64,000 nt of DNA. Origin: Nitrososphaerota archaeon. GTDB lineage: Archaea > Thermoproteota > Nitrososphaeria > Nitrososphaerales > JACPRH01. The position numbers and the translations under genes were made by a program. The stretch lies in the NCBI GenBank assembly GCA_023379805.1, contig JAMCPI010000003.1, positions 62,001 to 126,000 on the forward strand. Reading direction: 5' to 3'. A model generated the notes under the pieces. That model ran no database searches, was not told the DNA's origin, and was given only the letters and a program-made list of their open reading frames with translations. Every line of letters starts with the position of its first letter. Positions within the stretch are counted from its first letter, which is position 1. Shown here piece by piece: positions 1 through 64,000 of the stretch.

Positions 1-1
1 T

Positions 2-802
2 GGACCCACGACAGATGTCGGGAAAGTCTTCCGTGAGGATGCGCGAAACGCAACCGATGCTGGTGGCGGCAACTACAAGTATACGTTCGCTGCGAAAATC
101 CCAGCGAATGCAACAGGCTCCTACACAGTAGGAATCGAAGGCTACAGGAACCAAAACATAACAGTCAGCGGTGGCAAACAGACGACTGTTCGTGATGCTG
201 GTTTCAACAGGATGGTCTATTTCCCAGTCAGCGACTCTAAAACTATTCCTAGGCGAGTAGTAGTTGACCTTAACAAGTGCAATGCCTGCCACAAGGAACT
301 TCAAGTTCACGGAACAATTAGAAGAAACGTTCAGTACTGTCCTCTCTGTCATAATCCGAATGCTAGCGATGAGGTACAGAGACCAGCGAACAATATGCCG
401 CCAAACACGATTAACTTCAAAGTGCTGATACACCTAATTCACTCAGGTGAAGAGGGACAGGACAAGAATTCACGCATCATATATGGGTTCGGCAAATCGC
501 TTCACAACTTTACTGATGTCAAGTTCCCAGGCAAGCTGAACGACTGCAAGATGTGTCACTTACCAAACACTTACACGCTACCGCTGCCTAACGGTGTCCT
601 ACCTACAACAGTTACACAGGGCGGTCAAGTATTCAAAGTAACTCAGCCCATTACATCAACCTGCATAACCTGCCACGACAGCGCAGCTGACAAAGGGCAT
701 GCACAGCTGCAAACAGCTCCACCAGCCATTGAAACCTGCAACGTCTGTCACGCTGAGGGCAAAGACATCGCGGTTTCAAAGGTACACAACCCAGATCCTT
801 AA
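2..802 (+). CDS. Multihaem c-type cytochrome, OmcA/MtrC-like, C-terminal part (5' end outside window)
   Basis: The reading frame is open from base 2, so the gene starts upstream of the window; the ATG at 212 is only an internal methionine. Five CXXCH haem-binding motifs are visible (CNACH, CPLCH, CKMCH, CITCH, CNVCH) between about nt 278 and 760, preceded by a beta-rich stretch of about 85 residues. The arrangement of a beta domain followed by a pentahaem block resembles one half of the decahaem OmcA/MtrC family, which carries electrons on the outside of the cell. No anchor is visible at the C terminus. Placed just upstream of an Hsp20-like gene and a quinoprotein-like gene. The multihaem assignment is firm; the subfamily and extracellular role are inferred. 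The total haem number cannot be known here. Confidence 0.85.
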   Translation, partial: GPTTDVGKVFREDARNATDAGGGNYKYTFAAKIPANATGSYTVGIEGYRNQNITVSGGKQTTVRDAGFNRMVYFPVSDSKTIPRRVVVDLNKCNACHKELQVHGTIRRNVQYCPLCHNPNASDEVQRPANNMPPNTINFKVLIHLIHSGEEGQDKNSRIIYGFGKSLHNFTDVKFPGKLNDCKMCHLPNTYTLPLPNGVLPTTVTQGGQVFKVTQPITSTCITCHDSAADKGHAQLQTAPPAIETCNVCHAEGKDIAVSKVHNPDP

Positions 803-815
803 CAATACCCGCAGA

Positions 816-850
816 CTGGGTCATCCGATTAGGATGACCCAGTTATTTTT
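816..850 (+). terminator. Hairpin plus T-run after the cytochrome gene
   Basis: A perfect 11-bp stem (816-826 with 832-842) closes a 5-base loop and is followed by ttattttt. It lies 14 bases after the stop codon of the cytochrome gene and points into a convergent gap, so it fits a transcription terminator. In archaea the T-run may matter more than the stem. Confidence 0.7.
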
Positions 851-987
851 TAGCTAAAGTAACAAGCGACAATAATATTATTTCAAGGAAAAAGAAATGT
901 TCTTCATTTCGGAAACTAGCTATAACAAGAATCAAATGCAAAGTTTTGTCTTGTTTTTTACGAGGCTACATTAAATGAAGGTGCTGT

Positions 988-1497
988 CTAGCTGTCTCTG
1001 GGACTCAGCTGATCTTTTTTCGGGCTATCTTCTCGGGTTTCTTTGACTCGGCTTAACCTGACGTTTAGGACTCCGTTGACATACGATATGTCGATTAGGC
1101 TCAGCCCTTTAGGTATAGAGACCTTCTTCTTGAAATCGTCTCCACCGAAGATTGTAAGTGATCCATCGCGGAGTTCCACCTTGATGTCCTCAATCGGCCC
1201 CGGCACCTCAGCTACAAAGGTCACAGTATCTTTCCCTTCAAGAATATCGTAGTTCCACTTCTTAGCGGTCTGACCTGGGCCAAGCTCCTTCTTCATCATC
1301 TGCCTTATCTCCCGCAGCCAGTAAACCACCAGCGCAGCAGCTAACCCTGCGAGAATAAGGCCCAGTAACCCTCGTTGCACCTTTACTAGGAAGAGAAGCA
1401 GGACACCTACTAGAAAGACGCCGGCTACAAGGATAAACATGGATACCACATCGGCTAGGTAGTTGTTACTCGCCTGCGGAGCCCGGTTATCCGACAA
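988..1497 (-). CDS. Membrane-anchored Hsp20/alpha-crystallin-domain protein
   Basis: 169 residues. Residues about 18-62 form two closely spaced hydrophobic helices, followed by a basic stretch and an alpha-crystallin-like domain (about 80-152) with the family features: a first strand that keeps aromatic and acidic residues (VTFVAEVPG), a central LRDGSLTIFG strand and a terminal VNGVLNVRLSR strand. Ordinary archaeal Hsp20 proteins are soluble oligomers, so fusion to a helical hairpin suggests a chaperone held at the membrane with the domain in the cytoplasm. A TATA-like box (1532-1540) lies about 35 bases upstream of the ATG. Convergent with the cytochrome gene. The IXI tail motif of classical Hsp20 is not obvious. 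Domain call good; membrane role inferred. Confidence 0.75.
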   Translation of the reverse strand: MSDNRAPQASNNYLADVVSMFILVAGVFLVGVLLLFLVKVQRGLLGLILAGLAAALVVYWLREIRQMMKKELGPGQTAKKWNYDILEGKDTVTFVAEVPGPIEDIKVELRDGSLTIFGGDDFKKKVSIPKGLSLIDISYVNGVLNVRLSRVKETREDSPKKDQLSPRDS

Positions 1498-1531
1498 TCC
1501 TAGAACCCTTAACTAGATTACGTAACGTCAC

Positions 1532-1540
1532 GCTATAAAT
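1532..1540 (-). promoter_or_regulatory. TATA-like box for the Hsp20 gene
   Basis: On the minus strand the sequence atttatagc lies about 35 to 43 bases upstream of the ATG at 1497, which would give a transcript with a roughly 10-base leader. Confidence 0.5.
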
Positions 1541-1589
1541 CTCTTGCTAACAACGAACTGTAGCGTTGTTTGTCTTGGCAAAGTGGTAG

Positions 1590-2206
1590 CTATGGGGGAA
1601 CTCCCGGCGGCTGGGTCAGAATGAATCCGTTTGCACCGACCGGGATACAGTAGGCAGGCATGTCATTAGAGAATCGGTATGGATCTCCTACTGGGGCGTT
1701 GAAGCCACAGTTTGCCCATGAAGGCCAACTTGCTGTTTTATTGCTGTAAGGATACCAGATAGTGATCGAATAGACAAACCAAGAGTTTGTTGCGTTCACT
1801 CGAGTCGTGCAACCTTGAGGAGTCGCAGCGGCCTTAAGACAGGTGAATATGTATGCCTCACTAGGTGTTCCAGAGAAACATCCTGCACTCGGCCCGCTAC
1901 AACCGTCACCACGCATATACCCGGCACCATTTCTCGGGAGAGATGCATCTGGGAACAGAGCAAAAGTTGTCGTAGTTGTGGTTGCTACAGTGTTTGATTT
2001 ACTGATTAATGTAATGGTTGACACTGATGTAGCAGTGGTTGTGGTTGTCTCAGTAGTAATGGCTGTAGAGATTATGGTCTTGGTGGTAGTTGATAGTGAT
2101 GGTAGTGTAAAAGTAGTACCTTGATGCTAGGCAACGATAAAACTACGCCAACAACAATCATTCCTACTGTTGTGATAACGGCTATGGCTATAGTTGAGCG
2201 CTTCAT
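1590..2206 (-). pseudogene. Secreted Thr/Ser-rich-linker protein interrupted by a frameshift
   Basis: An ATG at 2206 opens a typical signal/anchor helix (MKRSTIAIAVITT then a hydrophobic run ending VLSLPSIK). About 25-30 codons in, near 2125-2135, this frame loses sense, while the neighbouring frame continues as GTTFTLPSLSTTTKT, a long Thr/Ser-rich stalk, then a Cys-containing domain (about 110 residues, six or so cysteines, several WYPY/NCGF-type aromatic motifs) to the stop at 1590. The two halves are out of register by one base. The simplest reading is one secreted protein with a signal peptide, stalk and folded domain, broken by a one-base deletion or a sequencing error. A Thr-rich stalk also occurs in the quinoprotein next door. 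The Cys domain is not a family I recognise. The GTG at 2024 would give a 144-residue fragment without a signal. Confidence 0.6.
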
Positions 2207-2418
2207 ACATGCTCAGAATTACTCAGATGGGGAAATCTATAAGATGTCTGTATCTCAGGTATATGACAAAAGAGAACATGACAAATAACGCAACAGTATC
2301 CTAACAACCATCCAACTTAGTCGCCAGATCCAGTTACTTTCTACTGTTTGCCAGCCAGTTGATTCGGTTAAATAAAGTTCTAGTTAAACTTCTCAAACAG
2401 TTACAATTTAATTTGTAG

Positions 2419-4557
2419 GTGACCGATAACTTTACAGGATACCTCTCTCAATATCAGTTGAAAGTGCTACCTGTACAGAAGAAACGTGAAACAATCAGCA
2501 TGTTACTACTTTTGGCAATACTGGTAGTAAGCATTTTCACCCCCGCAGCATTTGCGGCGCCTCTAGCTACCTCAGACAAGGACTGGCAGTACGTGAACGG
2601 TAACAGCTGGGGCTGGAACTACAGTCCAGAGACACAGATTACAAAAAGTAATGTTAAGAGTCTTGAAGTGAAATGGGTTTTCTCTCTAGGCAGCAAGGCG
2701 TTGGCGCCGGCTGGATTACAATCGGTTCCTTTAACCGAGGGCTCGGGCGCTCCACCTATTGTAAGAAACGGCATCGTATATGTAACTACTAACTTCCTCA
2801 AAACATACGCGATAGATGCAAAGACTGGTCGGCAGATATGGACCCACGACTACACCGCCGATCTTAACGATGTCAGTAGAAAGCTACCTATGGATGTTAC
2901 TGGTCCAAGGGTCGGCGGCGCGCATCTCCACGCCTTCAGATACTGGGAGGGAGGTGACGCGATTCTCCTATATGGTATGGCCTGCGACTTCTACGGACTG
3001 GACGCTAAGACGGGCAGAGAGAAGATTCACGTTTACGATCTCTGCAAGAATGTGCCTGGAAACGTCTACAAGTATCAGTTCGGAGGCATCGAGTCTCTAA
3101 ACGGCGCAAACAACATAGCAACCTATGAGAAGGGGCATCAGTTCATCTTCGTCTTGTCCAGCAGTTCGATAACAAGAGTCCCTATACCAGCTTCACGCCA
3201 CGTCACTATGGGTATTGACATGAACAGCAGCAAAATACTGTGGAGAGTCTTCAGCCAGCCTCCCAGCGACAAACTCAGCAAAGACTGGGATCTGCAAGAG
3301 TGCGGCATTGGATACTTCCAAGCCTATCCCTGCACAGAAGTGGCGGCAAAGAACTCAGCGGGCCTAGAGTGGGACTGGGCCTTCCCCAATGAGGGCCCAA
3401 GCCGATGGGGTGGTGTATCAGCTAACTGGGGACAACCAGTGGTAGATGAAGACACAGGCATCCTCTACACACAGACGGGCAACCAGTCGCCTTATGGAAA
3501 CATGTCTATGACACCCGGACCAAGACTCTACGGAAGCACAATTATGGCCATAGATATGATCAAGGGCCAACGTGTCTGGTGGCTACAGCCATTCCCGCGT
3601 GATCCCTACGACTATGACTGCAACTGGGGAGGCATCCTAGCAGATGTTCAGGGACTTGGCAAGGTCTACATGAAGGGCTGCAAAGAGGGACGATTATATG
3701 TAATGGACGCGGCGACGGGTAAGCCGCATTATGTTGTTGATGTGATTAAAGAGCAGGTGGCTTGGGGTCAAGTCACCTCAGCGGCTTTGAAGGAGCCTCA
3801 GCAAGGCGGTGTCAGATATCATCTCACAAACCCGTTCAACTACTCCGATCTTAGGGAGTGGAAGTCTATCGCAGACGGACGATACTGTAAGCCACCCTGC
3901 AACGTGTATCCGCACTTCTACAACGGTTTGTTCGGTATAGACATGTCTTATGATCCTAAGACGCAAACCCTGTATCATTACGCTGCAGGTCTACAGGTTG
4001 TGGTTATCCACGAATCTCCCTACGTGGAGGGGCAGCTGCTTGTGGACTTGAGAATACTCCCAGAAACCAATACCACTGTAGTAGCTCGCGACGCGGTGAC
4101 GGGCAAGGTGAAGTGGACATATTACTACCCCTATGGGATGCAGCGCTCCGCAATGGTTGTCACACCGGAGATGGTGTTCACCGGTTTCACAGACGGCTAC
4201 ATGAGGTTCTTCGACAAGGACAACGGAAAGCCGCTACGCGAAATCAATCTTGGATCAGAGATAACGGTAAGCGTAACTACAGGTCAAGACTCAGCGGGCG
4301 ACCAGAAAATATTTGCAATGCTCGGCACCCGCGTCAACAATGTACCCGGCAGCCTAGTCGCATTAGGCTTAACTGAAAAAACCACCTCTACCACTGTGAA
4401 GACCTCCATATTAACCACGACCACAACCGTAACAGTAACAGCAGGAGGCGTTGATCAGGCAGAAGGTGTCCCCGCAGAAATAGCGTACGCGTCAGTGACG
4501 GTAGCCGTGATAGCGGTGGTCGCAGCAGCTATTCTAATATCAAGAAAGCAACGCTAA
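2419..4557 (+). CDS. Secreted PQQ-dehydrogenase-like beta-propeller protein with C-terminal membrane anchor
   Basis: 712 residues. After an n-region a hydrophobic segment ending in AFA (about residues 28-46) is a signal peptide. The body carries repeated propeller tryptophan-docking motifs (WNYSP, YAIDAKTGRQIWTHDY, LYVMDAATGK, VVARDAVTGKVKWTY) typical of the PQQ-dependent alcohol dehydrogenase fold, including a D-Y-D-x-N-W segment where methanol/ethanol dehydrogenases place their active-site aspartates. I do not see the vicinal Cys-Cys ring of bacterial enzymes. A Thr-rich stalk precedes a single C-terminal helix with a basic tail. The chosen GTG gives a long n-region; internal starts at 2458 or 2464 are possible. 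Neighbouring multihaem cytochrome suggests oxidation coupled to extracellular electron transfer; cofactor and substrate are unknown. Confidence 0.75.
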   Translation: MTDNFTGYLSQYQLKVLPVQKKRETISMLLLLAILVVSIFTPAAFAAPLATSDKDWQYVNGNSWGWNYSPETQITKSNVKSLEVKWVFSLGSKALAPAGLQSVPLTEGSGAPPIVRNGIVYVTTNFLKTYAIDAKTGRQIWTHDYTADLNDVSRKLPMDVTGPRVGGAHLHAFRYWEGGDAILLYGMACDFYGLDAKTGREKIHVYDLCKNVPGNVYKYQFGGIESLNGANNIATYEKGHQFIFVLSSSSITRVPIPASRHVTMGIDMNSSKILWRVFSQPPSDKLSKDWDLQECGIGYFQAYPCTEVAAKNSAGLEWDWAFPNEGPSRWGGVSANWGQPVVDEDTGILYTQTGNQSPYGNMSMTPGPRLYGSTIMAIDMIKGQRVWWLQPFPRDPYDYDCNWGGILADVQGLGKVYMKGCKEGRLYVMDAATGKPHYVVDVIKEQVAWGQVTSAALKEPQQGGVRYHLTNPFNYSDLREWKSIADGRYCKPPCNVYPHFYNGLFGIDMSYDPKTQTLYHYAAGLQVVVIHESPYVEGQLLVDLRILPETNTTVVARDAVTGKVKWTYYYPYGMQRSAMVVTPEMVFTGFTDGYMRFFDKDNGKPLREINLGSEITVSVTTGQDSAGDQKIFAMLGTRVNNVPGSLVALGLTEKTTSTTVKTSILTTTTTVTVTAGGVDQAEGVPAEIAYASVTVAVIAVVAAAILISRKQR

Positions 4558-4612
4558 GCAGAAGAATCTATAGCGCGTTGCGGATTAGATTCAACTTGGG
4601 TTGACTAATTGG

Positions 4613-7471
4613 TTAACTTGGCTTTTCGAAGCTTACGCTGATATAATGTAGTTCTACTATACCCTTTACGTTTACGAGAACCCCGTAGTTCACCGCTGAA
4701 TCCTGTCGCCATCTCAGTATTCTTTCTCCGCTTGCTACGTCACTCCAGTTTCCTAAGAACGATTTTACAAGTGAAACTGTCTGGTTCTTATCCTGAGCTG
4801 ATGCGTAGGTCACGTTTCCTTCTATGAACACTATATCTGGATGCACTTCTTTCGGCTCCACCACTTTGAGGCCTTTGTCCAGAAAGATCTGTTCAATCTG
4901 TGCTCGTCGTTCAGCGGCTCCGATTTCTTCAACGGGGGGCGCTTCGACGCCGCCTAGCTTAGCTAGGTAGTTGCTGAAGGCCTCCTCCGGGGTTGCTCCG
5001 AGGCCTATGAAGGTTTGGCCCGTGAAGGTGGCTCCAACGGCTGCTACTAGTCCTAGCTGCGTGATTACTCCGCCGCTTCGAGCTGTGTATACCGGGATGA
5101 AGTATACGTCTTGGTCTCCCATACGGTAGAGAATATTGTCCCCCTCTTTGACTCCTCCAGCGCTGCTGAGAAGTGTCTTCCGTTCAGCATAGTCCTTGTC
5201 CTTCTGAAGGGCTTCTAAGACCGCTGTTGGGCCGAGCAGCTTTGTTGGTGAATCCAACGGTACTTGGTAAAATATTATTTGGCCTAGGCTAGAATAGTCG
5301 TTCCTTACTACTGCGTATCCTGCTAGGTTTCTGCCAGGCGAGTCTTTGAGCTGAAGCGAAAGGATGCCGAGGAACTCAGGCTGGTTGAAGAGCGGAGGCT
5401 TCGAGATGACGTAGTATGTGTCTAGGCCAGGAGGAACTTCAAAGAAGTCTTTGGCTGAGATGAACGTGGCTGGATCGGTTACGTGGTAATAGTTGTACAT
5501 CGAGATTCTCCATTCGAATAACTCCTCGGGATATCGAGTTTGATTCTTGAGCCAATTTGGCACCTCGGTTGTCACATAGTCGCTGTAAGATGTTTTGAAG
5601 AGTTGACTGAAAAAGTCGTCGCCTGTGACGATTATCTGAATCTCGCCACTATAAATGTCGATCAGCGCGTAACCAACTTGTCTCAACAGAGGTTTTCCAG
5701 CGCTCCACGGTATGTCTCCGCCGTCGAGACCCACGATAAGCGGCATCGCCCAGTACGTGTTCTTGCCGTCAGTAACAGGGTACATGTCAACAGGTTTTCC
5801 TGCGAATTCGTACATGAAGTACGGGTAAAGCATCTTCATTCGGTCGTAGACATCTCTGTATCTCAACGCGTGAATTGTATCGTCTGGGAAGGACACTAGG
5901 AATGTAGAGTCGAATATCCAGCTCAGCGGCGGCCTGATATCTACTCCTCCTTTACCGTTGTAAAGTGTGTCTCCGACTTCTGAGCTTCGACCACTTTTAA
6001 GCGGGTAAGCTGCCCAAGTATCGGTCAATAAGCCTCCTTCGCCGTAGTAGATTTGGCGTTGCTTGAAGAACTTCGAGGAGTTCACTATTGTACCTTCATG
6101 GCCGTCTAGGAGAAGGAAGCCGTTCGGAACATGCGTATAATACATGTGTTCTAGGAACCATCTGTTCCCGCTCTCAATCGTCTTTGGGAGAACGGGTTTC
6201 ATCGATGCGCTCCAGTAAAGCGTGTTATTGAAGCGGAGAATATCCGAATCCTCAAAGTCCACGTATGGAATAAGCCCGATCTCGGGTTTCAGCTTAGCGT
6301 TAGTTGCATCCAGATCCCAGAGACGAACCTTGCTTAGGATATTGCTGTAATTCGCCACATACTGCTTTATCCGCTCAGGCGCAACGGGTGTAATGCTGAA
6401 GTTGTACCGTGCCTCATGAACTGAGTCGAGCTGAGCGAGGTAACGGTTCACAGAGATTTCCTGAGTAGTGTAAGGACCCATCCACTCAACTTTCCTCGCA
6501 TCAGCGATGCTGTTCTGCACTGTTACAAGTGAACCTGCGAACAGCGCGATGATCAACACGGAGACTATTCTAAGCACAATCATACGTCTCGTAATAGGTA
6601 AACGGCGTTTCCTTCGGGATCTGTCGAGAAACGCGAAGACAGATAAGAGCAGCGCCGCTGCGAACAACCCGCCGATAATGTATTTTGTGTTATAATCAAT
6701 ATATGATGGAAAGAAGAGGTTTACTCCAGTCCAAGTTAAGGCAAGAGCGATTAACCCCTCGATAGTTGCAAGCGGCACATTCACCGGTTGCCCCGGCTCG
6801 GTTGACTGCAGAAAGGCGGATGTACCAACCTTCACTACCTGCGTAACACCGACTAGAAGTATCAACCTGACCCCGATGACCATCAAAATCGGCGAGATCA
6901 AGAGAGTAAGAACAGGCGCCATAGGCACAACATTCTGCTGCGCGTACGCCATGTCAAGCGGAGGCGTGGTGAAAGGCAGTATGAAGAGTTCAGGTATCTT
7001 GGTGATATTCGACTCCCAGCCGTTGAGCATAGCTTGAACAGCCATGCCGAAGATGATGTTCGAGAAGATGGTCATTCCGACAAGCACCTTCGTAATCTGC
7101 CACAACGCGAACTTCACAGGACTGAGCCGGAAGTATGTGAAGTCTAGGTACTCTGGGGGGATTGAAAGGACTTCTCCACGTGACCTGAAGACCCGTAAAA
7201 TAAGCCGGAGGAACCACCATGTGATAGATCGACGGTTCCTGAAGTCTACGCGAAGCAACGCAATAGTTGCAAGAATGAATCCGCCTAACGTCTCGAAGAA
7301 GAAGGGTCGGGTGAAGAGTTCACCGAACTCCTCAACATTCAGCCAGAACCAGATGAGTTGTCCCCCAATCAGCCAGACAGTAAAGAGGACTATGACGATG
7401 AAGAGAATCCAGAAGATCCTCCAAGACATCCTCCGCACTTCAGGCGGCCTCTCTCTATCTCCGTAATCCAT
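4613..7471 (-). CDS. UPF0182 family large membrane protein
   Basis: 952 residues. The first ~330 residues contain about seven transmembrane helices; the remaining ~600 form an extracytoplasmic domain with UPF0182 (COG1615) hallmarks, namely RYRDVYDRMKMLYPYFMYE, a RYPEELFEWRISMYNYYHVT segment and ISAKDFFEVP. Length matches the family (about 900-1000). Function of the family is unknown. A TATA-like box (minus-strand gatttatatcg near 7503-7513) lies about 35 bases upstream of the ATG. The gene is convergent with the quinoprotein and divergent from the radical SAM gene. Family assignment is confident; no function can be added from context. Confidence 0.9.
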   Translation of the reverse strand: MDYGDRERPPEVRRMSWRIFWILFIVIVLFTVWLIGGQLIWFWLNVEEFGELFTRPFFFETLGGFILATIALLRVDFRNRRSITWWFLRLILRVFRSRGEVLSIPPEYLDFTYFRLSPVKFALWQITKVLVGMTIFSNIIFGMAVQAMLNGWESNITKIPELFILPFTTPPLDMAYAQQNVVPMAPVLTLLISPILMVIGVRLILLVGVTQVVKVGTSAFLQSTEPGQPVNVPLATIEGLIALALTWTGVNLFFPSYIDYNTKYIIGGLFAAALLLSVFAFLDRSRRKRRLPITRRMIVLRIVSVLIIALFAGSLVTVQNSIADARKVEWMGPYTTQEISVNRYLAQLDSVHEARYNFSITPVAPERIKQYVANYSNILSKVRLWDLDATNAKLKPEIGLIPYVDFEDSDILRFNNTLYWSASMKPVLPKTIESGNRWFLEHMYYTHVPNGFLLLDGHEGTIVNSSKFFKQRQIYYGEGGLLTDTWAAYPLKSGRSSEVGDTLYNGKGGVDIRPPLSWIFDSTFLVSFPDDTIHALRYRDVYDRMKMLYPYFMYEFAGKPVDMYPVTDGKNTYWAMPLIVGLDGGDIPWSAGKPLLRQVGYALIDIYSGEIQIIVTGDDFFSQLFKTSYSDYVTTEVPNWLKNQTRYPEELFEWRISMYNYYHVTDPATFISAKDFFEVPPGLDTYYVISKPPLFNQPEFLGILSLQLKDSPGRNLAGYAVVRNDYSSLGQIIFYQVPLDSPTKLLGPTAVLEALQKDKDYAERKTLLSSAGGVKEGDNILYRMGDQDVYFIPVYTARSGGVITQLGLVAAVGATFTGQTFIGLGATPEEAFSNYLAKLGGVEAPPVEEIGAAERRAQIEQIFLDKGLKVVEPKEVHPDIVFIEGNVTYASAQDKNQTVSLVKSFLGNWSDVASGERILRWRQDSAVNYGVLVNVKGIVELHYISVSFEKPS

Positions 7472-7635
7472 GATTAGGCTTCACTATGACCATCCTTTCA
7501 ACTCGATATAAATCTTGAAACAACTACGCGGTTAAGCTGCCGAGGTGGGGGGTCTATGCTTCAAACAATCAATGTCTGTTGACTGCTTACGAGTATTTTT
7601 GATCGCTTCTTCTACAGTTTCATCATATCTAGTAA

Positions 7636-7643
7636 GTATATAG
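7636..7643 (+). promoter_or_regulatory. TATA box of the moaA-like gene
   Basis: gtatatag is centred about 22-25 bases upstream of the ATG at 7662, which fits an archaeal promoter driving a leaderless transcript. No Shine-Dalgarno sequence is present in front of this ATG. Confidence 0.55.
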
Positions 7644-7661
7644 CCTACTTATACATCATCA

Positions 7662-8657
7662 ATGGCGATGACGTTAGCCGATCCGTTCGGCAGAGTGGTA
7701 ACTCAAGCACGTATCTCCCTTAACAGTTCGGCTGAATGCAATTTCAGATGCGACTTCTGTCACAAGGAAGGTATCGATGAAACTAGTCAACCCTTGATTA
7801 CCCCTGCGGAGATTGAACGGGTCGTCCGCATTATGGGTCACTTCGGCATAGACCGCATCAAGCTCACAGGCGGTGAACCTATGCTTAGACGAGACATAGT
7901 CGAGATTGTTGAGCGAATTCACAGAGTTGGCGTAAAGGAGGTTTCTCTCAGCAGTAATGGAACCCGCCTAGCCAAAATGGCGCCTGCGTTAAAGGCCGCT
8001 GGTCTAGCCCGAGTAAATATCAGTCTTCATAGTCTCAATCGAGAACGGTTCAAGTTAATCACTGGTGCAGACCGGCTTCCAGATACCCTCTCCGGGATCA
8101 AGGCGTCAATAGACGCGAGGTTGCTTCCAGTCAAGATTAACACTACACTGCTTCGTGGAGTGAACCAGGATGAAATTGGAGATCTAGTGGAGTTCTCTCA
8201 CAGCCTCGGCGGCGGAAAAACCAACGTGCTTCAATTCATTGAGCTGGTTATGACTATGCCTGAATATTACGAGATGTATCACTACCCGCTGGCGTCAATC
8301 GAGAAGGATCTGAAGAGTCAGGCTACTGTTGCGACTGAACGTGTATTGCATAGACGTCCACGATACGAGCTTTCAAACGGTGTGACCGTTGAGCTTGTTA
8401 AACCTATGCATAACAGCGAATTCTGCATGGGCTGCAACCGCATCAGAATTACGCATGACGGTAAGTTCAAGCCCTGCCTCATGAGGCACGACAATCACGT
8501 TGACTTCCTAACCGCGATGAGGCGCGGAGCAGCTGACAAAGAAATTATTGAGATATTCAAACAGGCAGTTTCTCTAAGAGAACCCTTCTTCAAACCTAAC
8601 GTTGAAGCGGTAAGCCGCGTACACCAGCCCTTCTCCCACGAACACAATCATCTGTAA
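7662..8657 (+). CDS. moaA: MoaA-like GTP 3',8-cyclase (radical SAM)
   Basis: 331 residues. The radical SAM cluster motif C26-x3-C30-x2-C33 is followed by KLTGGEPMLR, a SAM-binding GGEP motif, and SLSSNGTRL/VNISLHSL segments typical of MoaA. A second cluster motif (C-x2-C then KFKPCLM) near residues 257-274 would bind the GTP-side 4Fe-4S cluster. Converts GTP to 3',8-cyclo-GTP in molybdopterin synthesis. The protein ends in a short His-rich tail (SHEHNHL) and lacks the C-terminal Gly-Gly that is important in characterised MoaA enzymes. Two in-frame ATGs (7662, 7668) are available. Tungstate/molybdate uptake genes at 50-53 kb provide functional context. Could also be a paralogue with another role. 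Confidence 0.82.
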   Translation: MAMTLADPFGRVVTQARISLNSSAECNFRCDFCHKEGIDETSQPLITPAEIERVVRIMGHFGIDRIKLTGGEPMLRRDIVEIVERIHRVGVKEVSLSSNGTRLAKMAPALKAAGLARVNISLHSLNRERFKLITGADRLPDTLSGIKASIDARLLPVKINTTLLRGVNQDEIGDLVEFSHSLGGGKTNVLQFIELVMTMPEYYEMYHYPLASIEKDLKSQATVATERVLHRRPRYELSNGVTVELVKPMHNSEFCMGCNRIRITHDGKFKPCLMRHDNHVDFLTAMRRGAADKEIIEIFKQAVSLREPFFKPNVEAVSRVHQPFSHEHNHL

Positions 8658-8738
8658 CCGGTTTACGACTGATTTAGCCCAGCCAGTACAGTCAAAACTT
8701 AAATCTGCAGTAAAAGGCATGATCAAGGAGCATCGGAT

Positions 8739-9701
8739 ATGAGTCTGATAAAACTCCGTCTCTCGATCTTAGGTACGCTTGCGTTTATAATTGGACTGTC
8801 GACTCTGGCCTTCACAATAGTCCTCACCTTGATCGGGAACTTCAGCGTCTACACTATTCTCGCCTTCGTCATCCTCTTCAACCTAGTTCAATGGATCTTT
8901 GGCCCAGCGATCATCGACCGATTATACCGTGTGAAAGAGGTCTCTAGCAGTGAGCAGCCGCAGCTCCACAGAATGGTGGAGTCCATTTGCCAAAGAACCG
9001 GGTTTCGGAAACCTAAGGTGATGCTCGCCGATATTCCTCTAGCAAATGCCTTCGCCTACGGCTCACCCAGATACGGAAACAGGATAGCCGTTACCACCGG
9101 CCTTCTGAGAAACCTGGAGCCGGATGAGGTAGAGGCTGTGCTTGGACATGAACTTGGACATCTGAAGCACCGTGACGTTCAGGTAATGATGTTCGCATCT
9201 GTCCTACCTGCTGTCTTCTACTACATAGGCTCCAGCTTCATGTACTCAAGCCTGTGGGGTGGTAACCGGCGTGACAACGGTGGAGCTGTCCTAATCGGAA
9301 TCGCATCGATGGTGCTCTACTGGATACTGAGCCTAATGGTTCTCGGGTTAAGCCGGCTTCGAGAGTACTATGCTGATCAGCACGCAGTTGAGACTGTTGA
9401 TGATGGAGCCCGTAAGCTTTCAGGCGCCTTGGCTAGGATCGCCAGCTTAGACGCTCGAACAATGAGTGCTGCTGGAGGCAGCAGCGGAATAAGTTCCTTC
9501 AAGACCCTCTTCATAGCTGACCCTGACACTGCGAAAAGCGATGTTGAAACGGTTTCAGGCTATGGTAAACGTCTCAGCGACCAGGAGCTAGTGAACCAGA
9601 TGCTCTCTAGAAAGGTTACTGGCTTCGACAGATTCCAGGAGCTCTTCTCAACACATCCTAACATGGTTAAGCGTCTGCGCGCTCTCCAGAGCGCTCAGTA
9701 G
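8739..9701 (+). CDS. htpX: HtpX-type membrane zinc metalloprotease (M48)
   Basis: 320 residues. Two N-terminal helices (about 8-60), the catalytic HELGHLKHRD motif near residue 138 with the two zinc histidines and catalytic glutamate, two further helices (about 145-205), then the third zinc ligand region SRLREYYADQHAVE. Size and topology match HtpX. It degrades misfolded membrane proteins from the cytoplasmic face. The stop codon is 24 bases before the next start, so it is probably cotranscribed with the CDF transporter. Good confidence in the family; regulation is not evident. Confidence 0.92.
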   Translation: MSLIKLRLSILGTLAFIIGLSTLAFTIVLTLIGNFSVYTILAFVILFNLVQWIFGPAIIDRLYRVKEVSSSEQPQLHRMVESICQRTGFRKPKVMLADIPLANAFAYGSPRYGNRIAVTTGLLRNLEPDEVEAVLGHELGHLKHRDVQVMMFASVLPAVFYYIGSSFMYSSLWGGNRRDNGGAVLIGIASMVLYWILSLMVLGLSRLREYYADQHAVETVDDGARKLSGALARIASLDARTMSAAGGSSGISSFKTLFIADPDTAKSDVETVSGYGKRLSDQELVNQMLSRKVTGFDRFQELFSTHPNMVKRLRALQSAQ

Positions 9702-9725
9702 ACTCGATCCTGTCAGGTTGGCGTC

Positions 9726-11117
9726 ATGCCTAATAGTCGTGAGGAGCACAGAGTCAAGTCCAGAGCTGCTACATTTTCGATAGCGGTTTCGATTGGCCTG
9801 ACCATCTTGAAGCTAACGGTTGGACTGCTTACAAACAGCCTTGCAATCCTTTCGCTTGCTGTCGACTCGTTCTTCGATATCGCTGGTTCAGCTACCACCC
9901 TACTTTCGACACGTATGTCCAGTAGACCTCCGGATCGCGAGCATCCTTACGGTCATGGCAAGATAGAGAACTTCGCCGGGCTTCTCGTAACCTCGATGCT
10001 TCTCATTACTGTGAGTTATCTTTTCTACGAGTCCTTTCTCAGGATCTTGAATCCTGTTCCCGTCATCTCCGAAACTATCGGTGTCGTCGGTATGGTGATT
10101 GGAATTGTGGTTGAGTTCTTCTTCTCTTCATTCCTGTTACGTGTTGGACGACGCTACAATAGTCAGGTGTTGGAGGCTAATTCTCTTCAGTTCAGGATGG
10201 ATATCTGGACGCAGAGCTTCGTTATCGTTGGGCTATTCTTCACCAGTCTAGGTTATCCGATCGTAGATCCTATTACTGCACTTCTCATATCGGTGTACAT
10301 AGCTTATCTGGGAGTCAATATAGGAAGAAAGGCTGCTGATGCTCTGCTCGACAGAGCGCCGTCTGTCCTGTTTAAGCAGGTTGAGGAGGCCGTGGAGGGC
10401 TGCGTAGAGGTTGTGAAATACGATAATCTCAGGATTAGAACCGCGGGCTCACAGACCTTTGTAGATCTACGGATCTATGTTCCCCGGATCTTCACTTTGG
10501 ATAAGGCCCATAATATAGCCTCAAAGGTTGAGCGTCGTATAATGAAGGCTGTTCCCGGCGCCGATGTCCTAGTTCACGTGGAAGCGGAGGCTGAGACGGA
10601 GGGTGAGAAGGCTGCTGATCAGGTTCGCCTAATCGCTGCAAATATTCCAGGCATCAGAGGAATCCACGATATCTGGGTGAGAGATGTGGAGGGGGTAACT
10701 GAGATGGATATCCACATTCAAGTTGATTCGGAGCTCTCGCTTACCGAGGGGCATAGAGTAGCCTCTAAGCTTGAAGAGCAGCTGAGAAAGGAGTTCGGGC
10801 CGACGTCGAGAATCACCACGCATATCGATGTTGAAGTAGACCGGGTTGTTCATCAAGAGCCATTAGTGACTGCGCCTGAAATTGCTCAAGCCGTACGGAA
10901 GATCATTTCAGGTGTTGAAGAGGTCGAGAGGTGCGTCGATGTCTCGGCTAACAGTCTAGACGGCTGGATCCACGTATCGGTCACCTGCGTTCTCAAGAAA
11001 GATATGACGGTGAAGGAGGCGCACGTTGTAGCTGAGAAAATAGAGAATCTTGTAACTAACCAAGTCGCCGGGGTCAGCAAAGTCTTCGTCCACACAGAGC
11101 CACCTGCAGAACAGTAA
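9726..11117 (+). CDS. CDF family cation efflux protein with three tandem C-terminal ZT-dimer-like domains
   Basis: 463 residues against about 290-300 for a standard member. The first ~200 residues form the six-helix CDF core with LAVDSFFDIAGS in helix 2, HPYGHGKIENFA at the loop, and a helix 5 containing RMDIWTQS, i.e. metal-site acidic residues. After it come three similar alpha/beta modules of roughly 75-90 residues, each beginning with a helix (EEAVEGCVEVV, IAANIPGIRGI, VRKIISGVEEV), containing a V-D/H-strand and a second helix opening with DKAHNIAS, EGHRVASK or EAHVVAEK. One such module normally forms the cytoplasmic dimer and metal sensor. Exports Zn/Fe/Mn-type divalent ions by proton exchange; the actual metal is unknown. 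Likely operon with htpX. Confidence 0.88.
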   Translation: MPNSREEHRVKSRAATFSIAVSIGLTILKLTVGLLTNSLAILSLAVDSFFDIAGSATTLLSTRMSSRPPDREHPYGHGKIENFAGLLVTSMLLITVSYLFYESFLRILNPVPVISETIGVVGMVIGIVVEFFFSSFLLRVGRRYNSQVLEANSLQFRMDIWTQSFVIVGLFFTSLGYPIVDPITALLISVYIAYLGVNIGRKAADALLDRAPSVLFKQVEEAVEGCVEVVKYDNLRIRTAGSQTFVDLRIYVPRIFTLDKAHNIASKVERRIMKAVPGADVLVHVEAEAETEGEKAADQVRLIAANIPGIRGIHDIWVRDVEGVTEMDIHIQVDSELSLTEGHRVASKLEEQLRKEFGPTSRITTHIDVEVDRVVHQEPLVTAPEIAQAVRKIISGVEEVERCVDVSANSLDGWIHVSVTCVLKKDMTVKEAHVVAEKIENLVTNQVAGVSKVFVHTEPPAEQ

Positions 11118-11271
11118 CAATAACAACAGATCCGTTAAAGGCTAGCCGCATATCTAAGCGGGTTAAAGTGCTATTCATGTCTATTTTATTTCCTAAATAC
11201 TCTAACGGAACTTCACCACCTAACTTAAACCACCAGTACGCTAAACAAAACCGAAATGTGGTGTATGATAC

Positions 11272-11601
11272 ATGAAGGAGACTGCGAAGAAGATACGTTC
11301 AATATCTCAGAATGTCGAGGATCATGCCAAGTTTCTCTCGGAAACAAAAATTGACGCTGGCTCACTGAAAAAACCGCTGCAGGACACCATTAAAAGCCGT
11401 GCTCCAGGAGATCGGTTGCTTAAAGCCGGGTTCGCCTTAACGGTTTTCAGCCCAGACCCCTTTACAGACGTGATCGGTATCCCCATGATGGCCACTGGCT
11501 ATGCGTTGAAGAAAACTAGAAGCTGCATAGGCATTAAGGACATAACTGTTGAGCTCAACGAAAACCTGAAGACCCTGAAGGACCTCAAACTAGACTTATA
11601 G
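11272..11601 (+). CDS. Conserved-looking small hypothetical protein
   Basis: 109 residues, no family recognised. The N-terminal 55 residues look helical and charged (MKETAKKIRSISQNVEDHA), then a short apolar segment (LLKAGFALTVFSP) and a DPFTDVIGIPMMATGYALKK segment that could re-enter or lie on a membrane, and a helical C terminus. An ATG with no strong Shine-Dalgarno; the upstream 150 bases are AT-rich. Codon usage and clean boundaries make a real gene likely. No operon partner. Confidence 0.6.
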   Translation: MKETAKKIRSISQNVEDHAKFLSETKIDAGSLKKPLQDTIKSRAPGDRLLKAGFALTVFSPDPFTDVIGIPMMATGYALKKTRSCIGIKDITVELNENLKTLKDLKLDL

Positions 11602-11720
11602 CTACAGGAACCATATCTAATGTTTTTAGCCATTCCCTTTCCACTATGAATGTTTTACAAATGCTTCCCGAGGGCTACGCTTAAATACAGTCACGCGTTC
11701 CTCTGCTTACGATATATCTA

Positions 11721-11891
11721 ATGTCTTCTTATAGTAAAGGTCAAACATGGGGAGCCTTGAAAAAGGCTTGGAAGGCGTATAAAATAGCGAAGGTTCAAAA
11801 TGATAAGAGTCAAATGAAGCAGTACGCCAAGAGAATTCAGACTCTGCAAAAGGAGCTGGGGCTTAAGCCAGCTCAGTTCGACGTCCTGTAG
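11721..11891 (+). CDS. 56-residue basic helical protein
   Basis: A short open frame encoding 56 residues (begins MSSYSKGQTWGALKKAWKAY, ends LKPAQFDVL). It is rich in Lys, Gln and aromatic residues and probably folds as a helical hairpin. A TATA-like ttaaatac at 11681-11688 lies about 33-40 bases upstream of the ATG, which supports expression as an independent small gene. No family recognised. The frame ends cleanly 105 bases before the PEP carboxykinase start. Confidence 0.5.
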   Translation: MSSYSKGQTWGALKKAWKAYKIAKVQNDKSQMKQYAKRIQTLQKELGLKPAQFDVL

Positions 11892-11995
11892 ACCGTTTAA
11901 CTGCTTTTTGTTTAAACCAGCTTAACGGTCCTTCCTAACTTTTTATGTCACTTATTATTTAACTAGCGATTAATATATTAACTTCTGAGGTAGGT

Positions 11996-13756
11996 TTGCC
12001 GCAGGTAGACAGCGTGAACCAGCACCTAGTCAAGTTTGTCGAGGATACAGCCAACTTAACTCAGCCTGAGAGTATTTACTGGTGCACAGGCTTAGAGGAG
12101 GAGTATCGCTCCCTTATCGAGCAGATGCTGGATGATGAAACTCTTACTGAGCTGAATCAAGCGAAGTTCCCTAACTGCTATCTCCACAGGAGTGATCCGA
12201 ATGATGTCGCTAGGACTGAGCACCTCACCTTTGTCTGCACTAGCCGCAAAGATGACGCTGGCTGCACGAATAACTGGGCCGATCCTGATGAGACCAAGAA
12301 TAAAATGAACCGCCTGTTTAACGGCTGCATGGATGGGCGAACTATGTACGTTGTTCCTTACATCATGGGGCCGGAGAGTTCGCCTTACTCTCAGGTTGGT
12401 GTTCAAGTAACTGATAGCCCTTATGTCGTAGTTAATCTGCGGATTATGACTCGAATGGGCAGCACAGCGCTTAATCGGCTCAGTGACTCCGACCGTTTCG
12501 TCAGAGGTATCCACTCAATCGGTGACCTTGATCCTGAGAGGCGGTTCATCTGCCACTTTCCTGAAGAAAACCTCATCATGAGCTTCGGTTCCGGTTACGG
12601 TGGAAACGCTCTCCTCAGCAAGAAATGTCATTCGCTGCGGCTGGCAAGCGTGATGGCTAGAGATGAGGGGTGGCTGGCTGAGCACATGTTGATTCTCGGC
12701 TTAGAAGATCCTGAGGGTAATGTGACCTATATGAGCGGCGCCTTCCCAAGCGCCAGCGGCAAGACAAACCTCGCTATGATGAGGCCTCCTATGAGCCAGA
12801 ACGGCTGGAAGATTTGGACCATGGGTGATGATATAGCTTGGATTCACCCAGATAAAGATGGGCGCTTCTGGACGATTAACCCTGAAGCAGGCTTCTTCGC
12901 GGTCGCACCTGGAACCACTTGGAAAACTAACCCTAACGCTTTGGAGACAATGATGAAGAACACAATCTTCACTAATGTTGCAGTCACAAGCGACGGCTCT
13001 CCTTGGTGGGATGGTCTCACCGACGATATTCCGACCGGCGTAATCGACTGGCAGGGAAACCCTTGGAGCCCCGGAGCAGCTAAGGCTACTCACCCTAACG
13101 CCCGCTTCACCACCTCAATACGGCAGATCCCTTCACTCTCCCCTCATCTGAACGATCCTAAAGGGGTACCGCTCTCAGCAATACTGTTCGGTGGACGAAG
13201 AGCCGGCTTAACTCCTCTAGTCTTCGAGGCCTTCGACTGGGTTCACGGAGTCTTCATAGGCGCAACTATGGCTGCAGAGACAACCGCCGCGGCGGTTGGG
13301 ACCGTTGGCGTAGTCCGCAGGGACCCAATGGCTATGCGTCCCTTCTGCGGCTACAATATTGCTGACTACTTCAAACACTGGATTAACATGGGCTCCAAAG
13401 TGTCGAAGCCTCCGCGTATCTTCCATGTAAACTGGTTCCGAACAAACAGTAAAGGCGAATACCTGTGGCCCGGCTTCGGTGAAAATGTTCGCGTACTGAA
13501 ATGGATCAGTGAAAGAGTCAACGGAAAAGGTGACGCAATCAAAACGCCTATCGGGTATGTGCCTAAGCAGGACTCACTGGGCCTAAAAGGGCTAAACATC
13601 TCTTCGGAAGCGTTGGAGGAGCTGCTCCGAGTTGACAGTAAGGAGTGGCTGAAGGAGCTTGAAGACATCAGAGTCTTCTTGGACTCTCTTGGAGAACGGG
13701 TACCTGAGGAGATTTGGCGTGAGTTCTCCAAGCTTGAGTCAAGACTAAACAGCTAA
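11996..13756 (+). CDS. pckG: Phosphoenolpyruvate carboxykinase (GTP)
   Basis: 586 residues, the usual length. Motifs of the GTP-dependent family are present: the P-loop-like kinase-1a motif FPSASGKTN (250-258, Lys256), the substrate-binding YGGNALLSKK segment, WTMGDDIAW and NPEAGFFAVAPGT. Interconverts oxaloacetate plus GTP and phosphoenolpyruvate plus CO2 plus GDP, the entry to gluconeogenesis. The start is TTG preceded by gaggtag, a plausible Shine-Dalgarno sequence. Single gene with its own AT-rich upstream region. The LsrF-like aldolase pair downstream shares a carbon-metabolism theme but is not in the same operon. Confidence 0.95.
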   Translation: MPQVDSVNQHLVKFVEDTANLTQPESIYWCTGLEEEYRSLIEQMLDDETLTELNQAKFPNCYLHRSDPNDVARTEHLTFVCTSRKDDAGCTNNWADPDETKNKMNRLFNGCMDGRTMYVVPYIMGPESSPYSQVGVQVTDSPYVVVNLRIMTRMGSTALNRLSDSDRFVRGIHSIGDLDPERRFICHFPEENLIMSFGSGYGGNALLSKKCHSLRLASVMARDEGWLAEHMLILGLEDPEGNVTYMSGAFPSASGKTNLAMMRPPMSQNGWKIWTMGDDIAWIHPDKDGRFWTINPEAGFFAVAPGTTWKTNPNALETMMKNTIFTNVAVTSDGSPWWDGLTDDIPTGVIDWQGNPWSPGAAKATHPNARFTTSIRQIPSLSPHLNDPKGVPLSAILFGGRRAGLTPLVFEAFDWVHGVFIGATMAAETTAAAVGTVGVVRRDPMAMRPFCGYNIADYFKHWINMGSKVSKPPRIFHVNWFRTNSKGEYLWPGFGENVRVLKWISERVNGKGDAIKTPIGYVPKQDSLGLKGLNISSEALEELLRVDSKEWLKELEDIRVFLDSLGERVPEEIWREFSKLESRLNS

Positions 13757-13844
13757 ACTAAGACTAAGAAAGCAACCGTCAGAACAAGCCGTCTAGAATC
13801 GGCACGGCTGATCAGTTAAACAATAATGATAAGGAAAGAATTCA

Positions 13845-13901
13845 CTCGGGATGCGAAGTGGAAGCGGAGTTTATCTCCGCCTAGATGAGCGTGCTCCCGA
13901 G
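13845..13901. other. Two-tiered stem structure in the gap after pckG (possible structured RNA)
   Basis: A 7-bp perfect outer stem (ctcggga 13845-13851 with tcccgag 13895-13901) encloses a 12/14-base internal loop and a 6-bp inner hairpin (gcggag, loop tttat, ctccgc; 13864-13880). It lies 89 bases after the pckG stop. It could be a terminator-like structure or a small RNA; no ACA or C/D boxes in standard places were found. Confidence 0.4.
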
Positions 13902-13947
13902 CGTATCGGAAAACTATCTGCAGCTCTATGACGTGTACTTCTTGTCT

Positions 13948-14088
13948 CTAAAGCTCGATTCTCTGCAGCTGGTGATTCTTGTTGTTGTTAATGTGAGATA
14001 CGGCACTTCCGATTTGGAGGGTCTCGTAGCCACATGAACAGGCGTATTTCCAGCCGCTTCCAGCCTTGGCCTCTGGTTTCTTACTCAT
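13948..14088 (-). CDS. 46-residue zinc-finger-like mini-protein
   Basis: An ATG at 14088 opens a 46-residue frame containing WKYACSCGYETLQIGSAVSH and a later NHQ. The spacing Cys-x-Cys then His-x6-His resembles a minimal CCHH zinc-binding module. Basic, with no hydrophobic helix. The gene is divergent from the zinc dehydrogenase. Sequence composition and the metal-ligand pattern argue for a real gene; function (nucleic-acid binding or protein adaptor) is unknown. Confidence 0.5.
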   Translation of the reverse strand: MSKKPEAKAGSGWKYACSCGYETLQIGSAVSHINNNKNHQLQRIEL

Positions 14089-14246
14089 TGAAATGCACCT
14101 TCGCTGAGCGGCCTCTGGTGACCTTATAAATTTTTTCGTATTTGAATAGATGAATAATATCTAAAAACGTTCTTGTCGTCTATGCGGATGCCCCCGCGGA
14201 CCGTACGCTTTAATGCTGAGCTGATTTGAGGGGGAAGTCGAATCAT

Positions 14247-15269
14247 TTGAAAGCCGTGCTGTTAAAGGAACCTAATAAAGCGGTGGTTGAAGAGATACCA
14301 GTGCCGCAGCTAGACAAAGGCGATATTCTTGTTGAGATGAAGGCATGTGGTCTATGCGGCACCGACATAGAGAAGATGCATGGGCAGTACACTGCGGCTC
14401 GCCCCGTTTTAGGGCATGAGGCCGCCGGCGTTATTTCGGAGGTAGGTGCGGATGTGGATGACTTCAAGGTTGGGGATCGTGTTTTTCCCCATCATCACAC
14501 GCCATGTTACAGCTGCCATTTCTGCAAGCATGGAAGTGAAACTATGTGCAACAGCTTCCGGACGAGTAACCTTGACCCCTGCGGCTTCGCTGAATACTTC
14601 CGTGTCCCAGCCTTCAACATCCAGCAAGGCGGTGTCCTGAAACTGCCTGAGTCAGTAGGGTTTGAGGCTGCGAGTCTGATTGAACCTGTTAGCTGCTGCA
14701 TAAGAGGTCTCAACCGCTGCGGAGTTTCGAAGGGCGACTCGGTTCTAGTAGTCGGGGCTGGGCCGATGGGGCTGATGCATCTACAGCTGCTAAAGCAGCT
14801 AGGCGCTCAAGTTCTGATCAGCGAAGTTAACCCGGTGCGGATAGCCTACGCAAGGGAGATGGGTGCTCATCAAGTCTATGATGCGGCTAAAATGGATGTT
14901 CCTTCAACAGTAAGGAAAGATACTGAGGGGCGGGGTGTTGATGTGGCGCTGGTCGCGGCTGGAAGCCCGAAGACGATAGTGCAGGCTCTCAAATCGGTAC
15001 GTAAAGGCGGAACAGTCTGTTTATTCGGAGTTCCCGTCGTCGGCTCTGTTCTAGACTACGATTTCAGCAACATCTTCAACGCGGAGGTCTCAATAGTATC
15101 GAGCTACGGCTCAACTGAGCGAGAAACCAATGAGGCTCTACGAATGATAGAAGAGAATCTGATTGACTCTGCTTCACTGATAACCAACAGATTCAGGTTA
15201 GAAGATTTCGGAAAGGCTGTCGAGACCGCGATGAAAGGCAACTCCCTGAAAATCGTAATCACACCATAA
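14247..15269 (+). CDS. Zinc-dependent medium-chain dehydrogenase (MDR/alcohol-sorbitol-threonine dehydrogenase type)
   Basis: 340 residues from the TTG at 14247, chosen because it is preceded by gaggggg and starts with the canonical MKAVLLKEP. An in-frame TTG at 14226 lies before that Shine-Dalgarno. Catalytic zinc ligands sit in CGLCGTD and GHEAAG; four cysteines for structural zinc occur in CYSCHFCKHGSETMC; the Rossmann motif VVGAGPMGLM binds NAD(P). Substrate class (polyol, sugar or threonine) cannot be told. It is followed after 74 bases by the LsrF-like gene on the same strand, suggesting a shared pathway on a sugar or phosphorylated keto compound. Family certain, substrate open. Confidence 0.88.
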   Translation: MKAVLLKEPNKAVVEEIPVPQLDKGDILVEMKACGLCGTDIEKMHGQYTAARPVLGHEAAGVISEVGADVDDFKVGDRVFPHHHTPCYSCHFCKHGSETMCNSFRTSNLDPCGFAEYFRVPAFNIQQGGVLKLPESVGFEAASLIEPVSCCIRGLNRCGVSKGDSVLVVGAGPMGLMHLQLLKQLGAQVLISEVNPVRIAYAREMGAHQVYDAAKMDVPSTVRKDTEGRGVDVALVAAGSPKTIVQALKSVRKGGTVCLFGVPVVGSVLDYDFSNIFNAEVSIVSSYGSTERETNEALRMIEENLIDSASLITNRFRLEDFGKAVETAMKGNSLKIVITP

Positions 15270-15343
15270 CCGAGTTTGCCCACTTGTTATCGTTATCTTT
15301 AACTAGCCGGTGCTGTTAATCGGGCACAACGAGGTCATTCTAT

Positions 15344-16153
15344 ATGGATTGGGGTATTAAGAACCGGCTTTCGAAGATTATTCGCCCAGACACTGGTCGC
15401 ACTGTAATGCTGGCTGTTGACCACGGCTATTTCCAAGGCCCCACAACAGGGTTGGAGGAGCCTAGGAAGACGATTGAGCCGCTTCTCCCTTATGCTGACG
15501 CCTTGATGTTGACCCGAGGTGTTCTAAGAACCTCCATCGATCCGACGGTGAATACCCCGATTGTTCTTCGTGTCTCAGGTGGCACCAGCATCTTGAAGGA
15601 GCTTTCAAACGAGGGGTTAACCACCTCTATCGAGGACGCTATTCGCCTCAACGTCTCAGCGATAACATTGTCAATATTCATCGGAGGCGAGTATGAGCGG
15701 CAGACACTCCTAAACCTCTCTAAACTCGTCAACCTAGGTGAACGATACGGAATACCTGTGCTAGCCGTAACCGCGGTGGGTCGTGACATGAACCGCGACG
15801 CCCGCTACCTTGGACTAGCCTGCCGCATTGCTGCTGAGCTTGGTGCCCATTTCGTAAAGACCTACTTCTGCGAAGACTTCCAGAAGGTTGTGCGAGGCTG
15901 CCCAGTGCCTCTGGTCGTAGCGGGCGGCAAGAAGATACCGGAGCGAGATGCACTCCAGCTAACCTACAACTCAATCCACGCAGGAGCAGCCGGAGTCGAT
16001 ATGGGTAGAAACATCTTCCAGTCAGAAGCACCGGTGGCCATGATAAAGGCTGTCCGCTCAATCGTGCATAAGGACGCGACGGTCGACGAAGCGTTCGACC
16101 TTTACAACCAACTCAAAGCGGAACAGGTTCAACCCAGCGTCTCAGTACAGTAA
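15344..16153 (+). CDS. LsrF-like class I aldolase/thiolase (DhnA family)
   Basis: 269 residues of a TIM-barrel DhnA-type protein. It keeps, nearly in register with E. coli LsrF, the segments [81 protein letters not shown] and [11 protein letters not shown]. LsrF transfers an acetyl group from the phosphorylated AI-2 breakdown product 3-hydroxy-5-phosphonooxypentane-2,4-dione to CoA; other family members are archaeal fructose-bisphosphate aldolases or aminodeoxyheptulosonate synthases. The active-site lysine lies in the HFVKTYF strand. No other lsr genes are present, so AI-2 processing is unlikely to be the whole story; a related sugar-phosphate cleavage with the adjacent dehydrogenase is my inference. 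Confidence 0.8.
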
Positions 16154-16193
16154 TTCTGCATCACAGAGAATTGAATCAGGTTTCTAGATTGGC

Positions 16194-16457
16194 TTAGAGT
16201 CGTCTCTCCCAGCCGTTGATGGTGAAGCGACGCAAGTGGTTAGCGTGGTACGGATCGTTCTTCGCCATCTGCTCCGCCTCTTCGAGCGAACCAGCGGTAA
16301 GGATGTACATTCCTCCTGTGCCGTCGGAGAACCTACCAGCCATCTGGAGCCTACCCTCTTTCTTCAACTGGGTCAGATACGCTAAATGCGCCTCTCGGCA
16401 AGGAGCACTCTTCTCACGGTCAACTGCGAGGCTCGATAAGACAATATATTCAGGCAT
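16194..16457 (-). CDS. YciI-like protein
   Basis: 87 residues with the YciI/DUF1330-like dimeric alpha-beta fold pattern: REAHLAYLTQLKKEGRLQMAG, FSDGTGGMYIL and EEAEQMAKNDPYHANHL. The conserved histidine and the DPY motif are both present. Members are small enzymes or binding proteins of unclear function. Convergent with the LsrF-like gene; 40 bases separate the stops. No information on substrate. Confidence 0.75.
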   Translation of the reverse strand: MPEYIVLSSLAVDREKSAPCREAHLAYLTQLKKEGRLQMAGRFSDGTGGMYILTAGSLEEAEQMAKNDPYHANHLRRFTINGWERRL

Positions 16458-17018
16458 GCTTCCGGTCTAAGCCACCCCAAATTAATAGATACCGCATCAA
16501 CCGAATCCAAAATGGACTACGCACCTAATCCGACGCTACAGCCAATCTACCAGCAACAAGCGAACAAATAATGCACATCTTGCAGCTTAGAACAGCATCC
16601 ACAGCAACTCCGCCAAGCTGGCCAATGAAAACACAGGGAAGTAGTCTTGCAACCTGAAGCAATGCTTTTGGCAAGCATTGCAAACCTTAAGATCCGATCC
16701 AAGCGGAGCCATTAGAACCACAATAATATTTCTATACGTATTTCATCAGTATATAGAGCCCTCTCCTAGTATTTTTAGCACGCGTGCGTGCACAAAGAGG
16801 AATAATGCTATTTTATGAAAAAAGCGAAGCAGAACTATATTTGCATTGTAACCTGTTTCCCAATGCAAGTACTCAAAGCAGACTGGTGACTCCAAGCACA
16901 GGTTGCAGGAGAGGGTGCGCAGCTTCGTTTCCACCGTTACCGCAATGCTTAATCATCTATCTCCCATGCGGCTTGTTGGTGAACTAACTAGCTAGTCTCT
17001 AGATTAGCTCATCTGGTG
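16458..17018. other. 561-base gap without a supported gene
   Basis: No convincing gene. A perfect 8-bp hairpin (gcaatgct 16659-16666 with agcattgc 16674-16681, 7-base loop) and AT-rich patches (16725-16760) are the only structures seen. The frames at 16746-16934 (minus) and 16784-16987 (plus) overlap each other and resemble nothing. Confidence 0.5.
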
Positions 17019-17116
17019 GCCGCTGTGGTGTAGCCTGGCAGCATAGGAGGCTGTGGACCTCTCGGCCGTGGGTTCGAAAATCCGTGTTTTACGGGTCGAA
17101 AGTCCCACCGGCGGCC
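17019..17116 (+). tRNA. tRNA-His (GTG) with a T-loop intron
   Basis: Acceptor GCCGCTG pairs with CGGCGGC (17109-17115); D-arm gtgt/gcat; anticodon stem ggagg/cctct with loop ctGTGga (anticodon 17053-17055); variable loop cggcc; T-stem gtggg/cccac. A genomic G precedes G1 and the discriminator is C, the His identity pair. The T-loop is 31 bases long instead of 7: removal of about 24 bases (17079-17102) restores ttcgaat. The insert forms a hairpin (atccgt/acgggt), as expected for a bulge-helix-bulge substrate. CCA is not encoded. Confidence 0.9.
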
Positions 17117-17243
17117 CCTCACCTACTCTATCGTTAGAAGCAGTGGTGAGTCGTCGCGGTTTGGCTGATTCCGCTCCTTTCAGTCCTCTTGCTATTACTG
17201 GATTCGTTAACTGGAGCTGTTTTTCTTGCTGAAAGGGAAAATC

Positions 17244-17251
17244 CTTATAAG
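17244..17251 (+). promoter_or_regulatory. TATA box of the membrane protein gene
   Basis: cttataag lies 25-32 bases upstream of the TTG at 17276, which supports that codon as the start of a leaderless transcript. Confidence 0.5.
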
Positions 17252-17275
17252 CGGTATCTGTGTGGTATCAAAAAG

Positions 17276-18070
17276 TTGGCTAACTATATTCCGCTTATCA
17301 CGACGATAGTTGCCTCAGTTTTTACTATTCTTCTTCTCTGGCAGTATATTCATCGAAAGAAGATTCATCAACTGGTCTGGACGACCGCTATGGCGCTCTA
17401 CGCTATCTCTGCCTTCGCAGAGTTCCTAGCTAATCCTGACATGCTCGGCCCCAGTATTCCTCTCATCAAGGTCTACTATGTCAGCGCTGGACCTCTAGTC
17501 GGCCTGCTCGGCGCCGGAGTCCTATACTTGCTGGTGAAACGCAAATTCGCAAACATCTACTTAGGCGCAGTAGTGGTCCTTGCTATAGCCCTCCTCGGCG
17601 CGGTTGCGCTAGCCGATTTTAACCAAGGGAAGATCGACGAAAGTTTCCAGAAAGGACTCGCTCAAGGCTTCCATGAGGTATCAACCTCTTTTCCTCCTAC
17701 TGCACGAATCCCCTTTGCAGTGCTGAGCGCTACTGGCGGCATCGTCTTGGTCGTAGGCGCCCTCTACAGCTTCGTACGCGACAGAAGCCGAACCTACAAT
17801 ATTCCACTTCTACTCGGCGGCTTACTGCCCTCAATCGGCGGATCCCTCCTCGGGTTACTGAACAGCGCAGATGTTTTCTTCGAGTTCGAGTTGGCTGGCA
17901 CAGTTTTTCTCTTCGCCGGGTTCGTGATGAGCATGCGGTACATCATCAGCAAGAAACCGGTAAAAGAAGCCGCTAAGCCTACTGAAGAGGCTGCAAAAAC
18001 CTCTGAAGAGACTGAAACAAAAACCAAGGCTCCTAAGAAGTCTAACAAAGAAGATACTAAGACCCACTGA
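17276..18070 (+). CDS. Polytopic membrane protein of unknown function
   Basis: 264 residues from the TTG at 17276 (begins MANYIPLITTIVASVF), favoured over the longer in-frame TTG at 17189 because a TATA box sits 25-32 bases upstream. About seven hydrophobic helices are visible (first at residues 5-24, last around 215-235), followed by a hydrophilic Lys/Glu/Thr-rich tail of about 35 residues that is probably cytoplasmic. Seven-helix topology without a recognisable family signature. It follows tRNA-His on the same strand. A sensor or transporter function cannot be told from sequence. Confidence 0.65.
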   Translation: MANYIPLITTIVASVFTILLLWQYIHRKKIHQLVWTTAMALYAISAFAEFLANPDMLGPSIPLIKVYYVSAGPLVGLLGAGVLYLLVKRKFANIYLGAVVVLAIALLGAVALADFNQGKIDESFQKGLAQGFHEVSTSFPPTARIPFAVLSATGGIVLVVGALYSFVRDRSRTYNIPLLLGGLLPSIGGSLLGLLNSADVFFEFELAGTVFLFAGFVMSMRYIISKKPVKEAAKPTEEAAKTSEETETKTKAPKKSNKEDTKTH

Positions 18071-18450
18071 ATCAACTGCTCACCTACAGTTCCTAGATGT
18101 TTGTTTTTCTTCAGTTCGGTAGAGTATACTCAGATTTGTAGACGACTTAGAATCTTGATCGCCAACAGATGCTTAGCCGTCTTTAGACCCAAGTTTCTGA
18201 TCTGTATACTGCTTAACTCTGCTCATTTACTATCTACTAGTTTCTTGCATAGTTTAGATGTGACGATGCCTAAGGCATCTCGCCTTCTTACTCTTCATCT
18301 GTTCGCCGCGTAACTCCGCTTATTAGGCTAACTCGCATCAGGCCGAGTAGATTGGGCAAAAGAAGCAATTGTACAGAAACTGCTCTACATGTAGTAGATT
18401 CGAGTGTTGGTTATGGTTTAAGGGTTGAGCGAAGCCACGGCTTACGCAAA

Positions 18451-18594
18451 ATGAAAGTCTGCCCAGCATACGGCTCTTTGGTGAAACGTGTCAAGGCTAG
18501 CGACATGAGGTATTACTACAGATGCTCTAACTGCGAACGCACCTTTGCCTTAGGCGCCTACAAATCTATAATGAGCGAAGACCTGAGAGGTTAA
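18451..18594 (+). CDS. Possible small degenerate zinc-ribbon protein
   Basis: From the ATG at 18451 a 47-residue frame reads KVCPAYGSLVKR then YYYRCSNCERTFALGA. It resembles a zinc ribbon in which the second cysteine of the first knuckle (CPxCG) has become tyrosine. The frame extends upstream to 18352 without similarity to anything. It may be a decayed ribbon protein or a real protein that no longer binds zinc. Weak support. Confidence 0.3.
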   Translation: MKVCPAYGSLVKRVKASDMRYYYRCSNCERTFALGAYKSIMSEDLRG

Positions 18595-18728
18595 CCGCAA
18601 AACCCATTCGATCAAACATGAATCCTTGATCCCTTACTTCTTATTCCAAAACCAGCTTCACTGTGAGCGGAAGCGCTGTAAACCTAGACACCTTAATGTT
18701 TTAATCACATAGGTTCGATGCTGGAAGT

Positions 18729-20132
18729 ATGCGGATTACCATCGATCTGCTTCAGAAGGCGCTTCAAAATATCAGTCAAGTAAGTTACGCTGAAGCCCGG
18801 TACCACCATCGTATACGGAATGAGATTACTGTTGGGAACGGTGCCGTTGAAGAGGCAAAATCAACTCAGAATGAAGGGGTCGGTTTCAGAGTGCTGGTTA
18901 ACGGCGCTTGGGGTTTCGCCAGCACCAGCGACACCAGCTTACAGGTCATGGTTAAGACCTTGAATGATGCTTTTGGGATGGCGAAGATCTCCGCCTCCGC
19001 TAAGAAGACGAAGATATCTGGGCTGGCTGAGGCTAAGCTCGCAAAGGGTGTTTTTCGTTCTCCGGTCGACGGTTCACTTGAGGATCACAGCCTCGAAGAG
19101 AAGATGAATCTTGTGACGGAGATTGAAGCGTCTACTCGTAAACACTTCGACACGGTGAAGTCTGCCGCCTGCACCTATCGTGAGCTTATAGATCACAAGC
19201 TGATAGCTAGCAGTGACGGTGCTGCCGCGGAGATTTTAGACTCTAAGCCTGAGTTCAGGATTACGGCGGTGGCGTCGAAGAACAGTGAGCGGATAAGCGC
19301 TTCCGAGACCGTCGGCGTCACAGGCGGATGGAACGATCTCTTCAGAAAGGACAGCGCTGAGGAGATGTCGAGAAAGGCCGCCGAGACCGCTAAGAACCTT
19401 CTTGACGCTAAGGAGCCTAAGGGCGAGCGTGCAACCGTAATTCTTGATCCGGGGATGGTGGGGCTCATCGCTCACGAGGCTATTGGGCATACTGTTGAGG
19501 CTGACTTCGTTCTTTCAGGCTCGATTGTCAAGGGGAAGATGGGGACACGGATTGCGAGTGAGCTGGTGACACTGGTGGACAGCGGCTACTCAGATATTGC
19601 GGGCGGAGCAGCTGGAGTACTTCTTGTCGATGACGAAGGAGTGCCTGCGCGTAAAACCGTGGTGATTGAGAAAGGTTTTCTCAGATCCTATCTTCACAAC
19701 AGGGAGACTGCTGCAGAGTTCGGGGTGGCTCCTACTGGGAACGCAAGAGCCTTCGAGTACTCTGATGAACCGTTGATACGGATGAGGAACACCTACATTG
19801 AGCCCGGTGACTACACGACTGAAGAGATGATCCGCGAAGTGAAGCACGGTTACCTGTTGAAGGGGCCGCGAAGCGGTCAGGCTGACGCTAACGGCGAATT
19901 CATGTTCGGAGCCCAGGAAGCCTACTTGATTGAGAAGGGTGAAGTAAAGGATCTTTTGAAGGGTGTAACTATCAGCGGCCGCGCTCTAGATGTGTTGAAG
20001 ACGGTTGATGCTCTAGGCCGAGACTTCGCCTATGACATTGGAGCCGGTTACTGCGGGAAGAAGCAGCTAGCCAAGGTTGACGGCGGCGGCCCGCATCTCA
20101 GATGCAAGGCGTTGATTGGAGGTGTCCAGTAG
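18729..20132 (+). CDS. tldD: TldD metalloprotease subunit
   Basis: 467 residues, full length for the family. The zinc motif HEAIGHTVEAD (around residue 248) is intact, as are the downstream GNARAFEYSDEPLIRMRNTYIEPGD region and the ISGRALDVLKTVDALG C-terminal block. TldD and TldE form a heterodimeric (possibly oligomeric) protease that cleaves unfolded or small peptides inside a cavity; known roles are in peptide-antibiotic maturation and toxin turnover. Four bases separate it from the next gene, so the two are cotranscribed. The ATG is used. Confidence 0.93.
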   Translation: MRITIDLLQKALQNISQVSYAEARYHHRIRNEITVGNGAVEEAKSTQNEGVGFRVLVNGAWGFASTSDTSLQVMVKTLNDAFGMAKISASAKKTKISGLAEAKLAKGVFRSPVDGSLEDHSLEEKMNLVTEIEASTRKHFDTVKSAACTYRELIDHKLIASSDGAAAEILDSKPEFRITAVASKNSERISASETVGVTGGWNDLFRKDSAEEMSRKAAETAKNLLDAKEPKGERATVILDPGMVGLIAHEAIGHTVEADFVLSGSIVKGKMGTRIASELVTLVDSGYSDIAGGAAGVLLVDDEGVPARKTVVIEKGFLRSYLHNRETAAEFGVAPTGNARAFEYSDEPLIRMRNTYIEPGDYTTEEMIREVKHGYLLKGPRSGQADANGEFMFGAQEAYLIEKGEVKDLLKGVTISGRALDVLKTVDALGRDFAYDIGAGYCGKKQLAKVDGGGPHLRCKALIGGVQ

Positions 20133-20135
20133 ACC

Positions 20136-21488
20136 GTGATGAATCTTACTGAGAACGAGCTTCTAGAGATATGCAGCTTAACCGTTAAGCAGGCTGTTGC
20201 GAAGGGAGCTGATGAAGCTGAAGCTTACGGTGTCTCCTCGATGGAGAGCGAGGCAGCTATCGAGCGGAACGACATTATGCTCGGCAAGTATCATCAGGCA
20301 TCCGGATTAGGCATCCGGGTTCTTAAGAACCGGGCTTTAGGCTTCTCCTCGATTAACAGGCTGGGTCGAGTACAGATTGACTCCGCGGTTGATGCGGCGT
20401 TGCAGATAGCTTCAAGAGGCTCATCTGACCCCTATAATGTTCTACCGAAACCCTCTAAGATTCCTCGGCTATCAGGTATTCTTGATCCTAAGGCTGAGAG
20501 CTTCAGCTCCGAAGAAACGTTGAGACACGCAGTTGATCTGCTTGAGATCGCTAAGAGCTACGATAAGCGGGTTACGGTTGACAGCGGAGGCTTCAACACC
20601 TCTCTCTACTCTCACGCGATCGTGAACTCTAACGGCGTAGAAGGCAGCGAGTCAGGCAGCGTCTTCTCTTGGTTCATTATGGGAATGGCTATTCAAGGCG
20701 AAGAGGTTTCGAGCTTCGACTTCCAGTTCGACGGCTCCCACCACATGAAGAACATCGACGTTCGCACCACCGCGAACCGGTTCTCTGAGAACGTCGTGTC
20801 CTCCCTAGGCTCCAAGCAGTGCGAAGCCTGCAAAGGCACACTTATCCTGAGCCCTGAAGCAGCTATTGAGCTGGTTCTGCAGACGCTGATGAGTTCCGTC
20901 AATTCGAACAACATTCAGAAAGGACGGAGCAAGCTGGCTGGTCGCCTAGGGGAGCAGATAGCCTCCAGCGGGTTAACTATCACCGACGATGCTACCTGGA
21001 CTGAAGGGTTAGCTGCAGGCGGCTTCGACAGAGAAGGTGTTCCACACCAGCCGCTCACCGTGGTTGAAAACGGGGTGCTGCGCTCCTATCTTTACAACAC
21101 CTACACCGCGGCCCGAGAAGGCGTCAAGAGCACTGGACACGCCGTAGGCGATGAGGAGTCTTCGCCCCGCGTCGGGACATCAAATGTTCTGATGCAGCCC
21201 GGTAACAGCAGCTTGGAGAAGCTGTTGAAAGAGGTTCGCCGCGGCATCTTGGTGACAAGGTTCTCAGGGAACGTAAACCCGATCAGCGGAGACTTCTCAG
21301 GCGTAGTAAAAGGCGGTCATCTTATTGTGAACGGCGAAAAGGTGCATCCGTTAAAGGAGACCCTGATAGCTGGAAACGTCTTCGAACTCCTCCAAAACAT
21401 CTCAGGCATATCGAAAGAACGGCAGAAGATCTTCAACTTCTACCTACCCTACATAAGGGCGGAAAACATCTCAGTAACCAGCGGCTAA
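20136..21488 (+). CDS. tldE: TldE/PmbA, partner subunit of TldD
   Basis: 450 residues of the PmbA/TldE family. It lacks an HExxxH motif, as expected for TldE, but keeps the family segments GLGIRVLKNRALGFSS, TEGLAAGGFDREGVPHQP, NGVLRSYLYNTYTAAREGVKSTG and GDFSGVVKGG. A GTG at 20136 directly followed by ATG at 20139 are alternative starts; ggaggtg at 20118-20124 is 11 or 14 bases away. Forms the active protease with TldD, whose stop codon lies three bases upstream. Confidence 0.93.
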   Translation: MMNLTENELLEICSLTVKQAVAKGADEAEAYGVSSMESEAAIERNDIMLGKYHQASGLGIRVLKNRALGFSSINRLGRVQIDSAVDAALQIASRGSSDPYNVLPKPSKIPRLSGILDPKAESFSSEETLRHAVDLLEIAKSYDKRVTVDSGGFNTSLYSHAIVNSNGVEGSESGSVFSWFIMGMAIQGEEVSSFDFQFDGSHHMKNIDVRTTANRFSENVVSSLGSKQCEACKGTLILSPEAAIELVLQTLMSSVNSNNIQKGRSKLAGRLGEQIASSGLTITDDATWTEGLAAGGFDREGVPHQPLTVVENGVLRSYLYNTYTAAREGVKSTGHAVGDEESSPRVGTSNVLMQPGNSSLEKLLKEVRRGILVTRFSGNVNPISGDFSGVVKGGHLIVNGEKVHPLKETLIAGNVFELLQNISGISKERQKIFNFYLPYIRAENISVTSG

Positions 21489-21715
21489 CCGGGTTAAACC
21501 AAACTACCAGACTTACATCAGGCATCCAGAAATCGTTAATAGCTGAATGAGCCGATAGGAGATCTGCGAAAAAGGCGGATTCTAGAGGTGTCCGGCGTGC
21601 AATCGACGGGCAATCTGACCGGTTAATCCGGGGTGACGAATATGCGCCGGGCATCGGAAAAACCGTTTAATGTGGCTGAAACCTTAAATTACAAACTACG
21701 GAAGACCCGTCCACA

Positions 21716-21817
21716 GGGCCGGTAGTTCAGTGGTAGAAACAGGCATGAATTATGGCCTGCTGAAGTGTCCGCCTCGCACGCGGGAGGTCGGGGGTTCAAA
21801 TCCCCCCCGGTCCACCA
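21716..21817 (+). tRNA. tRNA-Ala (CGC) with an intron at the D-stem/anticodon-stem junction
   Basis: Acceptor GGGCCGG with CCGGTCC, discriminator A and encoded CCA. Anticodon stem tccgc/gcggg with loop ctCGCac (anticodon 21775-21777), variable aggtc, T-arm ggggg-ttcaaat-ccccc. Between D-stem bases gaa (21736-21738) and tg-tccgc lie 27 extra bases (21739-21765) containing a caggc/gcctg stem; removing them gives a standard tRNA with D-stem gttc/gaat. The splice points are ambiguous by a few bases because gaa recurs at the intron end. Intron near position 24-26 is non-canonical. Confidence 0.9.
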
Positions 21818-21894
21818 GTTATTGGTTTCGTTTCCGGGTAGTTGCTCTATTATTTAGCGGTCTCATTGACTAGTTGAACGGAATAGATATGTTG

Positions 21895-23763
21895 CTATTG
21901 TGCTAGGTTTATTGTTGCGATTTCTTTTAGTGTGTCTATGTTGTTTGCTTTGATTTTTTCTGTGGAGATCGTGTATAGTGTTTCGCCGATGTAAAGGCTT
22001 CTAAGTATTTCGTTTGAGGAGTACATGTAGTAGCCGCTTTTCAGGAATATTTCGGTATCATCTATGTGGGTTAGTGTTCCTTTAAGCGTAACTCCCTTGG
22101 TCGCATCAATGTGCAGCACGTAGGCTCCTTGGAACACGTATTCCCCGTATGCTTCTGGGGGTGCTCCTCGTGGATATTTTTCTGGGAGGATTCTTGCTTC
22201 AAGTATGGGTAAGACCATGAGGCCATTTCTTGCGTCGAAGAGTAGTGCGTGTGGATCGTGTAGGACTGATGATTCGGTTCCTCTATCACCTATCACGTAT
22301 TGGCTTACTTCTTTGGGGTTGTTTACGTCAGCTATGTTGAAGAGCGATATTTTGACTCCTTGATAGAGTGCGAAGTCTCCTTGCTTTGATTCAACCGCGT
22401 CTTTTCCTATGCCGATTAAGTGGTTTTCGTCGAATGGGTGGAGGTAGTTCGAGTATCCGGGGATTTTGAGTTTTCCTAATACCTTTGGTGCTTGAGGGTC
22501 ACTTAGATCTAGTGCGAATAATGGGTCCACTTTCTTGAAGGTTACAAGATAGCCTTTTGCACCTATGAATCGTGCTGAGTATATTTGTTCTCCCGGGGCT
22601 AGATCTTCGAGTGTCCCGACAGTTTTTAGCTGCTGGTTTAAGATGTATATGTTGTTGCTGAGTGTGCTTGATCTTTCCCGGCTAAATGTGCTTGTGGTGG
22701 TTGCTATTCTCAGGTGGTTTTCGAACTCGTCCATCGAGTACTGGTTAAGGATTCTGCCCTGAACTGTTCCTGTTGCCTCGATTTTTACTGTTCCTCGGTT
22801 AATGGAGATTCTGTGGATGACGGTTTTGCCTTCGTTTGTCCACCGGTCTCCATCAGGTAAAACCACGTAGATGTTTCGCTGTGAGACGTATAGTGTGGTT
22901 GCGAAGCCTGTTAGCATGACCTTCATAGCGGGTTCTGCGGTCTCATCCTGAATGTTCACTGCTATGATTATCGTGTAGGATGAGGATGTATCGCCGTTGT
23001 CTGAGTACCGGATTTCGTTTACTGGCACTTCTTCTGTTTTTCCGTCAGAGTTTATTGCGGGGAGAACAACTTCGTGTTTGTCCTGTGTATATTTTACTGC
23101 TGATTGGGAGGCTACTATGTATACCCAATCGTCGATCATTCTTGAATTTATGTAGGTTCCATTCATTGAGATGTCGCGGATAAGTCTGGGACTATTTTTC
23201 TGGGCGGTGTCGTAAATCTTTACGTGAAATCCGATTGCGTAGGGCGCAATCATCAAGTCTCTCTTAATTGCTGGCTCTCTCCCGACTGGTGGTTCATTCC
23301 TGAAAAACGATTTTTCTTCGAAAAGCACCAATCTATCTTTAGCTATGAAAAGCCCCCTTATTCCGCCTTCTACTGAGGAATTTGAAAGAACCTTCATCTG
23401 GTCAGTGGGATAAGCGTTTACAATCATGAACTTGTTTCCAGAAGCTAGGTAGATGTATTTTCCATCCGTTTTCACAATATCTGCTTCATCTACACCTGCA
23501 ACTTGAACATTGGTTTCACTATATTCGGCTGTTGCTTGAGGCGCTGCCAGGGCCAAATTACCTTTCTCCAAGAATACGGTGCCTCGATACTGAGGACTGC
23601 TCAATCCTTTCTCTATATACGAGTCTAGTTCCTGCATCGAGCTGAACGCTTTAAGTCCTTCAGTTTCAATATCCGGAGTTTCTACAGTATCTAATACTGA
23701 TACTATTGATATCACTAAAAACGCTGCTAGAAACGCACCAGCCACTGATCTTCTGATCATCAT
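21895..23763 (-). CDS. Secreted beta-propeller domain protein (Beta_propel family)
   Basis: 622 residues with an N-terminal hydrophobic signal/anchor (residues 5-24, VAGAFLAAFLVISIVSVL). The mature part carries the archaeal secreted propeller motif QVAGVDEADIVKTDGKYIYLASGNK, later GIRGLFIAKDRLVLFEEK, FIGAKGYLVTFKKVDPLFALDLS-type strands and DPQAPKVLGKLKIPGYSNYLHPF-type repeats, matching the COG4880/Beta_propel proteins distantly related to WD40. Probably extracellular and attached by its N-terminal helix; ligand unknown. GC is lower than neighbouring genes. Convergent with nothing; upstream gap to DedA is 222 bases. Confidence 0.85.
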   Translation of the reverse strand: MMIRRSVAGAFLAAFLVISIVSVLDTVETPDIETEGLKAFSSMQELDSYIEKGLSSPQYRGTVFLEKGNLALAAPQATAEYSETNVQVAGVDEADIVKTDGKYIYLASGNKFMIVNAYPTDQMKVLSNSSVEGGIRGLFIAKDRLVLFEEKSFFRNEPPVGREPAIKRDLMIAPYAIGFHVKIYDTAQKNSPRLIRDISMNGTYINSRMIDDWVYIVASQSAVKYTQDKHEVVLPAINSDGKTEEVPVNEIRYSDNGDTSSSYTIIIAVNIQDETAEPAMKVMLTGFATTLYVSQRNIYVVLPDGDRWTNEGKTVIHRISINRGTVKIEATGTVQGRILNQYSMDEFENHLRIATTTSTFSRERSSTLSNNIYILNQQLKTVGTLEDLAPGEQIYSARFIGAKGYLVTFKKVDPLFALDLSDPQAPKVLGKLKIPGYSNYLHPFDENHLIGIGKDAVESKQGDFALYQGVKISLFNIADVNNPKEVSQYVIGDRGTESSVLHDPHALLFDARNGLMVLPILEARILPEKYPRGAPPEAYGEYVFQGAYVLHIDATKGVTLKGTLTHIDDTEIFLKSGYYMYSSNEILRSLYIGETLYTISTEKIKANNIDTLKEIATINLAQ

Positions 23764-23985
23764 GATCCCGCATTATGGATGCCTAGCTTTTGGTATTAAT
23801 CCAGTGATTAGAACTAGCTGTACAGAATTTAGAACAGTTGGGGGACACATTGGCTTAATTCGTCTTACCACTGGAGTTATCCCGATCCTCACTTTCGCTC
23901 CTCCAGATCCGCCGTCTTGCGTCAATGGAAATGGATATTTGCCCCAATACTTCTCTATGGTGTATTAATGGCGTGATGTTGTTCT

Positions 23986-24747
23986 GTGAACTCCCTTGGT
24001 AGATTCAACGATGGCAAATTCGTGCTTTTGCTGGCGGTATCGCTTGCGGCGGTAGGGCTGCTTGTTTTCGATCTTCTTGAGAGCATGGGTTTCTCTGTCG
24101 GTTTAGGTTCCTCTTCTGTGTATCAGTTGCTTGCAGGCATTACTGCGTGGAGTTTAGAGGTGATGTCCGCCTACAGCGGGCTCGCGATTTTTGTTTTGAT
24201 GGTGATGGAGAGCAGCTCGCTGCCTGTACCCAGCGAGGTTGTTCTTCCATTCGCTGGTTTTATGGCGCAAACCGGGAAACTAAGCTTCGAATACGGGTTG
24301 CTTCTATCGACAGCAGGTGCAATGATAGGATCGTATGTTGACTACTATATTGGACGAATCCTAGGTTCATCAGAGTGGCTTCAGAGGAACAAGCTCTTCC
24401 ACAGAGGCTTGGTCTCTGCCAACAAGTGGTTTGACAAATACGGTGCAATCACCGTGTTCGCCTGCAGGTTTATTGTAGGTGTGAGGACACTGATTTCAAT
24501 TCCAGCCGGCGCCTCGGGAATGAGTAAGTGGAAGTTCGGAGTCTACACCCTGTTAGGATGCGTAATCTGGAATGTCTCACTAATGTATGCCGGCTACTAT
24601 CTGGCGGAGCGTTGGGATGAAGCAGGATCAATCTTCAACAGAACAATCATACCGATAGCTGCAGTAATTTTACTTATAGCTGTAGGCGCGTACTTCATCA
24701 AGCAACGATATCAAAAAGAGAATCTAAAAGAAGACTCTGCTCAGTAG
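23986..24747 (+). CDS. DedA/SNARE-associated family membrane protein
   Basis: 253 residues. The conserved re-entrant motif ESSSLPVPSEVVLPFAGFMAQ and the later RFIVGVRTLISIPAGASGMSKWKF segment (with the family arginine) are intact, plus five to six hydrophobic helices. An extra N-terminal helix precedes the core. DedA proteins are proton-linked lipid flippases/envelope homeostasis proteins. The start is GTG; convergent with the SHOCT gene, stops 38 bases apart. Confidence 0.88.
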   Translation: MNSLGRFNDGKFVLLLAVSLAAVGLLVFDLLESMGFSVGLGSSSVYQLLAGITAWSLEVMSAYSGLAIFVLMVMESSSLPVPSEVVLPFAGFMAQTGKLSFEYGLLLSTAGAMIGSYVDYYIGRILGSSEWLQRNKLFHRGLVSANKWFDKYGAITVFACRFIVGVRTLISIPAGASGMSKWKFGVYTLLGCVIWNVSLMYAGYYLAERWDEAGSIFNRTIIPIAAVILLIAVGAYFIKQRYQKENLKEDSAQ

Positions 24748-24785
24748 CGAGATGCAGGTGAAAGAAAAAAGTGATGAAGGGCTAG

Positions 24786-25169
24786 TTAGCTCTTTTCCGC
24801 CAAGTCCTTCATCATCTGGTCGAACTGCTCCTTTGTGATTTCTCCCCTCGCGTATCGCTGCCTTAGAATCTCTGTTGCGTCAACGTGGTGCCAGTAGCCG
24901 CGGTAATAGTAACCTCGCCGCCAGCCCCAGCCCCAGAAGAACCAGCGTCCCACTAAGAAGATTAGGAATATGAAGATCAGGAAACCGAATGGGAAGAAAA
25001 AGAATGGACGCGGATAGAAGTAGTAGCCGTAGGTTCGCATTGCTGGCATTGTGAAGAAGAACGGGCTGATGAAGAGCCCGATTAGGAGCAGTATGATGAG
25101 TCCGCCGATGACTGGGTCGATTACCCCTCTTCTGCTGTTGTTATCTGTGCTTCCTTGCGGATTCTGCAT
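24786..25169 (-). CDS. Two-helix membrane protein with C-terminal SHOCT domain
   Basis: 127 residues: a Gly/Asn-rich start, a first helix (about 20-40), an aromatic Tyr/Phe-rich stretch, a second helix (about 55-75), a Trp/Tyr/Arg-rich segment, then a SHOCT motif ATEILRQRYARGEITKEQFD. SHOCT domains are short C-terminal modules seen in membrane proteins and thought to aid oligomerisation. Divergent from the padR gene; the shared gap contains the tandem operator at 25215-25242, so both may be controlled together. Confidence 0.75.
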   Translation of the reverse strand: MQNPQGSTDNNSRRGVIDPVIGGLIILLLIGLFISPFFFTMPAMRTYGYYFYPRPFFFFPFGFLIFIFLIFLVGRWFFWGWGWRRGYYYRGYWHHVDATEILRQRYARGEITKEQFDQMMKDLAEKS

Positions 25170-25214
25170 CCCATTTTCACCATTGTAATTGACGTTATTC
25201 GGGTTATTTAATAT

Positions 25215-25242
25215 ATCGGAAAAACGATATCGGAAAAGCGAT
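25215..25242. promoter_or_regulatory. Tandem 14-bp operator between SHOCT and padR genes
   Basis: Two directly adjacent copies, ATCGGAAAAACGAT and ATCGGAAAAGCGAT, differ by one base and each has inverted ends (ATCG-N6-CGAT). They sit just upstream of the TATA-like gataaata (about 25246-25253) for padR and overlap the minus-strand tatattaa box for the SHOCT gene. Position and symmetry fit a PadR autoregulatory site. Confidence 0.6.
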
Positions 25243-25283
25243 TCAGATAAATAGGCCGCGCACCCTTAATCCAGCCGGTTGAT

Positions 25284-25742
25284 ATGTGGCCGTTTAGATG
25301 GATGATGCACAGGAGGCGAGGACTCCGGATGGCAATAGTCTCTATGCTTTCAGCCTCGCCTAAGAATGGGGTTGAGCTGATGGATGAAATGGAAACGATG
25401 ACTCAAGGCTGGTGGAGACCATCCCCTGGCTCAATCTACCCGCTTCTAGAACAGTTAACGAAGGACGGCATGATCAGGAAAAGAGACGACGGCAGGTACG
25501 AGTTAACTGAGAAGGCGAACGAAGAATTAGAATGGTCATTCCCAGCATTTAGGAAAGAGCGTTCACTTGACGAAATGTTCAACGAGGTAAGTGGATACGT
25601 TTCCTACATTGAGGAACTAAGCAAAACTGACCCAGCTAAGACCGAACATTATCAGGAGAAGCTAAAAACCTTGGCGGAAAGGCTGTCGGCACTCGCAGAA
25701 AAACGATCGAAAACAGCTTCCAAAGCAAAAACTAAACAATAG
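25284..25742 (+). CDS. PadR family transcriptional regulator
   Basis: 152 residues. Winged-helix domain (about 12-85) with the PadR signature GSIYPLLEQLTKDGMIRKR and wing RYELTEKANEEL, then a helical C-terminal half ending in a Lys-rich tail suitable for dimerisation. PadR repressors usually respond to small aromatic or toxic compounds and control exporters. The MFS exporter starts 37 bases downstream, forming a typical regulator-pump operon. A tandem palindromic operator lies directly upstream. Confidence 0.88.
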   Translation: MWPFRWMMHRRRGLRMAIVSMLSASPKNGVELMDEMETMTQGWWRPSPGSIYPLLEQLTKDGMIRKRDDGRYELTEKANEELEWSFPAFRKERSLDEMFNEVSGYVSYIEELSKTDPAKTEHYQEKLKTLAERLSALAEKRSKTASKAKTKQ

Positions 25743-25779
25743 CGCCGTCTTATCTCTAGCATAGAAGAGGTCGGCACTG

Positions 25780-26958
25780 GTGAGCGACGCTGCGTACGTG
25801 TTTGTAGGCAAGGCTGCACGGGTGTTTGTCTTCGGGCTTGTAAGCGTGATGACCCCGGTTTACTTGGCGGGGCTGGGTTACTCCGCCTTCATTGTCGGGG
25901 TTGCGCTGGCCACTATACTTGCTGGCAACGTTTTTTCCAACATTCTGCTGACTTGGTATGGTGATTATGTTGGGCGTAAGCGGTCCCTTCTGATATTCAG
26001 TCTTCTTATGATTGTGTCCGGTGTACTGCTGTATTCGACTACGTATCTTCCGCTGATGCTGCTTTCTTTCTTTCTAGGGAATGTCAGTACTACCGGTACG
26101 GAGGCAGGGCCTTTTCAGTCGATAGAGACTGGGATACTGCCTAATCTTGTGTCGATGGAGCGGCGGAACCGGGCGTTTGGAGTTTACAACTTGATAGGGT
26201 ACAGTGCATCTTCAGTCGGGGCTTTTGCAGCGTCTGCTCCTTCATACTTTCAAAACAGTCTTCTTGTCTTTCACCTAATGTATCTTCTATACGGGCTGGT
26301 GGGACTGTTTCTCTTCATCCTATATCTCAGGTTGCGAAGTATAGAGGCGGTTCAAACAGAGCGTAAGAGAAGAATCGGCCTCGGAGAGATTTCTCCAGAG
26401 GCTAAACGTGATGTTGCTAAGTTGTCGTTCCTTTTCTCAATAGACGCGTTCGGAGGAGGCTTCGTATCGCAGTCCCTCCTGTCATACTGGTTCTTCTTCG
26501 TCTACCACGTGTCACTCCAGAACCTTGGAATAATCTTCCTGGTAGTAAACATCATATCCGCTATCTCAACGCTCGGCGCATCCTTCATTGCAGATAAACT
26601 CGGTAACCTCAGAACGATGGTGTTCACCCACCTGCTCTCAAACATCTTCCTAATTCTCATCCCTCTAGCCGGATCACTACTAGCCTCGCTACTATTCCTG
26701 TTTCTAAGGCAAAGTGTGTCACAGATGGACGTACCCACAAGACAAGTCTTTATGGTGGAAATCTTCAACGATCAAGAAAGAGTCTCAGCAAACGCGATAA
26801 CCAACACGTTCAGAAGCATAAGCAGCGTTTTCGGCTCGCCCATTAGCGGAGCCCTGCTAGCCATAAACCTAGTATCAATTCCAATCCTGGCCGGCGGCTT
26901 CTCCAAGATCCTGTACGACACACTAATCTTCTCCACCTTTAGGCGAAGAGCGAAGTGA
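25780..26958 (+). CDS. MFS family transporter
   Basis: 392 residues with 11-12 hydrophobic helices and the MFS motif A-like loop WYGDYVGRKRSLLIFSL between helices 2 and 3, plus a hydrophilic central loop (ERKRRIGLGEISPEAKRD). The start is GTG. Members of this group export drugs or small metabolites. Placement behind padR suggests inducible efflux. Substrate unknown. The C terminus is short and basic. Confidence 0.85.
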   Translation: MSDAAYVFVGKAARVFVFGLVSVMTPVYLAGLGYSAFIVGVALATILAGNVFSNILLTWYGDYVGRKRSLLIFSLLMIVSGVLLYSTTYLPLMLLSFFLGNVSTTGTEAGPFQSIETGILPNLVSMERRNRAFGVYNLIGYSASSVGAFAASAPSYFQNSLLVFHLMYLLYGLVGLFLFILYLRLRSIEAVQTERKRRIGLGEISPEAKRDVAKLSFLFSIDAFGGGFVSQSLLSYWFFFVYHVSLQNLGIIFLVVNIISAISTLGASFIADKLGNLRTMVFTHLLSNIFLILIPLAGSLLASLLFLFLRQSVSQMDVPTRQVFMVEIFNDQERVSANAITNTFRSISSVFGSPISGALLAINLVSIPILAGGFSKILYDTLIFSTFRRRAK

Positions 26959-27050
26959 CTCACTCAACATTTTGATTATGTATCATTTGTTGTTACTGTA
27001 ACTTTTTATGTATCAAGGGTCTGGCAACCCACTCGGGGGAGTCATTTGCA

Positions 27051-27092
27051 CGATGCGAGGCAGAAGCGGGCATCTCGCTCCCGACCTCATCG
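27051..27092 (+). promoter_or_regulatory. Structured leader upstream of the KimA-like gene
   Basis: cgatg...agg (27051-27060) can pair with cctcatcg (27085-27092), enclosing agcg/cgct or cggg/cccg options. A further small hairpin gggtctggcaaccc lies at 27017-27030. The structure ends 9 bases before the start codon. Role unproven. Confidence 0.35.
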
Positions 27093-27101
27093 TAAGGGAC
27101 A

Positions 27102-28976
27102 GTGAAAATGCGGAACCTCATAAGACGGATCTTTCTCGGCAAGCCGCTGCCCACTAAGGCTCTTCGGGAAGAGCGTCTTACAAACCAACAGGCGTTAGCG
27201 ATATTCGGATCCGATGCTTTGTCATCCACCGCTTATGCTACAGAGGAGATTTTGCTTGTTTTAGTGGGTTTGGGGACCCTTGCTCTTTCCGCTTCTCTCC
27301 CTATTGCTGTTGCAATATCTGGCCTTGTGATCATTGTTGCTTTATCGTATCGCGAGGTGGTGCATGCTTATCCGCAGGGTGGAGGTGTCTATAACGTGGC
27401 GAAGGCGAACCTCGGCGAGACCCCTGCGCTGCTGGGTGCTTCGAGTTTAATTATCGATTATATTCTCACGGCCACGGTTTCGGTTGCAGCCGGTGTAGCC
27501 GCCCTCACCTCCGCATTTCCGGTACTGTTCCCGTATAGGGTTCCCATAGGCATCGCAGGGATAATCATGATAATGTGGATGAATCTGCGTGGTATTCGCT
27601 CTTCAGGACGACTGTTCTCCTATCCCACATACTTCTTCATCGCTATCATGCTGCTCACGATATTCTACGGGGTCGTGAAGTTCCTAGCCGGCACGCTCCC
27701 TACCGCCTCTGCTGTAAGTGAAGTGGGGGAACCAATGCAGGCACTTGGGCTCTTCATTCTTCTCAGAGCCTTTTCTGCCGGTTGTACCGCTCTCACTGGG
27801 CTGGAAGCAATCTCTAACGGGGTCAAGGTGTTCAAAAGCCCCGAGTCTGTGGGTGCCGCAAAAACCATTTGGCGACTAGCTGCGCTTCTAATCACGATTT
27901 TACTTGGAGTCACTTTTCTAGCGTACCAGACAAAGATCGTGCCTAAGCTTGATGAAACAGCTGTATCCCAACTAGCTAGAACTTTGTTTAGTGGTAATCC
28001 CCTATACTACGCCTTTCAGGTTGCAACCTTTCTCATCCTGTTCATGGCGGCTAATACACCATACGCCGATTTTCCGAGACTCGCAGCTATGCAGGCTCGT
28101 GATGGTTACTGGCCGAAACAGTTCTCTAACTTAGGTTCGAAACTAGTCTTCTCTCAAGGGATACTGGCCCTATCCGTGGTCTCTATACTTCTCTTAATCG
28201 CGTCAGACGGATATGTGCACGCCTTGATCCCGCTGTACGCGGTCGGCGTATTCCTGGGCTTCTCTTTAACGCAGCTCGGCATGATTGTTCACAACGCCAA
28301 GCTCATATTCGACAGATCGGGTGATCGTCGTCAGAACTATCGGCGACTGGTAATCAATGGTATAGGTTTCGCAGCTACTTCGATCGTATTCTTCATAGTG
28401 CTTTACTCGAAGTTTTTTGAGGGTGCTTTTCTAATTCTGCCTATGATTGCTCTACTCTTCCTCGCCATGAAAAGAGTGAGGAACCATTACAATAAAGTGG
28501 ATAAGGCGTTATCGATCAGCACTACCCAGTTTCTAGACATCCCTTCACAAAGCATTCTGGCTGTTGTTCTAGTTTCAAAGCTAGATAGAAGAGCGGTGGA
28601 GGGGGCGCGTGTCGCTAGAGGGCTTAACCCAGCTAGGACCTGTGCTCTTCATGTTACCTGTGAAAAAGATGAGGGTGAGCATCTGAAGACGGTTTGGAGC
28701 GTGCTCTTCAACGACATCCCTATTGAGGTTCGCCTAGATGAGTTTCGTGAGATAATTCCCACGATTCTGGACTACTTCGCCTCGGTTGAGAAGCAGTGGA
28801 GCGGGAAGATAGTGGCTGTTGTACCGATGCTTGTGCCGCAGCAGCCCTTCAGAGAATTCCTCCATAACCAGACCGCCAAAAGAATCGTAGAGGCGATAAG
28901 ACGCCAATCTGGGAGCCGAGTAGAGATATACGAAGTCCCAGTAAGAGTAGAAACCGGGAGAAAGGGTCTCAGCTAA
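27102..28976 (+). CDS. KimA-like APC-superfamily potassium importer
   Basis: 624 residues, 12 predicted helices plus a soluble C-terminal domain of about 150 residues. It strongly resembles Bacillus subtilis KimA: N-terminal GKPLPTKALREERLTNQQAL, GSDALSSTAYATEEIL, YPQGGGVYNVAKANLGE, IDYILTATVSVAAGVAALTSAFP, FSAGCTALTGLEAISNGV and LIPLYAVGVFLGFSLTQ all align in order. KimA is a high-affinity proton-coupled potassium importer inhibited by cyclic di-AMP, whose cytosolic domain resembles UspA. Here the C-terminal block (SILAVVLVSKLDRRAVEGARVARG) fits that description. The start is GTG, followed two codons later by ATG. Together with TrkAH at 42.7 kb this gives two potassium uptake systems. Confidence 0.82.
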   Translation: MKMRNLIRRIFLGKPLPTKALREERLTNQQALAIFGSDALSSTAYATEEILLVLVGLGTLALSASLPIAVAISGLVIIVALSYREVVHAYPQGGGVYNVAKANLGETPALLGASSLIIDYILTATVSVAAGVAALTSAFPVLFPYRVPIGIAGIIMIMWMNLRGIRSSGRLFSYPTYFFIAIMLLTIFYGVVKFLAGTLPTASAVSEVGEPMQALGLFILLRAFSAGCTALTGLEAISNGVKVFKSPESVGAAKTIWRLAALLITILLGVTFLAYQTKIVPKLDETAVSQLARTLFSGNPLYYAFQVATFLILFMAANTPYADFPRLAAMQARDGYWPKQFSNLGSKLVFSQGILALSVVSILLLIASDGYVHALIPLYAVGVFLGFSLTQLGMIVHNAKLIFDRSGDRRQNYRRLVINGIGFAATSIVFFIVLYSKFFEGAFLILPMIALLFLAMKRVRNHYNKVDKALSISTTQFLDIPSQSILAVVLVSKLDRRAVEGARVARGLNPARTCALHVTCEKDEGEHLKTVWSVLFNDIPIEVRLDEFREIIPTILDYFASVEKQWSGKIVAVVPMLVPQQPFREFLHNQTAKRIVEAIRRQSGSRVEIYEVPVRVETGRKGLS

Positions 28977-29147
28977 GTCCCTGCTAAGATAGGCTTCCAC
29001 TACAAAAAACAACGGTCACCGCGGCTCGAACAATCACTCGGATGCGTACCTTTAGATAGTAGATTTATCGCGGCCTATCTCGCAAATAGATGCAATTACG
29101 GTCTCACCTATGTGCTCTGATATCTGCTAGGAGGATGGTTTTGTAAA

Positions 29148-30935
29148 ATGAGGTTTTGCCCCGAGTGTCACGGCCGGTTAAGGGTACGTAACCGAGGCTC
29201 ACTTCTATGCGTTAAATGCGGCTATATTGAGCCCTTGACAAAGGCTGAGAAGCCTCGTTCTGGGATGGCGAGCTTCTTTCCTTACGCCTCTATGAGACCG
29301 TTTCAGAAGGAGACGCTTGAACAGATAGAGAAAGGGTTAGCTTCATCAAAGTTTGTCATTCTTGAAGCGCCTGTGGGATTCGGTAAATCAGCTGTAGCAG
29401 CATCCATCTGCCGATACCTGGGCTCAGCGCATATACTGACCTCTTCTAAGCAGCTTCAAGACCAGTATGCATCAGACTTCAAGTTCCCGATAGTGAAAGG
29501 TAAATCCAACTTCCGCTGCTACATACCAAGCTCATCCGGAGTTTTCCTGCCCTGCAGCAAAGGTCGATGCAAAGCCGACTGGAGCCTAATGGACTGCCCG
29601 CACTACATCACCTTAGAGGAGTATCAAACACATAAGAAGAGGCTCTGCGCGAAAAGTTCAAGGTGCGAGCGGCTTAAAGGTGGAAAACTCTGCAGATACT
29701 ACGAGCAGAAGTGGATCGGCTTCTCTGCCCCTATAACAATTTACAACTACCCTTTCGTCTTCAGCGAGCTAAAATACGCGAAAGATGTGCCACACAGAAG
29801 ACTCCTCGTCTGCGACGAGGTTCACGACTTGGAGAAGCAGATAGTGGGCTTCGCATCCTTCACCCTCAGAAGAACTGCACTGCAAACCTATCATGAAGAG
29901 GTCAAGCCTGGCAAGAATCTAGTTATCCCAGACAAAGGAGTCGATGAACCATCTGCTTGGCTGGAGGTGCTTTCCAACGCGGAGGATACGCTCAAGGAGT
30001 TCTCCACACTATACAAGTCTGACATTCAGCAGGAGCGTGTAATCGCCTGCGAAGCTATGCTTGAAGATATGGAGAGTTTCATGAAGAGTCTAAAGTCGGA
30101 TCCATCGAACTGGGTTGTCAACAGCGTAAAACGGATAGGGGACGGCTCAGTGGAGGAGGTGGTGTTCCAACCCATCTCCATCAGCGGCTATACTCTACCG
30201 CTGTTCAACATCGGTGACAAAGTTCTCCTCATGTCGGCTACAGTCTCCTCGAAAGAAAGGCTGTGCGGAGTTCTCGGAATAAACATGGACGACGCTGCTT
30301 TCATCCGTATCTCTGAGTCCTCGTTCCCAGTCGAAAACCGGCCGATACACGCCTTGAACATTGCGAAGCTAAACCGGGAAAGCATGGATGCGGCTCTGCC
30401 CGATATAGCGCGAACAGTAGACGACATAATGAACCAGCACAGCGCGGAGCGAGGCGTAATCCACACCACCTCATACATGCAGTCAAACTACATTATGCAG
30501 CACATCTCAGAACCAAACAGGCGACGGCTAGTCACCACCGAAGGCAGCTTCGACCGATCAACTCTGGTGCAGATACACAGCGAGAACGATGCATCAGTCT
30601 TGATCTCACCAAGCCTGTACCAGGGAGTAGATCTGAAAGATGATTTATCACGATTCCAAATAATCGTGAAAGTTCCGTATCCAGACCTATCACACAGGAG
30701 GATCGCGGTGAAGCTTCAGAGAGACCGTGAATGGTACTACTGGCAGACAGCTCTACGACTTGTGCAAACCTATGGGAGAAGCGTAAGAAGCGAGCATGAC
30801 CACGCCGTCACCTATGTGCTTGACTCCAACTTCACAAGTTTCGTCAACATGCACAGCAGCCTGTTCCCGAAATTCTTCCTAGACGCCCTGAAGAACGAAA
30901 TACCAGTTCCACCGCAAGATCAAAAGAAACTGTAG
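29148..30935 (+). CDS. XPD/DinG-type (Rad3 family) helicase with N-terminal zinc ribbon
   Basis: 595 residues. A zinc ribbon (C4, C7, C21, C24) leads into a superfamily 2 helicase: Walker A EAPVGFGKSAVAAS (Lys80), motif II DEVHDLEKQ, and C-terminal motifs VLISPSLYQGVDLKDD and QTYGRSVRSEHDHAV, the arginine-finger region. Between motifs I and II several cysteines (NFRCY, FLPCSKGRC, MDCPHY, CAKSSRCERL, KLCRYY) could supply the 4Fe-4S cluster of the XPD/DinG family. Unwinds DNA 5'-3' in repair. The zinc ribbon is an unusual addition. The aggagg at 29129-29134 is the Shine-Dalgarno candidate. Confidence 0.87.
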   Translation: MRFCPECHGRLRVRNRGSLLCVKCGYIEPLTKAEKPRSGMASFFPYASMRPFQKETLEQIEKGLASSKFVILEAPVGFGKSAVAASICRYLGSAHILTSSKQLQDQYASDFKFPIVKGKSNFRCYIPSSSGVFLPCSKGRCKADWSLMDCPHYITLEEYQTHKKRLCAKSSRCERLKGGKLCRYYEQKWIGFSAPITIYNYPFVFSELKYAKDVPHRRLLVCDEVHDLEKQIVGFASFTLRRTALQTYHEEVKPGKNLVIPDKGVDEPSAWLEVLSNAEDTLKEFSTLYKSDIQQERVIACEAMLEDMESFMKSLKSDPSNWVVNSVKRIGDGSVEEVVFQPISISGYTLPLFNIGDKVLLMSATVSSKERLCGVLGINMDDAAFIRISESSFPVENRPIHALNIAKLNRESMDAALPDIARTVDDIMNQHSAERGVIHTTSYMQSNYIMQHISEPNRRRLVTTEGSFDRSTLVQIHSENDASVLISPSLYQGVDLKDDLSRFQIIVKVPYPDLSHRRIAVKLQRDREWYYWQTALRLVQTYGRSVRSEHDHAVTYVLDSNFTSFVNMHSSLFPKFFLDALKNEIPVPPQDQKKL

Positions 30936-30969
30936 AACTGCTCACAACACATTCACCGTTTCATACTAC

Positions 30970-31140
30970 TTACCGTTTCTTTCTCTCGTCTTGGAGTAGC
31001 TTGTACAGCCTGAAGTTAGCTGCCTGTCCCGGCGAGAGCCTGTTTCCGCAGAACCCGCAGAAAACCGTCCCGTCATCAGACTCTTTGAGGGTGTGTCGAC
31101 GACATTTGGGACACCGCATTTCTGAATCTGGGGTACTCAT
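30970..31140 (-). CDS. Small zinc-ribbon protein
   Basis: 56 residues from the ATG at 31140 (MSTPDSEMRCPKC); an in-frame start five codons earlier exists. Two CxxC knuckles (CPKC and CGFC) separated by 15 residues form a zinc ribbon, followed by a basic helix. Convergent with the helicase gene (35 bases between stops). Function unknown; such proteins are often transcription or replication accessories. Confidence 0.65.
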   Translation of the reverse strand: MSTPDSEMRCPKCRRHTLKESDDGTVFCGFCGNRLSPGQAANFRLYKLLQDERKKR

Positions 31141-31391
31141 GACTATTCGAATCACTCCTTATGCTGTAGCAATACTCTACTATTCCTAGGCCCCTAACCC
31201 TGATCAGATGTTAGATAAAAAGTGGGGCTCACGTTTCATTTCAGATTATTGCTTCCGTAGCACCTACCGCTGGCTAGACCCAGCTGCAGGAAACACCAGA
31301 CAGAAGAGGCGCATTAAGGTTCGAGCGAGCGATGATAAATTTTTACAGGTGTTAGAGACATCTTATTTATTCGGCTTACTTTATTGTATCT

Positions 31392-31787
31392 ATGGCTGCG
31401 CTTCGTCACCTGCACCGGGTATCTCACTCGCTGTATCGTAGAGCTCTTTACTCCTTCATTCTTATCGCTATTACCCTGACCGTCGGCACCGAAGGAATGC
31501 ATTATATTGAAGGTCTCAACTATGTTGATGCCTTCTACTTCATGAGTATGATAACTACAGCTCAAGGACCTCCCACTGCACCTGTCACCGTTGGTGGAAA
31601 GCTTTTCGCCTCGTTAATGGCCTTCATATCTATCGGAGCAGTTGTGACCTCGCTGGGCTTCCTCTTCGGGCCCTTCTTCGGAGTACTATGGAGAACAGGC
31701 GCTGAGCATTTTGAGGAAGAGCTACATCGCTTCGAGAACCGCAAAGAAAAAGAAAAAGAAAGCCGCGACAAGAAGAGCTCCAGCTAA
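31392..31787 (+). CDS. Two-helix ion-channel-like protein with altered selectivity filter
   Basis: 131 residues: a first helix (about 18-34), a pore-helix-like segment DAFYFMSMITTAQGPPTAP, a second long helix (about 67-95, GKLFASLMAFISIGAVVTSLGF), then a charged helical tail. The layout and the GKLFA and TT-x-x-G spacing match the Ion_trans_2 potassium channel pore, but the filter TVGYGD is replaced by TTAQGPP. It may be a channel with other selectivity or a non-conducting relative. A short charged C-terminal tail is cytoplasmic. Upstream of tRNA-Pro on the opposite strand. Confidence 0.65.
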   Translation: MAALRHLHRVSHSLYRRALYSFILIAITLTVGTEGMHYIEGLNYVDAFYFMSMITTAQGPPTAPVTVGGKLFASLMAFISIGAVVTSLGFLFGPFFGVLWRTGAEHFEEELHRFENRKEKEKESRDKKSSS

Positions 31788-31838
31788 CCAGCTGGTTAGC
31801 ACTAACTAAACCACGAATCTGGTCTCAGATTCTGTAAG

Positions 31839-31972
31839 TGGTGGGGTCGGAGGGATTTGAACCCTCGATCACATGGGTTCTTGAGGTTAAGGAGCCTCCC
31901 AAGCCATGTATCTTAGACCATACTGTCCGCACATTCCTGTAGTCCTAGAAGTATGCTCTAGACGACGACCCC
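31839..31972 (-). tRNA. tRNA-Pro (TGG) with two introns
   Basis: Acceptor GGGGTCG (31966-31972) with CGACCCC, discriminator A and encoded CCA (31839-31841). T-arm gaggg-ttcaaat-ccctc. Anticodon stem catgg/ccatg with the Pro-type loop ctTGGg (anticodon complement 31899-31901). A ~20-base insert (31878-31897) follows G37, the canonical intron position. A second insert of ~35 bases (31924-31958) lies in the D-loop: removing it gives gtct-agtatggtcta-agat, a normal D-arm with GG. Splice points of the D-loop intron are ambiguous by about 2 bases. Confidence 0.85.
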
Positions 31973-32149
31973 GCGCCGTTCGGTCGAATTAACACGGTCG
32001 ATAAAAGGGTTTTCGCAGAAACCTGACTCCATCTGCCACCAGTTTAGCCGCCTAGAAGATTCTAGGCACTACAACCAGTAACCGGCTATTAACTGCATTT
32101 GGCAACGTAATGAAACTAGATGTATGAGGTTGCTTTGCCTGCCCTTTTT

Positions 32150-32446
32150 CTACCTGAAGGCCAGCCGAATCATTGCGTATCCTGCACCCAATAGCACTAT
32201 TCCAATAATGATGAATGCAGCCCATCCGGGGATCACTACTGCAACAAGCTTAACGACTCCTAACGTAGCGTATACGAATCCGATTAGGAGGCACACTAAA
32301 CCTACTATCGCTATGCCGACCGCTACGATGATCTTGCGGAAGAAGCGGTAGATTCGTTCTCTTGATCTCCTTACCGCTTCTTCTACAACTAACGCTATTG
32401 CTAGCTCAGACAGGCGGTCTATTACGGACTGCTTCTTCTGCGACAA
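32150..32446 (-). CDS. Small two-helix membrane protein
   Basis: 98 residues: a charged N-terminal amphipathic helix (EEAVRRSRERIYRFFRK) and two transmembrane helices (about 38-60 and 70-92), resembling holin-like or phage-shock-type small membrane proteins. It follows the 92-residue gene on the same strand 30 bases downstream, so the two are probably one operon. No specific function. The gap from here to tRNA-Pro is AT-rich without genes. Confidence 0.6.
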   Translation of the reverse strand: MSQKKQSVIDRLSELAIALVVEEAVRRSRERIYRFFRKIIVAVGIAIVGLVCLLIGFVYATLGVVKLVAVVIPGWAAFIIIGIVLLGAGYAMIRLAFR

Positions 32447-32476
32447 TTGCCATCGGGCTTTTTGGGCTTTGCTTGC

Positions 32477-32755
32477 TTACTCTTTCCCTCTGGTGAGGGC
32501 CAGCAGTGCGACTATTCCCCCGATGGCTAGACCAGCTATGAAAGTTACAGCCAAAGCTGTTCCGGGGGACTCTCTAGTCATTGTCTGTAGCTTTTCGATT
32601 TGAGCGTTTGTGGTGTCAATAAGATCTTTAATTCGGTCTTTAGCTACTTCGGTCATTTCTTCTGCGGATTCCCTTGTTGACTCGGCTAAATCTCTCGCCC
32701 TCCTTCTGGTTCTCTCCGCTGCCGCCTCAACATCATGTCTCTCTTCTACCGACAT
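32477..32755 (-). CDS. DUF883/YqjD-like helical membrane-anchored protein
   Basis: 92 residues. An amphipathic charged helix (residues 5-62, rich in Glu, Arg and Ala) is followed by a Gly-rich transmembrane helix (LAVTFIAGLAIGGIVALLAL) and a short basic tail. This matches the YqjD/ElaB (DUF883) layout, whose bacterial members tether ribosomes to the membrane in stationary phase. Similarity may be convergent. First gene of a two-gene operon with the small membrane protein downstream. Confidence 0.55.
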   Translation of the reverse strand: MSVEERHDVEAAAERTRRRARDLAESTRESAEEMTEVAKDRIKDLIDTTNAQIEKLQTMTRESPGTALAVTFIAGLAIGGIVALLALTRGKE

Positions 32756-33017
32756 TTCTTACACCAAATTATAGAAAGTGAAACAGACAATATAAGCGCT
32801 CTGATTGCAAAATAATACTTTGCAAACTAATCAAGTCTATAAATACGGCGCATGAACAAACCAGTAAATAATAGAATTGTTAAGCGATAAAATTCTGTAA
32901 AGATGTAGCTGACAGAATCAAGTCGTCCTTCTGTAGATAGCTTTACTCACTGGGATGCTATGTGCTTAACCTAACAGTAATTATTTATTGGGTACAGATT
33001 ACGTGATGAATCGGTCT
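32756..33017. other. 262-base gap between small envelope genes
   Basis: AT-rich, no gene or strong repeat seen. It holds the promoter region for the minus-strand DUF883-like operon (AT-rich around 32780-32830). Confidence 0.4.
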
Positions 33018-33416
33018 CTACGCTTTAAGGGTCTTTTCATGCATTTTTACGCGGTCTTTTACGGTTTTGCGTAGCTCATCGATTCTGTCTCTAGCTTCAT
33101 CTAAAACCGAGTCGATTTCTTTCGCCATCATATCTATGTGTCTCTTCTTGTCCTTTCTGGTCTCTTCGGTCAACGGGACTTCTGTCCCAATTCCTCTTAC
33201 TCTTTCGGTTTCTCCCTCTCTAGCTCTTCCCTCCACCTCGGCCGCAACCTCCCTAGTTTTCTCTCCTACCCCTCTCCGTGGCTCTGCAGTCTCCTCAACT
33301 GCCTCGGTTCTAGCTGCTGTTGGCCCCATTTCTCTTACTCTTCTAATCTGATGCTCTATTGCGGCTCTTAGCTCTTCGACCTTTTCCCTGATCTCGCGTA
33401 CCTCTTCCTCAGCCAT
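33018..33416 (-). CDS. Charged coiled-coil protein
   Basis: 132 residues from ATG 33416 (MAEEEVREIREKVEEL); another in-frame ATG lies two codons upstream. Two coiled-coil segments (about 1-28 and 88-128) flank a Glu/Arg/Ala/Gly-rich low-complexity middle (AVEETAEPRRGVGEK). No cysteines, no membrane segment. A structural or stress-related role is plausible, given the neighbouring small membrane proteins with similar composition. No family recognised. Confidence 0.5.
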   Translation of the reverse strand: MAEEEVREIREKVEELRAAIEHQIRRVREMGPTAARTEAVEETAEPRRGVGEKTREVAAEVEGRAREGETERVRGIGTEVPLTEETRKDKKRHIDMMAKEIDSVLDEARDRIDELRKTVKDRVKMHEKTLKA

Positions 33417-33595
33417 TCTCAAATCACAAATTACATGCGGTTAACCGTTGATATAAATTCTCTAACCACAGATCAAGCTGTCCACTTATGATGTGATCAA
33501 TGTGATTCTACTAACATACAAAGATCCATGTTTGCGGCAACTGTGGTACAATGGATAAATACGTCTCACTCCGCTTGTTGAAAGAGCGGTAGGTA

Positions 33596-33931
33596 GTGTG
33601 TTCATTGCCACTTAAGGACTTCCTGCTTCCTGGTGAAAACGTAAGGTTCCAAAGCGTCTCGAATGTTCAATATGCTGGGCGCGCTTACAGAGTGATTATC
33701 ACTGATAAGAGACTGGTTCTATATTCAAGAAGCGGCGTGATGTTCAAGAATGACAACGTGGCCACGGAGTCGCTCAAAGACATTCAGGGAATCCATTACA
33801 AGGAGCAAGGCATTGTTATGAGGAAAGGAATACTTGATGTCCTCGGAAACACCAAGATAGTGCTAGTCGGAAGCTCTTCTGAAGTCAAGGCTATTTACCA
33901 AAACCTCTCTTATCTTATAACCCAAAAGTAG
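33596..33931 (+). CDS. PH-like domain protein
   Basis: 111 residues in a beta-rich pattern: LLPGENVRFQSVSNVQYAGRAYRVIITDKRLVLYSRSG followed by a final helix (EVKAIYQNLSYL). The segment YRVIITDKRLVLYSR is the hallmark of bacterial/archaeal PH-like (bPH) domains. No membrane helix is attached. The start is GTG; a TTG a few codons later is an alternative. Function of free-standing members unknown. Confidence 0.6.
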   Translation: MCSLPLKDFLLPGENVRFQSVSNVQYAGRAYRVIITDKRLVLYSRSGVMFKNDNVATESLKDIQGIHYKEQGIVMRKGILDVLGNTKIVLVGSSSEVKAIYQNLSYLITQK

Positions 33932-34077
33932 TCCTGCAGACAACGACTGTTTTTGATTATTTTCGGCATCTTTAATCTAGTTTGGTGCCGTAAGTCTGTA
34001 TTGTGATATTTATCGCTGATAGAGAATGGTCTGCAAACTTATATTATGTAGAAATGACCCAATAGGCTAGGTAGAAT

Positions 34078-35013
34078 ATGGGCTCAGAACCCGTTATTGA
34101 GGTGGATTCTCTAGTTAAGCGATACGGAGATCTTACCGCCGTCGATAATATCTCGTTCAAGGTTCAACGTGGAGAAGTCTTCGCCTTCTGCGGCCCGAAT
34201 GGCGCCGGAAAGACCACGACTGTTGAAGTCCTTGAATGTCTCCGAGTGCCTACAAGCGGTAACGCAAAGGTCTTGGGGCTAGATATTTCAAAGCGCAGCG
34301 ATCTGCGTGCTATTCGGAGCAGGATAGGTGTTCTTCCGCAGCAGTTCAATACCTTCGAGCTTCTTACAGTCAAGGAGAGCTTAGAGTTCTTCGGAAGCGT
34401 CTTTGACAAACACGTTGACTCTGATGAACTAATCAAGATTATTGATATGACGGAGTATGCTAACATGCTTTACAAGAATTTGTCTGGCGGCTTGAAGCAG
34501 CGGGTTGGAGTTGCGATTGCTCTAGTTAATGATCCTGAGATTGTCTTTCTTGACGAGCCGACTACTGGGCTTGACCCTAAGGCTCGCCGCGGTGTCTGGG
34601 ATGTAATTACTAATCTGAAGAAGAGTGGGAAGACAGTCTTCTTGACTACTCACTATATGGATGAAGTTGAGGCGCTGGCGGATAACGTTGATGTCATCTT
34701 GAACGGAAAGATAGTCGCTGAAGGCTCGCCTCGCCGACTGATCTCGAAGTATGGTGGTCAGCAGACGCTGGTGGTCGAGGAAGGCAAAGAAGAGGCGTAC
34801 AATGTGTTGAAGCGTATTCTGAATGATGTGGTAATGGAGCCTAATGGAGATGTGTTGGTTAAAATCAGCAGCAAGAGCGATATTGCAAACGCCTTTTCAG
34901 CTTTGGATGAAAACAGCGTGGTTTACGGTAGGTTTTCAGTTAAGGGCGCATCCTTTGACGATGTCTTTCTGAATCTCACCGGCAAGAAGCTTGTGGAGGG
35001 CGAGCTGCAATGA
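34078..35013 (+). CDS. ABC transporter ATP-binding protein (DrrA type)
   Basis: 311 residues. Walker A GPNGAGKTTT, Q-loop LPQQFN, signature LSGGLKQRVG, Walker B IVFLDEP and the H-loop TTHYMD are all present, with the C-terminal extension of about 80 residues typical of DrrA/NodI exporters. Couples ATP hydrolysis to export by the following permease, whose ATG overlaps this gene's stop by four bases. TATA-like ttatattatg lies near 34040-34048. Confidence 0.92.
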   Translation: MGSEPVIEVDSLVKRYGDLTAVDNISFKVQRGEVFAFCGPNGAGKTTTVEVLECLRVPTSGNAKVLGLDISKRSDLRAIRSRIGVLPQQFNTFELLTVKESLEFFGSVFDKHVDSDELIKIIDMTEYANMLYKNLSGGLKQRVGVAIALVNDPEIVFLDEPTTGLDPKARRGVWDVITNLKKSGKTVFLTTHYMDEVEALADNVDVILNGKIVAEGSPRRLISKYGGQQTLVVEEGKEEAYNVLKRILNDVVMEPNGDVLVKISSKSDIANAFSALDENSVVYGRFSVKGASFDDVFLNLTGKKLVEGELQ

Positions 35014-36137
35014 TGCGGTTCCCGAGAATTGTCAAGGTCTTCCTCAAACACTTTTACAGACGTAAAAGCACCTTATTCTGGACAATAGTCTTCCCAATAC
35101 TCCTAATCACTATCTTCGGCTCAATCTTCAGCAACATGGGTCAATCCAAAGTAACACTTTACATTCAGAACCTTGATGTGAAAGATGGTCAGCCTTCGCA
35201 TATGTCGCAAGGACTGATCAATGCGCTGAACAGCACCGAAGCATTCCAAATCACCCTAGTCAACTCCACTCAGAACCTCGACGATATCTTGAATCGCGCC
35301 TCCAACCCACGTGCCCTCATAATCCACGATGGTTTTGGTCAAGAAGTAGCTACCAGCCTATACGGCAGAGCAGCATCCCCTGTTGCACTTACTCTGAAGC
35401 GAGATATGACGCAGGTGGCTGATCCTGCCCCCGGCATCATTAATACTGTTGTTCGGCAGTTCAATACCTATCTGCTAGTTAACAGTACGCGAGAGGTTGT
35501 CACTGTTAAGGAGGAGGCTGGGAAGAGTGGCTTCCGATACATCGACTTCTTCATCCCCGGTGTCATCGGAATGACTATTATGACAGCCGGCCTAATGGGT
35601 GCAGTTAACATTAACACTGAGTACCGGATGAACGGTGTACTGAGAAAGTTAGCTACTACTCCTCTCTCAAAGATTGACTGGGTGCTCGGCGTCGTCATCT
35701 ACGAGATAATTATAGCATTCATCTCAGCGGGAATCATCATCGGACTAGGATACCTGCCCATCAGCATCTTCGACGTCCATGCGACAATGAACCTACCCGC
35801 GTTCCTTTTGATCCTTGCCGGAACCCTCGCCTTCCCAGGCATGGGCATGATTCTAGCGCGCTTCGTCAGAGACCCGACTGCAGCCGATGCGGCCGCAAAC
35901 GCGATTTCCTTCCCAATGATGTTCCTAAGCGGCACCTTCTTTCCAATAGACATGTATCCTGACTTCCTGAAACCAATCGCAAATGTTCTGCCGCTCACCT
36001 ACTTGAACGACGGGCTACGAGCTGCAATGGTCAACAACCAGCCTGACGTCGCTTACACAAATGCGGCGATCGTGATGATAATAGCTGTCGTCGCCATAAC
36101 CGCCGGTATTCTCCTGACAAACTGGCGGGAAAAATAA
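35010..36137 (+). CDS. ABC-2 type transporter permease
   Basis: 375 residues. One N-terminal helix (FWTIVFPILLITIFGSIF), an extracytoplasmic domain of about 130 residues, then five helices including GMTIMTAGLMGAVNIN and the family motif SFPMMFLSGTFFPIDMYP before the last helices. This is the membrane half of the ABC exporter; drugs, lipids or cell-surface components are typical substrates. Four-base overlap (ATGA) with the ATPase gene indicates translational coupling. Confidence 0.9.
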   Translation: MMRFPRIVKVFLKHFYRRKSTLFWTIVFPILLITIFGSIFSNMGQSKVTLYIQNLDVKDGQPSHMSQGLINALNSTEAFQITLVNSTQNLDDILNRASNPRALIIHDGFGQEVATSLYGRAASPVALTLKRDMTQVADPAPGIINTVVRQFNTYLLVNSTREVVTVKEEAGKSGFRYIDFFIPGVIGMTIMTAGLMGAVNINTEYRMNGVLRKLATTPLSKIDWVLGVVIYEIIIAFISAGIIIGLGYLPISIFDVHATMNLPAFLLILAGTLAFPGMGMILARFVRDPTAADAAANAISFPMMFLSGTFFPIDMYPDFLKPIANVLPLTYLNDGLRAAMVNNQPDVAYTNAAIVMIIAVVAITAGILLTNWREK

Positions 36138-36228
36138 CCAAGGCAAACAAACAACGGAGGCAAGTAAACAGGGTGGTACTTCCTTCTACTTGTCTCCTTT
36201 CGCGTTTTTCAATTGAATTGGATGCGGT

Positions 36229-37737
36229 TTAGATTGGGTGTTGTGGTCTTTCGGTTGGGGTAACATCAACGGTGACTGTTTCTCCGGATCGCCAAAGCGT
36301 CAGTTTGATTATTTGTCCCGGTGACACATGCTCTTCGATGTAGACCTGCCAGTCTGAGAAGTCAAGCATAGGCTGGCCGTTCACAGCTAAGATGATGTCC
36401 TTTGCTAGGAAAGCTTGAGTACCGTTGGGTCTAGTTATAGGTGCTGCCGGTGTCAAACCTGCTTTGGCTGCAGGTAACCCTGGGGTCACATTCGTAATCA
36501 AGAGTCCAGTCTGAGTCGGCTTTAAGTTGGTTATGTTTAGCGCTCGGATAATTTCAGGGCTTAGGCTGATAGCTGAGAAGCCGAAGTACGGGTGGCTGTA
36601 GACGCCTTTCGCGATTAGTGATGCGCCTACTCTTTTCACGACGTTGGATGGAACAGCGAAGTTGAAGCCCTGACCTGTGCCCGCGTTAGTTATCCCGACG
36701 ACCTTTCCAGAGAGATCGAAGAGCGGCCCACCGGAGCTGCCGGGAGCTATCGTGATGTCAAGCTGGAGCACGGGTATGATAATCGGGACATCTTGGAGGT
36801 TGATCTGCTGGTTGATTTGGCTGACGAAGCCTGAGGATAAGCTTTCAGCCATGCCCAGTGGATTACCGATTGCGATTACCTGTTGTCCAATATAGAGCGC
36901 AGAGGAGTTTCCTAGTTCAAGAGGCTTCGCGTCGGCAGGTGGATTCTCTACTTTGATAATGGCCACGTCAGAATAGGCGTCTGTGCCAACGATTGTTGCA
37001 TTGCTCCTAGACCTATCGTAGAACTGGACTTCTATGCTGGTCGCGTTGTTCACGACATGCCAGTTTGTTGCGATAAGATTAGATCTGTTGTAAATGAAGC
37101 CGGAGCCTTGTCCAATGGGTGTCCTGATAACTACAATCGATTTGTAAGATGACTTGTAAACCTCAACCGGGGTCTGTGTAGGCGGCTCCACAGGTACCGT
37201 GCTCTTATTCGCACTTGGAAATTTCGAGACTAGTCCGCTGAGGTTCGAGTTAAGCACGTTGATCTCAGACTGTATGCTGCTAAGATTGGAGCTAAGACCA
37301 GCTAACTTGCTCTTCAGATCCTCACTGGTTCGAGTCAAGTTGCCGGACAAAATAGTGTTCTGAGTTTCGAGTCGGCTCTTCAGATCTGCTAAGCTGCCGG
37401 ATGTAGTCTGATTAAGCGCGCTAAATTGTCCAGACAGTTTCGCATCGCTTGCTGAAACATTCTTCGAAAGCGAAGTACTGCTTTCAAACAGCTTTGATAG
37501 CTGTTTCCCCAAATCTGTCGAGGCTGACTCGATTGATTGAAGCCTAGTTTTAACTCCATCCAATGAGGTTTGCAGCTGGCTAATTTGGCTCCCTGTGCTC
37601 TGGACCAGCGCTGAATTTGACTCCAGAAGACTTTGCTGCCTCTGGACTGTGTCGAATGCGATATAGGCGCTGACACCTGCGATTATTAGTGCAATTATGC
37701 TTATGACTGCTAAAACTGTATAGCTTCGGCTAGGCAT
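36229..37737 (-). CDS. HtrA/DegP-type serine protease with coiled-coil stalk and PDZ domain
   Basis: 502 residues. One N-terminal helix (8-28), a long coiled-coil stalk (30-170, many Ser/Gln/Leu), then a trypsin-like domain with catalytic His227 (TNWHVV), Asp257 (YSDVAII) and Ser335 (APGSSGGPL), and a C-terminal PDZ domain (about 395-495, including LITNVTPGLPAAKAGL). The protease would sit outside the membrane on a stalk and degrade damaged envelope proteins. Convergent with the ABC permease. The catalytic triad is complete. Confidence 0.92.
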   Translation of the reverse strand: MPSRSYTVLAVISIIALIIAGVSAYIAFDTVQRQQSLLESNSALVQSTGSQISQLQTSLDGVKTRLQSIESASTDLGKQLSKLFESSTSLSKNVSASDAKLSGQFSALNQTTSGSLADLKSRLETQNTILSGNLTRTSEDLKSKLAGLSSNLSSIQSEINVLNSNLSGLVSKFPSANKSTVPVEPPTQTPVEVYKSSYKSIVVIRTPIGQGSGFIYNRSNLIATNWHVVNNATSIEVQFYDRSRSNATIVGTDAYSDVAIIKVENPPADAKPLELGNSSALYIGQQVIAIGNPLGMAESLSSGFVSQINQQINLQDVPIIIPVLQLDITIAPGSSGGPLFDLSGKVVGITNAGTGQGFNFAVPSNVVKRVGASLIAKGVYSHPYFGFSAISLSPEIIRALNITNLKPTQTGLLITNVTPGLPAAKAGLTPAAPITRPNGTQAFLAKDIILAVNGQPMLDFSDWQVYIEEHVSPGQIIKLTLWRSGETVTVDVTPTERPQHPI

Positions 37738-37846
37738 ATTATCCTTAGAAGGAGTTCGTACTCATATAAGGTTTGGAGATGTTTATTTCAGACTGTTCCA
37801 TCGCTGCTGTCAGGCGTTGATTTTTGGTTTAACTAATGTTTTGCAG

Positions 37847-38251
37847 TTACTTTACTTGCGAGCTCTGCGTCATGCATTCTTGTGATATTGAGACTATTCT
37901 GTCAAACTCCTGCTTCAACATCTCTTCAGGCATGTATCCTATGAGTTCGCCTACTTCGCGGCCCTTGCAGAAGAACTTCATTGTTGGCAGGCTCATTACT
38001 CCGTATTGTGAAGCGATGTCAGGATAGTCCTCAGAGTTTAATGATGTAAAGACAATTTTGCCCTTGTAGTTTTCTTCAACCTCCCTAAGAAGTGGGGTCA
38101 GTCGTCTACACCATGGGCACCAAGGCGCCCAGAACTCGACAAGAGTGAGTCCACTAGACCTTAAAACCTCGCCGTCCCAGCCTTCAGAAGTTAACTCCTG
38201 CACAGGATCAATTTTCGCTTCGAGCAATTTAACCCTTTTCAGAAGATGCAT
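37847..38251 (-). CDS. Thioredoxin-like protein with CPWC active site
   Basis: 134 residues. Thioredoxin fold with FWAPWCPWCRRLTPLL (Cys45, Cys48), cis-proline SLPTMKFF and C-terminal helix. The dipeptide between the cysteines is Pro-Trp instead of Gly-Pro, which should change the redox potential. A 25-residue N-terminal extension precedes the fold. Divergent, by nothing evident, from the thymidylate synthase-like gene upstream (33 bases apart, same strand), so the two could be cotranscribed. Confidence 0.87.
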   Translation of the reverse strand: MHLLKRVKLLEAKIDPVQELTSEGWDGEVLRSSGLTLVEFWAPWCPWCRRLTPLLREVEENYKGKIVFTSLNSEDYPDIASQYGVMSLPTMKFFCKGREVGELIGYMPEEMLKQEFDRIVSISQECMTQSSQVK

Positions 38252-38284
38252 TGAAAACTGTATTTGCCTGCTGTTGTTATTGTA

Positions 38285-39046
38285 TTATCCTGAGCTTCGG
38301 CGAAGATCATCTGTTCTCCGCCACACCGGTTTCCCGCTTTCTCGCCGAGTCTTCGCAAGATTCACGACACTCTGGACCCGCTGGAAATTCTCTTCATATA
38401 CATGGAAGCTTTCTGAAGTATCCACGTATTGTCCAACTTGGACACCCACCTTATCGGCGATTATCTTCTGCAGATTGGTCAAGGCCCACATGTTCATCGG
38501 AGCTGCGGAGTACGCGTCTCGACTACGCCAAAAGGTATGCATCTCCAGCTTCTCGTTGACGACTTTGCACCAAATGATTTGTAGACAAGGGGGACCGACT
38601 TCCGGATGCTCATCCTTCCAGGTCATCCAAGTAACGGCCTGAGCCCGGTTTGAATAAGGTGTTTTCCGCAGCTTCTCAACTACATAATCTATCTGATTAA
38701 TCGTTTCAATTGTGGCTGAAGGCTTGTAGTTGAAGATGCGGTCATGATAGGTGTAGTCAAGGGTCTCCCCGATTAGGTGATCCTTCTTTCCGAGAATGAC
38801 ATCGTCTGAGTATTCATCGAAGTCTACTGGTCTCCCCCATTCTAAGTGGAAACGCGGCTCCTTCAAAGGATGCTTTATCACCATTCGCATAGAACATTCT
38901 TTGATTCTATCCTTTTTCACCTCAAACTTGTAAGACTCCTTCAATGAGACGCATCCTTCAGTCCACAGGAGCTCAAGCGCCTTCTCCCACACCTCTGGAA
39001 TAACGTCGCCCTGCACGAGGAACTGAGGGAGATTATCATCCGTCAT
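38285..39046 (-). CDS. Thymidylate synthase-type protein (ThyA / dCMP hydroxymethylase family)
   Basis: 253 residues. Family motifs are in order: RTPYSNRAQAVTWMTW, the catalytic cysteine in PPCLQIIW, KLEMHTFWRSRDAYSAAPMNMWALTNLQ and YVDTSESFHVYEEN. This pattern is that of archaeal ThyA proteins, which methylate dUMP to dTMP with a folate or pterin methylene donor; dCMP hydroxymethylases look similar. The Asn that selects dUMP appears as MNM. First gene of a possible pair with the thioredoxin. No thyX seen here. Confidence 0.85.
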   Translation of the reverse strand: MTDDNLPQFLVQGDVIPEVWEKALELLWTEGCVSLKESYKFEVKKDRIKECSMRMVIKHPLKEPRFHLEWGRPVDFDEYSDDVILGKKDHLIGETLDYTYHDRIFNYKPSATIETINQIDYVVEKLRKTPYSNRAQAVTWMTWKDEHPEVGPPCLQIIWCKVVNEKLEMHTFWRSRDAYSAAPMNMWALTNLQKIIADKVGVQVGQYVDTSESFHVYEENFQRVQSVVNLAKTRRESGKPVWRRTDDLRRSSG

Positions 39047-39308
39047 GGTAGGCTAACTCCTCTGCAGGTGGGATATTTTGTTATCGGTCGGTTAACTGAA
39101 ACCATTGTTTGAACAACTGCTGCGGTGATAAAGGCGTAAGATACGTTCAGATGATCTATTCGTATTGCTGTTGTCTCCTGCACCACGTATTCTCTTATAG
39201 GTTATCCACCTTACCGCTCTCAATTTAATTTCTCTGGTCTAACCGGGGTCATGGTGCTATGGTGTTTTTTAGATGGGGCGGTGATATGTCATTAGTGATA
39301 ATCTCTTC

Positions 39309-39824
39309 ATGTCTGTAGGAACCGCGACACGTGTTTCAGCTAAACCTAGGCGGTTAAGAGCTAGACAAAAGAGAGCGGAAGCCGGTGCCGTATCTACAGA
39401 TAAGCTGCAGATGATTGAAACGTTAAAGGCTCCAATTATCTTGCTCGGAAAAGAGTTCGGTTACGAGGTGATTGAAAACTATGATTTGGGCGGGGGGCCG
39501 ATTCACGTGGCTTGGGTGTTCAGGCCAGGTTCGGATGTGCTTCCACTTATGCGGCTGGGCTTTCTCTGCCTTACAGAGTTCTCGGAGTTCTCGTTGAACC
39601 AAGCAATAGCTCGGTCTCTCATCAGCCTGATCGATAAACTGGTTATAGTTGTCCCTTACGACTCAATGCTGAAGCAGGTTAAGGATTCGCTGGACAGGAT
39701 GCCCGCTACCAGCATGTTGCAGCTCAGAAAATACGTCACCGCGATAACGCCATCTGCACTGGTGACTAAAACCGGTATTGAAGGAGCCGACCGCAGAGGT
39801 GCTCAAACAGGAGTGTTGGTGTAG
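39309..39824 (+). CDS. Unknown protein, first of a tandem paralogue pair
   Basis: 171 residues. A basic N-terminal stretch (residues 8-30, RLRARQKRAEAGA) precedes a domain with FGYEVIENYDLGGGPIHVAWVF, LPLMRLGFLCLTE and IARSLISLIDKLVIVVPYD. The same pattern recurs in the following gene, so this is a tandem duplication. The alpha-beta order recalls a small PD-(D/E)XK nuclease-like core, but the acidic residue (Asp in the paralogue's GTIDMVW) is His here. The gene is followed six bases later by its paralogue. No name can be given. Confidence 0.55.
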   Translation: MSVGTATRVSAKPRRLRARQKRAEAGAVSTDKLQMIETLKAPIILLGKEFGYEVIENYDLGGGPIHVAWVFRPGSDVLPLMRLGFLCLTEFSEFSLNQAIARSLISLIDKLVIVVPYDSMLKQVKDSLDRMPATSMLQLRKYVTAITPSALVTKTGIEGADRRGAQTGVLV

Positions 39825-39830
39825 ATAGAG

Positions 39831-40391
39831 ATGGCGAAAACTGTGCAGCAAGTATCAGCCATGGATAAGCGCTCTAGAGAGCAGCTGATGAATCTGGCGC
39901 GGCAAAAAGGCTTCCAAGTCGAGGAGAACAGAGATTACGGTTACGGCACGATAGATATGGTCTGGAATATAGATGTTCACCCGGCTCTACCTCAAGTAAA
40001 ACTTGGCTTCATAGTGTTAAGAGCGGAGGAACCCGGCGATACTGATTTGGTTGATGAGCAGTTCACCATCAGGAAGATAGAGGAGTCTGCTATGCGTGGC
40101 ATCAGAAGCGGCATGGATAAAGTGTATTTGGTCACACAGGATGAGGAGCAGGCGAAATCCGTCAGCGGAAAAATTGAGTGGCTAGCAGCGAACGGAAGCA
40201 TCCTCAGATTAGACGCAATCGCCCTCGGACTTTTCCCTAGCCAGACAGAACCAAGTGTAATGGTTCCAAGCCAAGATCGTGTTCCTGTGGGCGAAAAGCT
40301 GCAGAAACTGCATGAGCAGGAAAGAGCGCGCAAAATCGCGAAGTATAGTCCGCCTAAAAGGCAAAAACAAGGAAAAATCAGCCGCCTCTGA
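39831..40391 (+). CDS. Unknown protein, second of the tandem paralogue pair
   Basis: 186 residues: KGFQVEENRDYGYGTIDMVWNI, LPQVKLGFIVLRAEE, IRSGMDKVYLVTQDEEQAKSV parallel the upstream protein. A Lys/Arg-rich C-terminal tail (KYSPPKRQKQGK) suits nucleic-acid binding. The retained Glu and Asp in VEEN and TIDMVW and the KLGF strand resemble the arrangement of PD-(D/E)XK enzymes, but this is inference only. Six-base spacing indicates cotranscription. Confidence 0.55.
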   Translation: MAKTVQQVSAMDKRSREQLMNLARQKGFQVEENRDYGYGTIDMVWNIDVHPALPQVKLGFIVLRAEEPGDTDLVDEQFTIRKIEESAMRGIRSGMDKVYLVTQDEEQAKSVSGKIEWLAANGSILRLDAIALGLFPSQTEPSVMVPSQDRVPVGEKLQKLHEQERARKIAKYSPPKRQKQGKISRL

Positions 40392-40512
40392 AACGCTGCT
40401 ATACTGATAGTGAGTCCGAATCTTCGTTTAGATACGTAAAACCGCCTTAAGTAAAGCCCGCTCCACTAACGATCTTAAATTCCAGCCCTAGCTAAAGATA
40501 GGTGTGTAATGT

Positions 40513-41007
40513 ATGGCTGAGGAACGGCAGAATAATGCAGGCTATGAGAGCTTGGAGGAGTCAGTCTTTAAGACATTGAGTCATCAGACTCGACGCAACA
40601 TTTTGCGCGTCATAGGTGAGAGGCGAGAAGCCACCTTCACAGAAATAAAAAACTCCGCTGGTGTAGAAGACAGTCCCTCCTTATCCTACCACCTTAACGC
40701 TCTGGATCACCTCGTAGTCCAGAAGAACGGAAAATACATGCTGTCCGAACTAGGCTACGACGCGTATAACCTGATCTGCAAAGCCACGTCATCTACTCAA
40801 TCGGCATCGATAATCAGTTCTTTAAGGCGAGAGATTCCCGCGGTTATAATTGCTAACGCCTTAATTTGGGCTGCTGCGCTCTTCACAGTTTCAACGTTTG
40901 AAGGAAGACCACACCAGATGACTATCTTTAGCTTCGCATCTCTATGGTTTATCAGCAACACCATCCTCTATCTTATCTCCACGAGAATAAGACCAAGAAA
41001 GAATTAA
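40513..41007 (+). CDS. ArsR-like winged-helix protein with two C-terminal transmembrane helices
   Basis: 164 residues. The N-terminal half is an ArsR/DUF7347-like winged helix (VFKTLSHQTRRNILRVIGE, EIKNSAGVEDSPSLSYHLNALDHL), the C-terminal half two helices (about 113-128 and 138-155). Such fusions in archaea are thought to be membrane-tethered transcription regulators. The start is ATG preceded by a weak TATA-like region. Its target is unknown; the cation/proton antiporter gene 131 bases downstream on the same strand is one candidate. Confidence 0.72.
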   Translation: MAEERQNNAGYESLEESVFKTLSHQTRRNILRVIGERREATFTEIKNSAGVEDSPSLSYHLNALDHLVVQKNGKYMLSELGYDAYNLICKATSSTQSASIISSLRREIPAVIIANALIWAAALFTVSTFEGRPHQMTIFSFASLWFISNTILYLISTRIRPRKN

Positions 41008-41138
41008 CAATTCAACTGTTGAGAGGTGAAGCGCTTCACAGCGCTATTCCTATATGATGTGAGTCTAAATTATTCGTTAATTGCCGTCATTTGCTTATCT
41101 TAAATAGTAACTGCGAACATGCGCAGTGATTTTCTGAG

Positions 41139-42338
41139 ATGGTCTCTGAAGAATTAGTGCTGAGCGGCGTATTAAGTGTAAGCCTTCTCGTGTTCTTTGC
41201 GAAGATTCTAGCAGGCGTTTTTTCTCGCCTTGGGCTTCCAGCGATTCTTGGGGAGCTGTTCGCCGGCATAATTTTTGGGCCTTACGCGTTAGGCTCGCTG
41301 ATACATATAGCTGGACATAATCTGATAGAGATTAACGAGATTGTCCTTGTCTTCTCCCAGATCGGCGCGATCCTGATACTGTTTGCTGCAGGTTTAGAGA
41401 TGACCTTTTCAGAGTTCAGAGCAGCGGGACCGCGCTCCTTCATTGTAGGTGGCCTAGGTGTAGTTGTTCCATTTTTCTCCGGGTATTACCTTACACTGTC
41501 TCTAGGATATTCTTTCGCGCCTGCATTAATTGTTGGAGCAGCCTTAACCGCTACCAGCATAGCTATCACCGTCAAGGTTCTTGAAGAGCTTGGCAAGCTC
41601 AACGATACTGATGCAAAGGTAATGATAAACGCTGCGGTGGTCGATGATGTGCTCGGGCTTGCAGTTCTCTCAGTAGTAGTCTCTGTAATCGAAAGAGGCG
41701 TAATACCCGACATATCTGAAGTTGCGGTAAAACTCGTGACGATACTTGCGTTGTGGTTCGCGCTTCTTATCGGGGTTGTGTTTACTGTGCCCCGGTTTCT
41801 GAGACTTCTACCCCGGTGGAGGGTAGAGGGCACTGAGGAGGCGGCTGCGACGGTAACCTGCTTCGGCTCCGCCTCCTTAGCCGTGGTGCTTGGGTTATCG
41901 CCGATTGTGGGAGCATATGCGGCAGGGATGGCTCTTGCTGGTTCGCATGCATTAACAGCTATACGGAAATATGTTGAGAAAATTAACTTGATTTTTGCGC
42001 CAATCTTTTTCGCTGTGATCGGTGCGTCGCTGAACCTTGGAAGTATCACTTCGCCTGTTCTGGTTCTTCTAGGCATGCTACTTGTAATCGCGGTTCTAAG
42101 CAAACTGGTCGGGTGCGGCCTGCCTGCTGCCGTTTTGGCTAAGAGCCGAAAATCAGGGTGGAAGATAGGGTTAGGCATGACCTCTAGGGGCGAGGTGGGA
42201 CTTGTAATAGCAGGGCTGGGTCTTACCTCCGGAGTAATTGGGCAGGATATCTACGCCGCATTAATCGGAACAGTAATCTTAACCACTATTCTATCCCCGA
42301 TTCTGCTAAAGTCAGCCTATAAGAGTGCAGTCCATTAA
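41139..42338 (+). CDS. Cation/proton antiporter, CPA2 (NapA/KefB) type
   Basis: 399 residues with about 12-13 helices. CPA2 motifs present: GLPAILGELFAGIIFGP, FAAGLEMTFSEF, TATSIAITVKVLEELGK, and INAAVVDDVLGLAVL, whose double aspartate is the proton/Na binding pair of electrogenic antiporters, plus TSRGEVGLVIAGLG. Exchanges Na+ or K+ for protons across the membrane. It lacks a C-terminal RCK domain, unlike KefB. Located near trkA/trkH, so it shares the ion-balance context. No direct operon partner. Confidence 0.92.
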   Translation: MVSEELVLSGVLSVSLLVFFAKILAGVFSRLGLPAILGELFAGIIFGPYALGSLIHIAGHNLIEINEIVLVFSQIGAILILFAAGLEMTFSEFRAAGPRSFIVGGLGVVVPFFSGYYLTLSLGYSFAPALIVGAALTATSIAITVKVLEELGKLNDTDAKVMINAAVVDDVLGLAVLSVVVSVIERGVIPDISEVAVKLVTILALWFALLIGVVFTVPRFLRLLPRWRVEGTEEAAATVTCFGSASLAVVLGLSPIVGAYAAGMALAGSHALTAIRKYVEKINLIFAPIFFAVIGASLNLGSITSPVLVLLGMLLVIAVLSKLVGCGLPAAVLAKSRKSGWKIGLGMTSRGEVGLVIAGLGLTSGVIGQDIYAALIGTVILTTILSPILLKSAYKSAVH

Positions 42339-42682
42339 ATAACTCAGTCAATCAGACCCTCAATAGTAAACAAACATAAACGCTTGGAAACACAACAAAT
42401 GATGAAGACATGATTGGAGAGTAAATGTGTAGCAGAGATACCCGGTACTGATTGCACATAGTGCTGTGAATCTAGACCGGTGCATCACGTGTCATTCTTC
42501 GATTTAGTATTCCTTCAGTCTTAACATTCCCACTTTTACTAATGGCTTACTCTACCAAAGTAATCGTAGACCCCGCGTCAGTCAGGATAATCACGCAAAA
42601 ATTTCTGCGATGTATATATTATATAGCAACCATCATCTGATCACTTTATGCGTAACATAAAGTACAATTATACAACCATTTT

Positions 42683-42714
42683 TGTCGATAACTCGACAGA
42701 ACTGTTTTATATAT
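42683..42714 (+). promoter_or_regulatory. Palindrome and TATA box upstream of trkA
   Basis: A perfect inverted repeat TGTCGA-N4-TCGACA (42683-42698) lies 6 bases upstream of a TATA-like ttttatatat (42705-42714), with the trkA ATG at 42750. The position fits an operator controlling the trk operon. The rest of the 411-base gap after the antiporter (42339-42682) shows no convincing gene beyond a 32-codon frame near 42543. Confidence 0.5.
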
Positions 42715-42749
42715 GATGTTTTGCTTTACCAAGCTTGCCGTAGGTATCG

Positions 42750-43406
42750 ATGAATATTCTGATATTGGGTGGTGGAAATGTCGGAGAAAAGCTTGCGAAG
42801 CAACTCATCAAATCTAAGCATCAAGTTACCTTGATTGAAAAGGAAATGGAAACTGCGCGTGTTTTATCTGCTGAACTCGACACAATAGTCTTGAATGCTG
42901 ATGGTACTGATCGGAGTGACCTTGCAGATGCAAAGGTTCAGGAAGCTGATGTCTTTATAGCTGTAACTGGCGATGACAAAACAAATCTTTTCGCGTGTCA
43001 ACTAGCTTCGAAAATGGGTGCAAAAAAGATTCTCGCTCGTGTTAACGACCCCGAAGATTTGGAGCTGTTTTTGGACATGGATATTACGGCAATAAATACA
43101 ACTCTAGTCACAGTCTCGGCAATCGAGGACTCGATAAAGCACCTAGGAGGCGTGCCTAAAATAGCATCGATTGCTAATGAAGAAGGACAGATTGTCAGGC
43201 TTTTGATACAAGAAAATTCTCCCGCGGTTGGCAGAAACGTCGGAGACCTCTCATTAATGCGAAATGTCTTCGCGGTTGGTAGAGGCAATAAATTGATGCT
43301 GCATGACGAGTCCCACCTGCTAAGAGAAGGCGATGTGCTTTACGCTCTCGTGAGAGATGAAGCAGAAATGAAGCAGGCTAAGGAATTAATTGGGGCTAAG
43401 AATTGA
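42750..43406 (+). CDS. trkA: TrkA potassium uptake regulator (RCK protein)
   Basis: 218 residues. RCK_N Rossmann domain (MNILILGGGNVGEKLAKQL, NAD-binding GGGNVG; DRSDLADAKVQEADVFIAVTGDD) and TrkA_C domain (about 140-215). It gates TrkH in response to nucleotide. Its last codon overlaps the first of trkH by four bases, so the two are translationally coupled. Standard length for a single-RCK protein. Confidence 0.95.
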   Translation: MNILILGGGNVGEKLAKQLIKSKHQVTLIEKEMETARVLSAELDTIVLNADGTDRSDLADAKVQEADVFIAVTGDDKTNLFACQLASKMGAKKILARVNDPEDLELFLDMDITAINTTLVTVSAIEDSIKHLGGVPKIASIANEEGQIVRLLIQENSPAVGRNVGDLSLMRNVFAVGRGNKLMLHDESHLLREGDVLYALVRDEAEMKQAKELIGAKN

Positions 43407-44887
43407 GACTGGAACAGGCTACGATAACTAGGAATCTTGGCCTAATTCTACAGTTTAACGGCCTAATTTTTACCGTTCCAGCAGCATTCGCAATTTTGGC
43501 GAACGAAGAGCCTCAAGCAGTAGCCATCCTTTTAGCTGCGTTCATCTCGCTGGGGCTTGGTTTCATTTTCTCGAACTTTAAGGGTGAAGGAAAATTGGAT
43601 TACGGTAGCCTATCAGTACTAGTCGTCCTATCATTCATCATACTCGGTGCCATAGGTTCGATTCCGTACCTTTACCTTCATCAACAGCTCTTTCCAGATC
43701 AAAGTATTATTGCAAAGATCACCTCAAGCTACTTCGAAAGTATCTCTGCGATAACCACCACTGGTTTGACAGTTTTCGGTGATCCTGCTTTGCTTCCAAG
43801 ATCTTTGATTCTTTACCGAGCAATAACACAGTGGTTTGGCGGTATCGGTATAGTTTTCTTTATCCTCCTTTTCCTTAATTCGCCTAGCGCCTACTCAAGA
43901 GCACTGGATGCTTTCGGAGGTTTCGCGAGGCTTGCCCCCTCATCAAGGGGCACCTTCATACACGTCATGCGAATATACGCTATGTACACCGGTCTATTCA
44001 TACTCCTACTTGCAACTCTTGGCTTCATGAATCCTTTTGCGGCGGTGGTAATAACATTGACAGGACTATCAACAGGAGGTATGGCTCATACAGCAAATCT
44101 CGGTGGTGAGCTTACTCCAACAGCCTTCTGGCTAGTAGTTACTTTAATGATCGTAGGCGCCACAAGTTTTCCCATCCATGAACGGTTGTGGCGTAAAAAG
44201 ATGGGCGGAACATTCTCAACCGAGTTCAAGTTGTTCCTGTTTTATCTCGCCTTTGTCACGTTGCTCGCAGTTTCGCTTGCAAACACACAAAACCTGTCAG
44301 ATGTGGGTGGATTAGTCTTTCACATAGTATCGGCGGCTAGCACAACCGGTTTCCAGCTTGGGCAGTTAGTCACGTTGAATCCTATTGCGCGACTGATTCT
44401 GGCTTTGGTTATGTTCGTTGGAGGTTGCTCCTTCTCAACTGCTGGGGGAACCAAATTCATCCGGATGCTAGTTGCCTTTAAATCAATTCCTTGGCTGGTT
44501 AAAAGTAATGTTCTACCCTCCTCTGCAGTGACACTTGTGAAAATCGGGAAGAATCTATTCTTTGAAAAAGAAATCGCGTATGTAATGCTCACAATTTTCA
44601 CAGGGGTAGTAACCATAATGATAGGAAGCGCAATTTTGACACTGACGGGATCATCCTTTTTGAACTCTTTCTTTGAATCAATCTCCGCTTTTTCCAGCAC
44701 AGGGTTAAGCACTGGAATCACAAGCATGACAATGCCTGATTTCGCAAAGATAGTCCTCGTATCCGAAATGATAATGGGAAGGGTCGAGATCATCCCGGTA
44801 CTTATCACGATAAGATATGTGTACCTCAAACTAACCACTGCCAATGTACAGCCGCCGGCTCGTCTGACAAAGTCTACGGAGAGTTAG
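43403..44887 (+). CDS. trkH: TrkH/TrkG potassium transporter subunit
   Basis: 494 residues, about 12 helices arranged as four M1-pore-M2 repeats. Filter-like segments include SAITTTGLTVFGDP, TGLSTGGMAHTANLGG, AASTTGFQLGQ and SAFSSTGLSTGI, each with the conserved glycine. Imports K+ driven by membrane potential with the TrkA ring. Start is TTG or GTG-type, overlapping trkA. The family assignment is clear. Confidence 0.95.
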   Translation: MRLEQATITRNLGLILQFNGLIFTVPAAFAILANEEPQAVAILLAAFISLGLGFIFSNFKGEGKLDYGSLSVLVVLSFIILGAIGSIPYLYLHQQLFPDQSIIAKITSSYFESISAITTTGLTVFGDPALLPRSLILYRAITQWFGGIGIVFFILLFLNSPSAYSRALDAFGGFARLAPSSRGTFIHVMRIYAMYTGLFILLLATLGFMNPFAAVVITLTGLSTGGMAHTANLGGELTPTAFWLVVTLMIVGATSFPIHERLWRKKMGGTFSTEFKLFLFYLAFVTLLAVSLANTQNLSDVGGLVFHIVSAASTTGFQLGQLVTLNPIARLILALVMFVGGCSFSTAGGTKFIRMLVAFKSIPWLVKSNVLPSSAVTLVKIGKNLFFEKEIAYVMLTIFTGVVTIMIGSAILTLTGSSFLNSFFESISAFSSTGLSTGITSMTMPDFAKIVLVSEMIMGRVEIIPVLITIRYVYLKLTTANVQPPARLTKSTES

Positions 44888-44952
44888 CGCTAAGACACGT
44901 AACAAGCAAATGTAAGATTTCCCGCATTATTGGTGGGCTCGTTCTTCTAATG

Positions 44953-45633
44953 TTATGGTGAGCAGCATGAGATGTGCTGCTTGCTCTCCACTAGGTCTTT
45001 CCTCTCTTTTAGCTTACGATCTTCTTTGAGGCTTTCTATCTTGGAGGCTGAGCGGGTTTGATCGGTACTTTTGGTGCTTACCACCGCCCACCGAGCTATG
45101 AAGCCTTCGCCTTGACTTACCACGTTGAACCTTTGGAGCAGGTTGTGCCACTCATCTTCTCCTACTGTTCGCGGGTCTTTCCTTCGAAGCCTCTTTGTGA
45201 CACTCAGGTATGCTTTGCCATCAGGCTTCAATATTCGCTCTACTTCGCGAACTGCTCCTTCATGGTCTAGCATGCAGCAAAGCAGTCCATTTGAAAAAGC
45301 AAAGTCTACGCTAGCGTCAGGAATGAAGCTTAGATCTGCGGCGGAGGTCGTTCTAGCCTCTATAATATCCGAATAGTTATGCCTCTCTGCTTTACGAGTC
45401 AGGGCTTCGATTGTTTTACTGTCAAAATCAGCTGCATAGACTTGGCCCTCTTTTCCGACCATCTCAGCCATTGCAATCGTGAAGAAACCTGGACCCGACC
45501 CAATATCTGCAACGACTCGTCCTGCAGAGATGAACTTTGACAATATCTTCTTAGGGGGAAAGAAAAGTCGTCTCAGGAAATTGTCCGTCAAAAAGAGCGG
45601 AATACGTCTATCGCTAACCATCCTCAATACCAT
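44953..45633 (-). CDS. Class I SAM-dependent methyltransferase
   Basis: 226 residues. SAM-binding motif I VADIGSGPGFFTIAMAEMVG, motif II VYAADFDSKTIEAL and post-motif FSNGLLCCMLDHEGAVREVERILKPDGKAYLSV of UbiE/Methyltransf_11 type. An internal start at M5 (45621) is possible. C-terminal 60 residues are charged and not conserved-looking. Substrate cannot be predicted. Convergent with trkH. Confidence 0.85.
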   Translation of the reverse strand: MVLRMVSDRRIPLFLTDNFLRRLFFPPKKILSKFISAGRVVADIGSGPGFFTIAMAEMVGKEGQVYAADFDSKTIEALTRKAERHNYSDIIEARTTSAADLSFIPDASVDFAFSNGLLCCMLDHEGAVREVERILKPDGKAYLSVTKRLRRKDPRTVGEDEWHNLLQRFNVVSQGEGFIARWAVVSTKSTDQTRSASKIESLKEDRKLKERKDLVESKQHISCCSP

Positions 45634-46337
45634 GCACCTCTAGCTGCTCCACTTCAACCAAGCAACAATAATTATTAATACATTTATCTTCAATATAACC
45701 TAATTTAACCTCTACGTTCGTGCGCCGGCGCCACTGCTGCCATTGGCCGAGGGAGGGCTCTATATGCTAATGAAATGAGCGTAAGAATCCAGCTGACGTT
45801 CTAAGCAGATCGCACGGATCGGATCTTCGGTTTTGCAGTGTTTACTGGAAACGTTTGTTCTGCATGCAAGATTATCCCCCAATGCTTTCTTCTGCTAATG
45901 TGGCCGAACTGCTGTAAGGAGTGTTCTAAGCTGCAAGGCTTGTATTGATTGTTAGCTTGTCGCTGGTAGAATGGCTGTAGCATCGGCGCATTTAGTTAAG
46001 TTAGTTGATGTATAGTTACAGTTTGGGCGCCTAGAGAACCGCCATAACTATCCTGCTCCTTATCCTCCATTAAACAAAAACCAATACAGGTTTCAAATAG
46101 GCTCGTTATTGGTGCGGGGTGGGATTGCAATACCATTTTACTAGTAACGCTGCGATGCGGAAGAAATGTTTTCACTACATATCAAGTTCGCTGGTTCTTT
46201 CTTGAGCTCAATTAGGTTCAAATCTATAATCTACCTAACTTGGATAACCATACTTTCTTACATCAAACATGCATAGGTGTAAACAGGATACCTGAATAAT
46301 AACCAAAGTGACTGACTTCTATACGCCAGATAGGCTC
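45634..46337. other. About 700-base gene-poor region with a possible tRNA 3'-end fragment
   Basis: No supported gene. At 46110-46126 the bases tggtgcggggtgggatt match the minus-strand 3' end of the tRNA-Leu at 47544 (tggtgcggggggtgggatt) except for two missing G. A Cys-rich remnant frame (CSACK...CCKEC) is visible around 45830-45950 on the plus strand. AT-rich promoter-like bases for the methyltransferase lie at 45663-45700. Confidence 0.45.
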
Positions 46338-46406
46338 GGTTCTGTCCAATTATCTGGACATTGCATAGTCCGTTTACGCAGCTATGTCCAGAGGATTTTA
46401 CAGAAC
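46338..46406 (+). repeat. 69-bp palindromic element, copy 1 (inverted with copy 2)
   Basis: Exactly matches the reverse complement of 47466-47534 over 69 bases. The element itself is an imperfect palindrome: ggttctgt (46338-46345) with acagaacc (46400-46407) and tctggacat (46353-46361) with atgtccaga (46384-46392). Together with copy 2 it brackets the CDF gene. Confidence 0.9.
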
Positions 46407-46448
46407 CGGCATGTTCTTGCTTAGCCGGCATTCATAGACTGACTGGAG

Positions 46449-47399
46449 TCAGCTATCTTCATGTGGTTCGGCAGATATTATGAGGCTCTCCAATCCTTCT
46501 ACCTTCGTTCTTACTGTTTCCTGAATCTCTTCCTTTAACTTGGTCAGTTCGGCCACGGTTAGTTCTGGGTTGACTGTTATTATCATTTCACCGACTATGT
46601 AGGGCCCACTTTGTCTGAGTCTAACGGTTTTCAGGCGTACACCGTTAACTTTCTCGACCATTTGTTTTATCACAGCAACTACTTCAGGGTTATGCCAAGC
46701 ATCCAGAAGTATGAGCGTGGCTTCCTTGAGTATAGTTATTGACACTGTCGCAATTAATACGGCTACAATCATGGCTCCGATCGAGTCCATCTGCGTGAAA
46801 CCTAGAAAAGAGCCGAGGATGCTAAAGAACACTACAAAGGATGCTGAGCCATCCTTGATCGCGTTTGTCGCCTCAGCTTTGAGGGAGAGAAGGTTAGATT
46901 TGATAGCTATGCTTCTCTTGATGAACGCCAAGATAAGTGAAACGGTTCCAGATATGAGTGCGGTTGCCAGCGCTATCGCAGGTGATTCTATCGCTGTCGG
47001 TGAGAAGAACCTGAGATATGCATTGTAGAATGTTAGACCGCTCACCATTGCAAGTATTATGGCGATCAGAAATGCGGAAAGGTTCTCTGCACGGTAATAG
47101 CCGTAGTGGAATAGGCTATCGGCTTTCTTACGGCTTATCCGAATACCCAACCAAACTATTGTGGTTACGCTTGCGTCAGACATTCCGTCGATGCCGTCCG
47201 CCAACAATGAGAGGCTTCCAGAGATCTGCGCTATTATGAGTTCAGCAAAGCCTATGCTGCCGACGATGACTGCGGATAATAATGCAATTTTTTCCGCCTT
47301 CTTAACGTATGGGTTATGCTGCTGATGCTGTTGATGTTCGGACAATTTCCTTTCTTTATCTTCCTCATGTCGTGAAAATGGCCACGGAACGAGAAACAA
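46449..47399 (-). CDS. CDF family cation efflux protein
   Basis: 316 residues. A His/Gln-rich N terminus (EHQQHQQHNP) precedes the six-helix CDF core: LLADGIDGMSDASVT in helix 2, LFHYGYYRAENL in the loop, KAEATNAIKDGSASF in helix 5. The C-terminal dimer domain (about 225-310) is a single module. Exports divalent metals; the His-rich leader suggests metal capture. It differs from the htpX-linked CDF (single C-terminal module). The gene lies inside a unit bounded by exact 69-bp inverted repeats and ends 42 bases from one arm. Start is ATG; an in-frame earlier start is absent. Confidence 0.9.
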   Translation of the reverse strand: MFLVPWPFSRHEEDKERKLSEHQQHQQHNPYVKKAEKIALLSAVIVGSIGFAELIIAQISGSLSLLADGIDGMSDASVTTIVWLGIRISRKKADSLFHYGYYRAENLSAFLIAIILAMVSGLTFYNAYLRFFSPTAIESPAIALATALISGTVSLILAFIKRSIAIKSNLLSLKAEATNAIKDGSASFVVFFSILGSFLGFTQMDSIGAMIVAVLIATVSITILKEATLILLDAWHNPEVVAVIKQMVEKVNGVRLKTVRLRQSGPYIVGEMIITVNPELTVAELTKLKEEIQETVRTKVEGLESLIISAEPHEDS

Positions 47400-47465
47400 A
47401 TCTTTCTCTCAATTTCATGCGGCCTTTCCGGCCGCATACAAGAAATATAAAGTATTACATGGCCA

Positions 47466-47534
47466 GTTCTGTAAAATCCTCTGGACATAGCTGCGTAAAC
47501 GGACTATGCAATGTCCAGATAATTGGACAGAACC
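47466..47534 (-). repeat. 69-bp palindromic element, copy 2 (inverted with copy 1)
   Basis: Reverse complement of 46338-46406 with no mismatch. Ends 9 bases before the encoded CCA of tRNA-Leu (47544). Copies this long and identical imply recent duplication, gene conversion or a mobile origin. No coding capacity. Confidence 0.9.
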
Positions 47535-47543
47535 CTATTAAAA

Positions 47544-47691
47544 TGGTGCGGGGGGTGGGATTCGAACCCACGAACCCCTAAGAGACGGGATGTCTCATCG
47601 GCCATTTTTCTATCAGCCTCAGGTTGAGGCGATCTTAAGTCCCGCGCTTCCACGGCTTTTGCCCTCTTTGGCCAGTCTCGGCAACCCCCGC
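47544..47691 (-). tRNA. tRNA-Leu (TAA) with two introns
   Basis: Acceptor GCGGGGG with CCCCCGC, discriminator A, encoded CCA (47544-47546). T-arm gtggg-ttcgaat-cccac; long variable arm of about 14 bases, typical of Leu. Anticodon stem cggga/tcccg with loop ctTAAga (anticodon complement 47635-47637). A 42-base insert (47592-47633) follows position 37 and contains a gcctca/tgaggc stem. About 16 extra bases (47647-47662) lie between D-stem ggc and anticodon-stem; without them the D-arm reads gcc...ggc. The first intron is canonical, the second not; the second's splice points are uncertain. Confidence 0.85.
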
Positions 47692-47760
47692 CCGTTCTTC
47701 CGTCCGCTCAGCTATAGCGGCGGCTGACTTGTTATTTATCGTTTGATCTATGTTTTTGTG

Positions 47761-48303
47761 TTAAGGTCGGATTTTCTGGTTTACGTCGAATAGGAGTATT
47801 GAGGGTGGTAGGTCTAGGTGTAGTGTTTTGGGGTGGGGTGGTTTGAAGTCTAGGACGTGTACGAGGACTGATTTTCCTTTGCCTGTGCTGCCTAGGGGTC
47901 GGATTCTTCGGGTTTCGAGCCTGATTTCGGGATTGAAGAGTGCGTCGAGGCTGTAGTAGTATGTTTCGCCCCAGATGTCGAAGGAGTATTCGACTTTGAA
48001 GTAGGGGAGTGAGAGGGTGTTGCTCCGTGGGTATCGGGCTGAATGTACCGTTTCGTCTTCGTTGTAGAAGCGGCGGTGGAAGAGGTCGTAGAACGGTTTT
48101 ACAGCGTAGACGTTTACTCCTGCGCGTTTTCGAGTCAGCACTTTGTTGAACTTCTCAAATTCGCAGTCAGGGAGCTTGGAGACGGTGTGTTTAGCATCAT
48201 CATGCAGCCTGATGCTTCGCTTCACAATAATCTTGAAGTTGGTATCGATTAGTCGTCTCAGGTTTTCAACGAACTGGTGTTCATTGCATTCATAGGTTGG
48301 CAT
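47761..48303 (-). CDS. Unknown conserved-looking protein, second of an overlapping pair
   Basis: 180 residues from ATG 48303, which overlaps the stop of the upstream gene by 14 bases. Sequence begins MPTYECNEHQFVENLRRL. A beta-rich pattern with FNKVLTRKRAGVNVYAVKPFYDLFHRRF and YFKVEYSFDIWGETYYYSLDALFNPEIRLE is visible; no helices spanning the membrane. No family recognised. The longer frame opening at 48465 runs through the upstream gene and is unlikely. Confidence 0.55.
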   Translation of the reverse strand: MPTYECNEHQFVENLRRLIDTNFKIIVKRSIRLHDDAKHTVSKLPDCEFEKFNKVLTRKRAGVNVYAVKPFYDLFHRRFYNEDETVHSARYPRSNTLSLPYFKVEYSFDIWGETYYYSLDALFNPEIRLETRRIRPLGSTGKGKSVLVHVLDFKPPHPKTLHLDLPPSILLFDVNQKIRP

Positions 48304-48580
48304 CTTGCTCAAGTCTCCTAAGTGTCTTGACTGTTTCCGAGTCTCCGCATATTGTGACGATAGGGTCACGCAGATAATCCGCGTCCCCGATCTCATCAGA
48401 AATCGTGACTGTCTCACGTCCTTTCTTGAACACGTGCCTATCCCAGAACTTCGAGTCTGAGACAATGGTGGCTGCGGCGATCTCTGTAAAACCGAGGTTC
48501 AGAACCTGTTCTACTACAGTCTCCACTGGAGTGTAGAGTGCTATACTCTTCAACTGCGGTTCCAGAGGTTTCCTCGCCAT
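48290..48580 (-). CDS. Unknown small protein, first of an overlapping pair
   Basis: 96 residues (begins MARKPLEPQLKSIALYTPVE). Features an alpha/beta pattern: TVVEQVLNLGFTEIAAATIVSD, RETVTISDEIGDADYLRD, PIVTICGDSETVKTLRRLE. Could be a small Rossmann-like or ACT-like module. Its stop overlaps the next start by 14 bases, so they are cotranscribed. Function unknown. Confidence 0.5.
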   Translation of the reverse strand: MARKPLEPQLKSIALYTPVETVVEQVLNLGFTEIAAATIVSDSKFWDRHVFKKGRETVTISDEIGDADYLRDPIVTICGDSETVKTLRRLEQDANL

Positions 48581-48752
48581 CTTCCCTAGATGATACTCGT
48601 TTCAACTTACTAATAATTGTTACACTGTCGAGGAACTGTCTCAATGTGTCTCTCAACTAGTAACCGAAAACGCTGAGGAGTGAATACAATTATCTCAATG
48701 AAACCGGCAAATTCAAGTGTTAGCTCGGTATGACCCTTGCGTAGTGGATTAA

Positions 48753-49343
48753 ATGAAGCGAAGAACGTTGCTCCTCACTGTCCTCGTGGTTGTTGTTGCC
48801 GTTGCTGTAGTGTCAGCGTACCTTTTGATGCCGAAGGGCGATCAGGGGGCTGGCTCGAATCAAACGAGCAGTAACAGGATCGCAGTTATGGAGACAAGCA
48901 AGGGAACTATGGAGTTTGTGCTCTACGAGGATAAGGCGCCTATAACTACAAAGAACTTCATTACTCTCGCGAATAAAGGGTTTTACGACAACACCATTTT
49001 CCACAGAGTTGTACACGACTTCGTTATTCAGGGTGGAGACCCGACTGGAACAGGCATGGGCGGCCCCGGCTACACTATATCTGATGAATTCAAAACAGGT
49101 TTGAGCCATGATGCGAAAGGCATGCTCTCAATGGCTAACACCGGCCAACCGCACAGCAGCGGCTCACAATTCTTCGTCACATTAGTGCCGAGGCCAGATA
49201 TTGACGGCGGCTACTCTGTCTTTGGCAAACTAATCAAAGGTGAGAATGTCCTCGACGCAATCGGATCAGTGCCAACCAATCCGGCTAATGACAGACCAGT
49301 CCAGAATGTTACCCTAATCAAGGTAACCATACGAAGCCCGTAG
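48753..49343 (+). CDS. Cyclophilin-type peptidyl-prolyl isomerase with N-terminal anchor
   Basis: 196 residues. An N-terminal helix (LLLTVLVVVVAVAVVSAYLL, 5-24) and a Gly/Ser/Asn linker precede a cyclophilin domain: FHRVVHDFVIQGGDPTGTGMGG, catalytic FHR arginine, SQFFVTLVPRPDIDGGYSVFGK. Catalyses proline isomerisation outside the membrane, probably for secreted proteins. Only a single-letter change from bacterial PpiA-type motifs. Same envelope quality-control theme as HtrA and HtpX. Confidence 0.92.
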   Translation: MKRRTLLLTVLVVVVAVAVVSAYLLMPKGDQGAGSNQTSSNRIAVMETSKGTMEFVLYEDKAPITTKNFITLANKGFYDNTIFHRVVHDFVIQGGDPTGTGMGGPGYTISDEFKTGLSHDAKGMLSMANTGQPHSSGSQFFVTLVPRPDIDGGYSVFGKLIKGENVLDAIGSVPTNPANDRPVQNVTLIKVTIRSP

Positions 49344-49438
49344 ACGCAAACCTTCCGAAATCGCTTAGAACACTGACCTATTCTACTCACGCCGGAGTAG
49401 AGTCTGTCAGTGACTTGGGAACCAGCGAAATCGGCTTC

Positions 49439-50533
49439 TCAAGGTCTGTAAATAATTGTTCCTGTCTCTTTAGTTGTTCTCAGGCCATTATCCTGCTCTC
49501 GCAGTTTATCGGTAAACTCCTTTGAAGATAATCTTTCGAGGAATAGCTTTACGAGCGGTTTTCTCAGCCGCCTCTCCTCTATCACAAAGTCAAAGTTTTC
49601 TTGAGCTACAGGGATAAAGTCCAACTGGCGTGTCTGCGCGGCCTTTATACTAAAAGCTACATCAGCTTTACCGGTTGCAACCGCTTCAGCTGCTTCGCTG
49701 TGAAGCTTTACCTCGACCGGGTAACCTTTCACTTTTTCAGCGATACTTTTGAATTTGAGCCCCTTCTTCTCTCCGATTCTTCTTAGAATGATGTCTAGGA
49801 GTGTTCTCGTACCGGAGCCCAAAGGCCGATTAACGAACTTCACGTCACTTCTCAGCAGATCTTCGATTTCAGAGATATGTTTAGGGTTACCCTTCTTAAC
49901 GATTAGTCCCAGATCCCGCAGGTATCCTCTTACCAGAACTGCTCGGTTGCTCACCCAGTATCTCTTAAGAAAGGGCGTGTTGTATTCTCCTGTCTCCTCA
50001 TCCAAAAGATGAACTCCTGCAATATCTGTCTCTCCCAGCATAACTGCGGCTAATCCGCCGGAGGAGCCTACGCTGACAACTTCGTGGCTGAACTGCTCCT
50101 TCTTCAACATCATATCCACCAGCAGCCTAATGCCGGCGCAGTCACTCCCGATCACCGTAAACTCTGGGAGTTCAGTCTTCTTCGATTCGAAGATATCTCT
50201 TGCGTTAGCTGCAGCGGATCCTGATAAAAACTCTCCAACTTGGCGCTCAAGACCATAATAGTCTTCAAGTATCTTCAAGCCATCTTCAGTTAGCTTCGCA
50301 CCGCCTCCATACTCCCCTCCCTTCCTAGCCTCCACAAGATGCTCTCCAAGCACCGAACTCACCTGATCAATCGTATTCCACGCGTGAGCGTAAGAGATAC
50401 CTAGTGATCTCGCTGTAGCCATGAATGAGCCGAGTTTCTTGATTCCTTCAAGAATCTCCGCTTCCTGTCTGCCGAAGATACGTTTACCGTCTCCTTCAAG
50501 CCATACTTGGAAGCCAGGCTTCAGCTTATTCAT
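49439..50533 (-). CDS. ModE-like HTH fused to a substrate-binding-like domain
   Basis: 364 residues. N-terminal winged helix (residues 20-85) of ModE/LysR type: ILEGIKKLGSFMATARSLGISYAHAWNTIDQVSSVLGEHLVEARKGGEYGGGAKLTEDG. The remaining ~240 residues are a PBP-like domain (VIGSDCAGIRLLVDMML, VVSVGSSGGLAAVMLGETDIAGVHL, VNRPLGSGTRTLLD, KADVAFSIKAAQ) of the molybdate-type binding fold. It probably senses tungstate/molybdate or a molybdopterin-related ligand. Divergent from the tupA-like gene with a 75-base shared control region. Confidence 0.82.
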   Translation of the reverse strand: MNKLKPGFQVWLEGDGKRIFGRQEAEILEGIKKLGSFMATARSLGISYAHAWNTIDQVSSVLGEHLVEARKGGEYGGGAKLTEDGLKILEDYYGLERQVGEFLSGSAAANARDIFESKKTELPEFTVIGSDCAGIRLLVDMMLKKEQFSHEVVSVGSSGGLAAVMLGETDIAGVHLLDEETGEYNTPFLKRYWVSNRAVLVRGYLRDLGLIVKKGNPKHISEIEDLLRSDVKFVNRPLGSGTRTLLDIILRRIGEKKGLKFKSIAEKVKGYPVEVKLHSEAAEAVATGKADVAFSIKAAQTRQLDFIPVAQENFDFVIEERRLRKPLVKLFLERLSSKEFTDKLREQDNGLRTTKETGTIIYRP

Positions 50534-50608
50534 GGATATCTACACAGGTATTGATTCTCGATATACTTATAACTATAATTCGAGCGATATATTGGAGAGG
50601 ATATAACG
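50534..50608. promoter_or_regulatory. Shared control region of the ModE-like and tupA-like genes
   Basis: 75 bases, very AT-rich, with cgatatac (50560-50567) and cgatatat (50585-50592) half-sites and an inverted ctcga...tcgag pair around 50558-50583. TATA-like motifs face both ways. Candidate binding site for the divergent ModE-like protein. Confidence 0.45.
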
Positions 50609-51619
50609 ATGAAGGGTAAATATCTAGTTGGAATTATTGCAGTAATTGTCGCTGCCGCTGCAGCCTTTGCCTTCATAGGGCTAAACGGCCCGACCCAGTC
50701 AACTCCACCGGAGCGTCTTGTCATCGCGACCACAACCAGTACAGTGGACACGGGACTTCTTGATTATCTTAAGCCTAGCTTTGACAATAAGTTTCACGCA
50801 AATATGACTTGGCTCTACCTTGGCACGGGTCAGGCGTTAGCCGTTGCGTCACGAGGTGATGCGGACATTCTGCTTGTACACGACCGAGTCAGAGAGGACG
50901 CGTTTGTAAAAGCCGGTAACGGCACGCATCGAGTCACAGTAATGTACAACGACTTCGTTCTCATCGGCCCGCAGGATGATCCGGCGGGTGTAAAAGGGAT
51001 GAGCAATGTTACCGAGGCGTTCAAACTTATCGCAGCGAAGGGTGAAGCTGGTAAAGCGACCTTTGTTTCGCGTGGAGACAAGTCGGGAACCAATGCTCTT
51101 GAGCTGAGAATCTGGTCCTCGGCAAAGATAAACACAAAGGGGAAGCCATGGTATGTAGAGGCGGGGCAAGGAATGGGTCCCACCATTAAGATTAGTAACG
51201 AGAAACAGGCGTACACGGTGAGCGACAGAGGTACTTGGATTAAGCTGAAAGCTGAGATGGGTGATAATTTGAAGATGCAGATACTCGTCGAAGGCGATAA
51301 ATCCCTACTAAACCCATACGGAATCATACTGTTGAACGCAGAAAAGTATCCCAACATCAACTCGAAGCTTGCCGAGAAGTTCTTTCTCTTCATGATCTCT
51401 GACGAGGGTCAAGGATTGATCGCTAACTACAAAGTAGGTGGGAACCAACTCTTCTTCCCAATCTTCGGGAAACCAGAACAAATAGGACTACCGTCCGAGA
51501 AGAGCGAAGTTCAGTACTGGGCCCAGCAGTTAACATCGAACCAGATGAAGCCTCCGAACTGGGTTCAACAAATCATGGCCGTCGCCATCCCATCGCTCTT
51601 CACAGGCGACAAAAACTAG
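50609..51619 (+). CDS. tupA: Tungstate/molybdate ABC transporter substrate-binding protein (TupA type)
   Basis: 336 residues. Signal/anchor helix (5-26) then the TupA motif LVIATTTSTVDTGLLDYL that binds the oxyanion, with ADILLVHDR and FVSRGDKSGTNALELRIW further on. Captures tungstate (or molybdate) outside the cell. Followed two bases later by the permease gene. Regulated presumably by the divergent ModE-like protein. Tungstate preference is inferred from TupA similarity. Confidence 0.88.
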   Translation: MKGKYLVGIIAVIVAAAAAFAFIGLNGPTQSTPPERLVIATTTSTVDTGLLDYLKPSFDNKFHANMTWLYLGTGQALAVASRGDADILLVHDRVREDAFVKAGNGTHRVTVMYNDFVLIGPQDDPAGVKGMSNVTEAFKLIAAKGEAGKATFVSRGDKSGTNALELRIWSSAKINTKGKPWYVEAGQGMGPTIKISNEKQAYTVSDRGTWIKLKAEMGDNLKMQILVEGDKSLLNPYGIILLNAEKYPNINSKLAEKFFLFMISDEGQGLIANYKVGGNQLFFPIFGKPEQIGLPSEKSEVQYWAQQLTSNQMKPPNWVQQIMAVAIPSLFTGDKN

Positions 51620-51621
51620 AG

Positions 51622-52389
51622 GTGAATTGTCTGGGCGGCTGGGAAGAGATAGGCTTCGGGCTCATCAGGGCTTTGCAGCTAATCTTCTCAGGCGACCCAG
51701 AGGTTCTCCGAATAACACTCCTCTCTCTTAGAGTATCAGGCACCGCTACACTGCTAGGTGCTGCTATTGGCATACCGGTAGGTGCCTCGATAGCGCTGCG
51801 AAGGTTTCCTGCTAGAACGTTGCTGATAAGCTTAATCAACACACTGATGGGTTTGCCGCCGGTAGTTGTCGGGCTATTCCTTTACCTAATTCTTTCGAAC
51901 TTCGGTCCCATGGGCTTCCTACGGCTACTCTATACTCCTGAAGCGATGGTGCTGGCTCAACTGATCTTGGTAGCACCTATTACGGCCGGAGTCACACTCT
52001 CCGCAGTCTCTAACGTCGATGCCCGTTTGAAGGAAATGGCAGTCTCATTGGGTGCAGATTCTCTGCAAGAAGTCAGAATTATTCTGAGAGAGGCTCGTTT
52101 AGGACTATTGACCGCAATTATCGTGGGATTCGGATCAGCTATTTCAGAGGTTGGCGCAATAATGATGGTGGGCGGTAACCTACTCGGATATACAAGAGCT
52201 TTAACCACTGCCATTGTGCTTCTGACTAATCAAGGCGATTTTACCGAGGCAATTGCTCTAGGCATCATTCTTCTCGGCTTAGCTTTTGCTATCAATATCT
52301 TACTGACCTATCTCCAGCTCAGAACCAAAGCCGGACTGTTCGCTGCGGATTCGGATCAGCATCGTCACGTTGCACAATCTACGCGTTGA
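51622..52389 (+). CDS. tupB: Tungstate/molybdate ABC transporter permease (TupB type)
   Basis: 255 residues; start GTG. Six helices and the EAA-like loop VDARLKEMAVSLGADSLQEVRIILREA, plus SAISEVGAIMMVGGNL typical of TupB. Forms the membrane channel with TupA and TupC. Starts two bases after the tupA stop and is followed by the ATPase after 13 bases, so one operon. Confidence 0.88.
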   Translation: MNCLGGWEEIGFGLIRALQLIFSGDPEVLRITLLSLRVSGTATLLGAAIGIPVGASIALRRFPARTLLISLINTLMGLPPVVVGLFLYLILSNFGPMGFLRLLYTPEAMVLAQLILVAPITAGVTLSAVSNVDARLKEMAVSLGADSLQEVRIILREARLGLLTAIIVGFGSAISEVGAIMMVGGNLLGYTRALTTAIVLLTNQGDFTEAIALGIILLGLAFAINILLTYLQLRTKAGLFAADSDQHRHVAQSTR

Positions 52390-52402
52390 AGCTGATGTAA
52401 AG

Positions 52403-53128
52403 ATGCTAAAACTGGATAACGTTTGCAGATCCTTTTCAGGGCGCATGGCTCTTAGAAATGCATCTCTCAATCTCAATAAAGGAGAGATTCTAGCTATTAT
52501 AGGTCCGAGCGGCGCAGGCAAAACCACTCTTCTGAGATTAGTTGATCTCCTCATCCAACCAACCAGCGGCATCATCATTTTCAACGATGTAAACACCAGT
52601 GGAGACGCAAAACATCAGCGCTCCTTACGGCGGCAGATGAGCCTGGTACTTCAGTATCCTGCTCTATTCGATACGACCGTTTTCAATAACGTCGCCTTAG
52701 GCTTGAAGATACGAAGTTACCCTGAAGCCGCTATCAAGGAAAAAGTTGAAGATATACTGACCGTAGTTGGTCTCTCTGGATTCGAGAAGAGAATGGTAAA
52801 GACGCTTTCAGGAGGAGAAGCTCAGAGAATCGCATTGGCGAGAGCCCTCGTAACTGAACCAACCCTCTTACTACTGGATGAGTCTACATCTAATCTTGAT
52901 CCTAAGAATGTCTCCATAATAGAGGATATAGTGAGAGCGGCTAACACAAAGTCTCAGGTGACCGTTATGTTAGCCACACATAATTTGAACCAAGCAAAAC
53001 GCCTAGCCCACAGGGTAGCCTTCCTCTTAGACGGCGATCTAGTGGAGGAGGGCGCTACAAAAGAAATCTTTGAACGACCAAGAGACGAACGTACAGCAAC
53101 CTACGTAGACGGCAAAATGATATATTAG
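52403..53128 (+). CDS. tupC: Tungstate/molybdate ABC transporter ATPase (TupC type)
   Basis: 241 residues from ATG 52403 (MLKLDNVCRSFSG); an in-frame TTG at 52370 overlaps tupB. Walker A GPSGAGKTTLLR, Q-loop VLQYPALFD, signature TLSGGEAQRIALARAL, Walker B LLLLDESTSNLDP, H-loop ATHNLNQ. No C-terminal TOBE domain is attached, so oxyanion feedback may rest on the separate Mop protein downstream. Last gene of the operon. Confidence 0.9.
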   Translation: MLKLDNVCRSFSGRMALRNASLNLNKGEILAIIGPSGAGKTTLLRLVDLLIQPTSGIIIFNDVNTSGDAKHQRSLRRQMSLVLQYPALFDTTVFNNVALGLKIRSYPEAAIKEKVEDILTVVGLSGFEKRMVKTLSGGEAQRIALARALVTEPTLLLLDESTSNLDPKNVSIIEDIVRAANTKSQVTVMLATHNLNQAKRLAHRVAFLLDGDLVEEGATKEIFERPRDERTATYVDGKMIY

Positions 53129-53154
53129 ACAAGTATAGAATCTTCTTGTTACTG

Positions 53155-53361
53155 TTATTCTTCAGTTGCTATCATGACTTGAGTTGCCTTAATTATGGCC
53201 TCAACATTTCCGCCGTTTTTGAGGCCCAAGTCTTCGACGGCTTCCTTCGAGATTAAGGCAGTGATTGTTATGGGTGATTTTACCTCGATTTTGACCTTCG
53301 CCATTATCGCGCCTTTCTCCACGTTTTTCACGACGCCCTTGAACCGGTTTCTTGCACTCAT
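53155..53361 (-). CDS. Molbindin-like single Mop domain protein
   Basis: 68 residues from ATG 53361 (MSARNRFKGVVKNVEKG), the canonical Mop start; a TTG at 53379 is in frame. The remainder shows VKIEVKSPITITALISKEAVEDLGLKNGGNVEAIIKATQVMIA. Mop proteins bind molybdate or tungstate as hexamers for storage. Convergent with the transporter genes. A minus-strand TATA-like ctatatag lies near 53402-53409. Confidence 0.88.
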   Translation of the reverse strand: MSARNRFKGVVKNVEKGAIMAKVKIEVKSPITITALISKEAVEDLGLKNGGNVEAIIKATQVMIATEE

Positions 53362-53557
53362 CTTCAAACCAGTAATCAACCTAAGTATTATTTGTCACGC
53401 AACTATATAGGTATTTAGATATTTCTTCAATATTTGATGCAATATATTCGCTTCAAGATTACCAATATTTCAGTTTTGAAGAACCTAGATATCGGCCCCT
53501 GAGCATTAAATGCTGACAATAAGATTTATCTGAACGAGTCCGGGACTAACTTAATGC

Positions 53558-53745
53558 GGGCTCGTGGCGCAGACGTCCTACCGATGTCGGCATAGACACA
53601 CGGTGACGGTGTAGCATGGACAGCGCGGCAGACACAACGATGTTGTTGGTCGAGCCTCCTATGCACGCCGAACGGAGACAGCTGTAGAAGATTGGCGCAC
53701 CCGGTCTTCGGCTAAAGGCCGTGGGTTCAAATCCCACCGAGCCCG
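53558..53745 (+). tRNA. Probable tRNA-Arg (CCT) with three apparent introns
   Basis: Acceptor GGGCTCG pairs with CGAGCCC (53738-53744), discriminator G; T-arm gtggg-ttcaaat-cccac. D-stem gcgc (53567-53570) has its partner gcgc within catggacagcgcg about 42 bases further, implying a D-loop intron. An anticodon arm cgagc-ctCCTat-gcacg (anticodon 53658-53660, one A-A mismatch) is separated from the D-arm by ~23 bases containing an acaac/gttgt stem. Between gcacg and the variable loop aggcc lies ~48 bases closed by gccgaa/ttcggc. Mature length comes out near 75. Isotype fits Arg; anticodon assignment is provisional. Confidence 0.65.
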
Positions 53746-54038
53746 CTCCCACTTAGTGACAAGTCTTTTTCTTGGGTCTGTAAAGCCGTCGATGGCTGGT
53801 AGGTAATCTGCAGGCATTGGCCACCGAAGACTTGGCCGTAACTCCTGTTAAGAACAAGGCTAATGACACACATTCACGATTATCGCTACCAATGTTTCCT
53901 ATCCAAATCGCGATTCTTCATGTTGTTACAAGCAATGCAACCGTAGTTTCTCAAGTAATCTATTCAATACGATGTGTTTATTGCGTAAAGCATAAAGGTT
54001 CTGCAATACCTATACGGTAAGAAACGGGTTATCCTAAA

Positions 54039-55424
54039 GTGACTAGCGCAGGCAGAGTTATCATAGTAGCTGGAACTAGACCTGAGCTCATAAAACTAGC
54101 ATCAGTCTTTGAATGGATGAAACGCCTCAACCTCGACTTTCAGTTCATCTGGAGCGGTCAACACTACGATCACGACATGAGCACAATTTTCATGGAGCAG
54201 TTGGGTATTCCTAGGCCAGATACCGATCTAGATGTACGCAGTGGTACCGACGCGCAGCAAACCTCCAAGGTAATGTTAGGTATCGAGGAATCAGTTAAGC
54301 GAGAGCATGCCTCACTTGTTCTTGCTCAAGGTGACACCAACACCGTTGTTGCCACTGCATTAGCCGCCACTAAATCACTTGTCCCTTTTGCACATGTGGA
54401 AGCTGGACTCAGATCCTGGGACAGAACAATGCCCGAAGAGATTAACCGAGTTGTGGCGGATAGTGTAGCTGAGATCCATTTCGCCCCAACTAAATTATCC
54501 GCTATCAACCTTGCACATGAAGGAGTTGCCCTAGACAGAATCCACGTTACAGGGAACACCGTTGTAGACGCCATCAAAAAGTGTAGAGAACAAGCTGTAT
54601 CACAAGGCCAAGACATTATCAACAAACTAGCTTTAGACAAACACAGTTTTGCTCTAATAACAATACATCGACGAGAAAACACCGATGATGTCACAAGGCT
54701 CAACGAAATCATCGAAGCCCTAACAGACTTTTCTAGTCATCTCCCAGTAGTGTTCCCAGTTCACCCACGCACCAAAAAGACTCTATCCACATTGGGCATT
54801 CTCGATAAGCTTACTTCGCACAGAAACATCTTCCTGCTGGAGCCACAAGGCTATTTTGAATTCTTGGGTCTGCTATCCTTATGTCGAATAGTTCTAACAG
54901 ACAGCGGAGGAGTCCAAGAAGAAGCCCTAACATTAATGACTCCAACAGTTACACTTAGATATAATACAGAAAGGCCGGAGACCGTTCTCGCAGGCATCAA
55001 TCGACTTACTGGAGTTCAGAAAAAACATATTCTAAAGACGGCGCTGAACATGTCAGAAAAAAGAGACGAAATAGTCTCTAGACTGAAGTCAAAAGCAAAT
55101 CCACTCGGCGATGGCAGAGCTGGAGAACGCATCGCCAAGATGGCAAAGCGCGCCGTTGAAGAAGGTATCAATTTGAAGACATGCAACACCTGTAAAGATC
55201 CACACATAACTTACCGGCTAACAACATTAAGTCCTCCAAAATCAAGAGTAAACACTAACGTCCATATAGAAGACAACATCATAACTGCCTATAATTCACA
55301 AGGCTTCGCCGAAGTCGATATTAGAAAGGCCAGCAAAATAGTGGTTCGTGGTCCTAAGACAAGTCTAGAAAACACCTCAAGAGGAGTGCTCACAAAGCGA
55401 AAATTGAATTTGATCAAAATCTAA
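54039..55424 (+). CDS. wecB: UDP-N-acetylglucosamine 2-epimerase (non-hydrolysing) with a C-terminal extension
   Basis: 461 residues against about 360-380 for WecB. GTRPELIKLA at the N terminus, AHVEAGLRSWDRTMPEEINR (catalytic acidic residues), TGNTVVDAI, IHRRENTDD and DSGGVQEEA are all intact. Interconverts UDP-GlcNAc and UDP-ManNAc for surface glycans. The extra ~90 residues (about 370-461) after the domain start with GINLKTCNTCKDPHITYR, including a CxxC, and end with a beta-like segment; this is unlike ordinary WecB. Start is GTG. First gene of the glycan cluster. Confidence 0.88.
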   Translation: MTSAGRVIIVAGTRPELIKLASVFEWMKRLNLDFQFIWSGQHYDHDMSTIFMEQLGIPRPDTDLDVRSGTDAQQTSKVMLGIEESVKREHASLVLAQGDTNTVVATALAATKSLVPFAHVEAGLRSWDRTMPEEINRVVADSVAEIHFAPTKLSAINLAHEGVALDRIHVTGNTVVDAIKKCREQAVSQGQDIINKLALDKHSFALITIHRRENTDDVTRLNEIIEALTDFSSHLPVVFPVHPRTKKTLSTLGILDKLTSHRNIFLLEPQGYFEFLGLLSLCRIVLTDSGGVQEEALTLMTPTVTLRYNTERPETVLAGINRLTGVQKKHILKTALNMSEKRDEIVSRLKSKANPLGDGRAGERIAKMAKRAVEEGINLKTCNTCKDPHITYRLTTLSPPKSRVNTNVHIEDNIITAYNSQGFAEVDIRKASKIVVRGPKTSLENTSRGVLTKRKLNLIKI

Positions 55425-55662
55425 AAAAACGGATACGCGTGCAGATGGAAATGAGGTTTGCTTGTTCTACAATAATAACTACCGGTTCAAAATTTATAGG
55501 ATTAAAAAATAGCAAATTTCACTCGAAATTTACACAAACAATAATAACTCTTTTGTGCATTGAATACTGATATCGATGTTTCCATACCCCCAGTCATATT
55601 TGACACTAGACTGGCAGCTTAGGGCATTCGGAGAAAATATGCGATAATGGTATTGTGTCTCG

Positions 55663-56850
55663 ATGAAGATTCTCGTTATCCCGACAACAGATTGGGTCGG
55701 TCACCCCGTGCTTGAACGACAACACCACCTCTTCGAATATATTGCGCAAAAGCATGAAGTGCATGTTTTACGCTTCAAATATTACGATAAAAAGAATCTC
55801 ACTACCGCAACCACAGTCCATGAAACAAATGAAAGGATGACTGATTCGCTAGCGCTATTCTACACAATTAATGCGGCAAAACATAAGCAGTCTATTCAAC
55901 GTATTGTGAAGGAGAATAAAATAGAGGCGGTCGTTTTATCAAATGTCCTTCCTGCGTTAACATCGATAAACGAGCTGCACAAAAAAGTACCGATCGTCTT
56001 TGATTTGTCAGATCATTTTCCTTCATCCGGTGCCGGCTACCTATTCAACGTCCGTTCGCCGCTGGGTAAACTGGCCGTGAGAAGCCTTGAAATGATACTC
56101 AAATACGTATTGACCAGAAGTCATCTCACAGTCACCTGCTCTCAACCACTAAGCGATTATGCGCGTAGGTTAGGTGCGCCAAGAGTCACAATTATTCCTA
56201 ACGGAGTTTCGGATCATTTTCTACAAAATTACGATGGTGCTGCAGTCAGGAACATGTATGGCCTCGGCAACGCGGTCGTTATTGGATTTGTCGGTATGAT
56301 AGAGTTTTGGCTTAACACACTACCCTTACTGCAAGCCATAAAAGATCTTAAAGGAAGCATGAATTTGAAGCTGTTTATCGTCGGGAAATATTTTCAGACA
56401 AAAAGTGAATTTGATATTAAGAGAAGAATTGAGGATCTGCAAATAAGCGAGAATGTGGTATGGTCAAACGGCTTTGTCCCATACAAAGATCTCCCGAGCT
56501 ACATTTCAGCTATGGATATATGCACAATCCCATTCGATCATACCCATCCCACAGCGTACTACTCAGCACCAAACAAGCTTTGGGAGTATCTCGCGCTACA
56601 GAAGCCAGTAATGTGCACGCCTCTCCCAGATGTCCTAGCCTGTGCCAAGAGCTACGTAAATATCGCGACAAGACGCGAAGATTACACAAAGATTATTCAG
56701 GACTATGCAACAAATCCTCATCACTACCTAGATCGAGCCAAGTCCAGTAGAGAAACCGTGTTGAAACGCACATGGGTTGAACTGGCGAAGGAGTACGAAA
56801 AAACTCTTCATTCATTGATAGACAGTCATCCTACTTTAAGGGGCGGGTAA
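55663..56850 (+). CDS. Glycosyltransferase family 4 (GT-B fold)
   Basis: 395 residues. N-terminal domain begins MKILVIPTTDWVGHPVLERQ; C-terminal domain carries IIPNGVSDHF (typical nucleotide-sugar binding loop), FVPYKDLPSYISAMDI and APNKLWEYLALQKPVM, the EX7E-type motif region of GT4. Transfers a sugar from a nucleotide donor. It ends 7 bases before the alpha/alpha-barrel gene and follows wecB by 238 bases. Role likely in surface polysaccharide or glycoprotein assembly. Confidence 0.85.
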   Translation: MKILVIPTTDWVGHPVLERQHHLFEYIAQKHEVHVLRFKYYDKKNLTTATTVHETNERMTDSLALFYTINAAKHKQSIQRIVKENKIEAVVLSNVLPALTSINELHKKVPIVFDLSDHFPSSGAGYLFNVRSPLGKLAVRSLEMILKYVLTRSHLTVTCSQPLSDYARRLGAPRVTIIPNGVSDHFLQNYDGAAVRNMYGLGNAVVIGFVGMIEFWLNTLPLLQAIKDLKGSMNLKLFIVGKYFQTKSEFDIKRRIEDLQISENVVWSNGFVPYKDLPSYISAMDICTIPFDHTHPTAYYSAPNKLWEYLALQKPVMCTPLPDVLACAKSYVNIATRREDYTKIIQDYATNPHHYLDRAKSSRETVLKRTWVELAKEYEKTLHSLIDSHPTLRGG

Positions 56851-56857
56851 CCAAGAC

Positions 56858-58072
56858 ATGTCAAAACTTGCGTATTCAAAACATGACCTAGCTAACCAGA
56901 CAGAATCGGCAACGAAATGGTTACTCGAATCAGAGATCCGCAATAGCAACGAGAAACATCCTGAAACATTCGGAAGCATCAACAACTACTACAATACACG
57001 TGGCAGAACCTGTCCATACGCATACACAGAAATAACCGCTTACAGCGTGGAATTATTCTTAGATCTTTACAGCAGAACACAGGACCCACGCTACCTCCAC
57101 TGCGCAAAACTTGCCGGTGACTGGATAACACATATGCAGTATCAAGGTGACGACGAACGAGCCCTCGGCTCCTTCCCCTACCACTACATAATTCCAGACG
57201 GACCGAAATCAACGAAATCTTACACATTCGACGCGGGGATATGCATAGGAGCCCTATCAGAGCTATACAGAAAAACATCGGATCAAAAATATTTGAAAGC
57301 AGCCACCGCAGGTGCCAACTGGCTCATTTCACAGATGCAGAACCCCGACGGCTCCTTCGCACCCTCATACGACTTACAAACTCAAAAAACCAAGGTCAAC
57401 CAGAAGCATTACATGCTACCATCATTTCTGTCAACACGCTTCAACTGGTATGAAGCATCAGGGATTCACCACAGCAAAATAATCATAGGACTGTTAAAAA
57501 CACACGAAGTAAACGGTAGAGCAGAGAAGATTCTTAACTCCGCTAGGCAGCTAATTCACTGGACATTACTCCAACAGGAATCAACAGGCCGATTCAAAGT
57601 AAACACCAATAACGAATGGACATTTACACACACGCATTGTTACGCGACTGAAGGATTACTGTTCGCATATTCCAAGCTAGGTGACGAAAAATGCGCAGGC
57701 GCAGCTGACAGAGCATGTTCTTGGTTAACTGCCTTCCAGAAGTCTAATGGATCTATACCTGATTGGATAAGAAACACGACGGCAACCCCAACAATAGACC
57801 TAAGCGCAATAGCTCAAGCAGTAAGGCTCTGGTGCATTAACTACAAACTAACCCGCAACGAACAATACCGCAAATCAATCAACAAAGCCGTAAACTATCT
57901 TCTAACTATGCAAGACCCTTCAGGAGGATTCCACCTAACAAGAATCGAAATCGGGCCGTTAAGATACAAGTTACCGCGACTCTACTCGTGGTCCACAATC
58001 TTCGCTATTCACGCCTTCAACCTAATAGATGATCTAGAGAAAGATAAAATCAATACATCACACTTATGGTAA
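56858..58072 (+). CDS. Alpha/alpha-barrel protein (glycoside hydrolase or epimerase-like)
   Basis: 404 residues. Repeated helical pairs with GAALSELYRKTSDQKYLKAATAGANWLISQMQNPDGSF-like and AKLAGDWITHMQYQ, ATEGLLFAYSKLG, NKAVNYLLTMQDPSGGFHL patterns, as in (alpha/alpha)6 toroids such as D-glucuronyl C5-epimerase or GH88/GH76-like enzymes. Aromatic-rich. No signal peptide. Likely cytoplasmic and acting on the glycan produced by the two upstream enzymes. Exact activity unknown. Confidence 0.65.
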   Translation: MSKLAYSKHDLANQTESATKWLLESEIRNSNEKHPETFGSINNYYNTRGRTCPYAYTEITAYSVELFLDLYSRTQDPRYLHCAKLAGDWITHMQYQGDDERALGSFPYHYIIPDGPKSTKSYTFDAGICIGALSELYRKTSDQKYLKAATAGANWLISQMQNPDGSFAPSYDLQTQKTKVNQKHYMLPSFLSTRFNWYEASGIHHSKIIIGLLKTHEVNGRAEKILNSARQLIHWTLLQQESTGRFKVNTNNEWTFTHTHCYATEGLLFAYSKLGDEKCAGAADRACSWLTAFQKSNGSIPDWIRNTTATPTIDLSAIAQAVRLWCINYKLTRNEQYRKSINKAVNYLLTMQDPSGGFHLTRIEIGPLRYKLPRLYSWSTIFAIHAFNLIDDLEKDKINTSHLW

Positions 58073-58118
58073 ACCAGCAGGGTACTGTTGAAGGGTGTTG
58101 AAACAGTATCTACATGCC

Positions 58119-58667
58119 CTACAGTATGAATACTGCAGCTGCGATGACCGATGTCCACAATCCTTTTTTGTCTCCTTCAGCAGACTGCGTTATATTGGTA
58201 GTTTTGATTATCAGACCTGTGGTTTTGAAGAGCTGCTTTCTTTCATCCCAATCCTTCTCAGGGTCGAAAGGAATCCCCATTGTTGTCGCCAGCATAGTTG
58301 CCGCCAAATCCTCCGCATAGTCTCCAGCTACTTCCTCCGTTTGCCCGAAGGTATGATGCTCTGAGAGGTAGCCATAATCGTTTTTACCAGATGGTATGGC
58401 AACACCTATTGATGCCACAGCCAGCCGATTCGGCTCGTTAGTCGAGTTTCTAGCCAGGACAACAAATGTTACTTGGCCGGGTTTCAGCATCTCTACACCT
58501 TTCTCCTTTGAAAGCAGTTTACAGCCGGGCGGCACTATGCTGGTTACATTCACGATGTTGCAGTACTGTATTCCTGCGGATCTCAAGGCTAGTTCAAAGG
58601 ATTGTAAGTATTCTTTGTGTTTGCCAACCCCTTTGGTTAGAAAGAAGTATTTAGGGATTGGTCCCAT
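58119..58667 (-). CDS. pdaD: Pyruvoyl-dependent arginine decarboxylase
   Basis: 182 residues, family-typical length. PvlArgDC motifs: [69 protein letters not shown]. The proenzyme self-cleaves before the serine that becomes the pyruvoyl group; the site here is Thr42-Ser43 in place of the common Ser-Ser, so the pyruvoyl serine is kept. Makes agmatine for polyamine and modified tRNA synthesis. Single gene, convergent with the alpha/alpha-barrel gene. Confidence 0.9.
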
Positions 58668-58989
58668 GCGCAGATTAAAGAGCGCGTTTCTTATTAATTT
58701 TCGAGCGGCAGTTTATGTTCCGCTCAAAAGTTGATCTCCTATTCGACCTATTTAAGTCTCGATTAAGAGGGTGCTGCATTTTTTCCTTTCTAATATGTTG
58801 GTCGCTTAAAAACTAGATTTAAACATACATTCAGAAGCAACACGTCACGTCCTTCCAAATCAACTGATATCTTTATAATTATCTATAAGCACAGATTCTT
58901 ACTTGAAACAGTTGAGTCGAGTGAAATGTAGCGTGAAAGGTCACTCATCTCAGTAAACTTACTCGAAAGCTAGCGAAGATGGTGTTGAG
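58668..58989. other. Divergent promoter region between pdaD and the histidine kinase
   Basis: 322 bases without a gene. AT-rich; a TATA-like ctttataatta lies near 58870-58880, which would give the kinase a leader of roughly 90 bases. A further AT-rich patch near 58805-58825 faces pdaD. Confidence 0.4.
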
Positions 58990-60486
58990 ATGAGGTATAA
59001 TCTTCAAGATGACGTGCTGGATCAAGTAATGGATGCAGTAATCACTGTTGATAATGAATCTAACATTACGTATCTGAATAAATCGGCGGCGAAACAGTAC
59101 ACTGTAGATGCGAAAAGCGCTCTAGGATCGAAGCTAACAGATCTATACAAAATTACTTGGCTCAAACCAGCAGATGAGCCAAATTTTCGCGCTTCACTGG
59201 AAAAGTTCGGTCACTGGCACGGCGAGAATATTCACCGCCTGAAAGACTCAGGAGAGATACATGTTGAGTCAACTGTTACTGTGTTAAAGGACGCTTCAGG
59301 GGAAAAGATTGGGCTACTAAATATCCATCGCAACATTACTAGATGCAAAATAGCTGAAAATGAGTTACAAAAGAGTGAGAAGCATCTGTCAATTATTCAA
59401 CGAGCCGCTGGCGTCGGCGCATGGGATTGGAACGTTGCGGAGAACACGATCGCTTGGTCCCCTGAGACATACACTATCTACGGATTAGATCCAAATACAC
59501 CTGTAAGTTATGAGCAAGCACTATCTTTGATTCACCCAGAGGATCGCAGCCGAATAACCAACCTTCTAAATGAATTACAGATTCATCATTCAAAGATATG
59601 GAAAGTAGAGTATCGTATCGCTCATCGATCGCTTGGCATGCGTTGGCTACTAAACTGGGGTAAGGTAGTCTACAATTCAGAAGGCAAGATCATCCGGATC
59701 GTCGGCGTTAGTTTCGACATTACAGAGCGCAAGAACATTGAAGATAGCCTCAAACACCGTATCGAAGACCTGCAGACATTAGTTGATGAGCGTACTGAAC
59801 AGCTTAGAGAGGCAGAACGGTTAGCCGTAATCGGCGAAACAGCGGGGATGGTAGGTCACGATCTTCGCAATCCACTTCAATCCATAGTTATCACGGTCTA
59901 CTTAGCTGAGGAAGAGCTTAGTTCTCTAGCTGAAGGTAAAGCCAAAACCAATTTACAGCAGTTTTTGGAGACGATTAACGAACAGGTAAATTACATCAAC
60001 AAAATCGTTTCAGACCTCCAAGATTACGCCGAACCCTTAGTTTTGCGCAGCGAGGAGACTGATTTAGGGCAAGCTATCACAGACTCAGTTCGAGCCATCA
60101 CTCTACCTGAAAACATTCAACAATCAATCCGAATAGAAGATAACTTTCCAAAGATGACGATAGACCCTTTCCTCATTAAACGGGTGCTCATCAATCTAAT
60201 CACTAATGCAGTTCAAGCCATGCCTAACGGAGGAAAACTGAAGATAAGCGCGTCAAGAAAAAAAGGTAACGTACTTATCAACGTTGAAGATACCGGCGTA
60301 GGAATACCTGATGAGCACAAGCCTCATCTTTTTAAACCGCTTTTCACAACCAAGTCTAAGGGACAGGGATTCGGGCTGGCCGCCTCTAAACGCATCGTAG
60401 AATCTTACAACGGCTCGATTACAGTTGAAAGCGAAGTCGGTAAAGGCGCCAAGTTCACAATTCATCTGCCTCTAACGAAAAGGTAA
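58990..60486 (+). CDS. PAS-PAS sensor histidine kinase
   Basis: 498 residues, no transmembrane helix, so cytoplasmic. Two PAS domains (about 5-115 and 130-250, the second with a PAC motif RIVGVSFDITERKNIE), a linking coiled coil, a HisKA domain with GHDLRNPLQS (phospho-acceptor His about residue 297) and an HATPase_c domain with NLITNAVQAM, DTGVGIPDEH and GQGFGLAASKRIVE. Senses a small molecule or redox state through PAS. The receiver gene begins 9 bases later. An archaeal two-component pair. Confidence 0.93.
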   Translation: MRYNLQDDVLDQVMDAVITVDNESNITYLNKSAAKQYTVDAKSALGSKLTDLYKITWLKPADEPNFRASLEKFGHWHGENIHRLKDSGEIHVESTVTVLKDASGEKIGLLNIHRNITRCKIAENELQKSEKHLSIIQRAAGVGAWDWNVAENTIAWSPETYTIYGLDPNTPVSYEQALSLIHPEDRSRITNLLNELQIHHSKIWKVEYRIAHRSLGMRWLLNWGKVVYNSEGKIIRIVGVSFDITERKNIEDSLKHRIEDLQTLVDERTEQLREAERLAVIGETAGMVGHDLRNPLQSIVITVYLAEEELSSLAEGKAKTNLQQFLETINEQVNYINKIVSDLQDYAEPLVLRSEETDLGQAITDSVRAITLPENIQQSIRIEDNFPKMTIDPFLIKRVLINLITNAVQAMPNGGKLKISASRKKGNVLINVEDTGVGIPDEHKPHLFKPLFTTKSKGQGFGLAASKRIVESYNGSITVESEVGKGAKFTIHLPLTKR

Positions 60487-60495
60487 AGAAGCAAC

Positions 60496-60870
60496 ATGCA
60501 GGCGAACGGATCGCGCATTCTCATAGTCGATGACGACAAAATTATACTATCGATTCTCGCAAAATTCCTGCAAAGAGCAGGGTATCAGACAGATGTGGCT
60601 GAGACCAGCCGAGAAGCTTTGGAGAAGGTCAAAAACCAATACTATGATGTAGCCCTAATGGACATCAAGCTGCCAGACATGGAGGGCACAGACCTACTGC
60701 TCATAATGAACAGGACTTCGCCGCGGATGACAAAAATAATGATGACAGGCTTCGCATCAAAAGAAAACCGTGAAAGATCCTTAAACCGCGGAGCCGACGC
60801 CTATCTCGTTAAACCTATAGCGCCGCAACAACTACTTAAAACAATCAAGGAAAAGCTAAGTGCAAAGTAA
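60496..60870 (+). CDS. Response regulator receiver domain protein
   Basis: 124 residues consisting of a receiver domain only: ILIVDDDKIILSIL acidic pocket, phosphorylated Asp in ALMDIKLPD (about residue 56), conserved Lys in AYLVKPI. No output domain, so it must act by binding another protein. Partner of the preceding PAS kinase in a two-gene operon. Confidence 0.93.
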   Translation: MQANGSRILIVDDDKIILSILAKFLQRAGYQTDVAETSREALEKVKNQYYDVALMDIKLPDMEGTDLLLIMNRTSPRMTKIMMTGFASKENRERSLNRGADAYLVKPIAPQQLLKTIKEKLSAK

Positions 60871-60916
60871 GACGAAATAGAGAACATAGTCAGTTACTGT
60901 CTGTCTGACTAGCTGG

Positions 60917-62563
60917 TCATATCCATTTGATTGTTGCTCCATTAGTCTTCAGTGATAAAGCGGTGAACGCTACCCCTGCGCCTTCATAGAACTTTGTGAA
61001 CCATTCGTATAGGTGAAGCCTGAGATCCTGGATGTAAACAATTAAACCTTCTATAGCCATTACTCCAACATTTCCGAATACTACAAGGGGTAGACCTGCT
61101 ACTCCTATTCCCCAAGCCCTGTTGAGAAGATCCATAAGGAGCAGATGCACAATCAGCAGGATACCTAGACGGGTATAACTCAGGGTGTTGGCCAAGAGTT
61201 CAATAGGCCTTATGATCATATCCACCATTCCCTCAGTTAACGACGACCTTGGATTTACACCGAGCCTAGGTAAAACTAAGGCACCAGCAGCCCTTCCAAA
61301 CGCGATTACTAGCAGCGAGACTACAACTAACGGTATTGTGATGGACGCGACTGTAGCAATCGGTACTCTGGCGCCTAGGTAATCCGACAAAATGGGTGTA
61401 GCCCCTTTGCTTTTCAATATGTCCTGAGGATCGAGTCCTACTCCGATTAACGCCATTGAGAGCGGTATCGCTGAAGAGTAGAGGAGCAGAGTGGGTAAAA
61501 TGTTTAGCAATGCTTCAAACATGTCTCGTGAGTTAATTCGATTCACGAGGGCTATGACATAGCCTGATGCAAGATGAAACGTACCAATAATTATTGCCAG
61601 CGTAAGAAGAGATATGACGCTTTCGGCTCCGAATGTCTGGGGCCGCAGAACCGGTAAGAGCGGAAACGGGCCTCCTAACGCGAACCCGAAGAAATCCCCG
61701 TTGAGAAAGCCACTCACTGAGGCCGCGACACCGAAAACAGCTAGTATTGAGCCCCAGTAGCGAAAGTTACTCTCATTCCTTCTTTTAAGAAACAGGCCGA
61801 GTAAAAACATAAGCAGGCCTTGGCCAAGATCTGAAAACATCATCCCATAGAAAATTGGGAAGAAGAACGCGATAATGGGTGTAGGGTCAACCTCAGAGTA
61901 CTTTGGCGAGCCGAGTGACAGAGTCACATGCTCAAACAACTTGATTGTCCTGGGATTCTTTAGCAGTGTAGGGACATAAGGTGGAGCCCCATGTTTAGCA
62001 ACACGCTCAGCGAAGAGCAGCGTATCTTTGAATCGCTCTCGGAATCTAATTAGCTCGTTCTCAGGGAGATAACCCTCGATCTCGGCGAACCAGCGGAGAT
62101 CAACTCTTCCCCTGATCCTCCTCAGGACTGAAAAGATTCTAAGAGTTAGTTCTTTGTATACCTCTAGGTGCCGTATATCATCTGTGGTCAACGTGGTCTC
62201 GGCGCGGCGACCCCTATACACCGCAACTTCATTCTCTATCTTACCTAACAAATCGTCTAACCCATGGGCTCTCAGCACCACCTCTTCCTCTTCTTCCTTA
62301 GACGCTGGCTCGGGCGTCTCTAATCTGGGGTGGGCTGCCTCTTGCTGTTGTTGCTCCTCGGCTTTAGGTTCACTGATAATCTGGTTGATGTTACTATACA
62401 GCTCATGTGCCTTGGACTTCAGTAGTGCGAGGTCGTAGAATTCGGTCAGCTCCGGATCGTCAGAGGGATGGAACTTACCGAAGATGCAGAGACGCACGAC
62501 AATGCTGTTAAGCTCTGAGCGCGGGATGATCATTGTGACCTTCACTAGTTTGAAGACAGCCAT
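60917..62563 (-). CDS. atpI: A/V-type ATPase subunit I
   Basis: 548 residues from ATG 62563 (MAVFKLVKVTMIIPRSEL), supported by an aggtg box just upstream; a GTG at 62575 is in frame. The N-terminal cytoplasmic arm (to about 210) includes a Gln/Glu-rich insert (KAEEQQQQEAAHPRLE); the C-terminal half has seven to eight helices with the family motifs FFPIFYGMMFSDLGQGLLMFLLG and NTLSYTRLGILLIVHLLL. Anchors the stator and forms the proton half-channel. Shorter than the usual 650-700 residues. Other ATPase subunits are not in this window. Confidence 0.88.
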   Translation of the reverse strand: MAVFKLVKVTMIIPRSELNSIVVRLCIFGKFHPSDDPELTEFYDLALLKSKAHELYSNINQIISEPKAEEQQQQEAAHPRLETPEPASKEEEEEVVLRAHGLDDLLGKIENEVAVYRGRRAETTLTTDDIRHLEVYKELTLRIFSVLRRIRGRVDLRWFAEIEGYLPENELIRFRERFKDTLLFAERVAKHGAPPYVPTLLKNPRTIKLFEHVTLSLGSPKYSEVDPTPIIAFFFPIFYGMMFSDLGQGLLMFLLGLFLKRRNESNFRYWGSILAVFGVAASVSGFLNGDFFGFALGGPFPLLPVLRPQTFGAESVISLLTLAIIIGTFHLASGYVIALVNRINSRDMFEALLNILPTLLLYSSAIPLSMALIGVGLDPQDILKSKGATPILSDYLGARVPIATVASITIPLVVVSLLVIAFGRAAGALVLPRLGVNPRSSLTEGMVDMIIRPIELLANTLSYTRLGILLIVHLLLMDLLNRAWGIGVAGLPLVVFGNVGVMAIEGLIVYIQDLRLHLYEWFTKFYEGAGVAFTALSLKTNGATIKWI

Positions 62564-62604
62564 TCGCTTAATCACCTACGCCTAAGCAGAAAGGCATCTA
62601 CGGG

Positions 62605-63111
62605 CTATCTGACAACCAGGACTGCACAGTGAGCATGGGTGACCACTCCAGTTGCCACACTTCCCATTAGAATCTTCTTTGAGTTAGATCTGCCTTTAGT
62701 TCCAGTCACGATGAGGTCTACATTATTCATCTCCGCGAAGGTTGTTATAGACTCAACTATTGATGTGGCATCAACTAGAACTTCAACCTTCGCTTTAACC
62801 CCGGCCTTTCGGGCCAGATACTCAACCTCACCTAACCACCTCTGAGACTGCTTTCTCGCACTTTCATAGTAGTTGGCCACCAGTCTATCTTCATCAGATA
62901 TCTGTGAAGACAAGCTGTACGGTGGCTTCGGAATCACGTGGATAGCAATAACCTCTGACTGCTCCGACTTGGCGATCCTCAAGGCATGTCCAAGCGCCTT
63001 GAAGGACACTTCAGACCCGTCAACTGCCACGAGAATCTTCCGCGCAAAAACTTCGCTCAAAGCCCTTTCCCCGCTTCGAGCAAGATCCGCGGAGTCCTTC
63101 AACATTGTCAT
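62605..63111 (-). CDS. UspA-family universal stress protein
   Basis: 168 residues. Starts with a 25-residue leader, then the UspA Rossmann-like fold with KILVAVDGSEVSFKALGHALRIA and the ATP-binding motif GTKGRSNSKKILMGSVATGVVTHA (G-x2-G-x9-G-S) near the C terminus, so an ATP-binding subclass. Twenty-nine bases or so upstream of atpI on the same strand, so possibly cotranscribed with it. Confidence 0.9.
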   Translation of the reverse strand: MTMLKDSADLARSGERALSEVFARKILVAVDGSEVSFKALGHALRIAKSEQSEVIAIHVIPKPPYSLSSQISDEDRLVANYYESARKQSQRWLGEVEYLARKAGVKAKVEVLVDATSIVESITTFAEMNNVDLIVTGTKGRSNSKKILMGSVATGVVTHAHCAVLVVR

Positions 63112-63215
63112 TCGCGATACAAACAGGTGGACATTAACTTAAGTGTTGAGCTTCCCACTTAATAATCACCTGCAGCTAAAACACATTTAGAGGAGACATC
63201 TCACAAGAGGCTGGC

Positions 63216-64000
63216 GTGGAACGCGCTTACTGGTGCTTCAAACTCTTTAACAGTGTTAAGGAGAAGCATGAGGTTGACTTCGCGGAGCTCGAGCTCTCAA
63301 GCCTCTTCGGTGAAGTGAAACGAATCAGGAACTTCTACGACACTCTATCGCAAACTCCCTTCGCAAACTTCACCAAGAAAACAAGGATTCAAGACTACCT
63401 AACGCATGAGCTTCCGTATGGCGAGTGTGTCGGCTTCTACGCTGAAACTAACAAGTGGCCTAAAGTCGACAAACTTGTTCGGCGGCTCGCTTACATCCGG
63501 GAATTTTTTGTCGCAGTCGAACAGGATAATGCTGAAAACATTTTGAAAAAGGCTTTTCCAACCGGCGAGCTAGGCAAGAATGTTCAACTCTTCAAGGAAG
63601 GCGGGCTGACGCTTTTCCGCTTCACCACAAACCAGTACTTCTTGGAAAAAACTCAGTACGTCTCGAAGCTAAGTAGAGATGAGCAGGAGGTTGACAGTAA
63701 CGTTGAGACGCTCCTTACGTTCCTAACTAAGCAGATCAACCGCATCCCTGCATCCTCAACAATGCAGGTTGGGAAACGACTCGAAGATTATTTCGCTACG
63801 AGAGAGGAGCCCTCGCTTCACCTAACACACTACATGCATCCGTACAAAGGGAAGTTCCATCCCAAAATGGTTCGTGCCCTCCTCAACTACGTTCACCCTG
63901 AGGATGGAGGCGTCGTGATGGACAACTTTGCTGGCTGCGGCACTCTTCTCGTGGAAGCAACTTGGATGGGGCTAGACAGCAGAGGAGTTGAAATTAACCC
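63216..64000 (+). CDS. DNA/RNA methyltransferase, N-terminal part (3' end outside window)
   Basis: A GTG at 63216 opens a frame that stays open to the window end (261 complete codons). The N-terminal ~190 residues are mostly charged and unfamiliar; then LTHYMHPYKGKFHPKMVRALL and VVMDNFAGCGTLLVEATWMGLDSRGVEIN, the methyltransferase core motif with D-x-F-x-G-x-G-T and a following SAM-binding acidic residue. This resembles N6/N4 DNA methyltransferases (and the THUMP/Trm11 group of tRNA methyltransferases). The catalytic [DNS]PP[YF] motif must lie beyond the window edge. Confidence 0.7.
   Translation, partial: MERAYWCFKLFNSVKEKHEVDFAELELSSLFGEVKRIRNFYDTLSQTPFANFTKKTRIQDYLTHELPYGECVGFYAETNKWPKVDKLVRRLAYIREFFVAVEQDNAENILKKAFPTGELGKNVQLFKEGGLTLFRFTTNQYFLEKTQYVSKLSRDEQEVDSNVETLLTFLTKQINRIPASSTMQVGKRLEDYFATREEPSLHLTHYMHPYKGKFHPKMVRALLNYVHPEDGGVVMDNFAGCGTLLVEATWMGLDSRGVEIN

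Follow-up and report, generated by a model that had tools for sequence, protein, structure and literature searches.

A cation-efflux gene between two inverted copies of a probable, very short IS6-like MITE in a Nitrososphaerota archaeon

Analysis of a 64,000-nt stretch from the genome of a groundwater archaeon of the Nitrososphaerota (the window; positions 62001-126000 of contig C3 in its own assembly, G000, which comprises 17 contigs and 2.34 Mb) revealed a CDF gene enclosed by two inverted palindromes. The defensible claim is that on both sides of this gene lie inverted copies of a very short MITE which belongs to a thaumarchaeal, IS6-like family of transposons, and it is likewise defensible that members of this family mark rearrangement junctions between sister genomes. 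We further consider it probable that the two palindromes constitute a non-autonomous 70-bp IS6-like MITE pair, which holds the CDF gene together with its own promoter as a passenger between its ends.

A repeat search in the window detected an exact inverted repeat of 69/69 identical nt (46338-46406 on the plus strand, 47466-47534 on the minus strand), in agreement with the two perfect copies in opposite orientation described in the initial annotation. Base 70 is a C/T mismatch, and extension to 73 nt gives 99% identity. The copies are also self-palindromic, as had been noted: each is an imperfect palindrome with 28-nt arms (82% matched) and a 16-nt loop, with a predicted RNA fold of -31.5 kcal/mol (z = -5.5). 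No further match to the 69-mer at up to 3 mismatches was found in the window (expected by chance 0.00), and chance is ruled out as the source of the inverted repeat. The palindromes span 1197 bp with the CDF gene as the sole ORF of note inside, confirming the single cation-efflux gene in a unit of about 1.2 kb. The coordinates of these features and of related elements elsewhere in the genome are given in Table 1.

Table 1. Features at the CDF locus in the window, full-length IS6-like elements and further palindrome copies in G000
Feature	Location	Strand	Details
Putative MITE copy a, IS6-like subtype A	46338..46407	+	LE GGTTCTGTCCAATTATCTGGACAT / RE (rc) GGTTCTGTAAAATCCTCTGGACAT; 69/69 vs copy b
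Putative MITE copy b, inverted	47465..47534	-	outer end 9 bp from 3' end of tRNA gene
CDF gene (putative passenger)	46449..47399	-	316 aa; Cation_efflux + ZT_dimer
CDF block	46435..47471	-	87% nt homologous to G001:C49:11119-12140; borders in window are the two putative MITEs
TATA-like stretch upstream of CDF gene	47443..47457	-	TACTTTATATTTC; alignment with sister species, by eye
Intron-containing tRNA-Leu(UAA) gene	47544..47691	-	by eye and synteny
Degenerate tRNA-3'-end-like remnant	46110..46146	+	GGTGCGGGGTGGGATT...; G001 has it too, upstream of the syntenic tRNA-Leu gene
IS6-like element	C12:438457-440946		2490 bp; duplication CTTCCTTG
IS6-like element	C14:80786-84412		3627 bp; duplication CCGTATTT
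IS6-like element	C16:76018-80504 (L083 2019-6505)		4487 bp; TIR 24/24; duplication CTTCACCA
IS6-like element	C15 ~74047-77164		3118 bp; TIR 24/24; 9-bp duplication TGTGAAGCA
Palindrome copies, covariance model	C4:16756, C4:14831, C12:335079, C14:80351, C12:437372, C12:382218, C5:48271, C15:31783		
Related subtype, covariance model	C12:244573, C17:155274, C7:149149		
Further family member	C10:37678		

Target duplications of 8 bp were found neither at copy a or copy b nor around the whole unit, nor swapped between the copies, and the flanks of 46338-47534 (ATAGGCTC / CTATTAAA) show no composite-level duplication. Of the hallmarks of a composite transposon, the unit therefore has the gene bracketed by two copies and lacks the target duplication at unit level. 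Since flanking repeats are lost in intramolecular transposition (PMC7986276), the missing duplication fits our model but is no proof of it. Two other origins were rejected: a fresh adjacent inversion, because the flanks ATAGGCTC|GGCATGTT and TTTAATAG|GGCCATGT show no exchange, and integron attC sites (RYYYAAC...GTTRRRY direct repeats after each gene), because the palindromes in the window have GGTTCTG...CAGAAC as their ends and lie in opposite orientation. An unrelated dispersed repeat of ~150-270 bp lies at 45717-45986 and occurs again in the window at 16530-16763, with additional copies at other loci; it has at least 30 matches in the sister species G001 at 67-78% identity and a predicted fold of -72.7 kcal/mol, and no Rfam match was found.

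Pfam searches with the CDF product revealed a Cation_efflux domain (PF01545, E = 1.3e-33) and a ZT_dimer domain (PF16916, E = 1.1e-8), the combination of cation-efflux and cytoplasmic ZT dimerisation domains that characterises the CDF family. The protein reaches 175.8 bits with the CDF superfamily model TIGR01297 (cut-off 82.4) and scores under all equivalog cut-offs. Like FieF, MntE and MamM it lies above the TIGR01297 cut-off, and it can be aligned to FieF along its length, including the DxxxD pair in TM2; unlike FieF, it has an Asn at the TM5 His position (DD-ND site), which presumably points to Mn2+ as the substrate. Membership of the family would by itself suggest metal tolerance or resistance. 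The TATA-like stretch TACTTTATATTTC is kept in the sister species and located between the putative MITEs, and it is probably a promoter that travels with the CDF gene.

The neighbouring tRNA-Leu(UAA) gene was missed by ARAGORN and by the Rfam tRNA model. It is syntenic in G001 and G002, where neither a palindrome of this type nor a CDF gene lies beside it. The tRNA-3'-end-like remnant on the other side of the unit marks a rearrangement-prone, tRNA-proximal site. Similar degenerate remnants were observed near MITEs or IS elements at L026 (near 335030) and L027 (10990-11040), which suggests old integrations at tRNA genes.

A search of the window's own assembly detected diverged palindromes on further contigs; together with the members listed by a covariance model built from five copies, the family has ~14 copies in G000, and the sister species G001 has nine, four of them identical. 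The G000 copies are intergenic and 65-99% identical, with an asymmetric loop, and the family alignment showed conserved ends (GGTTCTGTYC.ATTATC) and a loop that is oriented in subtype A. A few copies each were found in G003, G020 and G030. When 300 genomes were sampled from the class, the family was detected at E <= 1e-4 in these three, G000 and G001 only. The initial annotation had proposed a search for more copies of the 69-mer in the genome and its relatives, and had named a repeat found nowhere else and in unchanged orientation as the result that would speak against its idea; diverged copies are present in both. Like MITEs, the 70-bp palindromes are short, ORF-less, bounded by terminal inverted repeats and dispersed in several copies. 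Target duplications and empty sites were detected for the four identical G001 copies, and most solo family copies have no target duplication.

The IS6-type transposase domain PF13610 has 13 matches in G000. Scanning for termini flanked by target duplications revealed four full-length IS6-like elements of 2.5-4.5 kb with 8-9-bp duplications, three perfect ones of 8 bp and one of 9 bp. Their ends begin with GGTTCTG or GGTTTTG (one end of the C12 element with GGTATTG), in line with the GG start, the G at position 7 and the 8-bp duplication of IS6. The residues D112, D171 and E211 are invariant among the four transposases, all of which exceed the PF13610 cut-off. With the NCBI IS6 equivalog NF033587 (cut-off 125 bits) the C14 transposase scores 140.4; the other three, at 99-117, lie below the cut-off, though it is their best-scoring model. 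The C16 and C15 transposases also match SWIM. The C16 element, with its perfect long TIRs, carries an N6/N4 DNA methylase gene divided between two frames and is thus an IS6-type element with passenger genes. Four further transposase matches (C12:60917, C12:460349, C12:313944 and C16:58812) form two pairs of identical score with one in-frame TAG each, which points to recent duplication of a dead copy or to a recoded codon.

The ends of the C12 element (GGTTCTGCTTCATAATCGGGTGAT / GGTATTGCTTCATCTTCGGGTGAT) match the two halves of a subtype-B palindrome. We therefore interpret the palindromes as putative ultra-short MITEs that consist of little beyond the two ends of IS6-like (PF13610) elements. 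Searches of the PF13610 loci, and of viral contigs for the exact pattern, yielded no full-length element whose ends are of subtype A. The match to transposon termini also bears on a proposal of the initial annotation that the palindromes are regulatory RNA copies kept identical by conversion. A regulatory RNA or DNA element of the transporter (a bidirectional terminator, a 3' stabiliser or a metal-responsive switch) duplicated on each side would account for the stable hairpins (z = -5.5) and for their position directly 3' of the tRNA and of the CDF gene. However, there is no Rfam match at E <= 1, family members adjoin unrelated genes and are not tied to one gene type, the CDF gene of the sister species has no palindromes, and the identical copies show 8-bp target duplications in addition to their IS6-like ends. 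We regard a regulatory role as very unlikely, and this proposal was not upheld.

In the sister species G001 the flanks of the unit (the methyltransferase on one side, the tRNA and beyond on the other) still lie close together on C63 and enclose different DNA. The CDF block is found at another locus, on C49, and its 87% nt identity to window positions 46435-47471 is the same as that of the flanks. In G001 the block lies inside 50-bp TIRs (score 52, against at most 33 in 500 shuffles), which also enclose a piece of the C-terminus of an IS6-type transposase, and the locus appears to be a 1387-bp decayed IS6-like transposon carrying the exporter. Palindromes of the window type are absent there. 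As the ends differ from the MITEs in the window and a target duplication is missing, the two brackets are not simply orthologous; the CAGAAC at the junction of CDF block and element in both species may be a coincidence, since in G001 it is possibly part of the transposase remnant. Absences in G001 are soft, as this genome is ~87% complete. In each of the two species of the genus, IS6-type ends thus appear to flank the exporter, and the locus differs between them.

In G017, which belongs to another family, the CDF gene lies beside TrkH and NhaP homologues, and the window has NhaP-TrkA-TrkH nearby in a looser arrangement, so the gene may have been moved in either of the sister species; no IS6-type ends were seen around the CDF genes of G017 and G031. 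The CDF locus of G001 is flanked by quinoprotein-like secreted proteins, to which a large paralogous array in G000 (C17:9300-67000 and elsewhere) is related, with dozens of DNA-level matches.

The four identical copies in G001 make two pairs with reciprocally swapped 8-bp target duplications. In element orientation, the flanks read TTCCTGAG|GACGAGAC and GACGAGAC|TTCCTGAG in the first pair and CGACGCGC|ACCAGTTC and ACCAGTTC|CGACGCGC in the second. The inverted copies of the first pair surround 3070 bp (3.07 kb), and this segment is inverted relative to G000:C2 with the MITEs as breakpoints; with the inversion undone, one border aligns uninterrupted to G000, and at the other the outer flank alone aligns. 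The second pair splits a site whose undivided form is found at G000:C10:111432-111439, with 152 bp aligned across it. Intramolecular IS6 transposition in trans leaves a segment inverted between two oppositely oriented copies, and each copy then has the original flank on one side and a target flank on the other (PMC7986276); the G001 pairs appear to be a textbook product of such intramolecular replicative transposition. This footprint, pairs in inverted orientation whose duplications are swapped, suggests a replicative (cointegrate) mode. The same junctions would arise if two copies had inserted independently and then recombined; we favour the replicative route because all four identical copies take part in exchanges. 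The label k141 of the G001 contig suggests that the assembly word exceeded the 70-bp repeat in length, which speaks against a plain swap during assembly.

The initial annotation had also considered an invertible segment. This holds for the G001 pair, which brackets an inverted segment, as an evolutionary rearrangement, but no sign of a reversible switch was found. A switch that flips the CDF segment between the palindromes and turns expression on or off could draw on the identical inverted repeats around the gene and on the similar pair in G001. The probable promoter, however, lies within the repeats and would flip along with the gene, none of the ORFs nearby was recognised as an invertase, and the duplicated target sites at the G001 inversion point to transposition rather than site-specific inversion; such a switch therefore seems to us scarcely credible.

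A second inverted pair in G000 (C4:14831 on the minus and C4:16756 on the plus strand; 69/70 identical, 99%) surrounds glycosyltransferase-like and methyltransferase genes. On its left, the threonine synthase gene has a syntenic counterpart in G001, and neither the interior of the pair nor the region beyond has a DNA match in G001. All remaining copies are at most 77% identical to the window pair or the C4 pair. These data bear on the account that two MITEs inserted independently beside a CDF gene that never moved, their identity being kept by gene conversion or inverted-repeat recombination. No target duplications join the copies in the window, and a close pair is not very rare among ~16 copies per genome (P = 0.19 for at least one pair within 2 kb at random placement). 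Inverted repeats 1 kb apart convert readily, and the 100% identity of the window pair could result from gene conversion. Against this account, two pairs within 2 kb arose in ~2% of simulations with 16 copies placed at random (P ~0.02), both pairs in G000 are inverted and 99-100% identical, and the CDF block, whose borders in the window fall at the MITEs, lies elsewhere in G001, again between IS6-type ends. Independent insertion is thus rather unlikely in our view.

In the preferred reading of a MITE pair with a passenger gene, a transposase acting in trans would recognise the ends (GGTTCTG and the box nnCAATTATCNGGACAT), cut them and join them to a target, of which 8 bp would be duplicated. 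A replicative and often intramolecular event would then give rise to two near-identical inverted copies with the intervening DNA flipped; alternatively, neighbouring DNA could be deleted or relocated. In the window, the MITE pair would have moved the CDF gene in this way. Judged by the comparison with the sister species, such pairs mark flipped or moved pieces of the chromosome, and in the window the transporter gene was apparently taken along. The earlier idea of a MITE-type composite was largely right: the dispersed family, the IS6-like ends with their duplication length and the CDF gene at different loci agree with it, whereas a duplication at unit level is missing.

More tentatively, IS6-like transposons and 70-bp MITEs might form a gene-carrying system, with the inverted pair as its minimal trans-mobilised unit and the MITEs driving replicative inversions, a view we put forward as a possibility on the doubtful side. 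If true, gene-carrying MITE pairs would shuttle stress and cell-surface genes (the CDF exporter; the glycosyltransferase and methyltransferase genes), and, as functional composite transposons, would rank among the smallest and be the first in Thaumarchaeota for which passenger genes are described. The two sister genomes offer natural evidence that a 70-bp element makes moves which duplicate 8 bp and form inversions, and make the minimum size of an archaeal transposon and the transfer of adaptive genes by such elements in groundwater archaea testable.

The elements described here resemble the IS6/IS26 family in their DDE_Tnp_IS240 domain (PF13610, above cut-off), the GGTTCTG start of their TIRs and the 8-bp duplications, and resemble IS6 pseudo-compound transposons in the outcome of intramolecular moves, inverted copies between which the duplications are split (PMC7986276). 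Unlike IS6 elements, they are 2.5-4.5 kb long and have extra genes and N-terminal Zn-ribbon/SWIM domains; functional IS6 compound transposons contain direct copies, whereas the copies in the window are inverted. The IS6 records include one member with passenger genes and two MITEs of 227 and 336 bp (PMC7986276). It has been doubted that archaeal elements are members of the IS6 family, and experimental data on archaeal IS6 elements were not found (PMC6807381). With thaumarchaeal insertion sequences our elements share the DDE-type transposase; the IS-like elements described there comprise one or two genes, MITEs are not mentioned and passenger-carrying composite transposons were not detected in archaea (PMC6563490). 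Going by these papers, a putative MITE/IS6 pseudo-composite like that in the window is unusual for archaea. In bacteria, MITEs bracket and mobilise genes, as in IR148/mcr-5, E622/bla and the integron-mobilising MITEs (PMC10969869). The unit in the window differs from these in the shorter length of its copies (70 bp, against a few hundred bp), its archaeal host, its IS6-like ends and a mobility that is inferred, and it shares with them the two short, transposase-less copies around a resistance-type gene, whose movement would need a transposase in trans.
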